From Blattamonas nauphoetae (lineage: Eukaryota; Preaxostyla; Oxymonadida), in the NCBI GenBank assembly GCA_033064195.1, contig JARBJD010000073.1:1-64000 (forward strand): a stretch of 64,000 bases of DNA. The letters are read 5' to 3'. Below are positions 1-64,000 of this stretch, in pieces (the first letter of the stretch is position 1; each line of letters starts with the position of its first letter). The translations under genes were made by a program, and so were the position numbers. The notes under the pieces are model-generated. The model ran no database searches. It was given only the letters and a program-made list of their open reading frames with translations, and was not told where the DNA came from.

Positions 1-346
1 TTTTGGAATCATTGGTGGATCAATTCTCATTCTGTCCCTTCCTTTTTCTCTGAATTTTCCTGGGATGTGCAGCACTCCATCTATGATCATATTCCCTCAT
101 ACCAATCCTGAAATGATCTTCCTCCGAATGGAATTTGTTTTGTGTGAGTCAGTATGAAGTCAAGATCTTCGTTCGCAATCTTCTGTTTATCGAGGCTCGA
201 ACGAATGTGTCTCTGTTCATTTTATTTGCATCCAGAATGTGTGTGATGTAACATAGTGTTCCATCTGCTTTGATTTTCATTATTGAGTTCTCAGCTTTGA
301 TCTGTTCATCTTCTGAATCGTTTCTCTGTTGATGATCAAACAACTT

Positions 347-1039
347 TCATTTGTGCCAACTTATTGAGCACTTGCTGTGTCGTCGGTCGTAGTGTCTGAT
401 CTCTCTCACTGGGTGGTTGAACACGGTTGGTGTGAAGAAGGGATTTCTCATTGGATCCTGCATCTGTGAAATTGGTATAATGTCATCATCATCTTCATCA
501 TCATCATCATCATCATCCTCATCATCCTCTTCGAACTTCCTCTCCTTCATTGGATATTCATATTCAAACCCCATTGATTTCAAGTTTCTCTTCAGTCCAG
601 GAATAATTAGATATTCAGGTGGTTCTATTGCTATTGGTCTTTGCACTGGAATGGGTATTGGTCTTGCCTCTGCAGGGCTTCGAACTCTTGGTGAGAGAAT
701 TGGTGTCACTTGTTGATTGTACTTTCGATGATATTCTTTATACATCTTGTATGCTTTTTCACATCTCCAATCACTAAAACGTTTTCCCAAGAATTCAATA
801 AGAAATTGTGAGACTACTTTAGTTCCATCTGACATAGTTAAATTAGGAGGTAATCCACCATTGAACCAATCCTCGAAATATGTTTCGTCGTTTGCTACAT
901 ATTCTCCATGTGAATCATAGACATCATATACTGGTAAAGTGTTGGTTCTATTGAACTTGACATTGAATATTTTCTCTTGAGAGTGTTGTGTGCAATTCAG
1001 TAACCTATCCACTAAAGTATTCATCTGTCGTGTATTCAT
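347..1039 (-). CDS. Polinton-like element: acidic protein of unknown function
   Basis: A 230-residue ORF directly downstream of the polymerase region in the reading direction. The N-terminal 120 residues look globular with many aromatics (YFEDWFNGG). A proline-rich linker follows (RPIPIPVQRPIAI), then a run of about 20 Asp/Glu near residues 170-190, and a short basic C-terminus. I do not recognise the fold; a structural or DNA-mimicking acidic protein of the element is possible but unsupported. The start at 1039 is favoured because it is preceded by the same TTTTTGTATAAATG-type motif as the element's other genes. It looks whole. Confidence 0.55.
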   Translation of the reverse strand: MNTRQMNTLVDRLLNCTQHSQEKIFNVKFNRTNTLPVYDVYDSHGEYVANDETYFEDWFNGGLPPNLTMSDGTKVVSQFLIEFLGKRFSDWRCEKAYKMYKEYHRKYNQQVTPILSPRVRSPAEARPIPIPVQRPIAIEPPEYLIIPGLKRNLKSMGFEYEYPMKERKFEEDDEDDDDDDDEDDDDIIPISQMQDPMRNPFFTPTVFNHPVREIRHYDRRHSKCSISWHK

Positions 1040-1058
1040 TTATACAAAAATAAAGTTT
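1040..1058 (-). promoter_or_regulatory. Shared start-proximal motif, copy 1
   Basis: On the minus strand the bases before the ATG at 1039 read CTTTATTTTTGTATAA. They match the other three element genes at the same spacing, so this looks like a core promoter abutting the start codon. Confidence 0.5.
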
Positions 1059-1062
1059 GTGT

Positions 1063-4000
1063 TTATTCAATTATAAAATCAGTAGCTTTCAGTCCATGAA
1101 TGAATGGAGGACACGATTCATTTTCAAGTACGATTGCCTTCAGATGGATTCCACTGAGACTGAGTTTCTGTTGTTGTATTTTCGCTATCTCAAATCCAAT
1201 AGTGTCCTCTTCACTCACGACTCTTCTCGTCTGGAACGCATCATTCTGATGCTTGAACCGTTTTACGGTGAAGTTCAGTGTTGTAGTCACAGTTTTCTCT
1301 CCACTAAGACATTTCACATAATCGTCACTTGTGATATTTGTTTTCTTTAGAGACACTCCTTTGATCTTACATTTCTCATCGAGAGAGTAACACTTTGGTG
1401 CAAGACAGATCATCTGTTCACCTTCCTTTTCAATTGCAAATCCCAACAACTTCTTCTCATCATCAACTCCTTTTTCAGGATTGGGAAACCATTCGTATTT
1501 GTGGGCATCATAGAATTCTTTGTCAGCAATCACGTGTTCAAATTGTTGATGAATTCCTGCATTTGGGTCCCCACTAATTGCCCAGTACGCAGAGTCAGTG
1601 TCACCCTCACAGAAATGAATCTTGTTCATGTCAAGGCACTTGTACATGAAGTTGTAGATGAAATTCAGATACCAGAACTTGGCATTGTCGAGTGTGAATA
1701 CTGCTTCTTGCAGACATGTCTTGCATGATGCTTTCTCTCTGTCTTCGATCACAATATAGTTGTCCTCGTTGATCTCTCTTGTTGCCACAAATCCTTTCAT
1801 CATTTGTTTCAAGTATGTTCTCTTCTCATTGCAGATTGTGATTGAGTTGTACTTCTCAGTGTTCATTCCATCGTACCCGTAACTTCCATTCAAGTTCGTT
1901 TTACAGAATTGTTCCTTTCCTTTGTTTCCAACCTTCATTGCTTCAATTCTGTCATTCATGAATGATGTCACAAACGGTTCAAATCCTGCGTGTCTGGAGA
2001 ACACCATCACACTCTTTACGTCATCAATAATGAAGTGGCAATAGTCGATGAGGAACCACAGATAGAATGTCGAAAAGAACATATACTGATCGTGTGTGCT
2101 CAAGAGTTGGGTCAGCTTTCTTTGTTTGTCATCAGTCTTCAATCCATGCTTCTTCATCAGTGAATATGTCTTCTCTCCAATGTTCTCTTCTGTTGTGTTA
2201 ACCATAATGTTTCTGAAGATTGGTGGGAAGTTTATGAATTCATTGATGTACTTTTCATCGATGTGTCCTTTCAGTTCTGCAACAAATAATGTCTTCTGAT
2301 TCTTGTCTTCAATGATCTTGCGACATTCTTTATCTCCTGTTGCTGTGTACAAACATCGTCCTGGCATGTACATTCTGTGTTTAGTGTATGGATTGTTCTT
2401 GTTCTTGATTGATGAGAATGCACTTGGATACAGTGAATTAAAGTCAACGCCACAGACGTGAGTCATTTTGTGTTCTGTATCTTTGGAAATAACTGTTCCC
2501 TCTTCGAAAGTGAAGTGATTGATTGGAGTCACGTCTTTGATGTTCTGTCTGTGTTGAACATTCGATAATCCACCAGTCACTGCTGCTCTCAACTTGTGAT
2601 ATGTTTGCTCATGTGTCAGAGTCATTGGTAGAGATTTCCAGATGCAGTACTTCTTCAGTTGAATCCTCAATCTTGTGAGATGCTCATCTTTGTCTGACTT
2701 GTATGTGTTGCAGTAATCACAGCAGATCTTGACGTTCTCTTTTGAATGTCCTTTCGAATTGTCGATTCTATCCAGTGTTGGTCGAACTGCTAATGAGAAG
2801 TGACTCTTGCAGATGTAGCACACTCTCTTGCACTGTTGAACAAACCAGTCGTAGTCTGCTTCAGTGACATTGTTGGTAGTATTGCGATGAGCTTTCTGGT
2901 CTTGATAAATGTACGATGCAACCTTGTACTTCCAGTATTGTTTCGTGATTTTTATTTCACCAGATTGATCCACTCCATTGAAATCATCATCAATATCAAA
3001 GTCCTTGTAGGCACATGCATATTTGATTGCTGAAGCATTCGCTGACAATGAAAGATTGTGCAACATATCCACCTTGTATTGGAAGTTCAGATCGATCAGA
3101 TTATCCAGTGGTGCAATCATACATTCGACGTCTCTGATGTTGTAGAACTTGAGGTATTCCCATCTGTTCTTGAATCCTTGCTTGTTCCAATCATCAAGAT
3201 ACATTTGGTAATCAGTGTCTGACATTTCACTGTTGTTCAGACTGGAATAGAATTCATATTTGGAGAATGGTTCTTGTTTACTCAGCACTGTGTTGTAATC
3301 TGATGAATCAAATGATTCGTACAAAGAATGATTTCTGAAGATTCGTTTTACCTCCAAAAGCCTTCACTGCATTATCCAAAGTCATTGGTCCTGTGTATGA
3401 CATCATGTCAATGAAGCGGAGCACCTGTTGTGTTTTCTCATGTCTGATCAGAACTTGTTTGTACTTCGTTGTTGATCCAAGGAAGCTCACCACTTTCCAA
3501 TCCTTGTCAACGAGATCACGAAAGATGAGATTGATGTCGAATCTGGAACTGTTGAATCCAATGACACTGACTTCATTCTGAGAAGGAATTTCTGGATCAT
3601 CATAATAGTTGTCTTCTCGTACTGTCTCTCCATATTTGAAGAGTTCTCTAATCCATTGCTTCACGAAGTCCTTTCCATCTCGACGATCATAATAGATTGA
3701 CTTCACACCTGATTTTGTCTTAATTGATGATGCAACGGAGAGAGGCTTCAGATGAGAAATCAACTGAGTATTTTCATCAGAGAACAAGTTGTCAAGAATG
3801 AGATCTTCCATCGTTTCGAAATCGTATGTGATGTGGTACTGTGTTGGTTTGAATTCGTATTGTCTCTTGTGTGCCATCAGAAATTCATATGTTCTATTGT
3901 TCAGAATGTGTGGAACATAAGGTCTTGGTGTTTTGTCAAGAGTGATCTTCTTCACATGTTTTCCATCAAGTTCTTTACACTCTCTGAGATGCTTCTCGTA

Positions 4001-5452
4001 GTAGGTCTTGAAGTGAGAATCCTTGACTTGGAATCCTCTTGACTGACAATATGGACAGAGTTTGTATCCAGTGATTTTCTCAGGATCAACAATGAACATC
4101 ACATGAACGAGAGTTGCAGTAAGTGGAATCATCAAGATGGGAAGAACTCTTGCATCGTCATTTTCGTTGACATACGATTGACTTAGGAAATACTTCTTCT
4201 TGTCTTCATCATATTCATATATGTGAACAGTGATGTTGAATACATGCATCGCTTTCTCAATGTCACATGCAATATCAAATCCAGGATATTTTCACAAATG
4301 TTCAGTTAATTGATGTGGTCGAAGGTGTGTGAGATTCTCAAATACTGCAAACAATCGTTTTGCTTCAACGTTTCTCATGTTGATTGATATCTTCTTCCCT
4401 GGAACTTCTGGAAGTGTGAGGAACGACAATGATTGAAAGAAACAAATGTTGAACTCAGAATCGATGTACCGAACATTTCTCGTTTTGATGTGTTCAGTGA
4501 GAATCGCATTTGCTTTTCCTGCAACTGGGAATCGATAGACTGCAACCAGAATGGAGTGGAATGCTATGTACATTGTCTTCGTATCCATCAGTGTTCTCTC
4601 CTGTGATTCTTTGATCAGATTGATCGCATATTTTGAATACTCAGTGATGTCTCCTGCACTTCTGATCACAGTTGGGAAACTCTTCGATGTGTTCTCCAGT
4701 TCTGGTCTGAAGTCTTTGTAAGTTGTCTCATCTTTGTCTTTTCTCTCAATAATCTTTCCAAAGTCAATACTAATCTTGAATGGATGATCTTTCTCTTTGT
4801 CGAACACTGCTTTGATGAAGGTTGTGATTTCTTCAACATTCTTCAGATGATTGTGGAAGTACAGTTGATATGGTTTTCCATTATCTTCAACCTTCTCAAC
4901 CTCATTCTTTTTGAACTTCCTTCGTGCATTCATGAGACATTCATTGAATGCTGCTTTGTCACGTGGTTCAGCGAGTAATATGCATTCTTCAAATCCATCA
5001 AAGGTCTGTACTTCTCTTTTTTCCATTTGTTCATTTTTCTTCTGAATGATCAACAGATTCTTCATCCAATGATCCATCAGCTTCTCTTCGATTGATTTCA
5101 GTTTCCACGTCATTCTGAACACTTGCTTTTTCAGTTCGTCTTTGTTCACTCTTGGATTTGCTTTCATGTTCTCAACAATCATTCGGTGAGCAAGTCGATC
5201 TTCTGACGCCATCTGTTGTCGAAGTTTAACTTGTTCAATAAAATCTGGAATGAGATTAAGATCGAGATTCTTTATTGGATGTGGAAACTCGAGATCTGTG
5301 TGTTGAAGCATATTCAGGAGAAATGATCTGTGATGTTGATAATTTTTGCTGTCTGGAATATACGTTCGACCATCACTAAATTGAAATTGTGCATTCGGAA
5401 AGAGATCTCGAATTTCTCGAATTCTTTCCTTGACTGGTTTTAGCAGTGCCAT
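1063..5452 (-). pseudogene. Polinton-like element: protein-primed DNA polymerase B region (broken)
   Basis: This part would replicate the element using a terminal protein primer. An N-terminal domain contains FNICFFQSLSF, as seen upstream of the exonuclease in Polinton polymerases. The 3'-5' exonuclease has YDFETMED and GFNSSRFDINLIF. The palm has motif A DFNSLYPSAF, a motif B of the form K..LNGSYGYDG and motif C EGDTDSAYW. Between exonuclease and palm lies a four-cysteine HNH-like segment (CYICKSH ... RIDNSKGHS ... CDYCN), a known insertion type in such polymerases. The region is broken, about two breaks, so it is listed as a fossil. The 5' start at 5452 carries the element's promoter-like motif, which supports treating the whole span as one former gene. 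Confidence 0.85.
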
Positions 5453-5472
5453 TTACTACAAATTAAAAAATC
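5453..5472 (-). promoter_or_regulatory. Shared start-proximal motif, copy 2
   Basis: The minus strand reads TTTTTTAATTTGTAGTAA immediately before the ATG at 5452, the probable polymerase start. Confidence 0.5.
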
Positions 5473-5496
5473 GGAAAATAAAAAAAAGTTGAGCGT

Positions 5497-5886
5497 TTAT
5501 TTCTGTTTTCTCAGATGGGGCTTTTTCTTAGCAGTCAGCCATGCATCAAGTCTAATTCTGAACACTTCACTTCCACCAATCTCTCTATAGGTGAATGGAA
5601 CCAGGACTTTGCTGAACTCACCTACGAGCTCACAATTGTATTTCTTCAGTTCATTCTCCACAAATGATTGAGTGTAGTGTCGACGTTTCGCTAGGTGAGG
5701 TCTGTTTCCTTGATTCCACAACTTTGGTTTTATTCTCCATTCAACTCCCTCATGAACATACGTCACCGGCACATTATTTCTGACATACCCAGAGACTAGC
5801 GAACAGTTCTCTTCTCTCATTGATTCAATTAATGCTTGTTCTGAACATACTCGACGTCTTTCGCTGTACATCGCTGTTGGATTCAT
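5497..5886 (-). CDS. Polinton-like element: small two-repeat protein
   Basis: A 129-residue basic ORF made of two copies of a module of about 55 residues. The module pattern is an 'IESMREENCSLVSGY' type helix, then a V/PFTYR strand, then an 'IRLDAWL..KKPHLRK' end. The larger protein at 7597-8190 has the same modules. The conserved Cys, the TYR/TYH strand and the terminal RPHL resemble small nucleic-acid-binding repeat domains of large DNA viruses, but I cannot name the family. It starts right after a T-rich GTATTAAATG motif and sits 44 bp upstream of the polymerase start. It looks whole. Confidence 0.5.
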   Translation of the reverse strand: MNPTAMYSERRRVCSEQALIESMREENCSLVSGYVRNNVPVTYVHEGVEWRIKPKLWNQGNRPHLAKRRHYTQSFVENELKKYNCELVGEFSKVLVPFTYREIGGSEVFRIRLDAWLTAKKKPHLRKQK

Positions 5887-5905
5887 TTAATACAAAATAA
5901 AAAAG
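5887..5905 (-). promoter_or_regulatory. Shared start-proximal motif, copy 3
   Basis: The minus strand reads TTTTTTATTTTGTATTAA immediately before the ATG at 5886. Confidence 0.5.
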
Positions 5906-7596
5906 TCAAAAATGAAAATTCTTCCGTTGTTTTCTCAGTTTTGGATTTCAGACTCAGATCGAGGATCAATGGGTTCGATCTCTGATTTTTCACAAGTGCT
6001 TGTTTCGTTCCGATTCTTCGCGTTTTGGAATCTCCTGAACTCCAGGATCATCGTGGTATGCTTCGTTTTTTGAAGATTTCGGACTTTTGCAGAGTTATTG
6101 AGCGATTCACAACCGGGTGCAGATCTTTGCATATTTATGTATTCTTCATCATTTCACTCTCACTTTCATCTTATTTCAGCTCTGTTCTAACTATTTTTGG
6201 TTGAATTGTTACTTGTTTCTCATTCGTTACCATCTCATTTTTGACCTCACTTCCGTCTTCGTTTTCTCGTTGATTACTGTTTTTAACCACTTCATTCATG
6301 TTTCTTTCTCTTAATCTTGTTCTCCAATACAACACACTAATTTCCGTTAAGTGAAGATTCCGACATTCTGCAGAGATCTCACTTTCAACGGCTCACTTCA
6401 TATCTCGGAATTTTTCCGTAATCTTCATCATATCACGTACATTTTTGATCACTTTTTGTTGTTTTTAAGAGAGAAAAACCGGAACACAGACCTAATTTTC
6501 ACTATTGGTGCCACATTTCACGTCATTTTCACGATCGTCAATTTCCCTCTCAGTTTCATACTTGCCCGTTTCATTGTTGGTTGTTTCGCTTTCTTTTACT
6601 CTGTTTTTGTGAAAAAGTTGATGAAAACTTGACTAAAATGATGTGCTAGTGAAGTGAGAACGGCCCACAAAATGGAAGTGATATGAGCAAAATGAAGAGG
6701 AATGGTGAAGAGATCAAATGTGAAATGTGGAGAGAATGATGTGAAAAAGAAGGGGCTGAAGTGGTGTTCAAACATGCAAACACTGTGAATAGCTGTGAAA
6801 TGACGAATCAAAAAAGTGAAATTTTGAGACAACTATCCGACAAAAAATTCTGAAAATTTGAGCACACCTTCCTCTAACAACGAGAAAGAAGGCGCAATAT
6901 GTGAAAATCGGGGCAAAAATCTAATAGTGTGCAAGTTGTGAAGAAAAGAGTCGTCAGAGGTGTGATCGAAGAACCGACAAAATGAAACTAAGGAAATGCA
7001 CTATACGTCTCGCGTCGACTTATGTTCGTTAAAATGATGCAATAACGGAGTAAATGAAGTGAAAGTAGTGAAATGTGAAAATTCATGAAAAAGTGTCCGA
7101 AACTTGTGGTGTCAAAAGTTTTCAGAGATGAATGACACAAAAAGACGCCAACTAGCGTTTTCACACCCAAAAACACCATAAGACGACGAAAAGTGATCAA
7201 AAGGACATAGTCCCGAACGTCCATACCTTTTCTGAAAAAATCTCAAAAAACGCGAAAAAACCTCAATGGGTCGGATCAAACCAAAAATCTCAGAAGTGCT
7301 TTTTATCGAAAATCCTACGTTTCAAAATGATTTCCGTCGCAATCAAACGTGTTTGAACACAATTTGAGCCATAAAGCAGTTCATAGTAGCAAAATCGGAA
7401 CATCGACTTTTTTCGTCACTTTTTCGACCGACGTTCGGTACACAGTTCGACGAATTCTCAACCGATTTTGATCAAACCTCTTTTGATCGATGACCTACAT
7501 TGTCCCCGAGATTTTAGAATTTTTTTCAGAATTTTTCGAAATGGTTCTCACATTGGATTTCATTGATTTGTGGTCAAAAATAGATTTTCAGTATTT
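5906..7596. other. AT-rich gene-poor stretch inside the Polinton-like element
   Basis: No ORF here has convincing composition or family features. The sequence is AT-rich with many short homopurine and homopyrimidine runs and frequent stops in all frames. It could be a decayed gene of the element or an insertion. I see no terminal repeats that define a second element. Confidence 0.4.
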
Positions 7597-8190
7597 TCAT
7601 GACCTTTCGTGGTACTTTCTCAAGTGAGGACGGTCTCCAAAATACAACCAATTATCCAAGCGAACGTAATACTCGTTCTTTGTTCGTAAATCGCGATATT
7701 TGAATGGCTCAAGTACCTTTGTGTATGTTCCAATGAGTTCACAATTCTCTTTTTTCAATTCATTTTCAACAAACGATTGTGTGTATCGTTTTCGTTTGTT
7801 CTGATGAGTTCTGAATCCTTTCATCCATTTTGATGGGATTACAATCCATTCAATTCCTTCGTGTCGATATGTAACTGGAGTACTTGAATGAGTGTATTCA
7901 GAAATGAGTTCACAATTCTCATTTTTCATTGATTCAATAAGCTTCTCTTTTGTACAACGATTTGCTGGTCGAAGATATTTCTGGCGATTCAGATGTGGTC
8001 TGTATCCTTTGACGAAACTATTGACGTACACTTGATAAGTTTCATCTGGTTTCTCTTCGAGATAGTATTCGAAAGTGCTTCCTGTGAGATATGTTGTTCC
8101 TTGTCGATTGAGAGTTGGAGGTGATTTCATTTTCAAATCTTCTTTGTCCAAAATTTCCAGTAGTTGTGTTGGTGTCAAGACGCTGCTCAT
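7597..8190 (-). CDS. Polinton-like element: three-module repeat protein
   Basis: An ORF of about 197 residues if it starts at the ATG at 8190; the upstream in-frame TTG at 8199 lies inside the promoter-like motif, so 8190 is preferred. An N-terminal segment (GSTFEYYLEEKPDETYQVYVNSF) ends in a YRPHLNRQKY module tail. Two full modules follow: 'LIESMKNENCELISEY..PVTYRHEGIEWIV' and 'ENELKKENCELIGTY..PFKYRD'. It is clearly paralogous to the 5497-5886 protein. The function is not recognised; nucleic-acid binding is a guess from the basic composition. The upstream motif is TTTTTTAATTTGTATAAA just before the ATG. It looks whole. Confidence 0.5.
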   Translation of the reverse strand: MSSVLTPTQLLEILDKEDLKMKSPPTLNRQGTTYLTGSTFEYYLEEKPDETYQVYVNSFVKGYRPHLNRQKYLRPANRCTKEKLIESMKNENCELISEYTHSSTPVTYRHEGIEWIVIPSKWMKGFRTHQNKRKRYTQSFVENELKKENCELIGTYTKVLEPFKYRDLRTKNEYYVRLDNWLYFGDRPHLRKYHERS

Positions 8191-8209
8191 TTTATACAAA
8201 TTAAAAAAT
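8191..8209 (-). promoter_or_regulatory. Shared start-proximal motif, copy 4
   Basis: The minus strand reads TTTTTTAATTTGTATAAA immediately before the ATG at 8190. The TAAATG-like core recalls late promoters of large DNA viruses; that comparison is by analogy only. Confidence 0.5.
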
Positions 8210-8606
8210 TGAATAAAAAAAGAAATCGACGTTGTTTTCTAAAAGTACTCAAAATTTGCTTCAAAAAAGACACTTTTCAAGAGGTCCGTTTTTCGCCTTT
8301 ATTTTTGAATTTACGGCCAAATATTGACTACTCTGAAATGTCAATATTTTCAGTAGTAAGTGAGATGGAAATTAGAATGAGTCATATTAAAAAAAATCAA
8401 TTGGCTCTGAGAGTCAAAATGATTTCTCGTTCCAATTCTCCTAGGAGTATCACCTATGCCAGTTTGGTTCCCATTTCGCTTATACCACTACTAACGCGAT
8501 CGAAGTTCAATGTCGAAACTAACCCCTTTTCCGTCATAAATACGTGTTTTCAAGAATTTGGAGAAAAATAAAAAAAGTGAAACCATCCATAGTGAAATGT
8601 TGCTTT

Positions 8607-9154
8607 TCAAAAATATTTGGACAGATTGATGTTTGTTCGGAGAAGCCAGACAACAGACTTCAGGAGGCTGTGATCTGTTATCGACGAGAGATCCCTCAGC
8701 TGAGGTGCTGACAGGATTGTGCGAATGATGTTGGTTGAAAGAATGGACTCCTTGGTTAATTTTGAACATGAATCGAGGTACTTGTTAAAGAATGCCAGAG
8801 TATCCCGGAAAACGGACAGATAGGGCAAGGATAAGATCAGGGTCATCGAATCCACAAATGCCGCTGCGTGGTTTTTGGAGCCTTGTCCAATCTTTTTCAA
8901 AAAAGTATCGGTGTCGATTGAGACAGTTAGTTTCAGGCGGAGGAATTCCAAAAATGTCGATGCTTTGCGAATATGCCTCTCCTCTAATTTGAACCCATCT
9001 CGGGCCATCGAAGCAAGTGATAAATACGTCTTCGAATAAGAATCGACTGTGACTGGATCATTCGGAAACCAATCCAAGAAGGGAGAATGATCTTGAGCAC
9101 GAATGGAAAAATGAGGATGAAAAGATGGATACCGTCCGAAGTGATTTCTGACAT
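8607..9154 (-). pseudogene. Family A gene, copy 1 (3' half missing)
   Basis: This is the first of three tandem leftward copies of an unnamed, probably alpha-helical (HEAT/ARM-like) family. Exon 1 is 9154-9133 (MSEITSD plus one base). A 41-bp GT...AG intron is 9132-9092. Exon 2 then reads DHSPFLDWFPNDPVTVDS through a conserved middle (RKASTFLEFLRLKL, AAAFVDSMTLIL, LSAPQLRDLS). The reading stops near 8610, where homology ends at the border of the Polinton-like element. The C-terminal half (motifs SLVQISRNP and FHQPTLDF in sister genes) is absent and may lie beyond the left edge. Function is unknown; the helical-repeat reading rests on regular leucine-rich amphipathic segments. Confidence 0.75.
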
Positions 9155-9823
9155 TGGGATCAATTGCCGACTATGGGCATTTAGACTTGAGAACTCTGTA
9201 GTGGGACGATCAAGACAACTAGATTGACGAGCTTGCAGTCCTTCAGAACTATGTGTTAATCGACAGTAATGATACAGAAAGGAGACAATTCTGTTCATCA
9301 GCTCATCCTTTCGAGGATTTAAGACAGATAATCGAATGTTGTGGGGTGAAATCGGAAAATCGAGATCAAGGAGATAAATCCAGCAAGCCTGGCTATGATA
9401 GAGCACTCACTGTGTGGTTTTGGAATGAAGTGAATCTCCCAAACATTTCAAAAGATCTTATCGATCGCTAAATCGACCCACGACATCAAAGGGGAACAAT
9501 GCCATTCACGGTTTCGGAAAAGTGAAAAGAACAAAAGAGAATGACTGAATGACAGAGATGAAGAACCAACGGTCAGAATCCCTGGAAACGGAAGAGGAGA
9601 GGACGAACCAAAAAGAAAGAGTCAAAGACGAGAATGAAAATGGAGAAAGGAGCACACCAAAATGTCAACACAGAGCGAGTGGGAAGCATTGAAGGGTCAG
9701 CATGTGATGTCATCTGAACATCGAGTGAAAAGTGGGATGTGGTTGAGAGAGTTCATTTTGTGTCACGTGTCACCTCTCAACGAAGCTGACGGGAGTTCAG
9801 TCCGAAACCATGGAGGATATCAG
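9155..9823. repeat. Array spacer 1, duplicated in spacers 2 and 3
   Basis: No gene is seen. It shares long near-identical blocks with 11563-12193 (for example the block starting at 9175 matches the one at 11582, and 9662-9720 matches 12082-12140), and weaker ones with 32405-32630. These direct repeats show that the three family A genes arose by tandem duplication of a unit of about 2.4 kb. Confidence 0.75.
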
Positions 9824-11562
9824 CTACAAAAGAGGCAGACGGGAGTTCATTCCTCTATTCTGCATGATTTCGAATGATTTTCTCCTGACTTTGTTTTCAT
9901 CTGCGGCATGGATGTACCCTGTAGGTTATCGGGAGACGGTAGGTTGTGGAGCGACTGTGTGAGAGAGAGGTACTATTAGAGGGGGGATTGTGGAAAAGCT
10001 TGAACTTTATAGAGAGTTACATCATTTCATGATTTCATTTGAAAATCGGTTCGGAGGAACAAGTGGATTTTCTCGAACACTTTTGTTTCGATGTGCATTT
10101 CACGATCTGAAGTGTTTATTGGTTGATGATGGAGAATAAACGAATAGAAAGAGTGAATATACGCGAACTGAAATGGAATTAATGACAATAGTGTCCATTT
10201 GATTCGGCAATCTCGGACATTGTTGTTGTGGTCTTGATCAAGGATCACAACAAACAAAGATTGAAACAGAAAATGGAGTTGAATTATGATGGTGAAATGC
10301 AAACAGATATGGAATATTTATGGAATTATATCTGAAAATTGTGTAATTCTGAGAATAGTGAAAAGTCGGACGATGATGGATGAACGAAGCCCGTTGTGGT
10401 CTCTGGCATGATTTATGGAGTTGAATGAGTCGAGAATACAGTGTTGAGACACAACCTACAGAGTACCAAAATAACCTACAGGCTCCCTTTCACAACCTAC
10501 AGAGTCCCTTTTCGCAACCTACAGGGTCCCTACAACCTACAGTCTCCCGATAACCTACAGGGTACATACATGCCTCATCTGCTGATGATTTGTTGTGAAG
10601 CAGTGTTTGTTCGAGTCTTTCGAAGAACCCTTCCTGTTCCAGTGTCTGCCACAAGATTCTCTTACTGCCGACGATTTTGGCTTCGTTTCGGTACCTCAAG
10701 TTGATGCTCTGGAACATTGCCCAGATGCTGTATTGATGGGTTGCATCGTCTTCCACTTCTGAGAGAAGTGATTGGAAGACCATTGGGACGCAAGAAGAAC
10801 AAACGAAATCCAATGTTGGTTGGTGGAATTCACTATTTTCATATATCATGGTCAAGAATTCCATTGTGGTTCGATATTGATAGTTCCACGACATGAGACG
10901 AGGATTGCGACTGATCTGGATGAGAGATGGTTCGAGTGGGATCAACACTTCATTCAACACCACATCTCCGATCGATTGAAGGTACCGTCCTGAAATGTGG
11001 AAGGATGAATGAGCATGCTTGGGGGGAGGGAGGTGAACACATCTGGGAAACACCGCCATCAGAGTCTTCAGGTTCATACAATCTGTGATCAATGAGAGAT
11101 CCCTCAGCTGAGGTGCTGAAAGGATTCTGTGAAAGAGATGAGACGTGAGAATCGCGATGAGGGTTGATCGAGAACATGTGTTGAGATATTTGTAAAAGAA
11201 TGCCAGAGCATCCCGGAAAATGGGTGGATGGGAGGACGAAAAGATCAGAGTCATCGAATCTACAAATGCTGCAGCTGAATCGGTGGAGTTTCGTCCAATG
11301 GCGTTCAACCAATCGTCGGGATGGATTGAGGCGGTGAGTTTCAGGCGGAGAAATTCCAAAAATGTCGATGCTTTGCGAATATGCCACTCCTCAAATTTGA
11401 ACCCATCTCGGACCATCGAAGCAAGAGAAATGAAGACTTGTGAATAAGAATCGGCAGAGACTGGATGATTCGGAAACCAAGTCAGGAATGGAGAATGATC
11501 TTGAGCACGAATGGAACCATGAGGATGAAAAGAGGGATACCGTCTGAAGTGATTTCTGACAT
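9824..11562 (-). pseudogene. Family A gene, copy 2, interrupted by a hAT-type MITE
   Basis: Exon 1 is 11562-11541, a 41-bp intron is 11540-11500, and exon 2 runs from 11499 (DHSPFLTWFPNHPVSADS). The body holds AAAFVDSMTLIF, LSAPQLRDLS, VVLNEVLIPLEPSLIQISRNP, FHQPTLDFVCSS, FQSLLSEVEDD and ILWQTLEQEGF. The ORF is open down to LLHNKSSADE and there meets the MITE at 10574. On the far side of the MITE the frame resumes (ENKVRRKSFEIMQN...) and ends in TAG at 9824-9826, so without the MITE and one target-duplication copy the gene is open to its normal C-terminus. Function unknown. With the insertion the last 27 or so residues are replaced by MITE-encoded sequence, so the gene is probably damaged. 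Confidence 0.8.
9905..10574. mobile_element. 670-bp hAT-type MITE in family A copy 2
   Basis: The ends form an imperfect inverted repeat of about 45 bp starting GGCATG(G/T)ATGTACCCTG and continuing through TAGGTTATCGGGAGAC. An 8-bp target duplication TCATCTGC flanks it at 9897-9904 and 10575-10582. Subterminal repeats of the type CAACCTACAG recur at the right end. There is no coding capacity. The 8-bp duplication and the short terminal repeats fit the hAT superfamily. Confidence 0.85.
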
Positions 11563-12193
11563 ATTCGACATTTGTCGATTATGGGCATTTAGACTTGAGA
11601 ACTCTGTAGTGGGACGATCAAGACAACTAGATTGACGAGCTTGCAGTCCTTCAGAACTACGTGTTTATCGACAAAAATGAGACAGAAAGGAGACGAAGCG
11701 ATTCATCAGCTCTGTTTTTCGAGGATTTAAGAGAGACAATCGAAAGTTGCGGATTGAAATCAAAGAAACGAGAAATGAAGGAGAAAAATACTGTAATCCA
11801 GGGTATTACGGGGCACTTCCTGTGCAACATTGGTACAAATTGAATACCCAAAACAATTCAGACCATTCTATCGATTGAACAGCCCATCCACGACCGAGAA
11901 CTGAGGTCGCTTCTGAATCAGAAATATGGAGAGAAATGGGAACATCTGGAAACAAAAGAGGATGATAGAAGGGCAGAGATGAAGACACAAACGCGAGGAT
12001 CACTGAAAACGGAAGAGGAGAGAACGATGCGAAAAGAAAGAGACAAAGACGAGAATGAAAATGGAGAAAGGAGCACACGAAAGTGTCAACACAGAGCGAG
12101 TGGGAAGCATTGAAGGGTCAGCATGTGATGTCATCCAAACATCGTTGAAATGAGCGATCCATTGGACAGTGTTCTTTTCGTATAAGTAGTCAT
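11563..12193. repeat. Array spacer 2
   Basis: A direct duplicate of spacer 1, with diverged patches around 11800-11950. No gene is seen. Confidence 0.7.
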
Positions 12194-12528
12194 CTACTCC
12201 GGTTCAGGATAGTTGATTCCCAAATTGTGCATGAGATGGAATGAACACCACCTCAAAGATTTTCCATTTGCTGTTGATTTGTCGTGAAGCAGTGCTTGAT
12301 CGAGATGATTTCTGAATCCTTCCTGTTCCAGTGTCTGCAACAAAATCCTCCCTCTGCGAATTATTTCCGCTCCATCGGTTTCCCGTATGCTGATATGGTA
12401 GGCTATGCTCAATATGATGAACTGATGGGTTTCTTCGTCTTCCACTTTTGAGAGAAGTGATTGGAAGACCAGTGGGATGTGAGAAGAACAAAGGAAGTCC
12501 AGTGTTGGTTGGTGTTGAACGCTCAAAT
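12194..12528 (-). pseudogene. Family A gene, copy 3, 3' fragment
   Basis: This encodes LSVQHQPTLDF, then FQSLLSKVEDEETHQ, RGRILLQTLEQEGFRNHLDQALLHDKS and LGINYPEPE, the family A C-terminus, ending with the stop at 12194-12196. It begins exactly where the 5' fragment at 19556-20283 ends. The two fragments are one gene split by a 7-kb insertion: with the insertion and one CAAAT copy left out, the frame runs ...FRLLATYFDLSVQHQPTLDF, the same length as in sister genes. Confidence 0.8.
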
Positions 12529-12559
12529 GAGCTAGTTTTGTACAGAATGAACATCTCCA

Positions 12560-13700
12560 TTTTATTGTTTAAAACCATTTCTTTTATTCAGATCAAACAT
12601 TTTTTTGGGGCAAAACCTTAGCTCTTCTTCAGATCACATTTTACGTTGATCTGCCCCATCTTTTATATTTTTGACCCTACTTTCCCTCAATGTCAGTTTT
12701 TGTGTCTTCTGACTGTTCTAATTCGGCTATCGTGACATATTTCCGTCGTTTATTCCACAGATACTCGACCTCATCGAACCATCCCTCTTTTCAGGTTGTC
12801 ATACCAACTTCTCACGATCATCTGTGAAATACTCCAATCTGTTTGATCTTATCGGATTTATAGTCAATCTATCTTTCAAATTCATTGTCAGCCTCTTCTG
12901 GACATATGTCCATCAATCAGAAGTCTCGATCATTGTCAACAAGGGAACCACTCTCGCATTCAGGACAAGATCCTCCATTCTACACTTTGCAATGTCTCAA
13001 CTCTCCCCTCCGTTTGGTGTTTCCGTTCTACTTGCAAAGAAACAATGTATATCTCTTCTTTTATATTGTTTTGCAGACTCACATCTTCTGGTTCCCATTT
13101 TCTCTCTATCCTATGATTTCAATTTTGCTTTCCCATCTCAGCAACTTTTTATGATCTTAAGTGACATTGAACAAACAGAATTGATTACACTTTGTTCGAT
13201 TTGAGCTTTAGGAGAATGGACCAGAAATCGATCGACATGATCTCACACTGTTATGAAAACAAGGAGAATAACAGATCCAATTTTTCATAACAATTGGACT
13301 CTGACTATAGAATCCATCTCTTCTGGGGCAAGATGTTGCTGGTAGAATGCTGGAAGCCGAGTCAGAAGATCTGGAGGAAAAAAAACACAATTAAGCACTC
13401 GAATGACCAGAAAGAACGCAATGAACATTGAAAAATGGATTCTTACGAGAAAATGACGCAGTAATGACAACGACAATGGATCGCGACGACTGGATAGGAA
13501 ACATAACAGAAAGGCAAATGGAAGACCCAATTCGCAAAGGGGAAGAGAAGGAGAAATGGTCTGGAATGAAGGAGAAACAGATGACAGCTGAAATTTCAGG
13601 CTAGAAGGGGAATACTGATCATTCGTCCCAAAGACTGACGGATCAACAGAAAAGTGATCATTGAAGCTGGGCCGTTCAACACGATGTCATCAGACGCTGA
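12560..13700. other. Gene-poor left part of the 7-kb insertion
   Basis: It is T-rich on the plus strand with several weak overlapping ORFs (for example 12824-13204 +, hydrophobic). None has a recognisable motif, and the ORFs overlap one another in different frames. I see no supported gene. Confidence 0.35.
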
Positions 13701-13734
13701 AAAATGTCTTCTTGTCAACAATCGGTCAGTTGCA

Positions 13735-16700
13735 CTTCACTGAGACGGCATATATGTTCCCGATACTTCAGGAACCCAATTGGTGTTCGTCAGGCCCAGC
13801 TACCACAACATAACAAATGTGAAAGTGACGACGAACACATTCTCTCCAACAAATTTTCCACTGGAACTCACTGCGACGGACACTGATCAATGGAACCTGA
13901 TTGAGATGACTGAAAGGAACTGGCAGCGAACATAAAGGATGACTGATTGTGATGACAGTAGGCTCGATGGAAATCTCATCCTGCAATTTCTCTTCTATCG
14001 CATCCAACTTGGGCATAGGAGCAGCCATCCACGCCATCTTCCAACCCCCTCCTTCATTCACCATCTCCACCTCTTCACAGAAGGTGGAGCAGGACACTGC
14101 CTCTGTGGGACAAGGCATCTACATCAACGGCACCGATGTCGATTCTAACCTGACACCAGCATCGTTCATCGCTGGATAGGCAAACGATCCGACAGTCAAC
14201 GCTCGATTCGTCTGCTTCTCGCGAGAGGGAGCATACAGTGGGGTTTACATTGCAGGGTATCATGTGTGTGTTGTGGCAATGGGGGTTCTGTACGGGAATG
14301 TGTACGCGTCGGTACAACTCTCCAGCCAAAGTCAGCATCCATAACTGCCCCACTCACTATCACAACAGCAAGCTCAATCTCCACCACGAAGACACTGAGC
14401 ATGACAAACATCACATTCAACGTCTCCGACGATGCTGGCTCGTAGAACCCTCTCCTCTCTGTGAAGGTCACAGACTCACTTACCATCACCAACGTCGCCT
14501 TCTCCGACTCGTCCCTCCTCACTGCGCCGACCCTCCTCTCAGTTGTGTCGGGAGGGACAGTCACAGCGAACTCATTATCCTTGTTGTCGCTGTCGTCCGT
14601 CAACATCAGTTACATCAGTGTCCCAACCTGTAAGTACACTGGATCACTCTCCACCCATCTTCTTTCAATCCAGCTGAACGCCGCAACAACGGCACAGGTC
14701 AACGTTGGCTCGATCACTTTCAACGTACTCTCGGCTCAAACCCGTTCTCGTCCAACATCGATTTCTCCTTCACAGGAACGTCGTGTTTGCCGCTTCAACC
14801 TCAGCTACGACAACAGCCCTTTCCGACACATCCTCATCGTCACCGCGCTCTTCACCGTTAATGCCAACAATCTCATCGTCACACAAGCCACAATCTCTTC
14901 TCCGCTGTTGGAAAGTGACACAATGATCACACCCTTCGCAATTGTGTCTGGCGGAACAGCAAAACAAACCAATGTCGTTCTGGATGGAAGTGTCCTCGCT
15001 GCTCGCTTTGCTCACAGCATGCTGATACAGACAGGAGGTTCACTAAGTCTGAACTCATGCACATTCAACTCGATCACTACCTCCGACGAAGGGGCAGCGG
15101 TCCAAGCTAATCTCCTCACGGGTGAGACACTGTCACCGACAGGAGTGACCTTCACATCGGCTCATTCACCACAACAACTCCCATCACTCTCTCCACTATC
15201 ACCAGCTCATCCGCACTGACGATTCTCAAGCCAGCACCCCTCCCAACAACGAAAGCAGCCACACACACTCATACGAATGGTGCATTCGATATTCCATCTG
15301 GCACTCTCACACTCAAGTCTCTCGGCTTCACTGGACAGAACACGAACTTAGCGTTCTATTTTGAGACAGTAAGTTGATCAGGCTGGAATGGAGGAGTGAT
15401 CGTCGTTGATCTGACTAGCAGCACAAAAACAGCGACGTTCATACTGTCGTATTCAATGGGGGATTCCATCCAACACTCCAGCTAAGGAGTCGGACATACT
15501 CGTGTCGACTGAGTGGAGTAGTGGTCACGTCATGCAATACCACATGCACTTCAACAACTGGGAAGTGAAATGCTCTGTTCCTCTCGTCGATGTTCATTCT
15601 ATCAAACAGCTCTGTTTCGGCCCTGTCCGGAATCTACATTCCGTCAACTGGCTTGATTGCAAGCATTGATAGAACTTCACAATTGATTTTTACTGCATCA
15701 ACCCTCGTTCTCCCACAAGGAGAGCATGTGTTCAACTCAGAAGGCGGGACTCTTCTTTTTGGATCCGTCAGGTTCGATCTGCCTTTTCGTGGAGAACACA
15801 GCAGATTGCGGCGGTGCTGTTGAAGACTTTTTCCATAAGCGTAGTGGACAGCTCCTCTTTTTACCGATCCTCACTACGTTCTCGACAACTTCAAGCTCGA
15901 CGACGAATTCATTGTGACTATCGTCGACAAAGTGCCCGTCACCAATCAAACCGAAATCAACAGCAAGACTCTCACCATCTGTGGGAACAGGTTCGACTCG
16001 GAGCTTTCCACCAACAACGCCTTTTCTGTGGGATTTGAGGTTAAATTCCGCTCCACAGAATCAGTCCACCTCGTCGAAACCAAAGCCTCTGCCAAAAACT
16101 CCACGTTCGAAGGAATCGTCCCAGTCTCGTTGAAGGAGTTCCCATCTCTCCGTGTCTACTTTGTGGTGGGTTCCTAAAGCGAGCTCACCATCACCAGCTG
16201 TACTTTCGATGGTCAAACAGAACAAGATGCTGGGGTCAGACAAGTGGACACCAGCGCAACTGTCACCATCACCCCTGCTCAGTCGGAATCCCACTTCTAC
16301 AACTCCCAAACGAAGAATGTCCAGACCGTCCTTTCCGAAGACCAGACGGAGTACGTGGCATACGTGACTGGGTCGCAGCTCATCCCATGCGAGACAGCAA
16401 CAGCAGTGCTGTTCGAGACAACAGATGTCCCGTCGGACGTGGCATTCCACAACAACACTCTCATCATCGTCCAAATATCGAATGACGACATGTCTGCACT
16501 CAGCCCGTCCACGCATTCACGCAACGCAGACACGGTTTCGGTGAAGTTCGGATGGGGATTCTGGATGGAATACTCATCGTCGCTCCCTCTGTTCGATCTC
16601 GGCGGGCTCCCAACCAGCACCGTCCCTCCGCTCGATCCATCCGACCCGGCTAGCCCGACAGATATAACTGAACCGACAGATCCAACTAGTCCTGAAGACC

Positions 16701-17398
16701 CAACCGATCCTGATGACCCTTCATCGCCGACAGATCCGTCCGCTGCTGCTAAATAACAGAAGGCAGCAATGATCGGCCTCTCAGTTGGGATCGGAGTGGT
16801 TGCACTTGCGTGCATTCTACTGTTCCTGATCATCATCATCTATGTCTTCCGTCGGAAAGACAAGAAAGAGGAGGAAGAAGAAGAGGAGCAGCAGGAAGAA
16901 GGACCAAACTCCAGCGAGATGGCCGACACAGAAGAGCCGTTCAAAGTGGCAGAGGACGAAGGATGCAAAGAATCCCCGAGCATGTTCGCAGGAGACTACA
17001 TCTCTCTCCCAGGACAGGTTGACGTGACACTCACTGAGCCTCCACAGACCATCGTCGAACTGAAGGAAGACGAAGCTCCTACTCTGAATTCTGCGATTGT
17101 CCAGGAGCCTGAACTCGAGCAACCCGCTGAAACACAAGCGGAGGAACTCAGTCGACCACACAAGGAGATTAAGAAGAAGAAGAAGAAGTTGGAGGAGGTG
17201 GAAAACGGGGATGGAAGTGAAACGCCTCTCCTCGACTCTGTCCCTCCATCGTCGATCCAACCACTCTTTTTGCACTCAAACCAACCCTCCAAGCAACGAA
17301 AGATGACACAGATGTGGTCTCCTTCAACTTTCATGCCAGACATTGGTGTTTTGAAATGGAAGTGTGAAAGAAACAGGAAAGCGGATTGTGTTGGATAG
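13735..17398 (+). pseudogene. Decayed beta-helix (pectin-lyase-like fold) membrane surface protein
   Basis: Repeated short beta-strand units rich in Ser/Thr/Asn (SMEISSCNFSSIAS, GGTVTANSLSLLSLSSVNIS, SELTITSCTF) mark a right-handed parallel beta-helix ectodomain. A stalk of Pro-Thr-Asp repeats (DPTSPEDPTDPDDPSSPTDP) follows near 16640-16740. Then come one transmembrane helix (about 16772-16848, GLSVGIGVVALACILLFL...), a basic stop-transfer RRKDKK and an acidic cytoplasmic tail ending with the stop before 17398. The gene is broken. In-frame stops are at 14177-14179, 15217-15219, 16175-16177 and 16754-16756, with frame changes between about 14.2 and 14.46 kb and near 15.8 kb. Many protists have such surface families; function is unknown. 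Untested introns could explain some breaks. Confidence 0.7.
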
Positions 17399-17917
17399 TG
17401 GAGGGATTGTGGTCTGAGCCACAACCAGCACCATCTCCATCACAAACTCGATTCTCACAAGTTGTTCGGGAAGATCTTTTGGGAGCCTGAATCGGATGCA
17501 GATGGCATTTGATGAGGAAGTGATTCTTCACTCCTCTTTCATGTTCGCTCTTCTTCTTTCCTTTTCCAATCATCTTTTTGTTCTTTCTCCGAAATAGTTG
17601 CCACTTCAATCTCCAATTTATCCTCGACTTGTGTCAGTCTACTTGCTGAACACGTTCGCATCTTCTGTTCACGAAACTCTCATCGTTGAACCCTCGGCAT
17701 CTCTTCCTTTTCTGTTCGTACTATGTTTTCTATGCTTTATTGTCGCCATTGTTTCCTAAACTCGTGAAATCAGTCAGATCGGTGTGATCAACCCATTGCC
17801 GCACTTTTCTGAACAATCAGAGAAATACAACTCAAATAAGGTTTTGCCCCAATTTTTATGTTGATTTTGAAAAATGAACCTATTTGAAAGAATAAAAAAG
17901 GGGTGTTGATTCTGAGT
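17399..17917. other. Region between beta-helix pseudogene and pogo element
   Basis: No gene is seen. It contains the right partner of the 16-bp inverted repeat (17837-17852). Confidence 0.4.
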
Positions 17918-17919
17918 TA

Positions 17920-17961
17920 GTCCTTGATCAATTGGGGGTTTTTAAAAAATGGGGGGTAAAT
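17920..17961 (+). repeat. Left terminal inverted repeat of pogo-like element
   Basis: Pairs with 19500-19541. A possible upstream start codon (ATG at 17949) lies inside it. Confidence 0.9.
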
Positions 17962-17984
17962 CCCCCATACGCCCCATCATTTTC

Positions 17985-19422
17985 ATGCCAAAAATAAGTC
18001 GCATCTCCGATGCAGAAATCCTCCGTCTCGCGGGGACGGAGGAGTACCGCAACATACAACATCGTGGGGAGCGTTTCGCTCGAATTGCGTTTGATCATGG
18101 CATTCCTTTTGCGAGAGTTGGTCGCGTGGGCAACATCGGGAAACACGTTCTTGAGCGAGCAGTGAAGAATTTCAAAGCAAACAGACGTTGCGGAATCGTC
18201 GGACGCCCTCCGATATTATCCGATGTGGAGCAGGAAGCAGTCATACAGGATATCTTGAGAGATCGAGGCCAGCGAATATTTCATTCGGCTCAATCCATCA
18301 GATCTTTGGTATACTCTCTTTTTTCTCTATCTTTTTTTGATATAGTGCGAAGATCAAATCAGGCAACGTCCTGTTACAGCCACTCACCCTTCCCTCTCAT
18401 CAACCTTCGGATATTCTTTCGTAAACGGAAGGAACGAAATCAGCCTAAAAAAGAGCGAACAATTCCCTCATGAGCGTTTTCGCCAAACATCCGCACAGAT
18501 TATAAGACCGTGGTTCGATCATTACCTTCGATTGCGACAATTGTACATGTATCCCAATTCACTTGTTTTTAATTTAGATGAGTCTTTTGCCAATTCTGCC
18601 CCCAACCATAATGTTCTGGTAGCAGTTGAACCAGACGACCCACGGCCCATTGTCCCCCAAATACCCCTCCCAAGCAAAACTACTTTCATCCTCACTATCG
18701 CCGCCGACGGCAAATTTTTGCCAACCATCCTCTTGGTTCCTTTTCAACAGCTTCCAGTGGAATATGCTCCTTTCAGAGGATCAAACCTTATAATCATTTC
18801 AAATCCTCAAACTAGGATGACCAATACATTATTCCCAACGATCTTTCAAATGTATATCCTTCCATATATGCTTCAACGAAGACAAAACATCAACCAAGAA
18901 AACTCTCGGATCCTCCTCATTATGGACGGCCTTCGCTCTCATTATGTGGCGTCGGTTCAACTGCTTTGTCAACGAAATAGCATAGACATCGCAATCCTCC
19001 CTTCACATACTACACACATGCTGCAGCCAGTCGATCAGTATGTCACGGCCACCATCAAACAAGGCCTACTGAGCTCCATCCGTCCCCAAGCACTTGCTGA
19101 TGCATCACAGAAACGCACAGCCTTCATAGAGGCTTTCGACCAGGCTCTCTCAGACGGATTAAGCCCAAAAATTGTCAAAGCCTCTTTCCGCGACACAGGC
19201 CTCAATCCACCGACTATCCAGCCTGTTGCAGCAAAACTGACAGATGCCGAACTCCCCAGAAGGCTTAATCCAGCACCCGCGCGACGAGACCATTCCAGAG
19301 AAGGTCTCTGGTTCATTAGTGATCCAGATCTTCTGAGAAGATTCAACGCTCCTCCCAATCCAGATATTCCCATAGACCCAAATGATGATGGTGCAGATGA
19401 CTCGAGCGATGAAGGCGAATAA
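17985..19422 (+). CDS. pogo-like transposase, two exons
   Basis: The enzyme would cut and paste the element through a DDE/D RNase-H fold. Exon 1 is 17985-18308, a 37-bp intron is 18309-18345 (GTATAC...GATATAG), and exon 2 is 18346-19422, giving about 466 residues. The first ATG outside the terminal repeat (17985) is preferred over the in-frame ATG at 17949. The N-terminus has two helix-turn-helix-like parts (ISDAEILRLAGTEEY and RPPILSDVEQEAVIQDIL). Catalytic blocks are FNLDES, LIMDGLRSH and HMLQPVDQ, i.e. D, D, D. The C-terminal tail is acidic (DDGADDSSDEGE). No break is seen once the intron is removed; read without splicing, the frame is lost after the intron. Confidence 0.9.
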
Positions 19423-19499
19423 CGTGACACTCTTTTTGTTTCTCAATTCACTTTTCTCATTCAACGGTTTCAATTTTTTTTCAAATGGGTCCATCTCGG

Positions 19500-19541
19500 T
19501 TCTACCCCCCATTTTTTAAAAACCCCCAATTTTTTAGGGAC
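19500..19541 (-). repeat. Right terminal inverted repeat of pogo-like element
   Basis: Reverse complement of the left end with a few mismatches in the outer 15 bp. Confidence 0.9.
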
Positions 19542-19555
19542 TAGTGGGAACGACC

Positions 19556-20283
19556 CAAATCAAAATAAGTGGCCAGTAATCTGAATGTTTCTTTAGAGGC
19601 ATCCCACCATGACAAAAGGCGAGGATTGCGACTGATCTGGACGAGAGATAGTTCCAGCGGCATCAAAACTTCATGCAGCACCACATCTCGGATTGATTTA
19701 GTGTCGTTTTGGGGGGTGGTAGAGAGGGCTGGAACAGAGTTGGTGGTGGTGAGTTTGATATTTCTTCGGAGAAGCCAGACACTAGCCTTCAGGACATTTC
19801 TATCCGCAATCACAGAGAGATCCCTCAGCTGAGGTGCTGAAAGAATTCTGCGAATGATGTTGGTTGAAAGAATGGCTTTCTTGTTGGATTTCATACACGA
19901 GGTGAGACATTTATGAAAGAATGGGAGAGCTTCCCGGAAAATGGGTGGATGAGGCAACGATAAGATCAGGGTCATCGAATCCACAAATGCCGCTGCGTGG
20001 TTTTTGGAGCCTTGTCCAATCGTTTTCAAAAAATCATCGGGTTTGATTGAGACAGTTAGTTTCAGGCGGATGAATTCCAAAAATGTCGATGCTTTGCGAA
20101 TGTGCCTCTCCTCAAATTTGAACCCATCTCGGGCCATCGAAGCAAGTGATAAGAACGTCTTCGAATATGAATCGACAGAGACTGGATCATTCGGAAACCA
20201 ATCCAAGAAGGGAGAATGATCTTGAGCACGAATGGAAAAATGAGGATGAAAAGAGGGATACCATCTGAAGTGATTTCTGACAT
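19556..20283 (-). pseudogene. Family A gene, copy 3, 5' fragment
   Basis: Exon 1 is 20283-20262 (MSEITSD), a 41-bp intron is 20261-20221, and exon 2 starts at 20220 (DHSPFLDWFPNDPVSVDS). It continues through AAAFVDSMTLIL, LSAPQLRDLS, DVVLHEVLMPLELSLVQISRNP to FRLLATYFD. There the 7-kb insertion interrupts it; the rest is at 12194-12528. The upstream spacer (20284-20370) carries the next insertion, the outer hAT element. Function unknown. Confidence 0.8.
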
Positions 20284-20939
20284 AATCGTCAATTCTCGAT
20301 TATGGGGACTCAGATGTGAGTACTCTGTTGTGGGACGATCAAGACTCAATCAGACGATAGTCCACATTTGCAGGGTTTATAGTTGTCTGACACTTTACAC
20401 GAGAACGTGAGGTTAAAAGACCTCACCTCCCCATTTTGGAGGTGAGGTCTCCTGGTGTCCAAATTAGGACACTCAAATGTGAAAAAAGTGAGATCATCGA
20501 CCACATCACGACTCTCCGACACCATTTCGCACCTTAAATTTCCTTCAATTTCACCGGACACAGTTGAATTTCTCTTTTTTTCGCAAAAAACACAGAAATT
20601 GTCACTTGATCCAGATGACATAAAAGTTGGTGGGTTGGATCAATTCTCAGTTTTTCCATCGAGTGATCCAACGAGACTTTCAATTTGATTTTAGATGTGA
20701 AATGAGCTTCTCGAATCCATTTTAGGGAGGAGCAATTGTCCGGACAGAGGGGTGCGCTGTCCGACCTCGGACAGCGCTTATTTCGGAGGTCAAGCAAATT
20801 AGGCGAAACAATGGGTGGGATCAGAACTGGAGAGTAAAAGAGAGGAGAATAACAGTGATGCCGCACGAAAGATAATACAGACGGGTTTGATCTCTTAGTT
20901 ACTGAAGTATTTTTCCTTGTGCATTCTTATCATTCGCAA

Positions 20940-22776
20940 ATTTTCCAGCGCGAACACACAACCATCCCCAAATCACATGGCGTAGTTGCGGGAGGTGCCG
21001 ACTCGCATCACACAACATACCCAAGTGTGCTCTTTCTGTTCAACATTGTCTTTTGCTCATATTCTCTTTCCCTTCAGGTGAACTCCTGCTCGATCGTGCC
21101 CCCTCCCTCACTCATCCCCGATTGTTGGCGTTGCCGATCCCTGGCATTATGCAGCGCAAACAGGTTTGCTCTCTCTGTTCCTCATTCTTTCATCACTTTA
21201 TCTCTTTCCCTTCAGGTGAACTCCTGCTCGATCGTGCCCCTCCCTCACTCATCCCCGATTGTTGGCGTTGCCGATCCCTGGCATTATGCAGCGCAAACAG
21301 GTTTGCTCTCTCTGTTCCTCATTCTTTCATCACTTTATCTCTTTCCCTTCAGGTGAACTCCTGCTCGATCGTGCCCCCTCCCTCACTCATCCCCGATTGT
21401 TGGCGTTGCCGATCCCTGGCATTATGCAGCGCAAACAGGTTTGCTCTCTCTGTTCCTCATTCTTTCATCACTTTATCTCTTTCCCTTCAGGTGAACTCCT
21501 GCTCGATCGTGCCCCCTCCCTCACTCATCCCCGATTGTTGGCGTTGCCGATCCCTGGCATTATGCAGCGCAAACAGGTTTGCTCTCTCTGTTCCTCATTC
21601 TTTCATCACTTTATCTCTTTCCCTTCAGGTGAACTCCTGCTCGATCGTCGAACCTTCCCTCAACCGAACGAGATCGTTGCGGCAACCGATCACTCGCGTG
21701 CTGTGACATATACCGGTCTGCTCTCGCTCTTTTTCATCTTTCACTCTCCTAGATGCACTTTTTACCTTTCTTTCACCTCTCTTGTGTAGATCCGAGTCTC
21801 TACTCTCATGCAGTCATCATTTCGGTATTTTATTTCCTTTAAAACTCTCCCTGTTCTTTCCTCACTCTCTTCTAGATTCCCAGAACTCAAGCAACGACTT
21901 CATTTCATACCAACATCACTTTGTCTGTTCGAGAAAAGCGATTGAAATTACGGAAGGAGACGATGAGGAAAAGCTTCAGAGACATGAGAAAAGGGAAGGA
22001 GGAGATGAGAATGGGGTAGGAGGAGATGAGAAAGGGGAAGGAGGAGATGAGAATGGGGAAGGAGGAGATGAGAATGGGGAAGGAGGAGATGAGAATGGGG
22101 AAGGAGGAGATGAGAATGGGGAAGGAGGAGATGAGAATGGGGAAGGAGGAGATGAGAAAGGGGAAGGAGGAGATGAGAATGGGGAAGGAGGAGATGAGAA
22201 AGGGAAGGAGGAGATGAGAATGGGGAAGGAGGAGATGAGAATGGGGAAGGAGGAGATGAGAATGGGGAAGGAGGAGATGAGAATGGGGAAGGAGGAGATG
22301 AGAATGGGGAAGGAGGAGATGAGAATGGGGAAGGAGGAGATGAGAATGGGGAAGGAGGAGATGAGAATGGGGAAGGAGGAGATGAGAATGGGGAAGGAGG
22401 AGATGAGAATGGGGAAGGAGGAGATGAGAATGGGGAAGGAGGAGATGAGAATGGGGAAGGAGGAGATGAGAATGGGGAAGGAGGAGATGAGAAAGGGGAT
22501 GGAGGAGATGAGAATGGGGAAGGAGGAGATGAGAAAGGGGTAGGAGGAGATGAGAATGAGGTAGGAGGAGATGAGAATGGGGAAGGAGGAGATGAGAATG
22601 GGGAAGGAGGAGATGAGAATGGGGAAGGAGGAGATGAGAATGGGGAAGGAGGAGATGAGAATGGGGAAGGAGGAGATGAGAATGGGGAAGGAGGAGATGA
22701 GAATGGGGAAGGAGGAGATGAGAATGGGGATGGAGGAGATGAGATTGGGAATCAGATTGGCTGTCTTAGAGTCTAA
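20940..22776 (+). CDS. Probable multi-exon acidic-repeat gene of hAT-OTU copy 1
   Basis: The plus strand carries regularly spaced splice-like signals: exon-like blocks of 67-86 nt separated by T-rich GT...AG segments of about 52 nt, repeated in tandem (see the 137-bp array). Two more intron-like segments follow (about 21714-21788 and 21824-21875). The last exon runs into the 21-bp minisatellite and in the GDENGEG frame ends EIGNQIGCLRV with TAA at 22774-22776. Exact exons and start are not established, and unit-length changes shift the frame inside the minisatellite. The product would be very acidic if the GDENGEG frame is used. I do not recognise a family. It is convergent with the transposase gene, 95 bp apart. 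Confidence 0.4.
21078..21765 (+). repeat. 137/138-bp exon-intron tandem array, copy 1
   Basis: Units start at 21078, 21216, 21353 and 21491, with a diverged terminal unit at 21629. Each is an exon-like part of 85-86 nt beginning GTGAACTCCTGCTCGATCGT and an intron-like part of 52 nt (GTTTGC...CCCTTCAG). A more diverged unit precedes the array (about 20950-21077). All three plus-strand frames stay open across much of the array. Confidence 0.9.
21985..22750 (+). repeat. 21-bp minisatellite, copy 1
   Basis: Roughly 36 units of 21 bp (ATGAGAATGGGGAAGGAGGA plus one base), with variants GAAAGGGG and GGGTAGG. Translation is GDENGEG or MRMGKEE according to frame. Confidence 0.95.
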
Positions 22777-22871
22777 ATCACTCTCTGATCACTCTTTCGC
22801 TTTCCATTCTAAAACAGTTCTGACCCAAATCAACATTTTGATCAACATGAAATGAATCACCCTTCTCTCAA

Positions 22872-25661
22872 TTACTTGGCTACTGGAATCATCGGCTGAT
22901 AATGATTCCCATTAACATAGGCAACACGAAGAGCTGGTTGTTGGCGAACGACTTGTGATGGTTGAAGCATCGTTGCAATCGGCCTCATGCAACTGGAATG
23001 GATGATGATCTGTCTCTGGAGAAGGTGGGACACAGCAACTATTTCCCACATCTCAACTGGGGTGGTTTGGAGAAGGTTCTCGCTCATTCTGTTCTCCCAG
23101 TCGTGTAGAAACGTATCAACATCGATCGACTCTCTGTTCTGATTCATATATTCCACCGTTTGTCTTCTAAGCTCGGAAACAGAAAGGTCAACATGGGGGA
23201 GGAGAAGAAGAATGGAGTGGTAGAAGCAGGAACCATTGGTCACAGAGTCGCCCCTAGTCCAACATCTCGCATATCTCGCGTCGAATCGGATTTCATCCAG
23301 AGATCTTGGATCAGTTCGAATGGATTTCGAATCACTGCCACCATTCACACGTAACTCCATCTGCATGGAGGACTCATCTCGTTTTCTCTTTTCTATTGGT
23401 GGTAGGCTGTGAAAGGATTCAGGCAGAGAAGCAACTCGAAGAATGGCGTCATTCGTTTTGGACGACAACCGGGGACGTTTGAGGGAAGCATGGCGCTTCA
23501 CAACCTTGATTGTCCTTTCGGCTGCTGCTTGGGTTGGAGGAGTACGGAGCAACGTGTCTGCGAGAAATGCAAGATGATAGAATTCCGAGTCTTCAGTTTC
23601 GACTTCCTTCTTCCAAAAGTCGAGACTGCTTCTCATCAAACGGTGTTGGTTCGGAACTGTTCCTCCTTCAAGCCACACTTCATAGGTAGACAAATTCCGA
23701 TCTATTTCTTCCTTTTGTGCCTTGGGGAAGGTGGATTCGAGAAGGATTTCGAGGTTTGCGACCATTGAGCTGGTTTGTGTTAATTGCGGAATGAAGGAAC
23801 TGGCCAGTGGACGGGTGAATCGGACCACTTCATCAATTTCAACAGCCACTTCGACTCCTTTCGAGACAGAATCACCTGGTTGTACGAGTAGAATGATTTC
23901 GTCATCATCACTTCTCCTCATCGAGGACCTCTCGTCAAGGCAAGTTCTCCAAGACTCCCTCTTTCTCTGTCGAGCTTGTTCAATGGAATGGATTGCCACT
24001 GTATCCTCATCATCCTCTTCACTCTCCATTTCTACTTCGGATTCCTCTCGATTCTTTGTCGTCCGTTGCAACTTAGTTCGAAGCCTGTTGATGAATGCTT
24101 CATCCCAGTGTTCTGGCCGACTAGGTCGGTGCCATTCTGATATCAGACCGTCCACACAAGTCAAGAAAGTTCTGCCTTGATACGCCTCTCTCCCACACGA
24201 CGTCAGAGAGTATCCGAGAATGGCTGCGTACCCGTCGTCATCGAGGAGAGTGAGTCGACACACCTCGGTGGCCAAGTCGTTGATGAGATTGGCCCATTGA
24301 AATGAGACAGAGTGCACACTTTGTGCAAGGGAGCACAACAGATAGACGAGGTTTGTGAGGAGTGGTGGTGAGTTTGCAATCGACATGGTATTCCTCTCTA
24401 AAATGCCAACTGTATTGAAGAGAGGGTTAATCAAGTCGTGAAGGAGGTCCATAAAATGGAGTTCACTGTCGGATAGAGCCATCAATGTCGAAAGCGATAG
24501 ACGGTTCGCTCTGTACCATTGAACAATCGGGCCGCACGAAATCCAACGCGAGCCGATGAACTTTGGCGGATTGGGGACATCTGTTTTGGAGATTGGTACA
24601 GTCTCGGAAAAAGTGGAAAGAAGTTCGAGTGATGCTCGAAGGAGAACTGATCGAGAGTGAAGATGACGAAGGGCTGTGTTCAGTTTGTGGGCCCAACACT
24701 GGAAATGAAGTGGTACGAAACCATACAACTCGGACAATGGCTGAAGCAGCATCTCCCTTCTCGCTTCAGTGTTCGGATGAAACACCGATACGTATCCAGA
24801 GCCTCCATCCGTTACGAAGCAGTGGATCCGCACTCCAGTTTCATATAGATTCCTCACTTCATCAAGGATAGCAGTGGCAGAATCAATGCCGCTCGCTGAT
24901 ATTTCCCGAATGGAGTGAAAACGAGGGAAAGATTGTTGACTTGGATCTGTAAGAACGAACACGTGTGTGTGTTCGTGACCAGCTGGTGGTGTCACCCCAT
25001 CGACGCACATTGACACAGTGGACGTCACATCACAAGATGTTTCTCGAAGTTGTTCCGATAGTTTGACCATGTTTCGGGAGAGTGAGAATCGAGATGTTTG
25101 AGGAAGAAGTTCAGAAGTGGGCCTGTTGGGAAACCTTTGACCAAGTTTGATGAGCGATTCTTCCATTTTTACAAACCCATTGTCTTCAACCGTCCTGAAT
25201 GGTGTTCCGGATCGGGCAAAGAATACAAGAACTGACTGCTCAACCTGAGAGAGTTGAGAATCTCTCTCATGATTCTGTGCTTCTTCGATTGTCCTCCTAT
25301 GACCTGCTTCAATGAGCGCGGATATTGTTTGGGTGGATGATGGGTTGAACCGACATTGATGAGCATCGAAAGAAGTGAGGGTTCCACGACCATAGAAGCG
25401 GCATAAGCTCCCATTTTTATCCAGACTGAGACATTGAAAATCTTTTTTGTCGGCGCATAAAGATTTCGTTCGGAGGTTTAAGCGATAGTATTTCGCATAG
25501 GCTCTTCCGCCACTTGTTTTCCTCTCAACTCTTGTAATGATGAGAGATTGATTATGAGGATGGCGGATAATGTCTTTTTCTTCAAATGGTGACGAGTTAA
25601 TGAGAAAAGAGAAGACCAGTTGCGTTGTGAATTGTTTTTTTCGAATTGATTTCGATCTCAT
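22872..25661 (-). CDS. hAT transposase fused to an OTU-like cysteine protease domain
   Basis: A single 929-codon ORF. The N-terminal third includes a Cys/His patch (CLSLDKNGSLC...HQC) that could be a divergent DNA-binding finger. The RNase-H-like catalytic core shows CVDGVTPP, FVTDGGSGYV and CWAHKLNTALRH. The hAT C-terminal dimerisation motif is YHLAFLADTLLRTPPTQAAAE followed by R..KVVKRHASLKRPRLSS (about residues 690-740). An acidic linker lies near residue 530. Residues 804-929 match the OTU pattern: NGSCFYHS (nucleophile Cys812), a W-E-I-V-A-V-S helix, and AYVNGNHYQPM (His920). The transposase would move the element. An OTU domain would cleave ubiquitin-like conjugates, perhaps protecting the transposase; that is inference. 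The usual Asp before the OTU Gly-x-Cys is Asn here, so activity is uncertain. Confidence 0.88.
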   Translation of the reverse strand: MRSKSIRKKQFTTQLVFSFLINSSPFEEKDIIRHPHNQSLIITRVERKTSGGRAYAKYYRLNLRTKSLCADKKDFQCLSLDKNGSLCRFYGRGTLTSFDAHQCRFNPSSTQTISALIEAGHRRTIEEAQNHERDSQLSQVEQSVLVFFARSGTPFRTVEDNGFVKMEESLIKLGQRFPNRPTSELLPQTSRFSLSRNMVKLSEQLRETSCDVTSTVSMCVDGVTPPAGHEHTHVFVLTDPSQQSFPRFHSIREISASGIDSATAILDEVRNLYETGVRIHCFVTDGGSGYVSVFHPNTEARREMLLQPLSELYGFVPLHFQCWAHKLNTALRHLHSRSVLLRASLELLSTFSETVPISKTDVPNPPKFIGSRWISCGPIVQWYRANRLSLSTLMALSDSELHFMDLLHDLINPLFNTVGILERNTMSIANSPPLLTNLVYLLCSLAQSVHSVSFQWANLINDLATEVCRLTLLDDDGYAAILGYSLTSCGREAYQGRTFLTCVDGLISEWHRPSRPEHWDEAFINRLRTKLQRTTKNREESEVEMESEEDDEDTVAIHSIEQARQRKRESWRTCLDERSSMRRSDDDEIILLVQPGDSVSKGVEVAVEIDEVVRFTRPLASSFIPQLTQTSSMVANLEILLESTFPKAQKEEIDRNLSTYEVWLEGGTVPNQHRLMRSSLDFWKKEVETEDSEFYHLAFLADTLLRTPPTQAAAERTIKVVKRHASLKRPRLSSKTNDAILRVASLPESFHSLPPIEKRKRDESSMQMELRVNGGSDSKSIRTDPRSLDEIRFDARYARCWTRGDSVTNGSCFYHSILLLLPHVDLSVSELRRQTVEYMNQNRESIDVDTFLHDWENRMSENLLQTTPVEMWEIVAVSHLLQRQIIIHSSCMRPIATMLQPSQVVRQQPALRVAYVNGNHYQPMIPVAK

Positions 25662-26150
25662 GAGTGAAATGTTTTTTGTGCATAGATCTCTGTTCTGATG
25701 GCTGAAAGAGTTGAAAATCTTAACGAGTGCGAAGTTGAAACTGATGAAGAAGTTACCTTCCGATTCGAGTTCGAATCAAAAACTGTCGCGTGGGTTGATC
25801 GTCCGATGTCCGGGACTGGACAGTTATGTCCGTTTTCAATTGATCACGATTGGATAATAAAGAAATTCAAATCATTCTTTTTTTCAATACAGGAGAGATT
25901 GTCCAAGATCGGACATGGTTGGACATTTAAACAATTAATGGGTCATTTTGTCCGAATTCTCAATTCATGTTTCTAATCTCTATTTATGGACAAATTTTGA
26001 ACAATATCATGATTTAAAAAGTGTTTAAACTCGAATGGAGGGTTATTCACAGGTAGTCACGTTGCAAGAATTGAATTATCTCAGATTGGACATGACCTCT
26101 GTCCGATGTCCGAAGAAACTCTTGTTTTGTCCGTCCGTTGCTCATCCTTA

Positions 26151-26683
26151 GGTGATTTGGCTCTCAATCGAACACAAGAACAGTTCAACCGCGATTCGAA
26201 CGGCCCACATGCTCCAAGTCCGCAAGCAATCATGCCACCAGACCACGGACCACGAGTGGAAGAACCTGAAGAATAAACTGCTTCATCAATAATTCACCAC
26301 ACAAGAGTGTTTCCCTTCGTTCTGTCAGTCTTTTCTAAAACGAGTGGTCTCAAAAATAAATCCGAAAAAGAGCCGTTCATTTCTGAACAATCACTGTTCA
26401 TTTCCGAATAATCATTGTTCATTTCAGAAAAATCACTGTTCATTTACGAATAATTCATGTTCATTTCTGAAAAATTAAAATTCATTTCTGAACAATCATG
26501 TTCATTTCTGAACAATCAAAACACATTTCTGAACAATTATGTTCATTTCTGAATAATTAAAATACAATTCAGAACTAGTCGAGCTGTATATTTGAGAATC
26601 GAGACGAGCTTTGTGGTTGAATGACATGAATTGAGTCGTGGGCTTAGAAACACCAATTTTGGTTTGAATCATGACCCATTGAT
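26151..26683. other. Spacer between the two hAT-OTU copies
   Basis: 533 bp, unlike either element. The left half is unremarkable. The right half (about 26376-26575) is an imperfect tandem repeat of a 20-22-bp unit of the type TTCATTTCTGAACAATCA. No gene. Confidence 0.7.
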
Positions 26684-26899
26684 TAGGGAGGAGCAATTGT
26701 CCGGACAGAGGGGTGCGCTGTCCGACCTCGGACAGCGCTTATTTCGGAGGTCAAGCAAATTAGGCGAAACAATGGGTGGGATCAGAACTGGAGAGTAAAA
26801 GAGAGGAGAATAACAGTGATGCCGCACGAAAGATAATACAGACGGGTTTGATCTCTTAGTTACTGAAGTATTTTTCCTTGTGCATTCTTATCATTCGCA

Positions 26900-28785
26900 A
26901 ATTTTCCAGCGCGAACACACAACCATCCCCAAATCACATGGCGTAGTTGCGGGAGGTGCCGACTCGCATCACACAACATACCCAAGTGTGCTCTTTCTGT
27001 TCAACATTGTCTTTTGCTCATATTCTCTTTCCCTTCAGGTGAACTCCTGCTCGATCGTGCCCCCTCCCTCACTCATCCCCGATTGTTGGCGTTGCCGATC
27101 CCTGGCATTATGCAGCGCAAACAGGTTTGCTCTCTCTGTTCCTCATTCTTTCATCACTTTATCTCTTTCCCTTCAGGTGAACTCCTGCTCGATCGTGCCC
27201 CTCCCTCACTCATCCCCGATTGTTGGCGTTGCCGATCCCTGGCATTATGCAGCGCAAACAGGTTTGCTCTCTCTGTTCCTCATTCTTTCATCACTTTATC
27301 TCTTTCCCTTCAGGTGAACTCCTGCTCGATCGTGCCCCTCCCTCACTCATCCCCGATTGTTGGCGTTGCCGATCCCTGGCATTATGCAGCGCAAACAGGT
27401 TTGCTCTCTCTGTTCCTCATTCTTTCATCACTTTATCTCTTTCCCTTCAGGTGAACTCCTGCTCGATCGTGCCCCTCCCTCACTCATCCCCGATTGTTGG
27501 CGTTGCCGATCCCTGGCATTATGCAGCGCAAACAGGTTTGCTCTCTCTGTTCCTCATTCTTTCATCACTTTATCTCTTTCCCTTCAGGTGAACTCCTGCT
27601 CGATCGTGCCCCTCCCTCACTCATCCCCGATTGTTGGCGTTGCCGATCCCTGGCATTATGCAGCGCAAACAGGTTTGTTTCTCTCTGTTCCTCATTCTTT
27701 CATCACTTTATCTCTTTCCCTTCAGGTGAACTCCTGCTCGATCGTCGAACCTTCCCTCAACCGAACGAGATCGTTGCGGCAACCGATCACTCGCGTGCTG
27801 TGACATATACCGGTCTGCTCTCGCTCTTTTCATCTTTCACTCTCCTAGATGCACTTTTACCTTTCTTTCACCTCTCTTGTGTAGATCCGAGTCTCTACTC
27901 TCATGCAGTCATCATTTCGGTATTTTATTTCCTTTAAAACTCTCCCTGTTCTTTCCTCACTCTCTTCTAGATTCCCAGAACTCAAGCAACGACTTCATTT
28001 CATACCAACATCACTTTGTCTGTTCGAGAAAAGCGATTGAAATTACGGAAGGAGACGATGAGGAAAAGCTTCAGAGACATGAGAAAAGGGAAGGAGGAGA
28101 TGAGAATGGGGTAGGAGGAGATGAGAAAGGGAAGGAGGAGATGAGAATGGGGAAGGAGGAGATGAGAATGGGGAAGGAGGAGATGAGAATGGGGAAGGAG
28201 GAGATGAGAATGGGGAAGGAGGAGATGAGAATGGGGAAGGAGGAGATGAGAAAGGGAAGGAGGAGATGAGAATGGGGAAGGAGGAGATGAGAAAGGGAAG
28301 GAGGAGATGAGAATGGGGAAGGAGGAGATGAGAATGGGGAAGGAGGAGATGAGAATGGGGAAGGAGGAGATGAGAATGGGGAAGGAGGAGATGAGAATGG
28401 GGAAGGAGGAGATGAGAATGGGGAAGGAGGAGATGAGAATGGGGAAGGAGGAGATGAGAATGGGGAAGGAGGAGATGAGAATGGGGAAGGAGGAGATGAG
28501 AATGGGGAAGGAGGAGATGAGAATGGGGAAGGAGGAGATGAGAATGGGGAAGGAGGAGATGAGAATGGGGAAGGAGGAGATGAGAATGGGGAAGGAGGAG
28601 ATGAGAATGGGGAAGGAGGAGATGAGAAAGGGGTAGGAGGAGATGAGAATGAGGTAGGAGGAGATGAGAATGGGGAAGGAGGAGATGAGAATGGGGAAGG
28701 AGGAGATGAGAATGGGGAAGGAGGAGATGAGAATGGGGATGGAGGAGATGAGATTGGGAATCAGATTGGCTGTCTTAGAGTCTAA
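26900..28785 (+). CDS. Probable multi-exon acidic-repeat gene of hAT-OTU copy 2
   Basis: Same organisation as 20940-22776, with five standard 137/138-bp units instead of four and a shorter minisatellite. In the GDENGEG frame it ends EIGNQIGCLRV, with TAA at 28783-28785. Exon limits are not established. Because the unit number differs while the flanks are almost identical, the array expands or contracts on a short time scale. Confidence 0.4.
27039..27860 (+). repeat. 137/138-bp exon-intron tandem array, copy 2
   Basis: Units start at 27039, 27177, 27314, 27451 and 27588, and the terminal variant at 27726. Unit composition is as in copy 1. Confidence 0.9.
28080..28765 (+). repeat. 21-bp minisatellite, copy 2
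   Basis: Roughly 32 units of the same 21-bp sequence as in copy 1. Confidence 0.95.
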
Positions 28786-28880
28786 ATCACTCTCTGATCA
28801 CTCTTTCGCTTTCCATTCTAAAACAGTTCTGACCCAAATCAACATTTTGATCAACATGAAATGAATCACCCTTCTCTCAA

Positions 28881-31668
28881 TTACTTGGCTACTGGAATCA
28901 TCGGCTGATAATGATTCCCATTAACATAGGCAACACGAAGAGCTGGTTGTTGGCGAACGACTTGTGATGGTTGAAGCATCGTTGCAATCGGCCTCATGCA
29001 ACTGGAATGGATGATGATCTGTCTCTGGAGAAGGTGGGACACAGCAACTATTTCCCACATCTCAACTGGGGTGGTTTGGAGAAGGTTCTCGCTCATTCTG
29101 TTCTCCCAGTCGTGTAGAAACGTATCAACATCGATCGACTCTCTGTTCTGATTCATATATTCCACCGTTTGTCTTCTAAGCTCGGAAACAGAAAGGTCAA
29201 CATCGGGGAGGAGAAGAAGAATGGAGTGGTAGAAGCAGGAACCATTGGTCACAGAGTCGCCCCTAGTCCAACATCTCGCATATCTCGCGTCGAATCGGAT
29301 TTCATCCAGAGATCTTGGATCAGTTCGAATGGATTTCGAATCACTGCCACCATTCACACGTAACTCCATCTGCATGGAGGACTCATCTCGTTTTCTCTTT
29401 TCTATTGGTGGTAGGCTGTGAAAGGATTCAGGCAGAGAAGCAACTCGAAGAATGGCGTCATTCGTTTTGGACGACAACCGGGGACGTTTGAGGGAAGCAT
29501 GGCGCTTCACAACCTTGATTGTCCTTTCGGCTGCTGCTTGGGTTGGAGGAGTACGGAGCAACGTGTCTGCGAGAAATGCAAGATGATAGAATTCCGAGTC
29601 TTCAGTTTCGACTTCCTTCTTCCAAAAGTCGAGACTGCTTCTCATCAAACGGTGTTGGTTCGGAACTGTTCCTCCTTCAAGCCACACTTCATAGGTAGAC
29701 AAATTCCGATCTATTTCTTCCTTTTGTGCCTTGGGGAAGGTGGATTCGAGAAGGATTTCGAGGTTTGCGACCATTGAGCTGGTTTGTGTTAATTGCGGAA
29801 TGAAGGAACTGGCCAGTGGACGGGTGAATCGGACCACTTCATCAATTTCAACAGCCACTTCGACTCCTTTCGAGACAGAATCACCTGGTTGTACGAGTAG
29901 AATGATTTCGTCATCATCACTTCTCCTCATCGAGGACCTCTCGTCAAGGCAAGTTCTCCAAGACTCCCTCTTTCTCTGTCGAGCTTGTTCAATGGAATGG
30001 ATTGCCACTGTATCCTCATCATCCTCTTCACTCTCCATTTCTACTTCGGATTCCTCTCGATTCTTTGTCGTCCGTTGCAACTTAGTTCGAAGCCTGTTGA
30101 TGAATGCTTCATCCCAGTGTTCTGGCCGACTAGGTCGGTGCCATTCTGATATCAGACCGTCCACACAAGTCAAGAAAGTTCTGCCTTGATACGCCTCTCC
30201 CACACGACGTCAGAGAGTATCCGAGAATGGCTGCGTACCCGTCGTCATCGAGGAGAGTGAGTCGACACACCTCGGTGGCCAAGTCGTTGATGAGATTGGC
30301 CCATTGAAATGAGACAGAGTGCACACTTTGTGCAAGGGAGCACAACAGATAGACGAGGTTTGTGAGGAGTGGTGGTGAGTTTGCAATCGACATGGTATTC
30401 CTCTCTAAAATGCCAACTGTATTGAAGAGAGGGTTAATCAAGTCGTGAAGGAGGTCCATAAAATGGAGTTCACTGTCGGATAGAGCCATCAATGTCGAAA
30501 GCGATTGACGGTTCGCTCTGTACCATTGAACAATCGGGCCGCACGAAATCCAACGCGAGCCGATGAACTTTGGCGGATTGGGGACATCTGTTTTGGAGAT
30601 TGGTACAGTCTCGGAAAAAGTGGAAAGAAGTTCGAGTGATGCTCGAAGGAGAACTGATCGAGAGTGAAGATGACGAAGGGCTGTGTTCAGTTTGTGGGCC
30701 CAACACTGGAAATGAAGTGGTACGAAACCATACAACTCGGACAATGGCTGAAGCAGCATCTCCCTTCTCGCTTCAGTGTTCGGATGAAACACCGATACGT
30801 ATCCAGAGCCTCCATCCGTTACGAAGCAGTGGATCCGCACTCCAGTTTCATATAGATTCCTCACTTCATCAAGGATAGCAGTGGCAGAATCAATGCCGCT
30901 CGCTGATATTTCCCGAATGGAGTGAAAACGAGGGAAAGATTGTTGACTTGGATCTGTAAGAACGAACACGTGTGTGTGTTCGTGACCAGCTGGTGGTGTC
31001 ACCCCATCGACGCACATTGACACAGTGGACGTCACATCACAAGATGTTTCTCGAAGTTGTTCCGATAGTTTGACCATGTTTCGGGAGAGTGAGAATCGAG
31101 ATGTTTGAGGAAGAAGTTCAGAAGTGGGCCTGTTGGGAAACCTTTGACCAAGTTTGATGAGCGATTCTTCCATTTTTACAAACCCATTGTCTTCAACCGT
31201 CCTGAATGGTGTTCCGGATCGGGCAAAGAATACAAGAACTGACTGCTCAACCTGAGAGAGTTGAGAATCTCTCTCATGATTCTGTGCTTCTTCGATTGTC
31301 CTCCTATGACCTGCTTCAATGAGCGCGGATATTGTTTGGGTGGATGATGGGTTGAACCGACATTGATGAGCATCGAAAGAAGTGAGGGTTCCACGACCAT
31401 AGAAGCGGCATAAGCTCCCATTTTTATCCAGACTGAGACATTGAAAATCTTTTTTGTCGGCGCATAAAGATTTCGTTCGGAGGTTTAAGCGATAGTATTT
31501 CGCATAGGCTCTTCCGCCACTTGTTTTCCTCTCAACTCTTGTAATGATGAGAGATTGATTATGAGGATGGCGGATAATGTCTTTTTCTTCAAATGGTGAC
31601 GAGTTAATGAGAAAAGAGAAGACCAGTTGCGTTGTGAATTGTTTTTTTCGAATTGATTTCGATCTCAT
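28881..31668 (-). pseudogene. hAT transposase-OTU gene, copy 2 (frameshifted)
   Basis: Same gene as 22872-25661. A 2-base deletion in a CTCTC run at about 30198 splits it into a 5' ORF (31668-30130, residues 1 to about 490 plus altered tail) and a 3' ORF (30203-28881) that keeps the hAT dimerisation motif and the OTU domain. It cannot make the full fusion, so any movement of the compound would rely on copy 1 or another source. Confidence 0.88.
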
Positions 31669-32404
31669 GAGTGAAATGTTTTTTGTGCATAGATCTCTGT
31701 TCTGATGGCTGAAAGAGTTGAAAATCTTAACGAGTGCGAAGTTGAAACTGATGAAGAAGTTACCTTCCGATTCGAGTTCGAATCAAAAACTGTCGCGTGG
31801 GTTGATCGTCCGATGTCCGGGACTGGACAGTTATGTCCGTTTTCAATTGATCACGATTGGATAATAAAGAAATTCAAATCATTCTTTTTTTCAATACAGG
31901 AGAGATTGTCCAAGATCGGACATGGTTGGACATTTAAACAATTAATGGGTCATTTTGTCCGAATTCTCAATTCATGTTTCTAATCTCTATTTATGGACAA
32001 ATTTTGAACAATATCATGATTTAAAAAGTGTTTAAACTCGAATGGAGGGTTATTCACAGGTAGTCACGTTGAAAGAATTGAATTATCTCAGATTGGACAT
32101 GACCTCTGTCCGATGTCCGAAGAAACTCTTGTTTTGTCCGTCCGTTGCTCATCCTTAATCCATTTAATGAAAAAAAAGAGGAAATTTCTCCTTGATAGAG
32201 CTTATTGAGATAATCGAAGCGAAAAACAGCACCTCATTTTTTTCCACTATCCATCTCATATTTAGAAATTTTGTTCAATCTATAATCAATTTTTCATGAA
32301 ATGAGAATCCTCGTGAAAATTAAACCAAAAACATAAATTAGAATAGAGGTGAGGTCTTTTGAGGGTGAGTCAGGTGAGGACCCGATCCAAACCCTGCACA
32401 TTTG

Positions 32405-32572
32405 CCTACCATCTTGTTTCCATCGGCAGATATGAGACGCCAAGGAAACAATTATGTTTATCAGCTCAGCCTTTTGAGGGTTTAAGACAGAGAATCGACA
32501 TTTTGTGGTGTGAAATCAAAGAAACGAGGGATTAAGGAGAGAAATCCAGCAAGCCAGGTTATTACGGGGCAC
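32405..32572. repeat. Remainder of array spacer 3
   Basis: It continues the spacer homology interrupted at 20370 by the nested hAT elements and matches parts of 9256-9412 and 11660-11830. The homology runs on into the last codons of the pseudokinase-like gene. Confidence 0.65.
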
Positions 32573-35500
32573 TTACTGTGTGGTTTTGGAATGAAGTGAA
32601 TCCCCCAAACATTTGAGAAGATAATAACGATGGGCAAGGGGAGACACTTGCTTTCCGTTCAAATGCAGAGGAGACGAGGATGCAGTCAGCTGCAGAGTTG
32701 GATGTAGTGTTGCAATCGACTCAACGCAGTCGGCACTCATCGTCTTCGCCCAGTCAGCGAGAGTGGACTGAGCATTCACAAAGGCGGTTTGTTTGTCAGG
32801 TGCGGCGTTCAGAAATGAGGTCACGATGGCGTTGCTTTGTCTCATCGCTTCGTCGAAGAATGACGAGAACTGGCTGAATGCTGAGACGAACGAAACATAA
32901 TTCGTGACAAACGAATTGAACGATTCTGCCACCTCGTCGGAGATCGAGTCGGTGTCGGCGAGTGATCGGAACGATGGGGAGGTGTTCCGATTGTTCCAGG
33001 CTTTCGAGAGTTCGGGTAACTTCTCAACCGATCGAACGAAATCATCAAACATTGTTTGAGTGAACAGAATGAATTGTGGAGTGGTTCTTCCAGCAGGCGA
33101 ATCTGGTGCGATTGGCGGCTGTTTCGTGAACTGCGTCAGGCAGCTCAGAATCGAGCTCAGAAGCTGGAAAAGCAACGAGGGACCCCACAATCACTGTCAC
33201 TGATCGGCACAGGAAAGCGAAGAGTGGTGCCAATGACGACGTGATCTGGGCGGATGGTTGCACTTTCTCGAAGAAGAGCGAGAGGAGGGCCAGGAACGGG
33301 GTCGAGATTGAGAGCAGGTGTGCTGGTGGGAGTGTGATGAAGTTGGGGATCAGCATGGATGGAGTGATTGACGAGACCGAGTTCGGCTGAGGCACGTGAT
33401 TGTTGGTCAGTGGATTTCCTCTTCCTGCCCCGACGATGGTTGGGGGAGGGACATGTGATGGTTGAATTTGGGAGGTCTGGGCAGAGTTCATCAGCGTCGG
33501 AGGTGGTACATGCTGCAGTGGCATCTGAGCACCTCGGGCAGTGTGCACGATGGTTGGCGGAGGAACTGCGTTGAGAAGGGTTGGAGCTGGGATGGAGAGG
33601 GAGTTGACGATCGTCGGATTTGGGATTTGTTGTTGTTGGATGAGTTGCTGACTTTGATAACCGTGGTTGGGTTGTTGGAATTGTGGATTCGGTTGTTGTT
33701 GGGATGGAAGATTTGTTGTCTGTTGCACGCTGACCTGAGTAGTCTGGTTGCCTGGTGTGAACGACGGGGAGGAGAACGAGTTCTGAAGAGGAGTGGTTGG
33801 GTTGGGGAAGGCAGAAAGTGGTTGTTGAACCAAAGTCATCCAATCCGGAACCAAATGCGACGAGAGGCTGTTCAGCACAGACCCAACCACTCGTTCCACG
33901 ATGCTCACAAAATGATGTCTCGTCGAGCCCCACCCGCTCTCGATCTCTTCAACCGACTGTTCGTTGAGCAGAGAGGCAAACGAGCAGAGAGTGTCGTGAA
34001 GAAGAGACGCGTATTCGTCCTTCTCATTCCTCGTCAGCGACTCCACACTCGTCTCAACTGGTCGATCCCACTCATTTTGGCGTCGTCTGTCTCGCCACAC
34101 AATCGCATCCTGAATCCACCGAATCAAATGGATTATCGTGTTGCTTTCTCTGACAGCATCCTTCTTCCCAAGTTTCTTCAGCACTCGCTGTCCAAGCACT
34201 TGAATCAGCACAGCTGGTGTCAGCCCAACATGGACGATCGAGTTGTGTGTCACCTTCCACGGGTAGTTCTCGTGTTTTGCGTCGAAATCAGCTTCGGACA
34301 CGCTGGAACGGAATTGGGAGGCAGTCAGTTCGATCGACGAGCGAGCGAAGGCTTCAACTTCGGCAGTTCGAGTCTCTGTGAGAGCGGTGAAGCTGTTGGC
34401 GTCACTTGCGAGGAGCGAGGATGTCTTCTTAAGGAGTCTTTCGCTGTCAAGAAGAACGTCGGAAATTTCCATGTTGATCACGAGTGTCTGCTGCTCTTCT
34501 CTGAGCTTCCGGATGTCATCTGTTGTCCATCTCGTTTGTTGGACGTCCGATGCGCTGAATGCCTTGTTCAATCCGTTGTGAAGCGATGTCACAATCTGAT
34601 GTGTGTGTTGAAGGAGAGGCTGAGGGATGGAGCAGTTCCATGATTGAGCCAGTGCGGGAGGTGTGATGTCTGGAAGGAGGATCGAATCGTCGAACTTCGT
34701 CAAATACGATTTAAACAGAGAAAGAGATGATTTCACGAAAACTGGATTTTCTATCATCCAGTTCGATCGGAGCTGAGAGAGAATCTTGTCCAGAAGTGAG
34801 ATCAGATTCGTGGTGTCGAGAATCGTGAGAAACGCTTCCAAAGGCAGCGATGTGAAGGTGTGGAAGGGATGGAGATGGTTGTGGTTCAATTTTGGTTTCA
34901 TCTCGTTCTGTTCTCGCTGCTGGCCATCTTTCTCTTTCGACTTGTCAACAGCTGCATCGAGTGGAGGACAAGTGAAGTGATCAACAAGATCCGAAAGAAC
35001 AGCAACGACTTGACCAATCAGCGTTTGGCTTTTGAGGATGAAGCTCGACAGAAGCGACGATTCGGCGATTGACGTTTGGGAGGGAGTGGTCAGGACATTG
35101 TGAACAACACTGAAAGGGAAGTCTGAAGGCGCCAGAAGTGTGTTCCGATGGAGAAGGGGAAGAGAATGCACAAATTGAGCCGACGACGAAATCTGACTCG
35201 AAAACGCTTCCGCAAACGTCTCAAGAATCGTCGGATGTTGGGCGATTGATGTGTGAGGCCAGAACGACGCAGCTTCGGTGAACAAAGTGTCTGCTGTGAA
35301 CAGATTGGATGAAAACGGTGCCAACACGAGTTGATGGTTGTTGGTTGTGGGGAGGAAATGCAGTGAAGCGATGGACGAGTCCATTTTCATGAAACGGCCA
35401 GTCTCGCTCGAAAACAGGGCTGCTGCTGTCAGAAACTTCGAGACGAGATCGAAGTGGCTGGATCGCATTTCTGGAATCAGGAATCGCGAAAGTGACTCAA

Positions 35501-36724
35501 GAATGTTTGTTGGTGTGTCGTTCAACATCTTTTGAAGAGTGTTCATGCCCTCAATCGGATTGGCTCGATAGTGGTGAACGAACGAGTAGAACAGGAATTG
35601 CAGCGCTGAAAGGCTTTCGATGCCATTCTTTGCGAGAAAATGGACATATCCAACACAATCTCGGAATGGTTGGGGAAGATCCGAGTTGGACACAATTTCG
35701 GGATCTGCCTGTCTCATCGAGAAGTCTGCGTCGGTCGAATAGAACGTCTTCAGCGCTTCGTCGGAATTCTTGAAGAAATCGGTGAAGTGTGGGGACAGCA
35801 GAAGATCTTGGGTTGTGGGTCGGGTGAAGGCATTCTGAGAAAAATGACGGATTTGGAAGCAAACGGTGTCCAACACAAAATAAGTGAAATCTCTGATTTC
35901 TGGAACTGCCTCAGTATCTGTCAACTTTTGGATGGACGATTGAATCTGCAGATTTGGAGGGAGGTGAGTTCTGAACGGCATCTTTTTTGAGAGAAGGTAG
36001 TGGATGGTGACTCCAAACGCCCATAAATCATCAGAAAGGTCAAATCTGAAGAAATGTAGGAACAAAAGAGAAGATACACTGTTTTCTTGGCAACGGGGTC
36101 GTAATAGCGTCTCTGTGGCGAATAGAACACTCTGACATCAAAATGAGCAGACAGAAAGCAAACTCTGTTCCGTAGCGTTGGGCACTTTCAAATTCCGACA
36201 ATTTGATTCGAACATCCAGATTCTCCATCAGGAGGACATTGTCAGGCTTGAAGTCACCATGTGCAATCTGTTTTTTCAGCAAATAGTCCAGTCCAACCAA
36301 TATTTGATGAATGAACTTCCAGGTTTGCTGGATAATTCACAATGGGACGAAGAGACAAACCTCACGAGGAACAGTTTCTCCCATCCTTCGAGAGTTGTCA
36401 TAGAAATCTCTGAGATCCTTTTTTGAGCAATATTCCGACAACAAATAGAACATTTGCTTTTCTTTGAACGAGTTGTAGTATTTCAGGACGAACGGATTCC
36501 TGAGATTCTTGTACACTTCGAGTTGTGCTTCTACAGATTCCCATTCCGTTTCATGAGATGGTAATTTAGCACTTTTGCAAACATACGTTTTCTTTGTGGC
36601 GTTGTGTTCGACGAGGTCGACAGATCCAAAAGCGCCCTGACCCAATTCTTTGATGGAAACGACTGAAAAAAGGAAAAAAGCTGATGAGCATACAATCTGA
36701 TCGTTTACTGGCCTCCTGTCCCAT
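32573..36724 (-). CDS. Pseudokinase-like protein with long C-terminal extension, six exons
   Basis: Exons on the minus strand: 36724-36694, 36662-36361, 36327-36164, 36131-36078, 36045-33195 and 33163-32573. The five introns are 31-33 bp, all GT...AG and frame-restoring; the product is about 1330 residues. MGQEASKR is a good N-myristoylation signal. The kinase domain has a glycine loop GQGAFGSV (19-26), Lys41 in TYVCKSA, catalytic loop HGDFKPDN (134-141) and a DLSDDLWAFGVTIHYLLSKKMPF helix. The DFG triplet is SEF (155-157), so the metal-binding Asp is missing and normal catalysis is doubtful. A long helical region follows, then a Gln/Pro-rich stretch with repeated VPPPT (about 935-1055) and a helical tail. 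A scaffold or membrane-linked signalling role is a guess. Confidence 0.85.
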
Positions 36725-37079
36725 ATTGGAAAAGACAGCCCATTGATTGTCCAAATTGAAAATAAGTTGGGATGTACTCATGTGATATGAGAAATTCAGA
36801 CTTGTAAAGTTAGCTACAATTTGCGTGTGATAATAAAATGACAGTGGCTTGGATGTGAGAAGCAATGCGAGATATATCGCTGTGTGGACGAGCCATTCAA
36901 GGATGACAGTTTTCTCTACAGACTCTCCATTCCCAAAGAATTGAAAAGTTTGTACATTTCCGGTTCTGTTCTTCGGTGTTCCGTTATGACCCGAATGATC
37001 GACATTAACTCGTATTGTTTCAGAAACAGGACAGAAGGTTCTTGTCAAAGATGATAAACTAAATCGAGTCTTCTGGTTG
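36725..37079. other. Intergenic region upstream of the pseudokinase-like gene
   Basis: 355 bp between two leftward genes. It must hold the promoter of the pseudokinase-like gene and the 3' end of the 2123-codon gene. No clear motif was picked out. Confidence 0.4.
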
Positions 37080-40000
37080 TCAGAGGGCCACCTCATGAAG
37101 CCTGAGAGACTGCAAAACAAGAAGAAGAGTCCCTTCATCTTTCTCAATAAACACACTCGCCCCAATCTCTCTTAGAAACACCTCTTCTTCCTCCACCCGT
37201 TCCATCCTTCGTTCAGCTTCCTTGTCTGACAGCGCCTTCCGATCGTCCTCACAACTCGTCGCCTCAGCCATTTGACGAAACAAAAGCGATTCCATGTTGA
37301 CACGTGGCTGTGTTCTCGCTGTGCTCCCAGCCAACGATCTGTCTTCCCTGCCCAAACAGACGACGCTGTTGTTCCCAGAAAGAAGACACGAAATCCAGTG
37401 TCCAAGTCCTTCCCGACCTTTCAACGCCAACTTCTTCACAACCCTCCGACCGTCCTCCAACTCCATCAACATCCTGTTCCTCTCCAGTCCCCACGCCTTC
37501 CGAACAAGCCTTCTTTCGTTATCCCGCCACACCACTCGTCCACTTCCCACTCGTCCACCAACCACTCCATTCCTCCCTTCTCGACTCCGTCTCTCTCCCC
37601 AACTCCCAACAAGCTCGTACCAGCTTGTGCTCTCGTCATCCTCACACCGCATCGCAGGCACCACCAAAGGCTCCAACTGTCGAGTCCATATCTTCCCTTG
37701 AACTGTCATCGTCTGCGGGAAGCAGAAGTCCTGGTAAGCACGATCGAAATCCCCATCTGCCCCCCATCGCACATCTCTCCCCACTCTCACCGATCGCGGA
37801 ACTGCTTGTCTCCTCAACTCAACCACACTCACTCCATTCCGCTCCTCGTTCACAATCAGATCCACTCCTGCCTTCAGTCGGAACTCTTCTGTTGTTTCCA
37901 AACACTTTCCCAGAACGTCCCGTCGTGTCCACCAATCGTCTTCGAACTCCTCGCTTCCAATCAGTCTCTTGATTGGTGTCATCGTTGGCTGTGTGTGTCC
38001 TTCCGACTCTTTCAAAATCGTCTTCAGCGAGAACACATCACTCAGCATCTGAATCTCTCGAATATACTCAGTTCCATTCGAATTCCGTTCGTTCACCAAT
38101 CCCCTCCATCCATCCTGTCCCTCCTCGGGTGGAGGAGGCGATGACAGAGTCTGGTCAACACGCGTCAGCCTCGTCCTCCTCTCCCCTCCCTCTCCTCCCA
38201 ACCCCAACTCCAACCCATCCGACCTTTCAACATAGCGAGCATGAGTTGGTCGAGGCAGATACACAATCGATCCTTCCACTTCTCGCTCTTCCCATCGCTC
38301 TCTCCGACCTCTCCCTCTTACTCTCTCTCTCCTCCAACCATCCTCTTCCCCTCTTCTCCTTTCCAACCGCGGCGGCTCTTCAATAAATGACGATGTCACC
38401 AACAGCTCGGGCATCTCTCCTTCATTCCACAGCGCAAGTGAAGGCGTCTCGTCCACATCAATCCTGTCGCCCTCACCCTCTCCCTCCGCTCTCCCCAAAG
38501 TCTCGGGGTCGGTTGGGGGGAGGAATGGGATTCCTTCAAAATGTGTTGGCGAGGGCGGAGTCAGAAGATCTTGCCCGTTCCGCTCGACTCCACGCAACAT
38601 CCCGTCTTCGCGTTCCATTCTCTCTCTCCTCTCCTCTCTCTCAATCTCTTCCGATCGCATTCGTCTTCCATTCCCTTCACTCCTCCCACTCTCTCCAAAC
38701 ATCCGATTCACATTCTCCACAACCTGACCCTGCCTCTGCCCTGTCCCCACTCCATGCCCGTTCCGCCTCCCGACACCCACCCTCCCATTCGAAATCATCC
38801 GACGTCCATTCATCTGCCGCATCGACTCCATTTCAGGTGTCTCGTTCGCGTCTGCAAGAGGCTGGCTGAACGGATGCGCTGCCAAATAGATTGAAGCAGA
38901 GAACGGCGACTGAAACGAGCTCTGCGTCGTCGCGTCTGAGAATTGGGGTGCTTCCGAAGTGAACTGCGAGCGCAGTGTGATTCCAGAGAACGGAGACGAC
39001 GGAACATGCACAGAGGCAGACGCCGAGTTGAACGGGTTGGGTGTGGATGGCTGGCGAGGAGGGAGGGGCGGATAAGGCGACTCTCCTTCGGCTTCTATCG
39101 CTTCCAGATGCTCCGAGCCTCGTTCCTCTTCCCCCAAAACTGGCGTTTCTGTGTTCATCAAGACTTCCTGTCGAGAAATCGCGCGGTGCAGTTCGTTCGG
39201 CGCCACAACATCTGTTCTCAGCGCCATCCCATCCATCTCCCTCTCTCTCATCTCCCTCCTGCTTCTCCCTGCCTCCCTCTCCACCAGCGCTGGTCGGCTC
39301 GGCGTGGGTGACAATTTCGGACTTTCCAGTTTCGACACACTTCGACGTTCGTTTATTCCATTTTTCCGTCGAGCATTCACAGGAAATGGCTGCTTCTGAA
39401 GAAGCTGCGGAAAAAGTACCGGCATCTCTCCCACAACAATCGTCCGCGAATGATCCTGGAACGATGTGTGCTCCGACAAGTCACTTTCAATCTCGTATTT
39501 CGTCGGTTCCTTCCATTCCGACGAGCTTTCCGAGTTCGAGTCTTCGATGTCAGCAATGTCTTGCTTGCCAATCTCAACTTTTCTCCTTTTCGCTCCCAGA
39601 ACCACCCCTTTCCCCTTCCTCCTTCCTCTCCCCGCCTTCTTCGACGATCTCCAATCTCTGCTCGGCATCACTCCCAAACTCTTAATCGGGAAGTCAGTCC
39701 GCAACAGCGTGTATCCCACAGGACGCCGTCTCTCCAAATCAACCTGAGCGATCTCATTTCCATGTGCAATCAACAAGAACCGATCGTCCACTAACGCCAG
39801 ATCGTTCACTGGATTTGCAACTGAGAGTCGAAATCGCTCCCTTCGATTCACAATCCCACTCGTTCGGCTGTAGACGATGTCTTTCACAACCACCAGTCCA
39901 CATGGTCGAGAACAATTCAGAGGCAGTGTTGGCAGTTCCATGTTCCGCTTCTTCTCGAACAATCCACTCCGACAGATCGAGGGAAGTGGGACAGTTCGGA

Positions 40001-43000
40001 GATGTGCCTTGTCCGCATCAGCCGACGAAAGTCCGACTGCATACGAGCACACAAACACTCCCTCCTTCCGCACTCCAAACCAATCCCCGTCTTCTGATTC
40101 GTACCGAGCGTCCACAGCAACAGGAACGAATGTCGACGGAAGCGCCAGGATGGCTGACGGAAAGAACGCATCTTGTTGAATCGCCGCAGCGAAACACATC
40201 GACGATGCACGCTCCATCGGCGTGAACATCTCAAACATACGCGCCGACGTCACACTCCCCACTCTTCGATGCCGCTCTGTAACCATTTCCAGTCCAACTT
40301 GCACCATAAGAGCGAGCGGCGAGAGAGTGGCAGCCACACACACTTGCGACGATGGACGCAGAGGGAATGGGAAGCGATCATCCAACGCCCATCCGCTCAG
40401 AAGAGAGCGATCGGCAAGTGACGTTGAGGAGACACGCATGTGGACGTTGTTGGTGTCAGAGGTGGTGTGGGCGACGTGCACGCGTGTTGTGCCATTCTCG
40501 ACTTCAGCAAAGACGGCACAGGATGGGTGAGAAGCAAGGTTTGTGGGGTGGATGGCGAGGGAGGGATGGTCGAAGCAGAGAAAGGTGATTCCACAGTGGA
40601 TGAGAAACACGGAGAGTGGGTTGGGGGTGTCTCGGCTAAGTTGAGTCGACGATCCAAACACAACAGGATGTGTCCCTAGTCGACGAGGGAGAGAGGGAGC
40701 AGCGTGAGTGGCGAAGACATGTGAGTCCAGACAGTGGAAAAGATTGGGAGTGATGGGAATTGAAGAGAGAATCCCATCAGAAGATCCTGCGAGGAGGAGA
40801 GGGAAGGTGCTGTGTGTGGAATGCGAGAATCGGAGTGAGATGATGTTTGGAGCGGCGCGGACAGACCGTCGAGAGGTGTGCGGATGGAGTGATGTGGTGG
40901 ATGGGGGAGGGAAAGAGCGTGGGAGGGAGAGGAGGGTGAATGGATTTTGGATGGTCACCAGTTCCACTTTTTCGGGATGACATTTAGTGATGAATGCAAT
41001 CATCAGACAATTTGGGGTTGATATGTCAAACGGAGAAGCAATCTCACCGATGTGTGTCATAGCCAACGCAATAAGCGAGGACTCAAGCGGAAATGTCGAA
41101 ATTTGTTTGATCTGAATGGCACCCATAGTTTCTTGTTTTCGACTTGGCGGACGCAGTCCAAGCAGAACCAGATTGTGTACCAGTGATTGTCGGAAAGCTG
41201 ACGATGGTGGATGCGTGCTCACATCATCATGTGACAGTGGAGTTTGTGTTGCCACCAAACAGAAGCCAACGAAGGGTCTGTCTCGATCACTTGGAAATGG
41301 AGCACTGAATCGAAATGGGCAGTGAAACACGGCGTGATGGGTACTAATCGATTGTATTCGCCCGATATTCTCCAAATCAATGATATTTCGGAAGTTGGTC
41401 ACTCGGCAGGTCCGACCCGACTTCTCATCCACTTTGCTCCCTTTCGCAAAGAGGATGACAGAATTTGGAGATATCATCATAAAATACGATGTATGCTCGC
41501 CATTCTGCTCAAATTGGGCAACTTGCGAAGCTGCAACATGACCGCCGATGCCCACTTCCCCGATCGCCTTCATCCGATCCGCCGGATAAGCGAAGAATCG
41601 CGTCTTTTCGGGTTCACTCAGCACAACGAACGTCTCTGTTGGAGAAACACGCCAAATAAAGCAACGTGAGGACTTTTGGGAGTTGGAACTGATCCCCTTA
41701 CATCTGAATGTGTTTTCGAAGCGAATAAACGAAGAATCAGAGGCATGAAACGAGCTTGACGATGGGAACTGTTTTGTGCGACGGTCCCGAGTGTAGTTGA
41801 GTGTTGATGAAAGACATAATAGTTTTCGTTGAGTTGTGAACGGGAGCGGACTCCAATTCAGTTTAACTCGTCTCGTGAAGGGAGGAGAGAGCAATGCCGA
41901 ATGTGTGGATGGATGGAAGAAATCGGGGGCCGATAGGGCGAGGTCAATCTGCATTCCCGTTTGATGGTTCCGATAAGAGCTGAGATTCGGAACGAGACAA
42001 AGGGACGAGCCAGTGAACCATGGCTGATTGTATGAGCGATTAACGGGATGTGGATCCGTTGCTGTTGCCGTCAGTGTGGGTTCCTGCGTGATTGCATCGA
42101 TAATCCTTCCGATTCGATATGTTGACACTTGTGGCGGCCCATGGCCTGAATCCACCAATATCGTCAGATGCAATCCACTCCCGTCAGCCAAATCCACCAA
42201 ACAAGGCGGAGACGGTGGTGTTGTCCCGCTGAACAGTTCCGATGGTGTGATGAAGGCAGCAATCATCCGTACAGAGTTTCGAACTTTCACGTCAACTGTT
42301 TCTGCCTTTCCATTTTGAAGATAGTGACAAAATATGAGTTCATGGCTGTTCCGTGACACCAGAGCGTACGACGACAAATTCTGTGGGAGCGGGCTCGACG
42401 ATTCGACGAAAGAAATCGGTCGGTACGAGAGGACGCCTTTTTTGAGCTTTTTGGAGGTGAGTGTGGGAGACGGTGGAGGAAATACATTCAGAGTCGTGAT
42501 AAATGATCCAAGAATCAATTTTTCTTCCGTTTCGGTGAAGAATCTCAGAGCGAGAGGGATCGATGGATGGCGCGAATGGAGGATGGATTTCTGTTCGAGA
42601 TGACAGAAGCAAATGTTGGGTGAAACAGTGAGGGATGGAATTTTGTTCTCGAGGCTGTCATTTATTGCTATTGAGATGGAGGCGGGCGAGAGGAAGTGCG
42701 ACGTGAGAGGGGATTCATCATTGTGGGTAATGAGATGGTAGGAGAGAGATAAAGATGCTTGTGCGCCAAGTTCACCGTTCTTTGATGTTGTTGTGACAGC
42801 AAAAATGGATGAATATTGCATATTTATGGATTGCAGTGGCTTCGACTGATCGACGGTGATGGTGAAAGAATTGGGAGGCATTGCGAAGCAGATATCGTGA
42901 ATGAAAAACGATGGGATCGTAAAGAGAAAGGGTTGGGAAAAGCTGATGGTAAATGAACGCTCTTGATTCTCGTGTTGGGAGGATGTTGGGGTTGGAGGTT

Positions 43001-43451
43001 GTGATTGGATGTTCAGAGAGTAGAATACACATATTTCAGGGGAAAACATCAAACAAAGAAGGTTTCCACTTGGATTCGAGGCAAATGATATCGGGATATC
43101 CTCGGGATGGGGGAAAACTGATAGAGGGAGGATCGGGTTGGTTTCAGTTGTGATCTGGAGAGAACTCTCGAAAGAAGGAAGAATTAAGAGGGCTCCACTT
43201 GATGAAATGAGTAGAGCAACGTCAGCGGCCATTATTTCATTTCGAAAGACAAAGACATTCGATATGGATTCGTCAAATCTCTTGAAGGTTGTCTCGTCAG
43301 AGTCTGTGGGTGCTGTAAGCAATGTAGTTTCTACACCAGAACTCTGAAGAGAGAAAGAGGTTGAAAAAACGGGAGGTTGAATGATGGAGAAGCCAAACAG
43401 TGAAAAGTGAGAGTTGATATTGATTGAGGTGAGGATTCCATTGTGCTGCAA
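37080..43451 (-). CDS. Very large protein (2123 aa), possible beta-propeller plus disordered nuclear-type region
   Basis: One uninterrupted ORF with a single exon. Residues 1 to about 1250 are beta-rich with many repeated short hydrophobic strands and turn motifs (LALVDDRFLLIAHGNEIAQVDLERRRPVGY), compatible with one or more WD40-like propellers. A basic cluster near residues 1265-1300 (KKAGRGRRKGKG, GAKRRKVEIGK) could be a nuclear localisation signal. Residues 1300-1800 are low-complexity and charged. A more ordered C-terminus contains SEEFEDDWWTRRDVLGKCL and WTRQLEPLVVP, and a final acidic helix. The layout recalls large propeller proteins of transcription or pore complexes, but I cannot assign it. 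It ends with TGA at 37080-37082. Confidence 0.8.
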   Translation of the reverse strand: MQHNGILTSININSHFSLFGFSIIQPPVFSTSFSLQSSGVETTLLTAPTDSDETTFKRFDESISNVFVFRNEIMAADVALLISSSGALLILPSFESSLQITTETNPILPLSVFPHPEDIPISFASNPSGNLLCLMFSPEICVFYSLNIQSQPPTPTSSQHENQERSFTISFSQPFLFTIPSFFIHDICFAMPPNSFTITVDQSKPLQSINMQYSSIFAVTTTSKNGELGAQASLSLSYHLITHNDESPLTSHFLSPASISIAINDSLENKIPSLTVSPNICFCHLEQKSILHSRHPSIPLALRFFTETEEKLILGSFITTLNVFPPPSPTLTSKKLKKGVLSYRPISFVESSSPLPQNLSSYALVSRNSHELIFCHYLQNGKAETVDVKVRNSVRMIAAFITPSELFSGTTPPSPPCLVDLADGSGLHLTILVDSGHGPPQVSTYRIGRIIDAITQEPTLTATATDPHPVNRSYNQPWFTGSSLCLVPNLSSYRNHQTGMQIDLALSAPDFFHPSTHSALLSPPFTRRVKLNWSPLPFTTQRKLLCLSSTLNYTRDRRTKQFPSSSSFHASDSSFIRFENTFRCKGISSNSQKSSRCFIWRVSPTETFVVLSEPEKTRFFAYPADRMKAIGEVGIGGHVAASQVAQFEQNGEHTSYFMMISPNSVILFAKGSKVDEKSGRTCRVTNFRNIIDLENIGRIQSISTHHAVFHCPFRFSAPFPSDRDRPFVGFCLVATQTPLSHDDVSTHPPSSAFRQSLVHNLVLLGLRPPSRKQETMGAIQIKQISTFPLESSLIALAMTHIGEIASPFDISTPNCLMIAFITKCHPEKVELVTIQNPFTLLSLPRSFPPPSTTSLHPHTSRRSVRAAPNIISLRFSHSTHSTFPLLLAGSSDGILSSIPITPNLFHCLDSHVFATHAAPSLPRRLGTHPVVFGSSTQLSRDTPNPLSVFLIHCGITFLCFDHPSLAIHPTNLASHPSCAVFAEVENGTTRVHVAHTTSDTNNVHMRVSSTSLADRSLLSGWALDDRFPFPLRPSSQVCVAATLSPLALMVQVGLEMVTERHRRVGSVTSARMFEMFTPMERASSMCFAAAIQQDAFFPSAILALPSTFVPVAVDARYESEDGDWFGVRKEGVFVCSYAVGLSSADADKAHLRTVPLPSICRSGLFEKKRNMELPTLPLNCSRPCGLVVVKDIVYSRTSGIVNRRERFRLSVANPVNDLALVDDRFLLIAHGNEIAQVDLERRRPVGYTLLRTDFPIKSLGVMPSRDWRSSKKAGRGRRKGKGVVLGAKRRKVEIGKQDIADIEDSNSESSSEWKEPTKYEIESDLSEHTSFQDHSRTIVVGEMPVLFPQLLQKQPFPVNARRKNGINERRSVSKLESPKLSPTPSRPALVEREAGRSRREMREREMDGMALRTDVVAPNELHRAISRQEVLMNTETPVLGEEERGSEHLEAIEAEGESPYPPLPPRQPSTPNPFNSASASVHVPSSPFSGITLRSQFTSEAPQFSDATTQSSFQSPFSASIYLAAHPFSQPLADANETPEMESMRQMNGRRMISNGRVGVGRRNGHGVGTGQRQGQVVENVNRMFGESGRSEGNGRRMRSEEIEREERRERMEREDGMLRGVERNGQDLLTPPSPTHFEGIPFLPPTDPETLGRAEGEGEGDRIDVDETPSLALWNEGEMPELLVTSSFIEEPPRLERRRGEEDGWRRERVRGRGRRERWEEREVEGSIVYLPRPTHARYVERSDGLELGLGGEGGERRTRLTRVDQTLSSPPPPEEGQDGWRGLVNERNSNGTEYIREIQMLSDVFSLKTILKESEGHTQPTMTPIKRLIGSEEFEDDWWTRRDVLGKCLETTEEFRLKAGVDLIVNEERNGVSVVELRRQAVPRSVRVGRDVRWGADGDFDRAYQDFCFPQTMTVQGKIWTRQLEPLVVPAMRCEDDESTSWYELVGSWGERRSREGRNGVVGGRVGSGRVVWRDNERRLVRKAWGLERNRMLMELEDGRRVVKKLALKGREGLGHWISCLLSGNNSVVCLGREDRSLAGSTARTQPRVNMESLLFRQMAEATSCEDDRKALSDKEAERRMERVEEEEVFLREIGASVFIEKDEGTLLLVLQSLRLHEVAL

Positions 43452-43484
43452 GATCGGTCATTTGGAAAGATATGCTAAGAGAGT

Positions 43485-44402
43485 ATGTACAAAGAAACTA
43501 GGAGAAGTCAAGGAGAAGGAAGGATCGAGCAGAAGAATCTGGGCACGATCGAACAAAAACAAAGAAATATCAATCGTTTATTCGAGGTCGATGATTTGTT
43601 GATGATTATCGGACCAGACTCCCCAAACCCCATCCCAGCATTTATCGAGTCAATGACTGTGCTATTGTCGTCGTCCCATCATTCGATATCCAGGAATGCT
43701 CTGTCATTCTTTCACAAATGTCACGAAACATGTTCATTATCAACCCGCCTGGCCCTTGTCTCCTCTAAACTCTTTTCCAGAATCCTTTCGACACCGCACC
43801 TGCGTGATCTTTCTGGAATCGATGATACAGGCATCTTGAACGACATTCTCACCATTCTTCATTCCAGTGTCTGGCTCTCCTCACCCCACGATCTTCATGC
43901 TCTCTCCACCAATGTCGGCATTGACCATGAACCAGTCCGAGAAATTGTTTTGCATGAAGTGGTCATCCCGATGGAACTATCTCTCGTCCAGATCAGTCGC
44001 AATCCTCACCTTTTGTCGTGGGGCAAGGAATACGAGAACACATTCAGATTGCTGACCGAAATCTTTGAAAGAAGTCCCTTCCACCAACCAACACTGGATT
44101 TCATTTGTACTTCTCGCATCCCAACGGCCTTCCAATCACTTCTCTCAAAAGTGGAACACGATGACACCCAGAAAAACATCCTCGAAGAAATGAACGATAT
44201 TATCAACAAATGGAAGAAGCATGGAGCCGAAACCATGCGGAGAGGGAGAATATTGTTGCAGACACTGGAACAAGAAGGATTCAGAAATCATCTCGAACAA
44301 ACACTGCTTCACTACAAATCATCGGAGAATGGAAGGAAGATGAGGTACTACTCATTTAACATCATGACTGAGTGGGGTATAAACTCTCCTCGGCTACGTT
44401 AG
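43485..44402 (+). pseudogene. Family A gene, N-terminally truncated
   Basis: The ORF is open and ends TAG at 44400-44402. Family A homology starts only near 43598 (LLMIIGPDSPNPIPAFIESMTVLLSSSHHS). It continues through LSTPHLRDLS, VREIVLHEVVIPMELSLVQISRNP, FHQPTLDFICTS, FQSLLSKVEHDD and RGRILLQTLEQEGFRNHLEQTLLHYKSSENG to WGINSPRLR. The usual N-terminus (SPF.DW...DS) and the conserved first intron are missing. In their place the frame continues into unrelated upstream sequence with a possible ATG at 43485. It is either a decayed copy or a gene with a new start. Function unknown. Confidence 0.65.
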
Positions 44403-45001
44403 CTGACTTGTGACACAAAACAAGGACTCTTTCGCCAGTATCCCTCATTTCACTCAATGTTCTGACTTTTTTTCAGAATTTTTTCTGTCATCGTTGAGTG
44501 GTGTTCACTCATGCCTGCCAGTCGATATTGCCTTCTTCACTTCACATTCGTAGCCAAATCGCGGTGGGAATGTGGTCAACCAATCTGCGACAGAAAAGGA
44601 TATCGCGCTGTTTTGGCAGGTTCAACGAGGTGCTGATGATTCCGATGCAACCAAAAGAGACACAGTTCGAGCAGTTCGTGCTCATCCACAGGAGGAGATG
44701 CGTGATCACTCGAAGACGAGATTCCCATCAACAACGCGGTGTGGATCACGATGATCCATGAATCGGCTGAAAAGAAGGGAACACACAATCAGGTGCGAGG
44801 AAACACAGAATTCCCAAAACAATAACTTGGAAAAAGACAAGAATTTTGAAATGATGAATGAAGGCGAGTGACGAACGCACATAGCAGTTCGTGAAAGGAG
44901 AGAATGGTGGCTTGTACAATCAGTGTTCACTTTTGTTGGAGCAACTGGGGATGAAATCAGAGGTTAAAAGCGAGAATTGAAGTCGAGGTCTCAGGAAGGC
45001 T
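44403..45001. other. Region between two convergent family A genes
   Basis: No supported gene. A weak plus-strand ORF (44498-44761) overlaps others in different frames and has no family features. Confidence 0.4.
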
Positions 45002-45967
45002 TTACTGTGGCTGAGGAGAGTTCATTCCCAAACTGTTCTTGATTTTGAATGCGTTCCGCCTCAGATCCTTTCCAGGTCTCGAATCTCTGTCCTGTAGCAG
45101 TGCTTGATCGAGATGATTTCTGAACCCTTCCTGTTCCAGTGTCTGCAACACTATTCTCCCTCTGCGCCAAGTGTCTGTTCCTTTGGTCTTCCATTCGTGG
45201 ACATTTTTGTTTATGGTATAGATCGTGTTTTTTTGGGTTTGTTCGTCTTCCACTTTTGAGAGAAGTGATTTGAAGACAAATGGGAAGCAAGAGGAGCAAA
45301 GCAAATGGAGTGTTGGCTGGTGGAACGCACTCGCTTCAAAGATGTGGGTCAAAAATCTAAGAGTTTTCTCGCATTCCCCGTTCCAGGATAAAAGACGAGG
45401 ATTGTGCCAGATCTGGGCGAGATATGGCTCGATTGGGATCAGAACTTTCAAAAGCACCACATTTTGGAATATTTGAATGTTGTAGTGAACAGGGTTGAGT
45501 CTAATGTGGAGTAAACCATCGAAAACATCGATAATGTCGTTTAGACAGTCTTTCTCTTCAATCACCGAAAGATCCCGCAAGTGATGTGTCGAAAGGATTC
45601 TGGGAAGGAGTTTGTAAGTGACAAGGGTTTGGCGGTTCGATGGAGAAAAGTTTCTGAGACAATTGCGAATGAATGAGAGAGAATGCAGAAATATCGATCG
45701 ATGGGGCGACGACAATAGCACAGTCATCGAATCCACAAACACTGCAGCGGGATCTGAGGAGCCTTGCCCAATGGCTTTCAACAATTCATCGGCAAAGGTT
45801 TCTAAGAAACTCTGCTTGATCGAAGAAAGGAACTTTGGCGCTTTTTCAAGAAGCTTCACATCAAACTGAAAGTCAACGCGTTGGCCTGTTAAGCTGTGTC
45901 CAGTCGAGGTGGGATTGTCCAGTCCAATGTCCAGTCTCCTATTTGGGCGATGAGAGATCTGACCCAT
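45002..45967 (-). pseudogene. Family A gene with replaced N-terminus
   Basis: Family A homology covers KAPKFLSSIKQSF, GQGSSDPAAVFVDSMTVLL, LSTHHLRDLSVIE, VVLLKVLIPIEPYLAQIWHNP, FHQPTLHLLCSS, FKSLLSKVEDEQTQ and RGRIVLQTLEQEGFRNHLDQALLQD, to NSLGMNSPQPQ. Upstream of about 45885 the frame runs into GTCCAGTCC-type repeat sequence (GLDNPTSTGHSLTGQ) instead of the usual SPF.DW block. A small element related to those at 50.82 and 54.4 kb may have replaced the 5' end. The remaining ORF is open. Function unknown. Confidence 0.65.
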
Positions 45968-46154
45968 GATATTGGTTATTTGGCTCCGAACATATTTTCT
46001 CCGCAGGGATTGTTAAATGAACGATTTGTCGTTGTGTACATGAAATGCACCCCAAATAAAACCAATTGAAAGAAAAAGATATTTCAGTTTACAACTTTGC
46101 GAGGATCTGTACTGTTGATGTGAGATCTCGTATTCTTGCTGATATCTTGTTGTA

Positions 46155-46391
46155 GTGGTGTCACCAATCGGTGTCTTGTCACCAATTGGTGCTTTTCTCA
46201 TATTTGATAGAAGAGATAGTGAATATGAACTGTGTGAAGTGATAGAGTTAATTGATACCCCCTTCACGAGAAAAACACGAAATACTAGTTGTGTGTCCAG
46301 ATCATGGGTTAGATCATCTTTCGACATGAAAAAGAGGACAGATTAGACTTTATTCACATCATATTTTGCTTCTTTCACTCTATTTAGCAAT
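46155..46391 (+). repeat. Left 237-bp inverted repeat
   Basis: It is open in one frame on each strand (for example MVSPIGVLSPIGAFLIF on the plus strand). The same ORFs occur inverted at the right end, so they are repeat shadows rather than genes. Confidence 0.85.
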
Positions 46392-48696
46392 CTTTAGACG
46401 TATATTGACATGATTCTTTTTGATTGAAATGATGAAATGAAAAGATGGGCAGATCGATTTCTGTTCCTCGTCGGATGTGCTGTTGTCAGCTTTGAACGTG
46501 AAGACTGGGTATGTGTCAAGACTGAGCACGAACAGCTGTCTCATCAGGCGAAGGATGTCAGAAATGTAAGGACGAAAGGCGACGATGTTGCCGAGGAGGA
46601 GATTGAGGGAGAGGATCCCAGCTGCCTCTTCGCCCTCATCCAGCTCTGATTTCACTTCATCTTCGAGAGCCTTCGAGACCGGTTTGGAGATGGCTGAGAC
46701 AAGTTGAAGGATGACGTGGACGAGTCGTTGGAGGAGCAACTGTCCACAGATGTCTGCGAGGCGATGTGTCGTTGGTTTGCTCATCGTTCGGATGAGGATG
46801 GAGAGGAGCGAGTGCACTGCCTCGGAGAACTAGGATTGGACAGCAAACGGCTTGTCTGATATGGGGCTGCTGGAAGACGGGTAGCTTGTGAGGTGGACGG
46901 AGGGGATGAGGGTGCTGATGTAGGAGAGCGAGGGAGGGACGAACTGGGAGTTGGGAGTGCTCAGGTTGGAGGTGTTATTCGCCAAAGATTTCTCCACTCT
47001 GCTCAGAAGCTGGTTGGATTGCGATTGGATGAACATGCTCCATGTACTCTTCGTGTCTGCGTCTTCGAAGAATCTGGATTCGCCCAGAATGTTGAAGAGG
47101 GAGAGGCAGAAGAAGCTGAGAATGGACGAGAGAGCCCTTGTGTGTGTGAACGCCCTCATTCCAGCAGAAGCGATTGGGAGAGTGAGACGAGCGAGAGAAG
47201 CGTCGTTCCAAGTGTCTCGTTGTCCTCAAGCGAAGAATTCACAGCCAACCTGAACTGCGTCTCGAAGTCCTAGAGCAGCGGTCACGCGGTGGCTGCGATG
47301 GGAGAGTGAGAGGAAGTCAGCGAGCATTTCCAATATCATGTCGACTGTGATGACCACTGTGGGGAGACTCAACTGCTCAGTGAAGTTGTATGCGGGAAGG
47401 ATGAAATGGAGTGAGTGTGATGTCGGGTTTGTGTGGAAAACATGAAATAACTCCGAACATGGCATCTTTGGCTGTCAGTTGTGGTTGTACTGTGTCTTCT
47501 TTCCATCGTCTGCCATAAGACCGTCTCCAGACTGTACCCAATCTTCTCTCTCGTTCACAACATCTCGATGTTCATGAGTGGTGGAAGAACCGACGAGATC
47601 ACATCCCTGTTCAGCGCGGCGTTGGGCAACCCGATGTCAGCGGGAACATTTGGTGTGGGTGGATGAGAGAAGGGAGAGGTGACGGACCGGACCTGTCGAT
47701 AACTGTCGCGCAATTCGCGATATATTCGTTGAACAACGTCTGTCGCATATTGTTGTCGAGTGCAGGAAGTTAAGAACACACGAACAGTCAAACGAGGTTT
47801 GGATTTGCAGCGAGGATCCTGATGTCGTCGCTGTGATTGAACTGAAATTTCTCGAAAGTGTCGGCAGTCGCTAGAGGTGTAAGAAAGGTGTATCAACTGA
47901 GGAGATGAATGATTGGCGAATGAAGGCTCCAGTGGATTGAGGAGAGGAGAGTGGACTGAGCGAGGAGGACGTGTTCGGCACGAGAAGAGTGAGAGGGAGA
48001 AGATCAGGGGCGAAAGTGAAGGGATGATGTCGAGAGAGGAAGCAAGACGAGAAATATGTGTTGAAGAAGATGCTGTCGTAAAACAGATGTCCATGCGTGT
48101 CGACAAACACTGTCTGGTGTTTGGGTGCTGGGGGCGAAGAAAGGAGCATGTTCTCAAACTGGAGCGAAGTGGAATCGTTGAGAAGATGTTGTGAGAGAGG
48201 TGTGGATGAACACTGATTTCTGCGCTTTTCTCTCGTCTCTCACATCGATGATCTCATCTGTCGTCGAAGCAAGGTCATTCATGATCTGCAGGGGAATCTA
48301 TTTGAGCGGCTTCTTCGGGCAGGCTTTGGCTGACGAGATCACGTCGACAAGTGACAATATTCAATCGTCATTCGCTTTGCTTCGCACGACGTGGTTGTTG
48401 CTGTGCTGTTTGTCGTGCAATTTCTTCTCGCTCCGCGTGATGAGCACAAAGGGAACAAAAAACTTCCGATGAAGATCAAACTGTCTCCGAGTTTCATCGT
48501 TCTTCACTAACAACGTTTCGACTTGAAAATCGTCGAGTGAAGGAACAGAGAAGGACGTGATTGGTGATGAGTGTGCAGTTGAGGTGAAGGTGAGGATGGA
48601 AACAGGACCCAGCCACATTCGAATGAACACGTTGTTTTGTGACGTCACAACAACATGGGTAGAGAGTGTTGGGGGGACAGGATACTCACCTGTCAT
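46392..48696 (-). pseudogene. Decayed helical host-type gene inside the 237-bp-TIR element
   Basis: Successive minus-strand open stretches in changing frames share one style: leucine-rich helices with Ser/Pro linkers. Examples are DETRRQFDLHRKFFVPFVLITRSEKK, IPLQIMNDLASTTDEIIDVRDE, FLTSCTRQQYATDVV, DIGLPNAALNRDVIS, YNFTEQLSLPTVVITVDMILEMLADFL, and VHSLLSILIRTMSKPTTHRLADIC followed by GILSLNLLLGNIVAFRPYISDILRLM. A TAG separates the last two in one frame (about 46828-46830). It looks like a large HEAT-like or exportin-like gene, but no family is recognised. At least five frame changes or stops are apparent. Confidence 0.45.
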
Positions 48697-49228
48697 GATA
48701 AGATGAGAGAAGGTGTGAGGATGTAGATTTCCAGAACAGCGGTGGATGTGACAGTAATGAAAGCTGGCAGATAAGGAGGAACATGGAAGAACGAAACAAA
48801 AGCGAGTTTAGGGTGTTTTGGATGGATGGTGAAGAGTGAGACCAGCAATGGATGTGATTGAGAGGGCGGATTGCTTCAACCAGAAGATCAAGATCATTCC
48901 TTCAAAACAGGAGTCTGTCGCTGTTTGAGTTGATGTGAGTGTCGGAGAGTTGTGAGATACGTGATTGGAACTCATCGACAGGAAAGTCGACGGGAATTTT
49001 TAGCTCTGGGGTTCCGTGGAGAGAGAGGGAGATGATCATTGAGTTGAACAAACACAACGCGGGTTGCCGCAATTGTGATGATGATGAGAACGGTTCGAAT
49101 GATGAGGTGAAATGGAGGTTTGACTAAATGTCACCTTTCTGGAAATGGTGATATGACGATCCCATTATATGACATAGAGAGAAATTAGACAGGAAAATCA
49201 CGAGAATAGGCAGTATTTTAGTCTCATG

Positions 49229-49465
49229 ATTGCTAAATAAAGTGAAAGAAGCAAAATATGATGTGAATAAAGTCTAATCTGTCCTCTTTTTCATGTCGAA
49301 AGATGATCTAACCCATGATCTGGACACACAACTAGTATTTCGTGTTTTTCTCGTGAAGGGGGTATCAATTAACTCTATCACTTCACACAGTTCATATTCA
49401 CTATCTCTTCTATCAAATATGAGAAAAGCACCAATTGGTGACAAGACACCGATTGGTGACACCAC
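49229..49465 (-). repeat. Right 237-bp inverted repeat
   Basis: Reverse complement of 46155-46391 with very few differences. Confidence 0.85.
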
Positions 49466-49467
49466 TA

Positions 49468-50116
49468 TTAGTTGGGCCGATATGTTCCTTTCCTCCCATG
49501 AATATAAAAACGCCGCTGCAGTTTATTCATTCTTATCTGTTGTGAACGACGTGCTGGGCAGCCACAATCGTAACATGTGCAATGAGGAGTGATGCAGATA
49601 ACCAACACGGGGAAAGAACTGGAATGAGAGAGAAGAAAATGAATGAGGCATGCGGAATGACAAACAAGAGAAATGTGGACATCCGGAGGTGTCAACAACA
49701 ATCTCGTTCAAAAAGACATACTGACCCGACCATCAACCACAGAGGTGAAGAGAATCATCATCGACACTGAGTTTCCCGAAGTTAGAAGAGTTGTGCCGCA
49801 GTAACCCAACTCCTTGGAGAAATAGTTCGATGAGTCACAGACAGCCTTTTTGATTCCGCCAAGACAGTTACGCGGTACTTCTCTGATGAATTGGTTCGAG
49901 CACACACAGCGTTGATACTTGTGGAGATGAGGGCTTGGGTGTGGTTGAGAGTGGACCTAAACATGATACCAAGAATCATCACAATTGCTGTGAATATCCG
50001 TCAAGGTATCCAGAATACAAATTCTTGCATTTGACTGCAATTCTTTGGAAATATGCGGATGATTCCAAACAGGAGCAGAGGCGTGTCCAGAACACAATCA
50101 ATGGTGATCGAGCAGG
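49468..50116. other. Region between the TIR element and a membrane-protein candidate
   Basis: Weak minus-strand exon-like pieces (NQFIREVPRNCLGGIKKAVCDSS, LGYCGTTLLTSGNS) with paired cysteines suggest remains of an extracellular loop of a membrane protein. Frames change often and no full gene is supported. Confidence 0.35.
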
Positions 50117-50273
50117 TCAGCGCTCACCAATGCGTTTGGACAAATATATCTGGAAGATGAGGAAAAACATGAAAGAGAACATACTGTAGAGGATGAATCT
50201 GTGCATACGAGCAGTAGAGATTCATATTCCAATGAAAAGAACTCATTCCCCACATTGTGAGGAGTCATCATGC

Positions 50274-50757
50274 AATGAATCTCAGTTGCTATGAGAAGAG
50301 AAGAATTGAAAGAATGAGCAGAAGAAGCAAACAAACATTGATTAAGACAACAGGGAAGATATAAATGATCACACAGATCATCCCAACGATTGACATAGCC
50401 GCAGAAGCGACCTGAATACAGAGAATATCGGATTCCACCATAAATTGAAGAAACTCAAGTAAGTTGATCTCACCAGTGAAAAAGTCACGTATCATCGAGG
50501 CAGAACTTTGAGGAAAGGATGCGAAACGAAGGCTGGAACAGAAAGGAATAAAAGAAGAATTTAGAATGAGAAATTCACACATTTGAGTTCAAGCATAGAG
50601 ATTCGATGGTGATATCAATCGTGGGGTGAGAGATGTTGTGTCTGGGGAAGAATGAATGAATTCTAGATCTGTTGACTTTGCGTCGCGATTTATGACCCCA
50701 CGGTATTTCAAAACCGAGACGAAGTCGCCTAGTATTCAAAAAAAGTGAGAGAGACAT
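50274..50757 (-). CDS. Candidate small membrane protein, three exons
   Basis: Exon 1 ends ...DITIESLCLNSNV. A 46-bp GT...AG intron follows (about 50582-50537), and exon 2 reads LRFASFPQSSASMIRDFFTGEINLLEFLQFMVESD, then one transmembrane helix AAMSIVGMICVIIYIFPVVLI. A further 48-bp GT...AG segment would lead to QLRFIA and a stop near 50274. The open frame before ATG 50757 was not resolved. No family is recognised; it may be part of a longer decayed gene that continues to about 49.5 kb. Confidence 0.35.
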
Positions 50758-50811
50758 GTGAACATCAAACCGTAATTGAGATGAGGATGTAACTCAATCC
50801 CTTAATAGGTG

Positions 50812-50866
50812 TCGATTGGACAGTCCAGGACTGGACAGTCCATTGGACTGTCCAATTTTGCCGACT
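50812..50866. repeat. GTCCAGTCC-type palindromic repeat
   Basis: A cluster of GGACAGTCC / GGACTGTCC motifs. Related sequence lies at about 45885-45950 and 54385-54445, so this is a small dispersed repeat family. Confidence 0.6.
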
Positions 50867-50926
50867 CGTCAAAACCTCAATAAACGGGATGCACTAATTG
50901 TGTAGACTTCAGAAAAAAAATTTCAG

Positions 50927-51023
50927 CGAAATGTCGGGTAGGTCTAGGCTCAGATCTAGAAAAGTCTAGACGCAGATCTGCAGATCAGTCTAGACGCAGA
51001 TCTGAAAGTCTACACGCAGATCT
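50927..51023 (+). repeat. Left arm of a 97-bp inverted repeat (GTCTAGACGCAGATCT units)
   Basis: Short units GTCTAGACGCAGATCT repeat about four times. The whole block recurs inverted at 54115-54211. Confidence 0.85.
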
Positions 51024-51337
51024 CATTTGTTTCGTTGATAGAACACCTTATTGAACAGATTGAGAAGAATAAATGATGTGAAATGATGAAATAATAGTTT
51101 CAGGTCAAAAGAAGAGAGTTATTGATGGGACGGGATTCTGGTCGAGTTGAAGAATGGAAAAAGGGGTATGATCACAACGAGAAATGTGATTGACTCAATA
51201 GTATGTGGGATGAAATGTGTGGATCGTCTTCACAGTTCCGACAGGCTGATAGCTCCTCTTTCCGCTTCGTTAGACCTTGTCGTTTGATCATTGTGCATAT
51301 CACTCTTCTTCGTGTCTTACTGGTGTTCTCACCTACT

Positions 51338-52000
51338 TTACGAGAATGTTGGAGTGATCATCAAATGCTGCGACGGAGTGAAGTGCGAGGAGAGTGCGAA
51401 TGAACGAGATGAGAAGACGATACCCCCGTTTTTGTTTCGGCTGTGTACCATTTCCGTCGGAACTCGAGTGGTTTCGGAAATCGTTTTGCGAAGTCTTCGA
51501 GTCGGCCTGGTCCGAGTGTTTCTTCCAACTTTCCGGTGAGGATATTCCACATCGAGACAATCCCATCCTCGTCCTGACAGAGCACGTGAATCTGGTCAGG
51601 AAGGGAGTGGAAGGCGACGAGGCCAGCTGACGACGGGATGGTGAAGGCAGGTGCAGTGAATCCCCCATCGAGAGGATCACGCATCATCGGCTGGAAAGAG
51701 TGAGGAGAGAAGAGAAAGGGATACCCACAACTCGACGTCCATGTATTGCCCTTTCAGGAGGCCGTTTGGCTCCTCGTCGCTGATCAGTTGAGTTGTGTCT
51801 GTCCCAGACGAACTCTTCTGCCACTCAGGCTGTCGCATCTTCTCAGCTGGCTGTTGTGAAATGAATTGAGGTTGGAATTGAACCTCACGCTGCTTCTTCT
51901 GCTGTGGAGGGAGTTGCGGCGGCGGAGATGGTTCGGCATTGTTTGGAATTGGTTGGGCAGCCTTCGGGGATGGTTCAGGTCCCTTCTCGCTGTGCTTGTG
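51338..52000 (-). pseudogene. WDR48/UAF1-like WD40 protein fragment
   Basis: Three exons on the minus strand: about 52000-51725, 51690-51424 and 51367-51338, with introns of 34 bp (51724-51691) and 56 bp (51423-51368). The first encodes a Pro/Gln-rich linker ending KGQYMDVELW. The second holds HVLCQDEDGIVSMWNILTGK and a LEDFAKRF...WYTAETKTG stretch, which matches the last propeller blade and the following strand of WDR48, the USP1/12/46 activator. The third ends HLMITPTFS with TAA. Earlier blades and the C-terminal domains of WDR48 are missing here, so this is a fragment. The name rests on remembered motif similarity. Confidence 0.6.
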
Positions 52001-52267
52001 GAAGAGAGAGTACGACGGGAAGCGACACCGTGCTTTTCGATAAGAACAAAACGACCGAGAGGTCTTTCGCGAGATGTTCTCGTGAAGGATGACGGACTTG
52101 ATATCACTCTGTGCGGAAGAGAGAAGACCCCGTGCAAAAGTGTGGTGGACTCGCTGGTGAAGATTGTGGGAGACGGGAATGTCATGCTGCATGACGATCA
52201 TATTCTGGGAGACACAGTCATCGAAGCGAAGGAGAGTGCAAGCGGTCTGAAGGGAAGGATGATGTAG
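51995..52267 (+). pseudogene. Fragment of a beta-helix surface-protein gene
   Basis: The plus strand encodes GSDTVLFDKNKTTERSF, then VLVKDDGLDITLCGREKTPCKSVVDSL, then KIVGDGNVMLHDDHILGDTV. The pattern of a Cys-containing turn followed by regular strand repeats is that of the beta-helix proteins at 13.7-17.4 kb. It abuts the WDR48-like fragment on the opposite strand, so the segment is a patchwork. Confidence 0.5.
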
Positions 52268-52277
52268 TTTTTGGCGT

Positions 52278-53755
52278 CTACAACCTGATTCGGGGCGTTT
52301 TGGACGGAACGATCACATCGTTTGTGCTCTTACCTCGCTCCCCTTCTTCCACTTTTTCCTCTTCATCTTCTTGAATCACAACTTCTTTGCCGTTTTCTTG
52401 TTCGATTTCGTCTTTTTCGCCTGATTCTTTCTTTGTGGCTTCGGATTTTGATTCGATGTCTGTTTCACGCACCGATCCTTCTTCTCCACCTTCTGTCTCC
52501 CTAAAATGCTCTTTCTTCACAATTTCGTCGTCATTGTCATTTGTTTCCGAGTGATGCTCTGGTTCCTTGTCCGGCTGAGAATCGAAGCTGTTTCCTTCCT
52601 CCTTTCCATATTCTTGTTGGACTTCAAACACTTCCTCCTGTCCATCTTGTTCTTCAGGTTTGTTTCTTCTAGGAAATCCAATTTTTCTGCTGAAGAGCGT
52701 GATTTCCGAGATTCGGAGTTTGATCTTTTTGATGTCCGATTGGACTTCGAACTCCGCGACGATTAGTCTGCTTTGACAGTCTCCAGTGACTTGACTGAAT
52801 AGATGCTGCTTTCTTCTTTTTCGGCTTCTAATTCTGTCCCTTCCGCTTGTTCATCGTCTTCAAATTGATCGTCGGCTTCTGCTTGTTCATCCGCTGCTTT
52901 GCAAACTCCTCATCAAATTCATAGTTTAGCTCATTTTCTTTCATCTCGTTTTCTTCATCGTTTGATTCTTTTTTGCGCTGGTGCACCAAACGAGTGCGTT
53001 TTGACTTCATCTTCGATTTCTTCGTCTTTAACTTGGTGTTATTTGACATCTTCCAGTTCATCAGCTTTTCAATCATCTTTCTCCTGCAAATATTCATGTT
53101 TCGATTCAGCTTGCTTCTTTTCAGGACCTGTCGCGTCAGGATCCTCATCGTCGAGATGTTTGTTTTCGACAACTTCATCATTCTTGGTTTCTTCCCCTGG
53201 GGTATTCTGTTAAGAACCGGGATCTTCGTCCATTTCTTCTTACTGTTCCTCTGCATCTCTGTCTTCACGTTCTGATTGCACAATATCTTGTAGGTTGCGA
53301 TCGGCATCTCCATTGTCTTGTTCACACTCATCTTCAGCTGCCTCTTCCTGTTTGTCTTCAACATTGTCGTTTTCTTCATCTTTTCCATTTCGCCAGTTTG
53401 TTCATGTTCGTTTTCTTCAACTTTCTCATTCTCTCCCATGCTTCGTGTTCCGTCCTCCTCGTTTTCTGCTTGTTCATATTCTCCTTCGATGTCCTCAGTA
53501 ACCTCAATTTTTTGGTCTTCATCCCCTTCCCTTTTGCTTCCTTCGCTTCGTCGCCTTTCTATGTTGTTCTCACAATGTCGAACTGTTTTCGCTATTTTTG
53601 ACGTTCTGCATCAATTCTTTTTCTTTTCTGCAAGGAGAAATTCTCAGTTGTGAGCTGATTCGATGTCTGGGTGACCACCGTCCGTCGAGGTTGTCGATTG
53701 GAGATGGAACTGACCTTTCAGACGGGACATAGTGGAGGGTGGGCTCGGATATCAA
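52278..53755 (-). pseudogene. Acidic Glu/Asp/Lys-rich low-complexity coding remnant
   Basis: One frame near 52278-52660 reads VFEVQQEYGKEEGNSFD, then EHHSETNDNDDEIVKKEHF and further E/K/D-rich stretches. Upstream, another frame keeps the same style with a few stops (AEDECEQDNGDADRN, EETKNDEVVENKHLDDEDPD). The 5' end reads MSRLKGQFHLQSTTSTDGGHP. It is probably one decayed gene with a disordered acidic product. No domain is recognised. Confidence 0.4.
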
Positions 53756-54114
53756 GGAAGGTGAACTTGAAAATCAGGGAAGAGAAGTGAAACGATCAAA
53801 TGGAATGCATACTTCCGGCTGGGCAGTGGAAAATGAAATGGTGGCGGTGTAGAGAAGACGGAGAGTCGGAAGGGCTACCTGTTCGTGAATCCGACGACAA
53901 AGTTCCGGACGAATGTCTGGAAGGGTCTCGAATTGAAAGAACCTTTAATTGGATGGAACTGAACGAGATCAACCCAGGATCTCTTCATCAACTTTGGACC
54001 CCGATTGGAGGAATGTCATAAAGGAAGAAGTAAATCCAAAAAATAGGAAGTGATGTGGATATTTAGGTATTTGTTGAATAAAAAGTGGTCAAGAATCGAA
54101 ATGAACCAGAAAAA
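53756..54114. other. Right inner part of the inverted-repeat-bounded segment
   Basis: No supported gene. Short open pieces on both strands only. Confidence 0.35.
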
Positions 54115-54211
54115 GACGGATCTGCGTGTAGACCTGCAGATCTGCGCCTAGACGGATCTGTAGATCTGCGTCTAGACTTTTCTAGATCTGAGTCTAGACC
54201 TACCCCGAAAT
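54115..54211 (-). repeat. Right arm of the 97-bp inverted repeat
   Basis: Reverse complement of 50927-51023 with scattered differences. Together the arms bracket a 3.1-kb segment of gene pieces, like the ends of a transposon. Confidence 0.85.
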
Positions 54212-54384
54212 GTCCAGTCACGTCCAATGACGTCCAATGGTGGGTGGATCAAGTCGAGATTCACACTTGGCTAAATATGATCAAATTATCTCCATTTCGC
54301 TATTTCTTAAGTGATTATTGTCATTTCTTTGTGAAAATGATTGAATGAGTGAATTGAGGATGAGAGAAGCAAGTCTAAAAATGA

Positions 54385-54672
54385 ATGTCCAATAGAGGTC
54401 GATTGTCCAGTCCAACATTGGCAACGTCCAATCCAATTAACATGCCAATCAACGCGGACCATTGAAACAAGAGAGACGACAGTTCGTGCAATTGGGTCAA
54501 CGCGAACTGGATCATTCTCATCCCAGTCCAGGAAGGGAGAGTATTGTGTATGAATCACTGGATCATGAAAAGAAGAGAACGGAGACCTTTTGAGGATATC
54601 ATCTGTGGGTAGGTCATTTATCGAATGGGAAGAGTTGATCAAACCATAATTATCTCGTGATGAGTATCCCAC
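54385..54672 (-). pseudogene. Family A N-terminal fragment with small repeat insertion
   Basis: TQYSPFLDWDENDPVRVDPIA and TVVSLVSMVR are the typical family A start of exon 2. The frame then enters GTCCAATCC/GTCCAGTCC repeat sequence (54385-54445) and homology ends. The first exon/intron is not clearly preserved. Confidence 0.6.
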
Positions 54673-54689
54673 AAATTAATCCAGATTGT

Positions 54690-55548
54690 TCAAATTTCTT
54701 CTTAAAGGCCGTTGGACACACCACCCCTAATCCTGCTGCACTGTTTATGTATTCGATGACTGTTCTCCTTTCTTCGTCACATCCATCGATATTCAGGGAT
54801 GCTCTGTCATGAGATCTCTGACGCCGCGCTCAGGTTCATCTCGACGACCGCCCTTAAAGCCACACCTGCCAATCTTCTGCACTTGCTTGAGGTTGATCTG
54901 ATCCACCACATCTTCAAGACTATCAATCCACTCACTGTCCCGATTCGACAACGCCTGAATGTCCATCTGGAGATGTTCGACCTGCTGGTGTCAATTCTCA
55001 GCCTCATCGCTCCCCCAGGCAGATATCAGCCGCAGAATGTGTGTACCGCCGCAGACCGACGAAAACATCAAATCGTCATCACAAAAGCCGTCACCACACT
55101 CCGCCCGTACTTCGACCGTGTCTGCCAGAATTGGCACGCCTTCGAGAACAATTGCGGAACAGAATCCGCTCTGGACTTTCTGACCAATCTGCTTGTCTAT
55201 TCGGCGTACTATCCTGCATTGTTGACCATTGTGCAGGAACTTCCGATCGCGTCCGCCATCTCCTGTTTGCTCGCCTCCACCCCCCACCCTTATCATCTTA
55301 TTTGCTTTATGCAGTGGTATGCAGAATTTCACATCAAATGGCAGGTCCACAGCCCCGAAGTTACTTTTCGAGGCAAAGTTGCGTTTGGTTCGCTCAGCGA
55401 CGAAGGAATCGAAAATCTGACCGAACTGATAGCAGATCCCGCCCGATACTTCATCATGTGGAATCCAATAAACAAGGCTTTCCACAACATCCTTTCGGGC
55501 TTCACCCCTTTCAACGTTGAGACACTCGAACCAAAGGAAAGAGCGTAG
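54690..55548 (+). pseudogene. Chimeric family A remnant
   Basis: 54690-54812 encodes FLKAVGHTTPNPAALFMYSM and TVLLSSSHPSIFRDALS, a family A block, and ends at TGA. In another frame from 54799 an open 249-residue stretch follows: ISDAALRFISTTALKATPAN, LDFLTNLLVYSAYYPALL, NLTELIADPARYFIMW. It resembles the divergent relative at 57539-58774 rather than classic family A. A frameshift or a fusion of two relatives explains this. Function unknown. Confidence 0.55.
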
Positions 55549-56224
55549 CTCCTCTGACCAGCCGCAGACCTCTGCAACTCTAAATGGAATCAAACACCAA
55601 ATAAATATCATTCTAGTTTGATTTGTGTCCTCTTTCACAAAGTGCTTAGGTCTCTTTCCACGTCTTCTTTCTTCTCTCCCATTCTCACCTCTCCCCTCCG
55701 AAAAAAGAATGCAGGAGATGGGCATTCTTCCAAACGGGGAAAAGATTCGGAACTTTTGTCTTTTCATTCCTGTTTCTGTTTTCGTTCTCATCCTCCTGCA
55801 TTCTGTTAAGAGAGCTGTCCTCTCGCTGCCATCTGTTTGTCGACGTTTTGTCACCTTTTCAGTGTCTTATCGTGACTTTTATTCTGGTTTAAGAAAATTC
55901 TGAGCGATATCAGGTGACCTTAGCTTCATGGGATGAATCAGTCCGAGAGATGGTGAAGGGCTATTTCTGCCTTCTTCCGGAAGAAATGAACGTTGAAAGG
56001 GGGATAAGCAATCTCAAAACTATCACTCCAGATTGCGTGGCTCCAATGGAGGAATGAATTCTTCTTTCATAGCTGGGTTACACTCGATCATGCCCTTTGT
56101 TCACACGATTGAGTAACCTGGATTGACTATTTTGAATCAATGATTCTTCTCATGCGAACTGCAAATCACAAGAATGATGAATACGAAACAATTTGTGTAA
56201 TGCGGCATTTTATTCAAGTGTAAT
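55549..56224. other. Intergenic region
   Basis: No supported gene; short overlapping ORFs only. Possible 3' regions of the two neighbouring convergent genes. Confidence 0.4.
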
Positions 56225-57304
56225 TCAAACATTAGGAAAATGATGATGACTGGAGAAGAGATGACAGTTGATTCCCAGAAATGTCAGGGAGGTGAATGAG
56301 TGGATCCTCACTTTGTGTCCATATGTGGTTGATTCCGTGTGAAGCAGTGTCAACTCGAGTTCATCTCCGAACCCTTCTTTTTCCAGCATCTGCAGCGTCC
56401 TCTTCCCTCTGCGTACCGTTTCGTCCCCATTCTTCTTCCATGTGTAGATATAGACCGTCAGTTGCCTGAGGATGAACATGCGGATGGATTCGTCTTCCAT
56501 GTTTGAAAGAAGCGACAGAAACACCATTGGGAGGCGAGAAGAAGAAACTAAATCCAGTGTTGGTTGGTGAAAGGCACTCACATCAAAGATTTTGGATAGT
56601 AATTTCACTGTTTCTTGATAGATATAGATTGACGACACGAAAAGAGGATTGCGACTGATCTGGACGAGAGATGGTTCAATTGGGATCAGCACTTCATTCA
56701 ACACGACATCTCGGATTGACTGAGGGTCAGTGTGTGAAGTGGTGGAGAGAGATTGAATTTTGTGTTCAGAGGAGAGCCAGACGCCAAATCTGAAAATGTC
56801 GATAACAGAATTTAGGATGCCCTGATCATCGATCACAGAAAGATTCCGCAGATTTGGTGTTGAAAGGATTCTGGGAAGAAGTCTGGAGGAGACAAGGGCC
56901 AGTTGGTGTGATAATGGACAGTGGTTGAAAAGAGAACAAAAGAATGTCATTGTATCCCTGAATATCGATGGATCAGATGAAGATAATAGCACAGTCATCA
57001 ACTCCACAAAGTCTGGGATGGGGTCTGTCGCACTTTGCCCAATGATCTGAAACAAAACGCCATCTACAACGGATGGCAGATCGGATAACTGGAAGATCCA
57101 TGAAAGGCACTTTGATGCTTGACGGAGAAGTGTCTCGTCAAATTTGTATCCATCTCTGATCATAGCAAGAAGAGAGATGAGAACTTCTGCTTCAGAATCT
57201 ACTGTGAACATGTCATTCTCATTCCACTTCATGAAGGGAGAGTAATCTGCGGAAATCATGTGAGAATGAGGGAAGAAATGATGGATACCATCGGATGAGA
57301 TCAT
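56225..57304 (-). CDS. Family A gene, apparently intact
   Basis: Exon 1 is 57304-57289 (MISSD plus one base), the intron is 57288-57247 (42 bp, GTATCC...CCGCAG), and exon 2 is 57246-56225, for a product of about 345 residues. Reading through the intron is also open, so the splice is supported by comparison with the sister genes. Exon 2 begins YSPFMKWNENDMFTVDSEAEVL. It carries all family blocks: DPIPDFVELMTVLLSSSDPS, LSTPNLRNLSVID, VVLNEVLIPIEPSLVQISRNP, FHQPTLDLVSSSRLPMVF and RGKRTLQMLEKEGFGDELELTLLH. Amphipathic helices throughout suggest a HEAT/ARM-like solenoid. No signal peptide or membrane helix. Function unknown; this is the best intact reference copy here. Confidence 0.75.
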   Translation of the reverse strand: MISSDGIHHFFPHSHMISADYSPFMKWNENDMFTVDSEAEVLISLLAMIRDGYKFDETLLRQASKCLSWIFQLSDLPSVVDGVLFQIIGQSATDPIPDFVELMTVLLSSSDPSIFRDTMTFFCSLFNHCPLSHQLALVSSRLLPRILSTPNLRNLSVIDDQGILNSVIDIFRFGVWLSSEHKIQSLSTTSHTDPQSIRDVVLNEVLIPIEPSLVQISRNPLFVSSIYIYQETVKLLSKIFDVSAFHQPTLDLVSSSRLPMVFLSLLSNMEDESIRMFILRQLTVYIYTWKKNGDETVRRGKRTLQMLEKEGFGDELELTLLHTESTTYGHKVRIHSFTSLTFLGINCHLFSSHHHFPNV

Positions 57305-57538
57305 TTTTGAATCATGTACTTCTCGAGTTATGAAGGTGAGAATGATGAAGACAAAGCCATGGGAAGATCACTACTCAATCCGCCGTTTGACCTTGATTGC
57401 GTGTGATTGGTTGGATATCAATATTTGCTATCAAAAGAATGCAAATGCCTTGACATCAACGGACACTATTGCGAAGCAAGAGAATGCTAAGAATGACAAG
57501 AAAACTGTGAGCAATGGGATGATCGAAATGAACTGTAA

Positions 57539-58774
57539 ATGGGAAACAAGACATCCCTATCGAACTGTATTCCTGAAGTCCGTATTCATCCTTCACCCGA
57601 ATCAAAGCCAATCATCCAGAAAGTTCCGGTATCACTGCACACTCTCGAAACGAACTCAGACTTGTCCCTCGTAGACGAATTGACCCTTTTCGATTCCCTT
57701 GTTGTCCTCGTGAAAGAGAACTCTCCACTTCACCATCCCCTTCAAGACAATGCTGTTCAGCTTTTGGAGAGTCTCAAATCGAAGTGGGATCAAACCGATC
57801 GAGTTGCCAACCGCCGCACTGACCTCATTTCCACTTCAACGGGATCGCCTTCTGACTTCCTGGAGAGCATATTCACTCTTCTCTCCTCTCCTCATTCAAG
57901 AGTAGTTGCAGCTGCGTTGTCATTGCTTTATCAAATTACAAGACAAACATCAACTGAAATCCACCTGCGTCTTGTGGAGACAGATTTCATTGGAACTATC
58001 TTGACACATGTTCACCAACACACACAGCAAATTGCAGGAAATGAAGCAATTCTTTGTTCTCTCCTTGGAATCCTCGAAGAGATCCTTTTCATCGCCCAAC
58101 CGATTGTGTTTCGGGAAATTGGCGTCATCACTCCTTTCGACGCATTCAACCATCGTGAACTCATCTTTCAGGAGGTCATTTCTCCATCTTCTCCCTTTCT
58201 CCACCATCTCTGTCGAAATGTGTCCTTCCTCAGTCGATCCTTGTCCAGCTCCTTCCTGAGACTCTTGGACACTCTCCTGCATTTGAGTCCATTCCATCGT
58301 GCAACGTTGGAGTTCGTTCTCGCTGCTCCGATTGTGATGGCATTCGCGAGTTGTCTCTCGCTCGTCGAAGAATGGAATCCTCTCCGTGCGTCACTCCGCA
58401 GCATCTCCCGTTCGCTGAAAGAATGGAAGGAACAGCCAGCGAATCATCTGAGCCAAGTGAAGTATTGGGAAGGCTACACACACCCATTCGAACACATGTT
58501 CCGATCTGCCTCGCGAAAAGAATGGAAACTTGAAGTCCCAGACGCACAACGGTCGGGAAAAGAGATTCTCGCAGTTTTGATTTCGGAAGGATTCGAAGAC
58601 ACGCTCGACGAGATGCTGATGCACGAGAAGGGCAGACTGCACGACCTCGCAGTTTTCAACGAGTGTCGTGATCTTTCGCGATGGCTGGGATCGAATGTCG
58701 CAGATGATTGGGCCCTTCACTCTCCGCTCCTTTCAAATCACTTTCTCGTCCCGCTGTTTGTGATGGTCGGATGA
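57539..58774 (+). CDS. Divergent family A relative (411 aa), apparently intact
   Basis: One open ORF starting MGNKTSLS, a plausible N-myristoylation signal. It follows the family A order of blocks with weak identity: DFLESIFTLLSSPHSRVVAAALSLL, IFQEVISPSSPFLHHLCRNV, LSPFHRATLEFVLAAPIVMAF, SGKEILAVLISEGFEDTLDEMLMHEKG and DWALHSPLLSNH. An extra segment VKYWEGYTHPFEHMFRSASRKEWKL precedes the end. It is divergent from its neighbour at 57304, with 234 bp between the starts. Probably an older, more constrained member of the solenoid family; function unknown. Confidence 0.7.
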   Translation: MGNKTSLSNCIPEVRIHPSPESKPIIQKVPVSLHTLETNSDLSLVDELTLFDSLVVLVKENSPLHHPLQDNAVQLLESLKSKWDQTDRVANRRTDLISTSTGSPSDFLESIFTLLSSPHSRVVAAALSLLYQITRQTSTEIHLRLVETDFIGTILTHVHQHTQQIAGNEAILCSLLGILEEILFIAQPIVFREIGVITPFDAFNHRELIFQEVISPSSPFLHHLCRNVSFLSRSLSSSFLRLLDTLLHLSPFHRATLEFVLAAPIVMAFASCLSLVEEWNPLRASLRSISRSLKEWKEQPANHLSQVKYWEGYTHPFEHMFRSASRKEWKLEVPDAQRSGKEILAVLISEGFEDTLDEMLMHEKGRLHDLAVFNECRDLSRWLGSNVADDWALHSPLLSNHFLVPLFVMVG

Positions 58775-59049
58775 TCCGCTCAGATCTGCACACAATCAAC
58801 GATCTCCTCCAAACAGGCACGAAAGGTATTTTGTTTGTCATCGTCAACTCATCAGCAGCGTTGGAAGTCAGTTCTCTCACTCGCTTTCCTCGTTTGGACG
58901 TCGAAGAACACGCGTAGCTTGAGAAGAGGATGGAGCAGCTGCCGAAAGCGAGACGAAAGGATGGGTGGATCGGAACACCCATGTGATGGCTCATTGAACC
59001 GTTTTGAGATTTGCAGCTTCTGTTCACTCGCGTCAGTCATCATTTTCAT
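58775..59049. other. 3' flank of the divergent family A relative
   Basis: No supported gene. It ends at the target duplication of the MITE. Confidence 0.35.
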
Positions 59050-59428
59050 CTGTCAGCGAGACAATTGGTTTTTGGTTCTTTTGGTTTTTTCAAAGGGTCG
59101 GATCAGAGCTGTTTTCATGAAATGTGTCAATACGATTCAATAAAGACAACGAGGCTCAATAAATCGGAATAAAAACACAATTGATGTGTTGTTTCAATGG
59201 AATAGCTCACTGGAAAAGGCTCAACCAACGGTCAACCAAACGGTGGTTCTTCAATTCATGCCTTTTCGTGGAAGGAGGTTCGTTTCAATTTGTGATTATG
59301 TGTTATTGAGTGTTCATTTTTGTCAAAGCAACGATAAAAGAGGAAAAGGATCACATTGGGTTGAAATGATACAGATCCGACCCTTTGAAAAAAGTGAGAG
59401 AACCAACAACCAATTGGCTCGCTGACAG
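59050..59428. mobile_element. 379-bp hAT-type MITE
   Basis: Inverted repeats of about 60 bp begin CTGTCAGCGAG(A/C)CAATTGG and include TTTTTTCAAAGGGTCGGATC. An 8-bp target duplication ATTTTCAT is at 59042-59049 and 59429-59436. No coding capacity. Confidence 0.85.
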
Positions 59429-59620
59429 ATTTTCATGCTCACATTATCTTGATTTCGAATTTTTACTGGTTGATATCAAATCATTCGTGTTTACGTGATG
59501 GATAGTCTTGTTTTCCAACACAGCAAATGCTATTTAGAGAGAATTTCCGCTTCGCTCTCCATCAGCCCTTCGGCGTCATCACAATCCTCGCTTACACTCG
59601 AATACACAATATTAATCATC

Positions 59621-60391
59621 ATGACTTTCTCGGACAGTATCCCCTTCTTCTTCTCATCGTCCTTTTCCCATGATTGATCCAGAATACTCTCCATTCCTGT
59701 ACTGGAATCCCAATGATCCAATCACGATTGATTCTGTTGTCCCACCCTTCAATTCTCTTGTTTCTATGGTCACGGATAGCTACAAGTTTGATGAGAAGCT
59801 TGTCACCAAAGCTTCAACGTTTCTTTCTTCGGTGGACCGGACTTTTGGTCGCTCATTCACTCTTGCGAATGATCTGCTGAAGAGCATTGCGCAAAACTCT
59901 CCAAACGCCGCAGAGGTGTTTGTGGATTCGATATCGATTCTCTTGTCTTCGTCTCATCCATCGATATTCAATAATATTCTGTCACTCATTCGCGGTTTTC
60001 TTCTTACCTGTTCAGCGTCAAACCGCCTTTCCATTCTTACCTACAAACTCATTCCCAGAATCCTTTCCACACCATATCTACGTGATCTCTGTTTGGTTGA
60101 GGATAGACACATTCTGAACGACGTGATCTGGATCACTCACACTGCGGTCCACCTTTCCTCCACTGACTGTGTTCGATCCCTTTCCGCCAAATCCGACACT
60201 GACCCTCAATCCGTCCGAGATGTGGTGCTGCATGAAGTGTTGATCCCAATCGAACCATCTCTCGTCCAGATCAGTCGCAATCGTCACCATTTGTCGTGGA
60301 ACGACGCATGCCATGCAGCATTGGGATTACTAATCGATATCTTTGAAATGAGTGCTTTCCATCAACCAACCCTGAATTTCATTTGTTCTTC
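59621..60391 (+). pseudogene. Family A gene truncated by a GTCCT-rich element
   Basis: Exon 1 is 59621-59636 (MTFSD plus one base), the intron is 59637-59682 (46 bp, GTATCC...GATCCAG), and exon 2 starts YSPFLYWNPNDPITIDS. The body has AAEVFVDSISILLSSSHPS, LSTPYLRDLCLVED, SVRDVVLHEVLIPIEPSLVQISRN and FHQPTLNFICSS, then ends abruptly near 60391 in GTCCT repeat sequence. The reading continues about 40 codons into the repeat. The usual last third (FQSLLSKVE..., LQTLEQEGF...) is not found downstream. Function unknown. Confidence 0.7.
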
Positions 60392-60394
60392 TCT

Positions 60395-60815
60395 TGGCTT
60401 GGGTTCGCATGTCCTACCTGTCCTGTCCTGTAGGACAGTCAAAAAGAGGAGGACAATTTGGATAAAAGTGCTGATGACAGGAATTGAACCAGTTTCCAGC
60501 ATTGTCTGACAGTGAAAAGCGAAAATGAAAAATAAGGAGAAAGATGAGAGAATTATGCACATTTTCTGTTTCAGAATCTTTTCTTTAGTGTTTTTTCACA
60601 CTATTTTGATAAAAATCGCGAAAGGGGTCCAAAAGCGTTCGATCAGCCCACCATAGGACATGATAGGACAATTTTAAATCGGGCTCAAACAATAGGACAT
60701 GGAAGGTATTTGAGACATTCGTAATACTTGCATTCCTTTTCCACGATAAAATCGAGGGAGGACAATTGTCCTGTCCTGTCCTATCGTGTCCTATGGTGGC
60801 CCGATCTGTCCTCTC
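60395..60815. mobile_element. GTCCT/AGGAC-rich repeat element
   Basis: Clusters of CCTGTCCTGTCCTGTAGGACAG at the left and GGACAATTGTCCTGTCCTGTCC at the right, with CACCATAGGACA(C/T)GATAGGAC present in both orientations. The outer ends and target duplication are not resolved. It truncates the family A gene. Probably a MITE related in style to the GTCC-type ends seen elsewhere. Confidence 0.5.
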
Positions 60816-61251
60816 AAACCATCATTTTTCTCTAACGCACCTCAACTCTGCTAAACGGCACTTTTGTCTCCGGAGACTGAATCGGCGATGATCCTTGCAT
60901 GTTCTTTTCTCGTGATTATCTTCGTTTTTCACTCTCTCTTCTTTTTTAGACAGTTGATCTTGTGATCGAGTTGATAGCTGAAATGGCCGAACTAAATTGA
61001 AGAATGTGACTATGAAGAACTCTATTGACTCTCACTTTGTATTTTATTTTCATCTTTCCCTTATTGTGTCGACTAAATGCGAATAGACCTCGACTTTTTC
61101 ACACAAGTTTGAACCCCTGAGGATCATGTGATATGTCCACTCAACTGTCTTCCAGTATCCATTCTTCATGTTGTAATCATCATCTTTATCTAGTTCTCTT
61201 CTATTTCTTCGAAATTTAACTCTTGATCGACAAGAAAAATGAACTGATCAT
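60816..61251. other. Gene-free stretch
   Basis: No gene or clear repeat seen. Confidence 0.4.
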
Positions 61252-62140
61252 CAGTCACGGACAAAAGTAAGTGGCCACACCTTCCTGCATTGATGAACAA
61301 ATGATATTTCACACTTTTTTCGTAAACACTTCACATCACTGAAAGACGGAAATTTTTCAAATATAAAAAGGGAGTAGTGTGGTGAAGTGGAAATCAAGAG
61401 ATTTGACTGATGTGCCCTGGGAGGCACTTTTGATTGCGGATGTCACAATATGTCTCCTCTTCCAAGAAGAGGAGATGTGACCTGTATAGTCTGTTCCTCC
61501 ACTGAGAGCTCTCAACTTCCACTCCTCGCAGAGATACTGGACGATCCGCGACGAAAAAGTGTGTTTTCTCTCTTCTTCAACCCTCTTCTGACAACCGTGC
61601 AACACTTCCAACCTCTTTAACTTGTCGTCAGAATGCTTATTCTGTCCTTGTTCGAGAGAGAGCTGACAATTGTGGTGTGAAAAAATGTGGGAGAAAATGT
61701 GCGAATCTCATGTTCCCTACAGCAGGTCTTTACAATTGAGAGAAAGTGAGAATACTCAATAACATCGTCAGAGAGAGCGTTTGATGTCTTTACAAAGCTG
61801 GCTGAAGAGGGATGAAGAAGAGAGAAAACACACTTTTTCGTCGCGGATCGTCCAGTATCTCTGCGAGGAGTGGAAGTTGAGAGCTCTCAGTGGAGGAACA
61901 GACTATACAGGTCACATCTCCTCTTCTTGGAAGAGGAGACATATTGTGACATCCGCAATCAAAAGTGCCTCCCAGGGCACATCAGTCAAATCTCTTGATT
62001 TCCACTTCACCACACTACTCCCTTTTTATATTTGAAAAATTTCCGTCTTTCAGTGATGTGAAGTGTTTACGAAAAAAGTGTGAAATATCATTTGTTCATA
62101 AATGCAGGAAGATTTGGCCACTTACTTTTGTCCGTGACTG
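61252..62140. mobile_element. 889-bp fold-back element with Tc1/mariner-like ends
   Basis: Two nearly perfect inverted arms (about 61252-61620 and 61775-62140) flank a centre of about 150 bp. The outer ends read CAGTCACGGACAAAAGTAAG, the typical look of Tc1/mariner termini. CAT lies next to both ends, and no clear TA duplication is seen. Inside each arm there is a smaller palindrome (CTCCTCTTCCAAGAAGAGGAG). ORFs in the arms are mirror images of each other and not genes. Confidence 0.8.
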
Positions 62141-62930
62141 CATGTTGACATCAGGACACTCAGGAACTTCGTGTCGCATCAATTGTATCGACTGTTTTTC
62201 TGTTCAATTTCTTGTTCTCTCCATTCAATGTTCTTGAATTCACTGGAACTGTTCTGTAGAAACTCCTTCATCATGCTGGTCTGCTCTTTCCCAATTAACT
62301 TGTCAAGCATCGCAGTCTTGTGCAAAATAAACGAAGCAAACAACCAAAAATGCGGAAATCTACGTATATTTCATTGTTCAATCATGTGAAACATGATATA
62401 AATCTCCACCCCTCATCTCAACAAAACATCAACCTCTCCCGTTCTTTAGTTTCGTTCATCCATCTGAAGTCACATCTACCATCATTGCGTGTCCAGATCT
62501 CTTCAGATATAGTCAAGATATCATCCCAGAATCTCAAAAATCGATCAACGCAAAAACGAAGGGTCAAAAACAAATATAAGAACTGACAGCGTGAGAGAAG
62601 AGAAAGATACAGATGAGAGACAAACGGAAGGTGCGTTCGAAAGATAAACCGAGCATGGATGCAAGGCAGATCCGCACCACGAATTCGACACGAATGCGCT
62701 CCCGACGTGGATCCTCCCGGCCGGTCGGCAAACAAATAAAGAACGCATCCTCCAACATCAACCCAAGACGGAGATGGCTATGATTCAACCGCCCAATTCG
62801 GAGTCGGAAATCCAAGGTTAGCACGAGCCACATTCTTCCTGGCGGATAAACACCGACAGTAGCTCACCTGCGCCAGATGGAATCACCGGACATTGACTAC
62901 AAGATTCAGAAGCTCCATGGGAACATGAGT
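62141..62930. other. Region upstream of the CSPP1-like remnant
   Basis: No supported gene. It may contain 5' exons of the following gene, but none could be delimited. Confidence 0.35.
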
Positions 62931-64000
62931 ATGTGTGTTTTAAGCAAGGAGGAAGATGCGGTTGAACTTCGAAACCAAATGCAAGAAAAGTGGGAGTGAG
63001 AGCAGAAAGTGCGGGAACAGCGGAAACGAGAGTACTCTCCACAACAAACTTTGGGGTATTTTCATTTCGGGCGAGGCGGAGGAGGAGTATCATTGAGAGA
63101 CGAGAATGGTCGGTTCGTCCTCACAAAAGATGTCCTTTCTGGTCATCAAAACGCCATCAACAATCTTCCCACTCAAAAAAATCCAAACTGAACGCAGAGC
63201 ATGCTGACAGAACCCCCCGGCAGGATAGGCAACCTCACAAAGAGGAACCTGCCATCAGACAACGCGCTGTGCCGATGGAGGAGAGAGAAGTGGTTGCTGA
63301 TGCTGTAGAAAGCGTCACAGAGTATGTTCCAAGTGCCAGAATGAAGAAAATGGAAGAAGAACGAAAATATCAAAGTGAACTTCTTGAACAAGCAGCAGCC
63401 AGGAAAACGGATGAAGACGCAGGAGGAAGTTCGGATTCAGGAAGAAGAGCGAAGAATGGAAGAGGTAGCACTGAATTACAACCCTTGGGGACGAGAAGGG
63501 GGAGGAGCACCGCTGAAAGGACGAAACGGGAAGACAACATGATTGCTACGTGAAGGCAAGCTGAAGAGGAAGAAGCAAGAAGTGGGGAACGAGAAAGGAA
63601 ATGTGGAAGAAATGGGAGGTGTAGTGAAGGAGATAGGATGAAGAGAAAGAGGGATGGGAGAGGAGAGGGAGGGAAATATGTGGGAGAGCGGGAGGGAGTG
63701 AGTGGGTTGAGGGGGATGGGAGGGTCGAGCGAGATTCGGAAAAGACAAGCACTGGAATACAGGGAAGAGCTTCGACAGCACATTGAACAGAAGAAGAGAG
63801 AGCGAGAAGAGGAGAGGAAGAAAGCGAAACAGGACGAGGAGGCGGAAGAGAAGAGATGGAAGCGAGAACAGAGCGAATTGAAGAGGAAGCGGTTGAAGGT
63901 GAGATCTCTCATTTCTTCATCATTCCTAATTTCTTTATCTTCTATCACAGAATACCCCTCCTCACATTCAACGAGGGACGATACGAATCAACGACGAGCA
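62931..64000 (+). pseudogene. CSPP1-like coiled-coil protein gene remnant, partial
   Basis: Two glycine motifs, YFHFGRGGGGVSLRDENGR (63055-63112) and YNPWGREGGGAPLKGRNGK (63473-63530), are separated by charged coiled coil (MKKMEEERKYQSELLEQ, EEVRIQEEERRMEEVAL). That pattern is typical of CSPP1-type microtubule/cilium proteins. The pieces lie in three frames, with TGA in frame shortly before the first motif and shortly after the second, so the gene is broken unless several tiny introns are present. A GT...AG segment of 52 bp at 63899-63950 looks like a genuine intron. Coding of Arg/Glu-rich type continues to the window end. The assignment rests on remembered motifs. Confidence 0.5.

Follow-up and report, generated by a model that had tools for sequence, protein, structure and literature searches.

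A compound block of two hAT-like elements in Blattamonas nauphoetae and its candidate origin as a natural macrotransposon

At the start of contig C701 of Blattamonas nauphoetae, an oxymonad protist of the cockroach gut, two nearly identical copies of a hAT-like element lie around a short spacer and are enclosed, as one block, by a single 8-bp target-site duplication. The block is probably a natural hAT macrotransposon, which would have formed at a second locus, on contig C334, and moved to C701 by its two outer ends. The window analyzed here is the first 64,000 nucleotides of C701, and the genome searched comprised 88.3 Mb in 837 contigs; the published assembly is slightly larger (879 contigs, 88,537,989 bp; PMC10703272).

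Architecture of the block and its element

With its outer duplications, the compound unit occupies positions 20715 to 32165 of the window, and the unit proper is 11,435 bp long (20723-32157). It consists of element copy 1 (20723-26150, forward strand, 5428 bp), a spacer of 533 bp (26151-26683, forward strand), and element copy 2 (26684-32157, forward strand, 5474 bp). The two copies have the same orientation and the same ends, and 5331 of their 5337 ungapped aligned columns are identical (99.9%), the remaining differences being array lengths and small indels. The element is bounded by terminal inverted repeats (5'-TAGGGAGGAGCAA and TTGCTCATCCTTA-3') that are alike at 11 of the first 13 positions; copy 2 begins precisely with the element's first base, and both outer ends of the unit, 5' and 3', are intact. 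The duplicated octamer, ATCCATTT, is present at 20715-20722 on the left and at 32158-32165 on the right. The inner flanks, GGTGATTT on the right of copy 1 (26151-26158) and CCATTGAT on the left of copy 2 (26676-26683), match neither each other nor the outer ones. In 200,000 draws of two random window positions, an 8-mer was shared 12 times. These data confirm the compound structure as it is read in the assembly, and with it the description given by the sequence-only reading, namely two near-identical direct copies of about 5.4 kb around a 533-bp spacer, with an 8-bp duplication at the outermost ends only.

Each copy contains a gene on the minus strand for a predicted hAT-like transposase with a C-terminal OTU-like domain: (i) in copy 1, an open frame of 967 codons (22872-25775); and (ii) in copy 2, an interrupted version of the same gene (28881-31782), which is read as two overlapping frames (28881-30209 and 30130-31782). 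Assignment to the hAT superfamily rests on the 8-bp duplications, which are found at 4/4 undisturbed copies of the element as well as at the outer ends of the compound unit, on hAT-type ends (TAGGG-type ends are typical of hAT elements), and on a weak match to the C-terminal dimerization domain. The Pfam Dimer_Tnp_hAT match of the copy 1 protein (E-value 0.006, 16.8 bits) lies under the cut-off of 21.4, and the same domain matches six of seven relatives, likewise weakly. Three of four weak matches to solved structures are to the Hermes transposase (E-values 0.008-0.013), the fourth being to an unrelated translation factor; a profile search with the transposase gave no matches, and its predicted structure model is unusable (mean pLDDT 29.7). 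The OTU-like cysteine protease domain is recognized at an E-value of 5.1e-07 and also occurs in six of the seven relatives. Two protein searches (about 8000 candidates scored in each) returned the same seven relatives, all from B. nauphoetae, and no report of an OTU domain together with a hAT transposase was found in the open-licence literature. No passenger gene was seen in the block.

Minisatellite arrays lie within both copies, at 21063-22749 in copy 1 (units of ~138 bp at 21063-21743 and of 21 bp at 21984-22749) and at 27024-28758 in copy 2 (units of ~137 bp at 27024-27745 and of 21 bp at 28079-28758). Among the eight near-identical copies in the genome, the arrays vary between 4 and 12 units of ~138 bp and between 25 and 47 units of 21 bp.

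The target site on C701 and the source of the spacer

Paralogous repeats elsewhere in the genome carry the site of the block in its uninterrupted form, with a single ATCCATTT and no spacer, at all 10 loci fetched (8 distinct places; both strands were read). Within the same repeat copies, matches to the left flank stop and matches to the right flank start with an overlap of 8 bp (e.g., C128, 127588-127945 and 127938-128184). Because these repeats carry the site unoccupied and continuous across a single ATCCATTT, this octamer is a genuine target-site duplication of the entire 11,435-bp block, and the spacer is foreign to the C701 locus. Two near-identical copies would also lie close together if they had inserted at C701 separately, or if two such insertions had undergone unequal crossing-over, an alternative that the sequence-only reading had itself named as refuting. 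The foreign origin of the spacer excludes both routes, which retain practically no probability: the spacer is C334 sequence, the repeat runs uninterrupted through ATCCATTT at 10 of 10 loci, and neither C701 copy on its own has matching flanks.

The spacer is identical at 533 of 533 bp (100% identity) to positions 645128-645660 of C334 (minus strand), with which it is collinear throughout. It is composed of the end of one repeat, R1 (to about 26588), joined to a second repeat, R2 (from about 26586). The first base of the R1 portion is where the match starts in 40 of the 46 spacer matches listed, C701 and C334 included, and among 83 matches listed (the best-scored candidates) the R1-R2 junction is spanned by two, those at C701 and C334. 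At C334, the spacer begins with GGTGATTT directly after the 3' end of another copy of the element, C334A; at its far end CCATTGAT continues into ordinary DNA, as it does at 5/5 other R2 loci. Because CCATTGAT is uninterrupted there, C334 represents the state in which the first element is present and the site of the second is unoccupied. Unoccupied versions of the three insertion sites (ATCCATTT, GGTGATTT, and CCATTGAT) are therefore all on record in paralogous repeats; the target duplication is confined to the outer ends of the block, and the two inner flanks are donor-derived, the spacer being collinear with C334.

Beyond the two copies on C701, six near-identical copies are present in the genome. 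Those on C9, C101, C90, and C836 are undisturbed, and each has its own perfect 8-bp duplication, whereas C334A and C334B have swapped duplications: C334A is flanked by TTCTGCGT on the left and GGTGATTT on the right, and its inverted partner, C334B, by GGTGATTT on the left and TTCTGCGT on the right. Taken together, the left flank of C334B and the right flank of C334A restore the R1 repeat as it is found at 10/10 R1 loci. Because the swapped flanks restore R1, the segment of ~11.4 kb between C334A and C334B must have been inverted after both insertions, and the original C334 element (element A) was flanked by GGTGATTT at either end. The 10 R1 loci and the swapped duplications prove that this element had first inserted at GGTGATTT.

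The interval C334:645661-667987, with two inverted copies and exchanged 8-bp duplications, is also of interest in its own right, as it marks an inversion of ~11.4 kb through recombination between elements. A Galileo inversion in Drosophila has the same signature, an inverted pair of copies with exchanged target duplications (PMC2775673). Galileo, however, belongs to the P superfamily and makes 7-bp duplications (PMC2775673), whereas the C334 pair is of hAT type, with 8-bp duplications and an inverted segment of ~11.4 kb.

The sequence-only reading predicted a donor locus in which copy 1 is preceded by GGTGATTT and copy 2 is followed by CCATTGAT. The GGTGATTT half of this donor is found at C334, because element A originally had GGTGATTT on both sides; the spacer follows the element that was originally at GGTGATTT, and GGTGATTT also stands to the left of C334B after the inversion. 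The CCATTGAT half did not appear: a right junction of the element at CCATTGAT has no match in the genome with up to 2 mismatches allowed, and the left junction at CCATTGAT has one genome match only, C701 itself. Neither search revealed a two-copy donor in the genome searched.

Nor, C46 apart, was a second compound unit, of the kind that the sequence-only reading proposed to look for, seen among the end matches listed (the best 39 and 40 candidates scored), where no other pair of near-identical copies lay close together in direct orientation. On C46 (547888-557053), a related family has 5' and 3' end matches on one strand with a separation of ~9.2 kb, and the corresponding spacing is ~2.4-2.7 kb at C63, C23, C111, C317, and C376; the wide spacing at C46 may possibly reflect inserted sequence or another compound unit. 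On C118 (122283-123018), two 5' ends of a related element are separated by 666 bp. This locus was rejected as a compound unit, as it is a tandem repetition of a 5' fragment plus its left flank; the second copy of the fragment is followed by a lengthy stretch of short GC-rich repeats.

Formation and movement of the block

According to the favored account, the history of the block begins with the element at GGTGATTT in repeat R1 of the C334 locus. At a distance of 533 bp, a further copy would have entered the neighboring repeat R2 at CCATTGAT, with the orientation of the first; C701 displays the junction of CCATTGAT with the precise element end, and the partner junction is nowhere in the genome searched. 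Transposase would then have acted on the two outermost ends of the pair, 5' in the first copy and 3' in the second, and the 11,435-bp block would have moved to ATCCATTT on C701, with formation of the 8-bp duplication now seen there. A version of C334 without the second copy exists, and the inversion between its two inverted copies came later. In favor of this origin are the true outer 8-bp duplication, the collinear 533-bp spacer beside the 3' end of the C334 element, and the GGTGATTT site; the start of copy 2 at the exact element base would fit the action of a transposase, and maize Ac units that reinsert or excise provide, by analogy, a precedent for movement of such a block. Against it, the donor with both copies was not found in the genome searched, the end matches listed contain no second compound unit that was recognized, and copy 1, which takes the place of the C334 element, differs from that element in its array lengths and at a CT site, while copy 2 resembles it.

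This last point derives from the lineage markers. If element A was carried along as copy 1, then copy 1 is expected to resemble A, whose left part would now be in C334B and right part in C334A, provided that the inversion crossover fell in the interval that separates the arrays from the CT site. In the 21-bp array, copy 2 is one unit-change away from C334B and copy 1 five; copy 2 and C334B have six 138-bp units each and copy 1 has five; and the CT is absent from copy 2 and, among the eight copies, elsewhere from C334A only. The array and CT markers would thus place copy 2, rather than copy 1, nearest the C334 element, which argues slightly for recombination. A single resident element may have sat at C701 with its own ATCCATTT duplication, to which ectopic recombination added the spacer and a second element, so that the left part of copy 1 would descend from the resident and the left part of copy 2 from the C334 element. 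This could have come about through repair with a two-copy C334-type donor as template, or through a single crossover with a circle composed of the C334 element and its 533-bp flank. That copy 2 resembles the original C334 element in its 21-bp array, its six 138-bp units, and its missing CT speaks for such a resident, as does the fact that copies of this family did recombine with each other at C334. However, the markers are slippage-prone and were read from a polished, nanopore-based assembly: C101 likewise has six 138-bp units, copy 2 and C334B differ in their unit variants, differences of the CT type are found repeatedly within the arrays, and C9 has the first 23 units of its 21-bp array in common with both C701 copies. 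In the eight-copy comparison, the private substitutions outside the arrays number two in copy 1, one in copy 2, and zero in the C334 copies, and none of the substitutions there is common exclusively to one C701 copy and a C334 copy. Substitutions therefore do not decide between the origins. The CCATTGAT-element junction would, moreover, still have to form before a resident could acquire it, and we consider recombination into a resident element unlikely, although it is the alternative to be taken most seriously.

A circle could arise from transposase acting on element ends that lie on two sister chromatids. In that case, hybrid-end transposition would have freed the C334 element with its 533-bp flank and joined the left end exactly to CCATTGAT, and the circle would have recombined into the resident C701 copy, which would make it the eukaryotic equivalent of a translocatable unit of IS26. 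This specific course of events is improbable in our estimation; if true, donor DNA would have been captured from one element, and two linked donor copies would be unnecessary. Outer-end movement of the whole block, as put forward by the sequence-only reading, is partly supported. It is the simplest account and agrees with the true target duplication and with the source of the spacer, but recombination or circle integration would yield the same structure, and recombination fits the weak markers slightly better.

An error of assembly, in which a simple insertion at C701 and a two-copy allele of C334 were merged through the near-identical element, is improbable. In its favor, the copies are 99.9% identical, and the genome was assembled with Canu from nanopore reads sheared at ~20 kb, and then polished (PMC10703272). 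The block is not one copy counted twice, however, because array lengths and single bases differ between the copies; the C334 contig is without a second copy, and the CCATTGAT-element junction must in any case exist somewhere.

Composite insertion by transposition-induced re-replication is a very unlikely source of the block. In the maize model, the reversed ends of two elements insert before a replication fork, and the flanks are re-replicated and joined; the products have element-end borders, donor flanks, and 8-bp duplications (PMC4270019), as does the C701 block. The process as described also requires a new internal junction of switched flanks (PMC4270019), whereas all 533 bp of the spacer are collinear with C334, and the C334 elements are inverted and face each other, which is not the arrangement of that model. 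A junction may nonetheless lie hidden inside the repeats.

Relation to known composite systems

Bacterial composite transposons consist of two copies of an element, here considered in direct orientation, around passenger DNA, and the C701 block is like them in this respect. It is unlike them, and unlike IS26, in being composed of eukaryotic cut-and-paste hAT elements and in having no passenger gene that could be seen. Entry of one element and its flank beside a resident copy, as in the translocatable units of IS26 (PMC4894685), finds its parallel in recombination with a resident C701 element rather than in movement of the block as a macrotransposon.

Macrotransposons of the maize Ac/Ds system have reportedly been described by Huang and Dooner (2008) and Wang et al. 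(2022). In maize, a 10.3-kb Ac unit reinserted and a 28-kb unit excised (PMC9910405), and one Ac/Ds unit mobilized as much as 100 kb (PMC3260210). As portrayed in these accounts, Ac/Ds macrotransposons resemble the C701 block in that two linked hAT copies or ends act as one unit, with host DNA between them and an 8-bp duplication outside (PMC9910405; PMC3260210). The C701 block differs in that it is a natural copy in a protist, with a short, repeat-derived cargo of 533 bp and the source of the spacer in the same genome; it is known from sequence alone. Re-replication composites of maize, according to their description, are also alike in having outer element ends, inner donor flanks, and an 8-bp duplication, but in these the switched flanks are fused at a new junction (PMC4270019), whereas the C701 spacer is collinear with its donor.

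No report of a macrotransposon from a protist was found among the open-licence papers listed, a search of the same literature for transposable elements in B. nauphoetae gave no paper, and the cases of macrotransposition that were found, within the extent of the accounts concerned, are from maize (PMC9910405; PMC4270019; PMC3260210). In eukaryotes, one way for cut-and-paste elements to carry host DNA could be macrotransposition. The C701 block would add a natural case from a distant protist, in which the target, the source of the spacer, and the insertion sites are legible in one genome and the copies are still nearly identical. The origin of eukaryotic composite transposons thereby becomes testable by the typing of strains at two loci.
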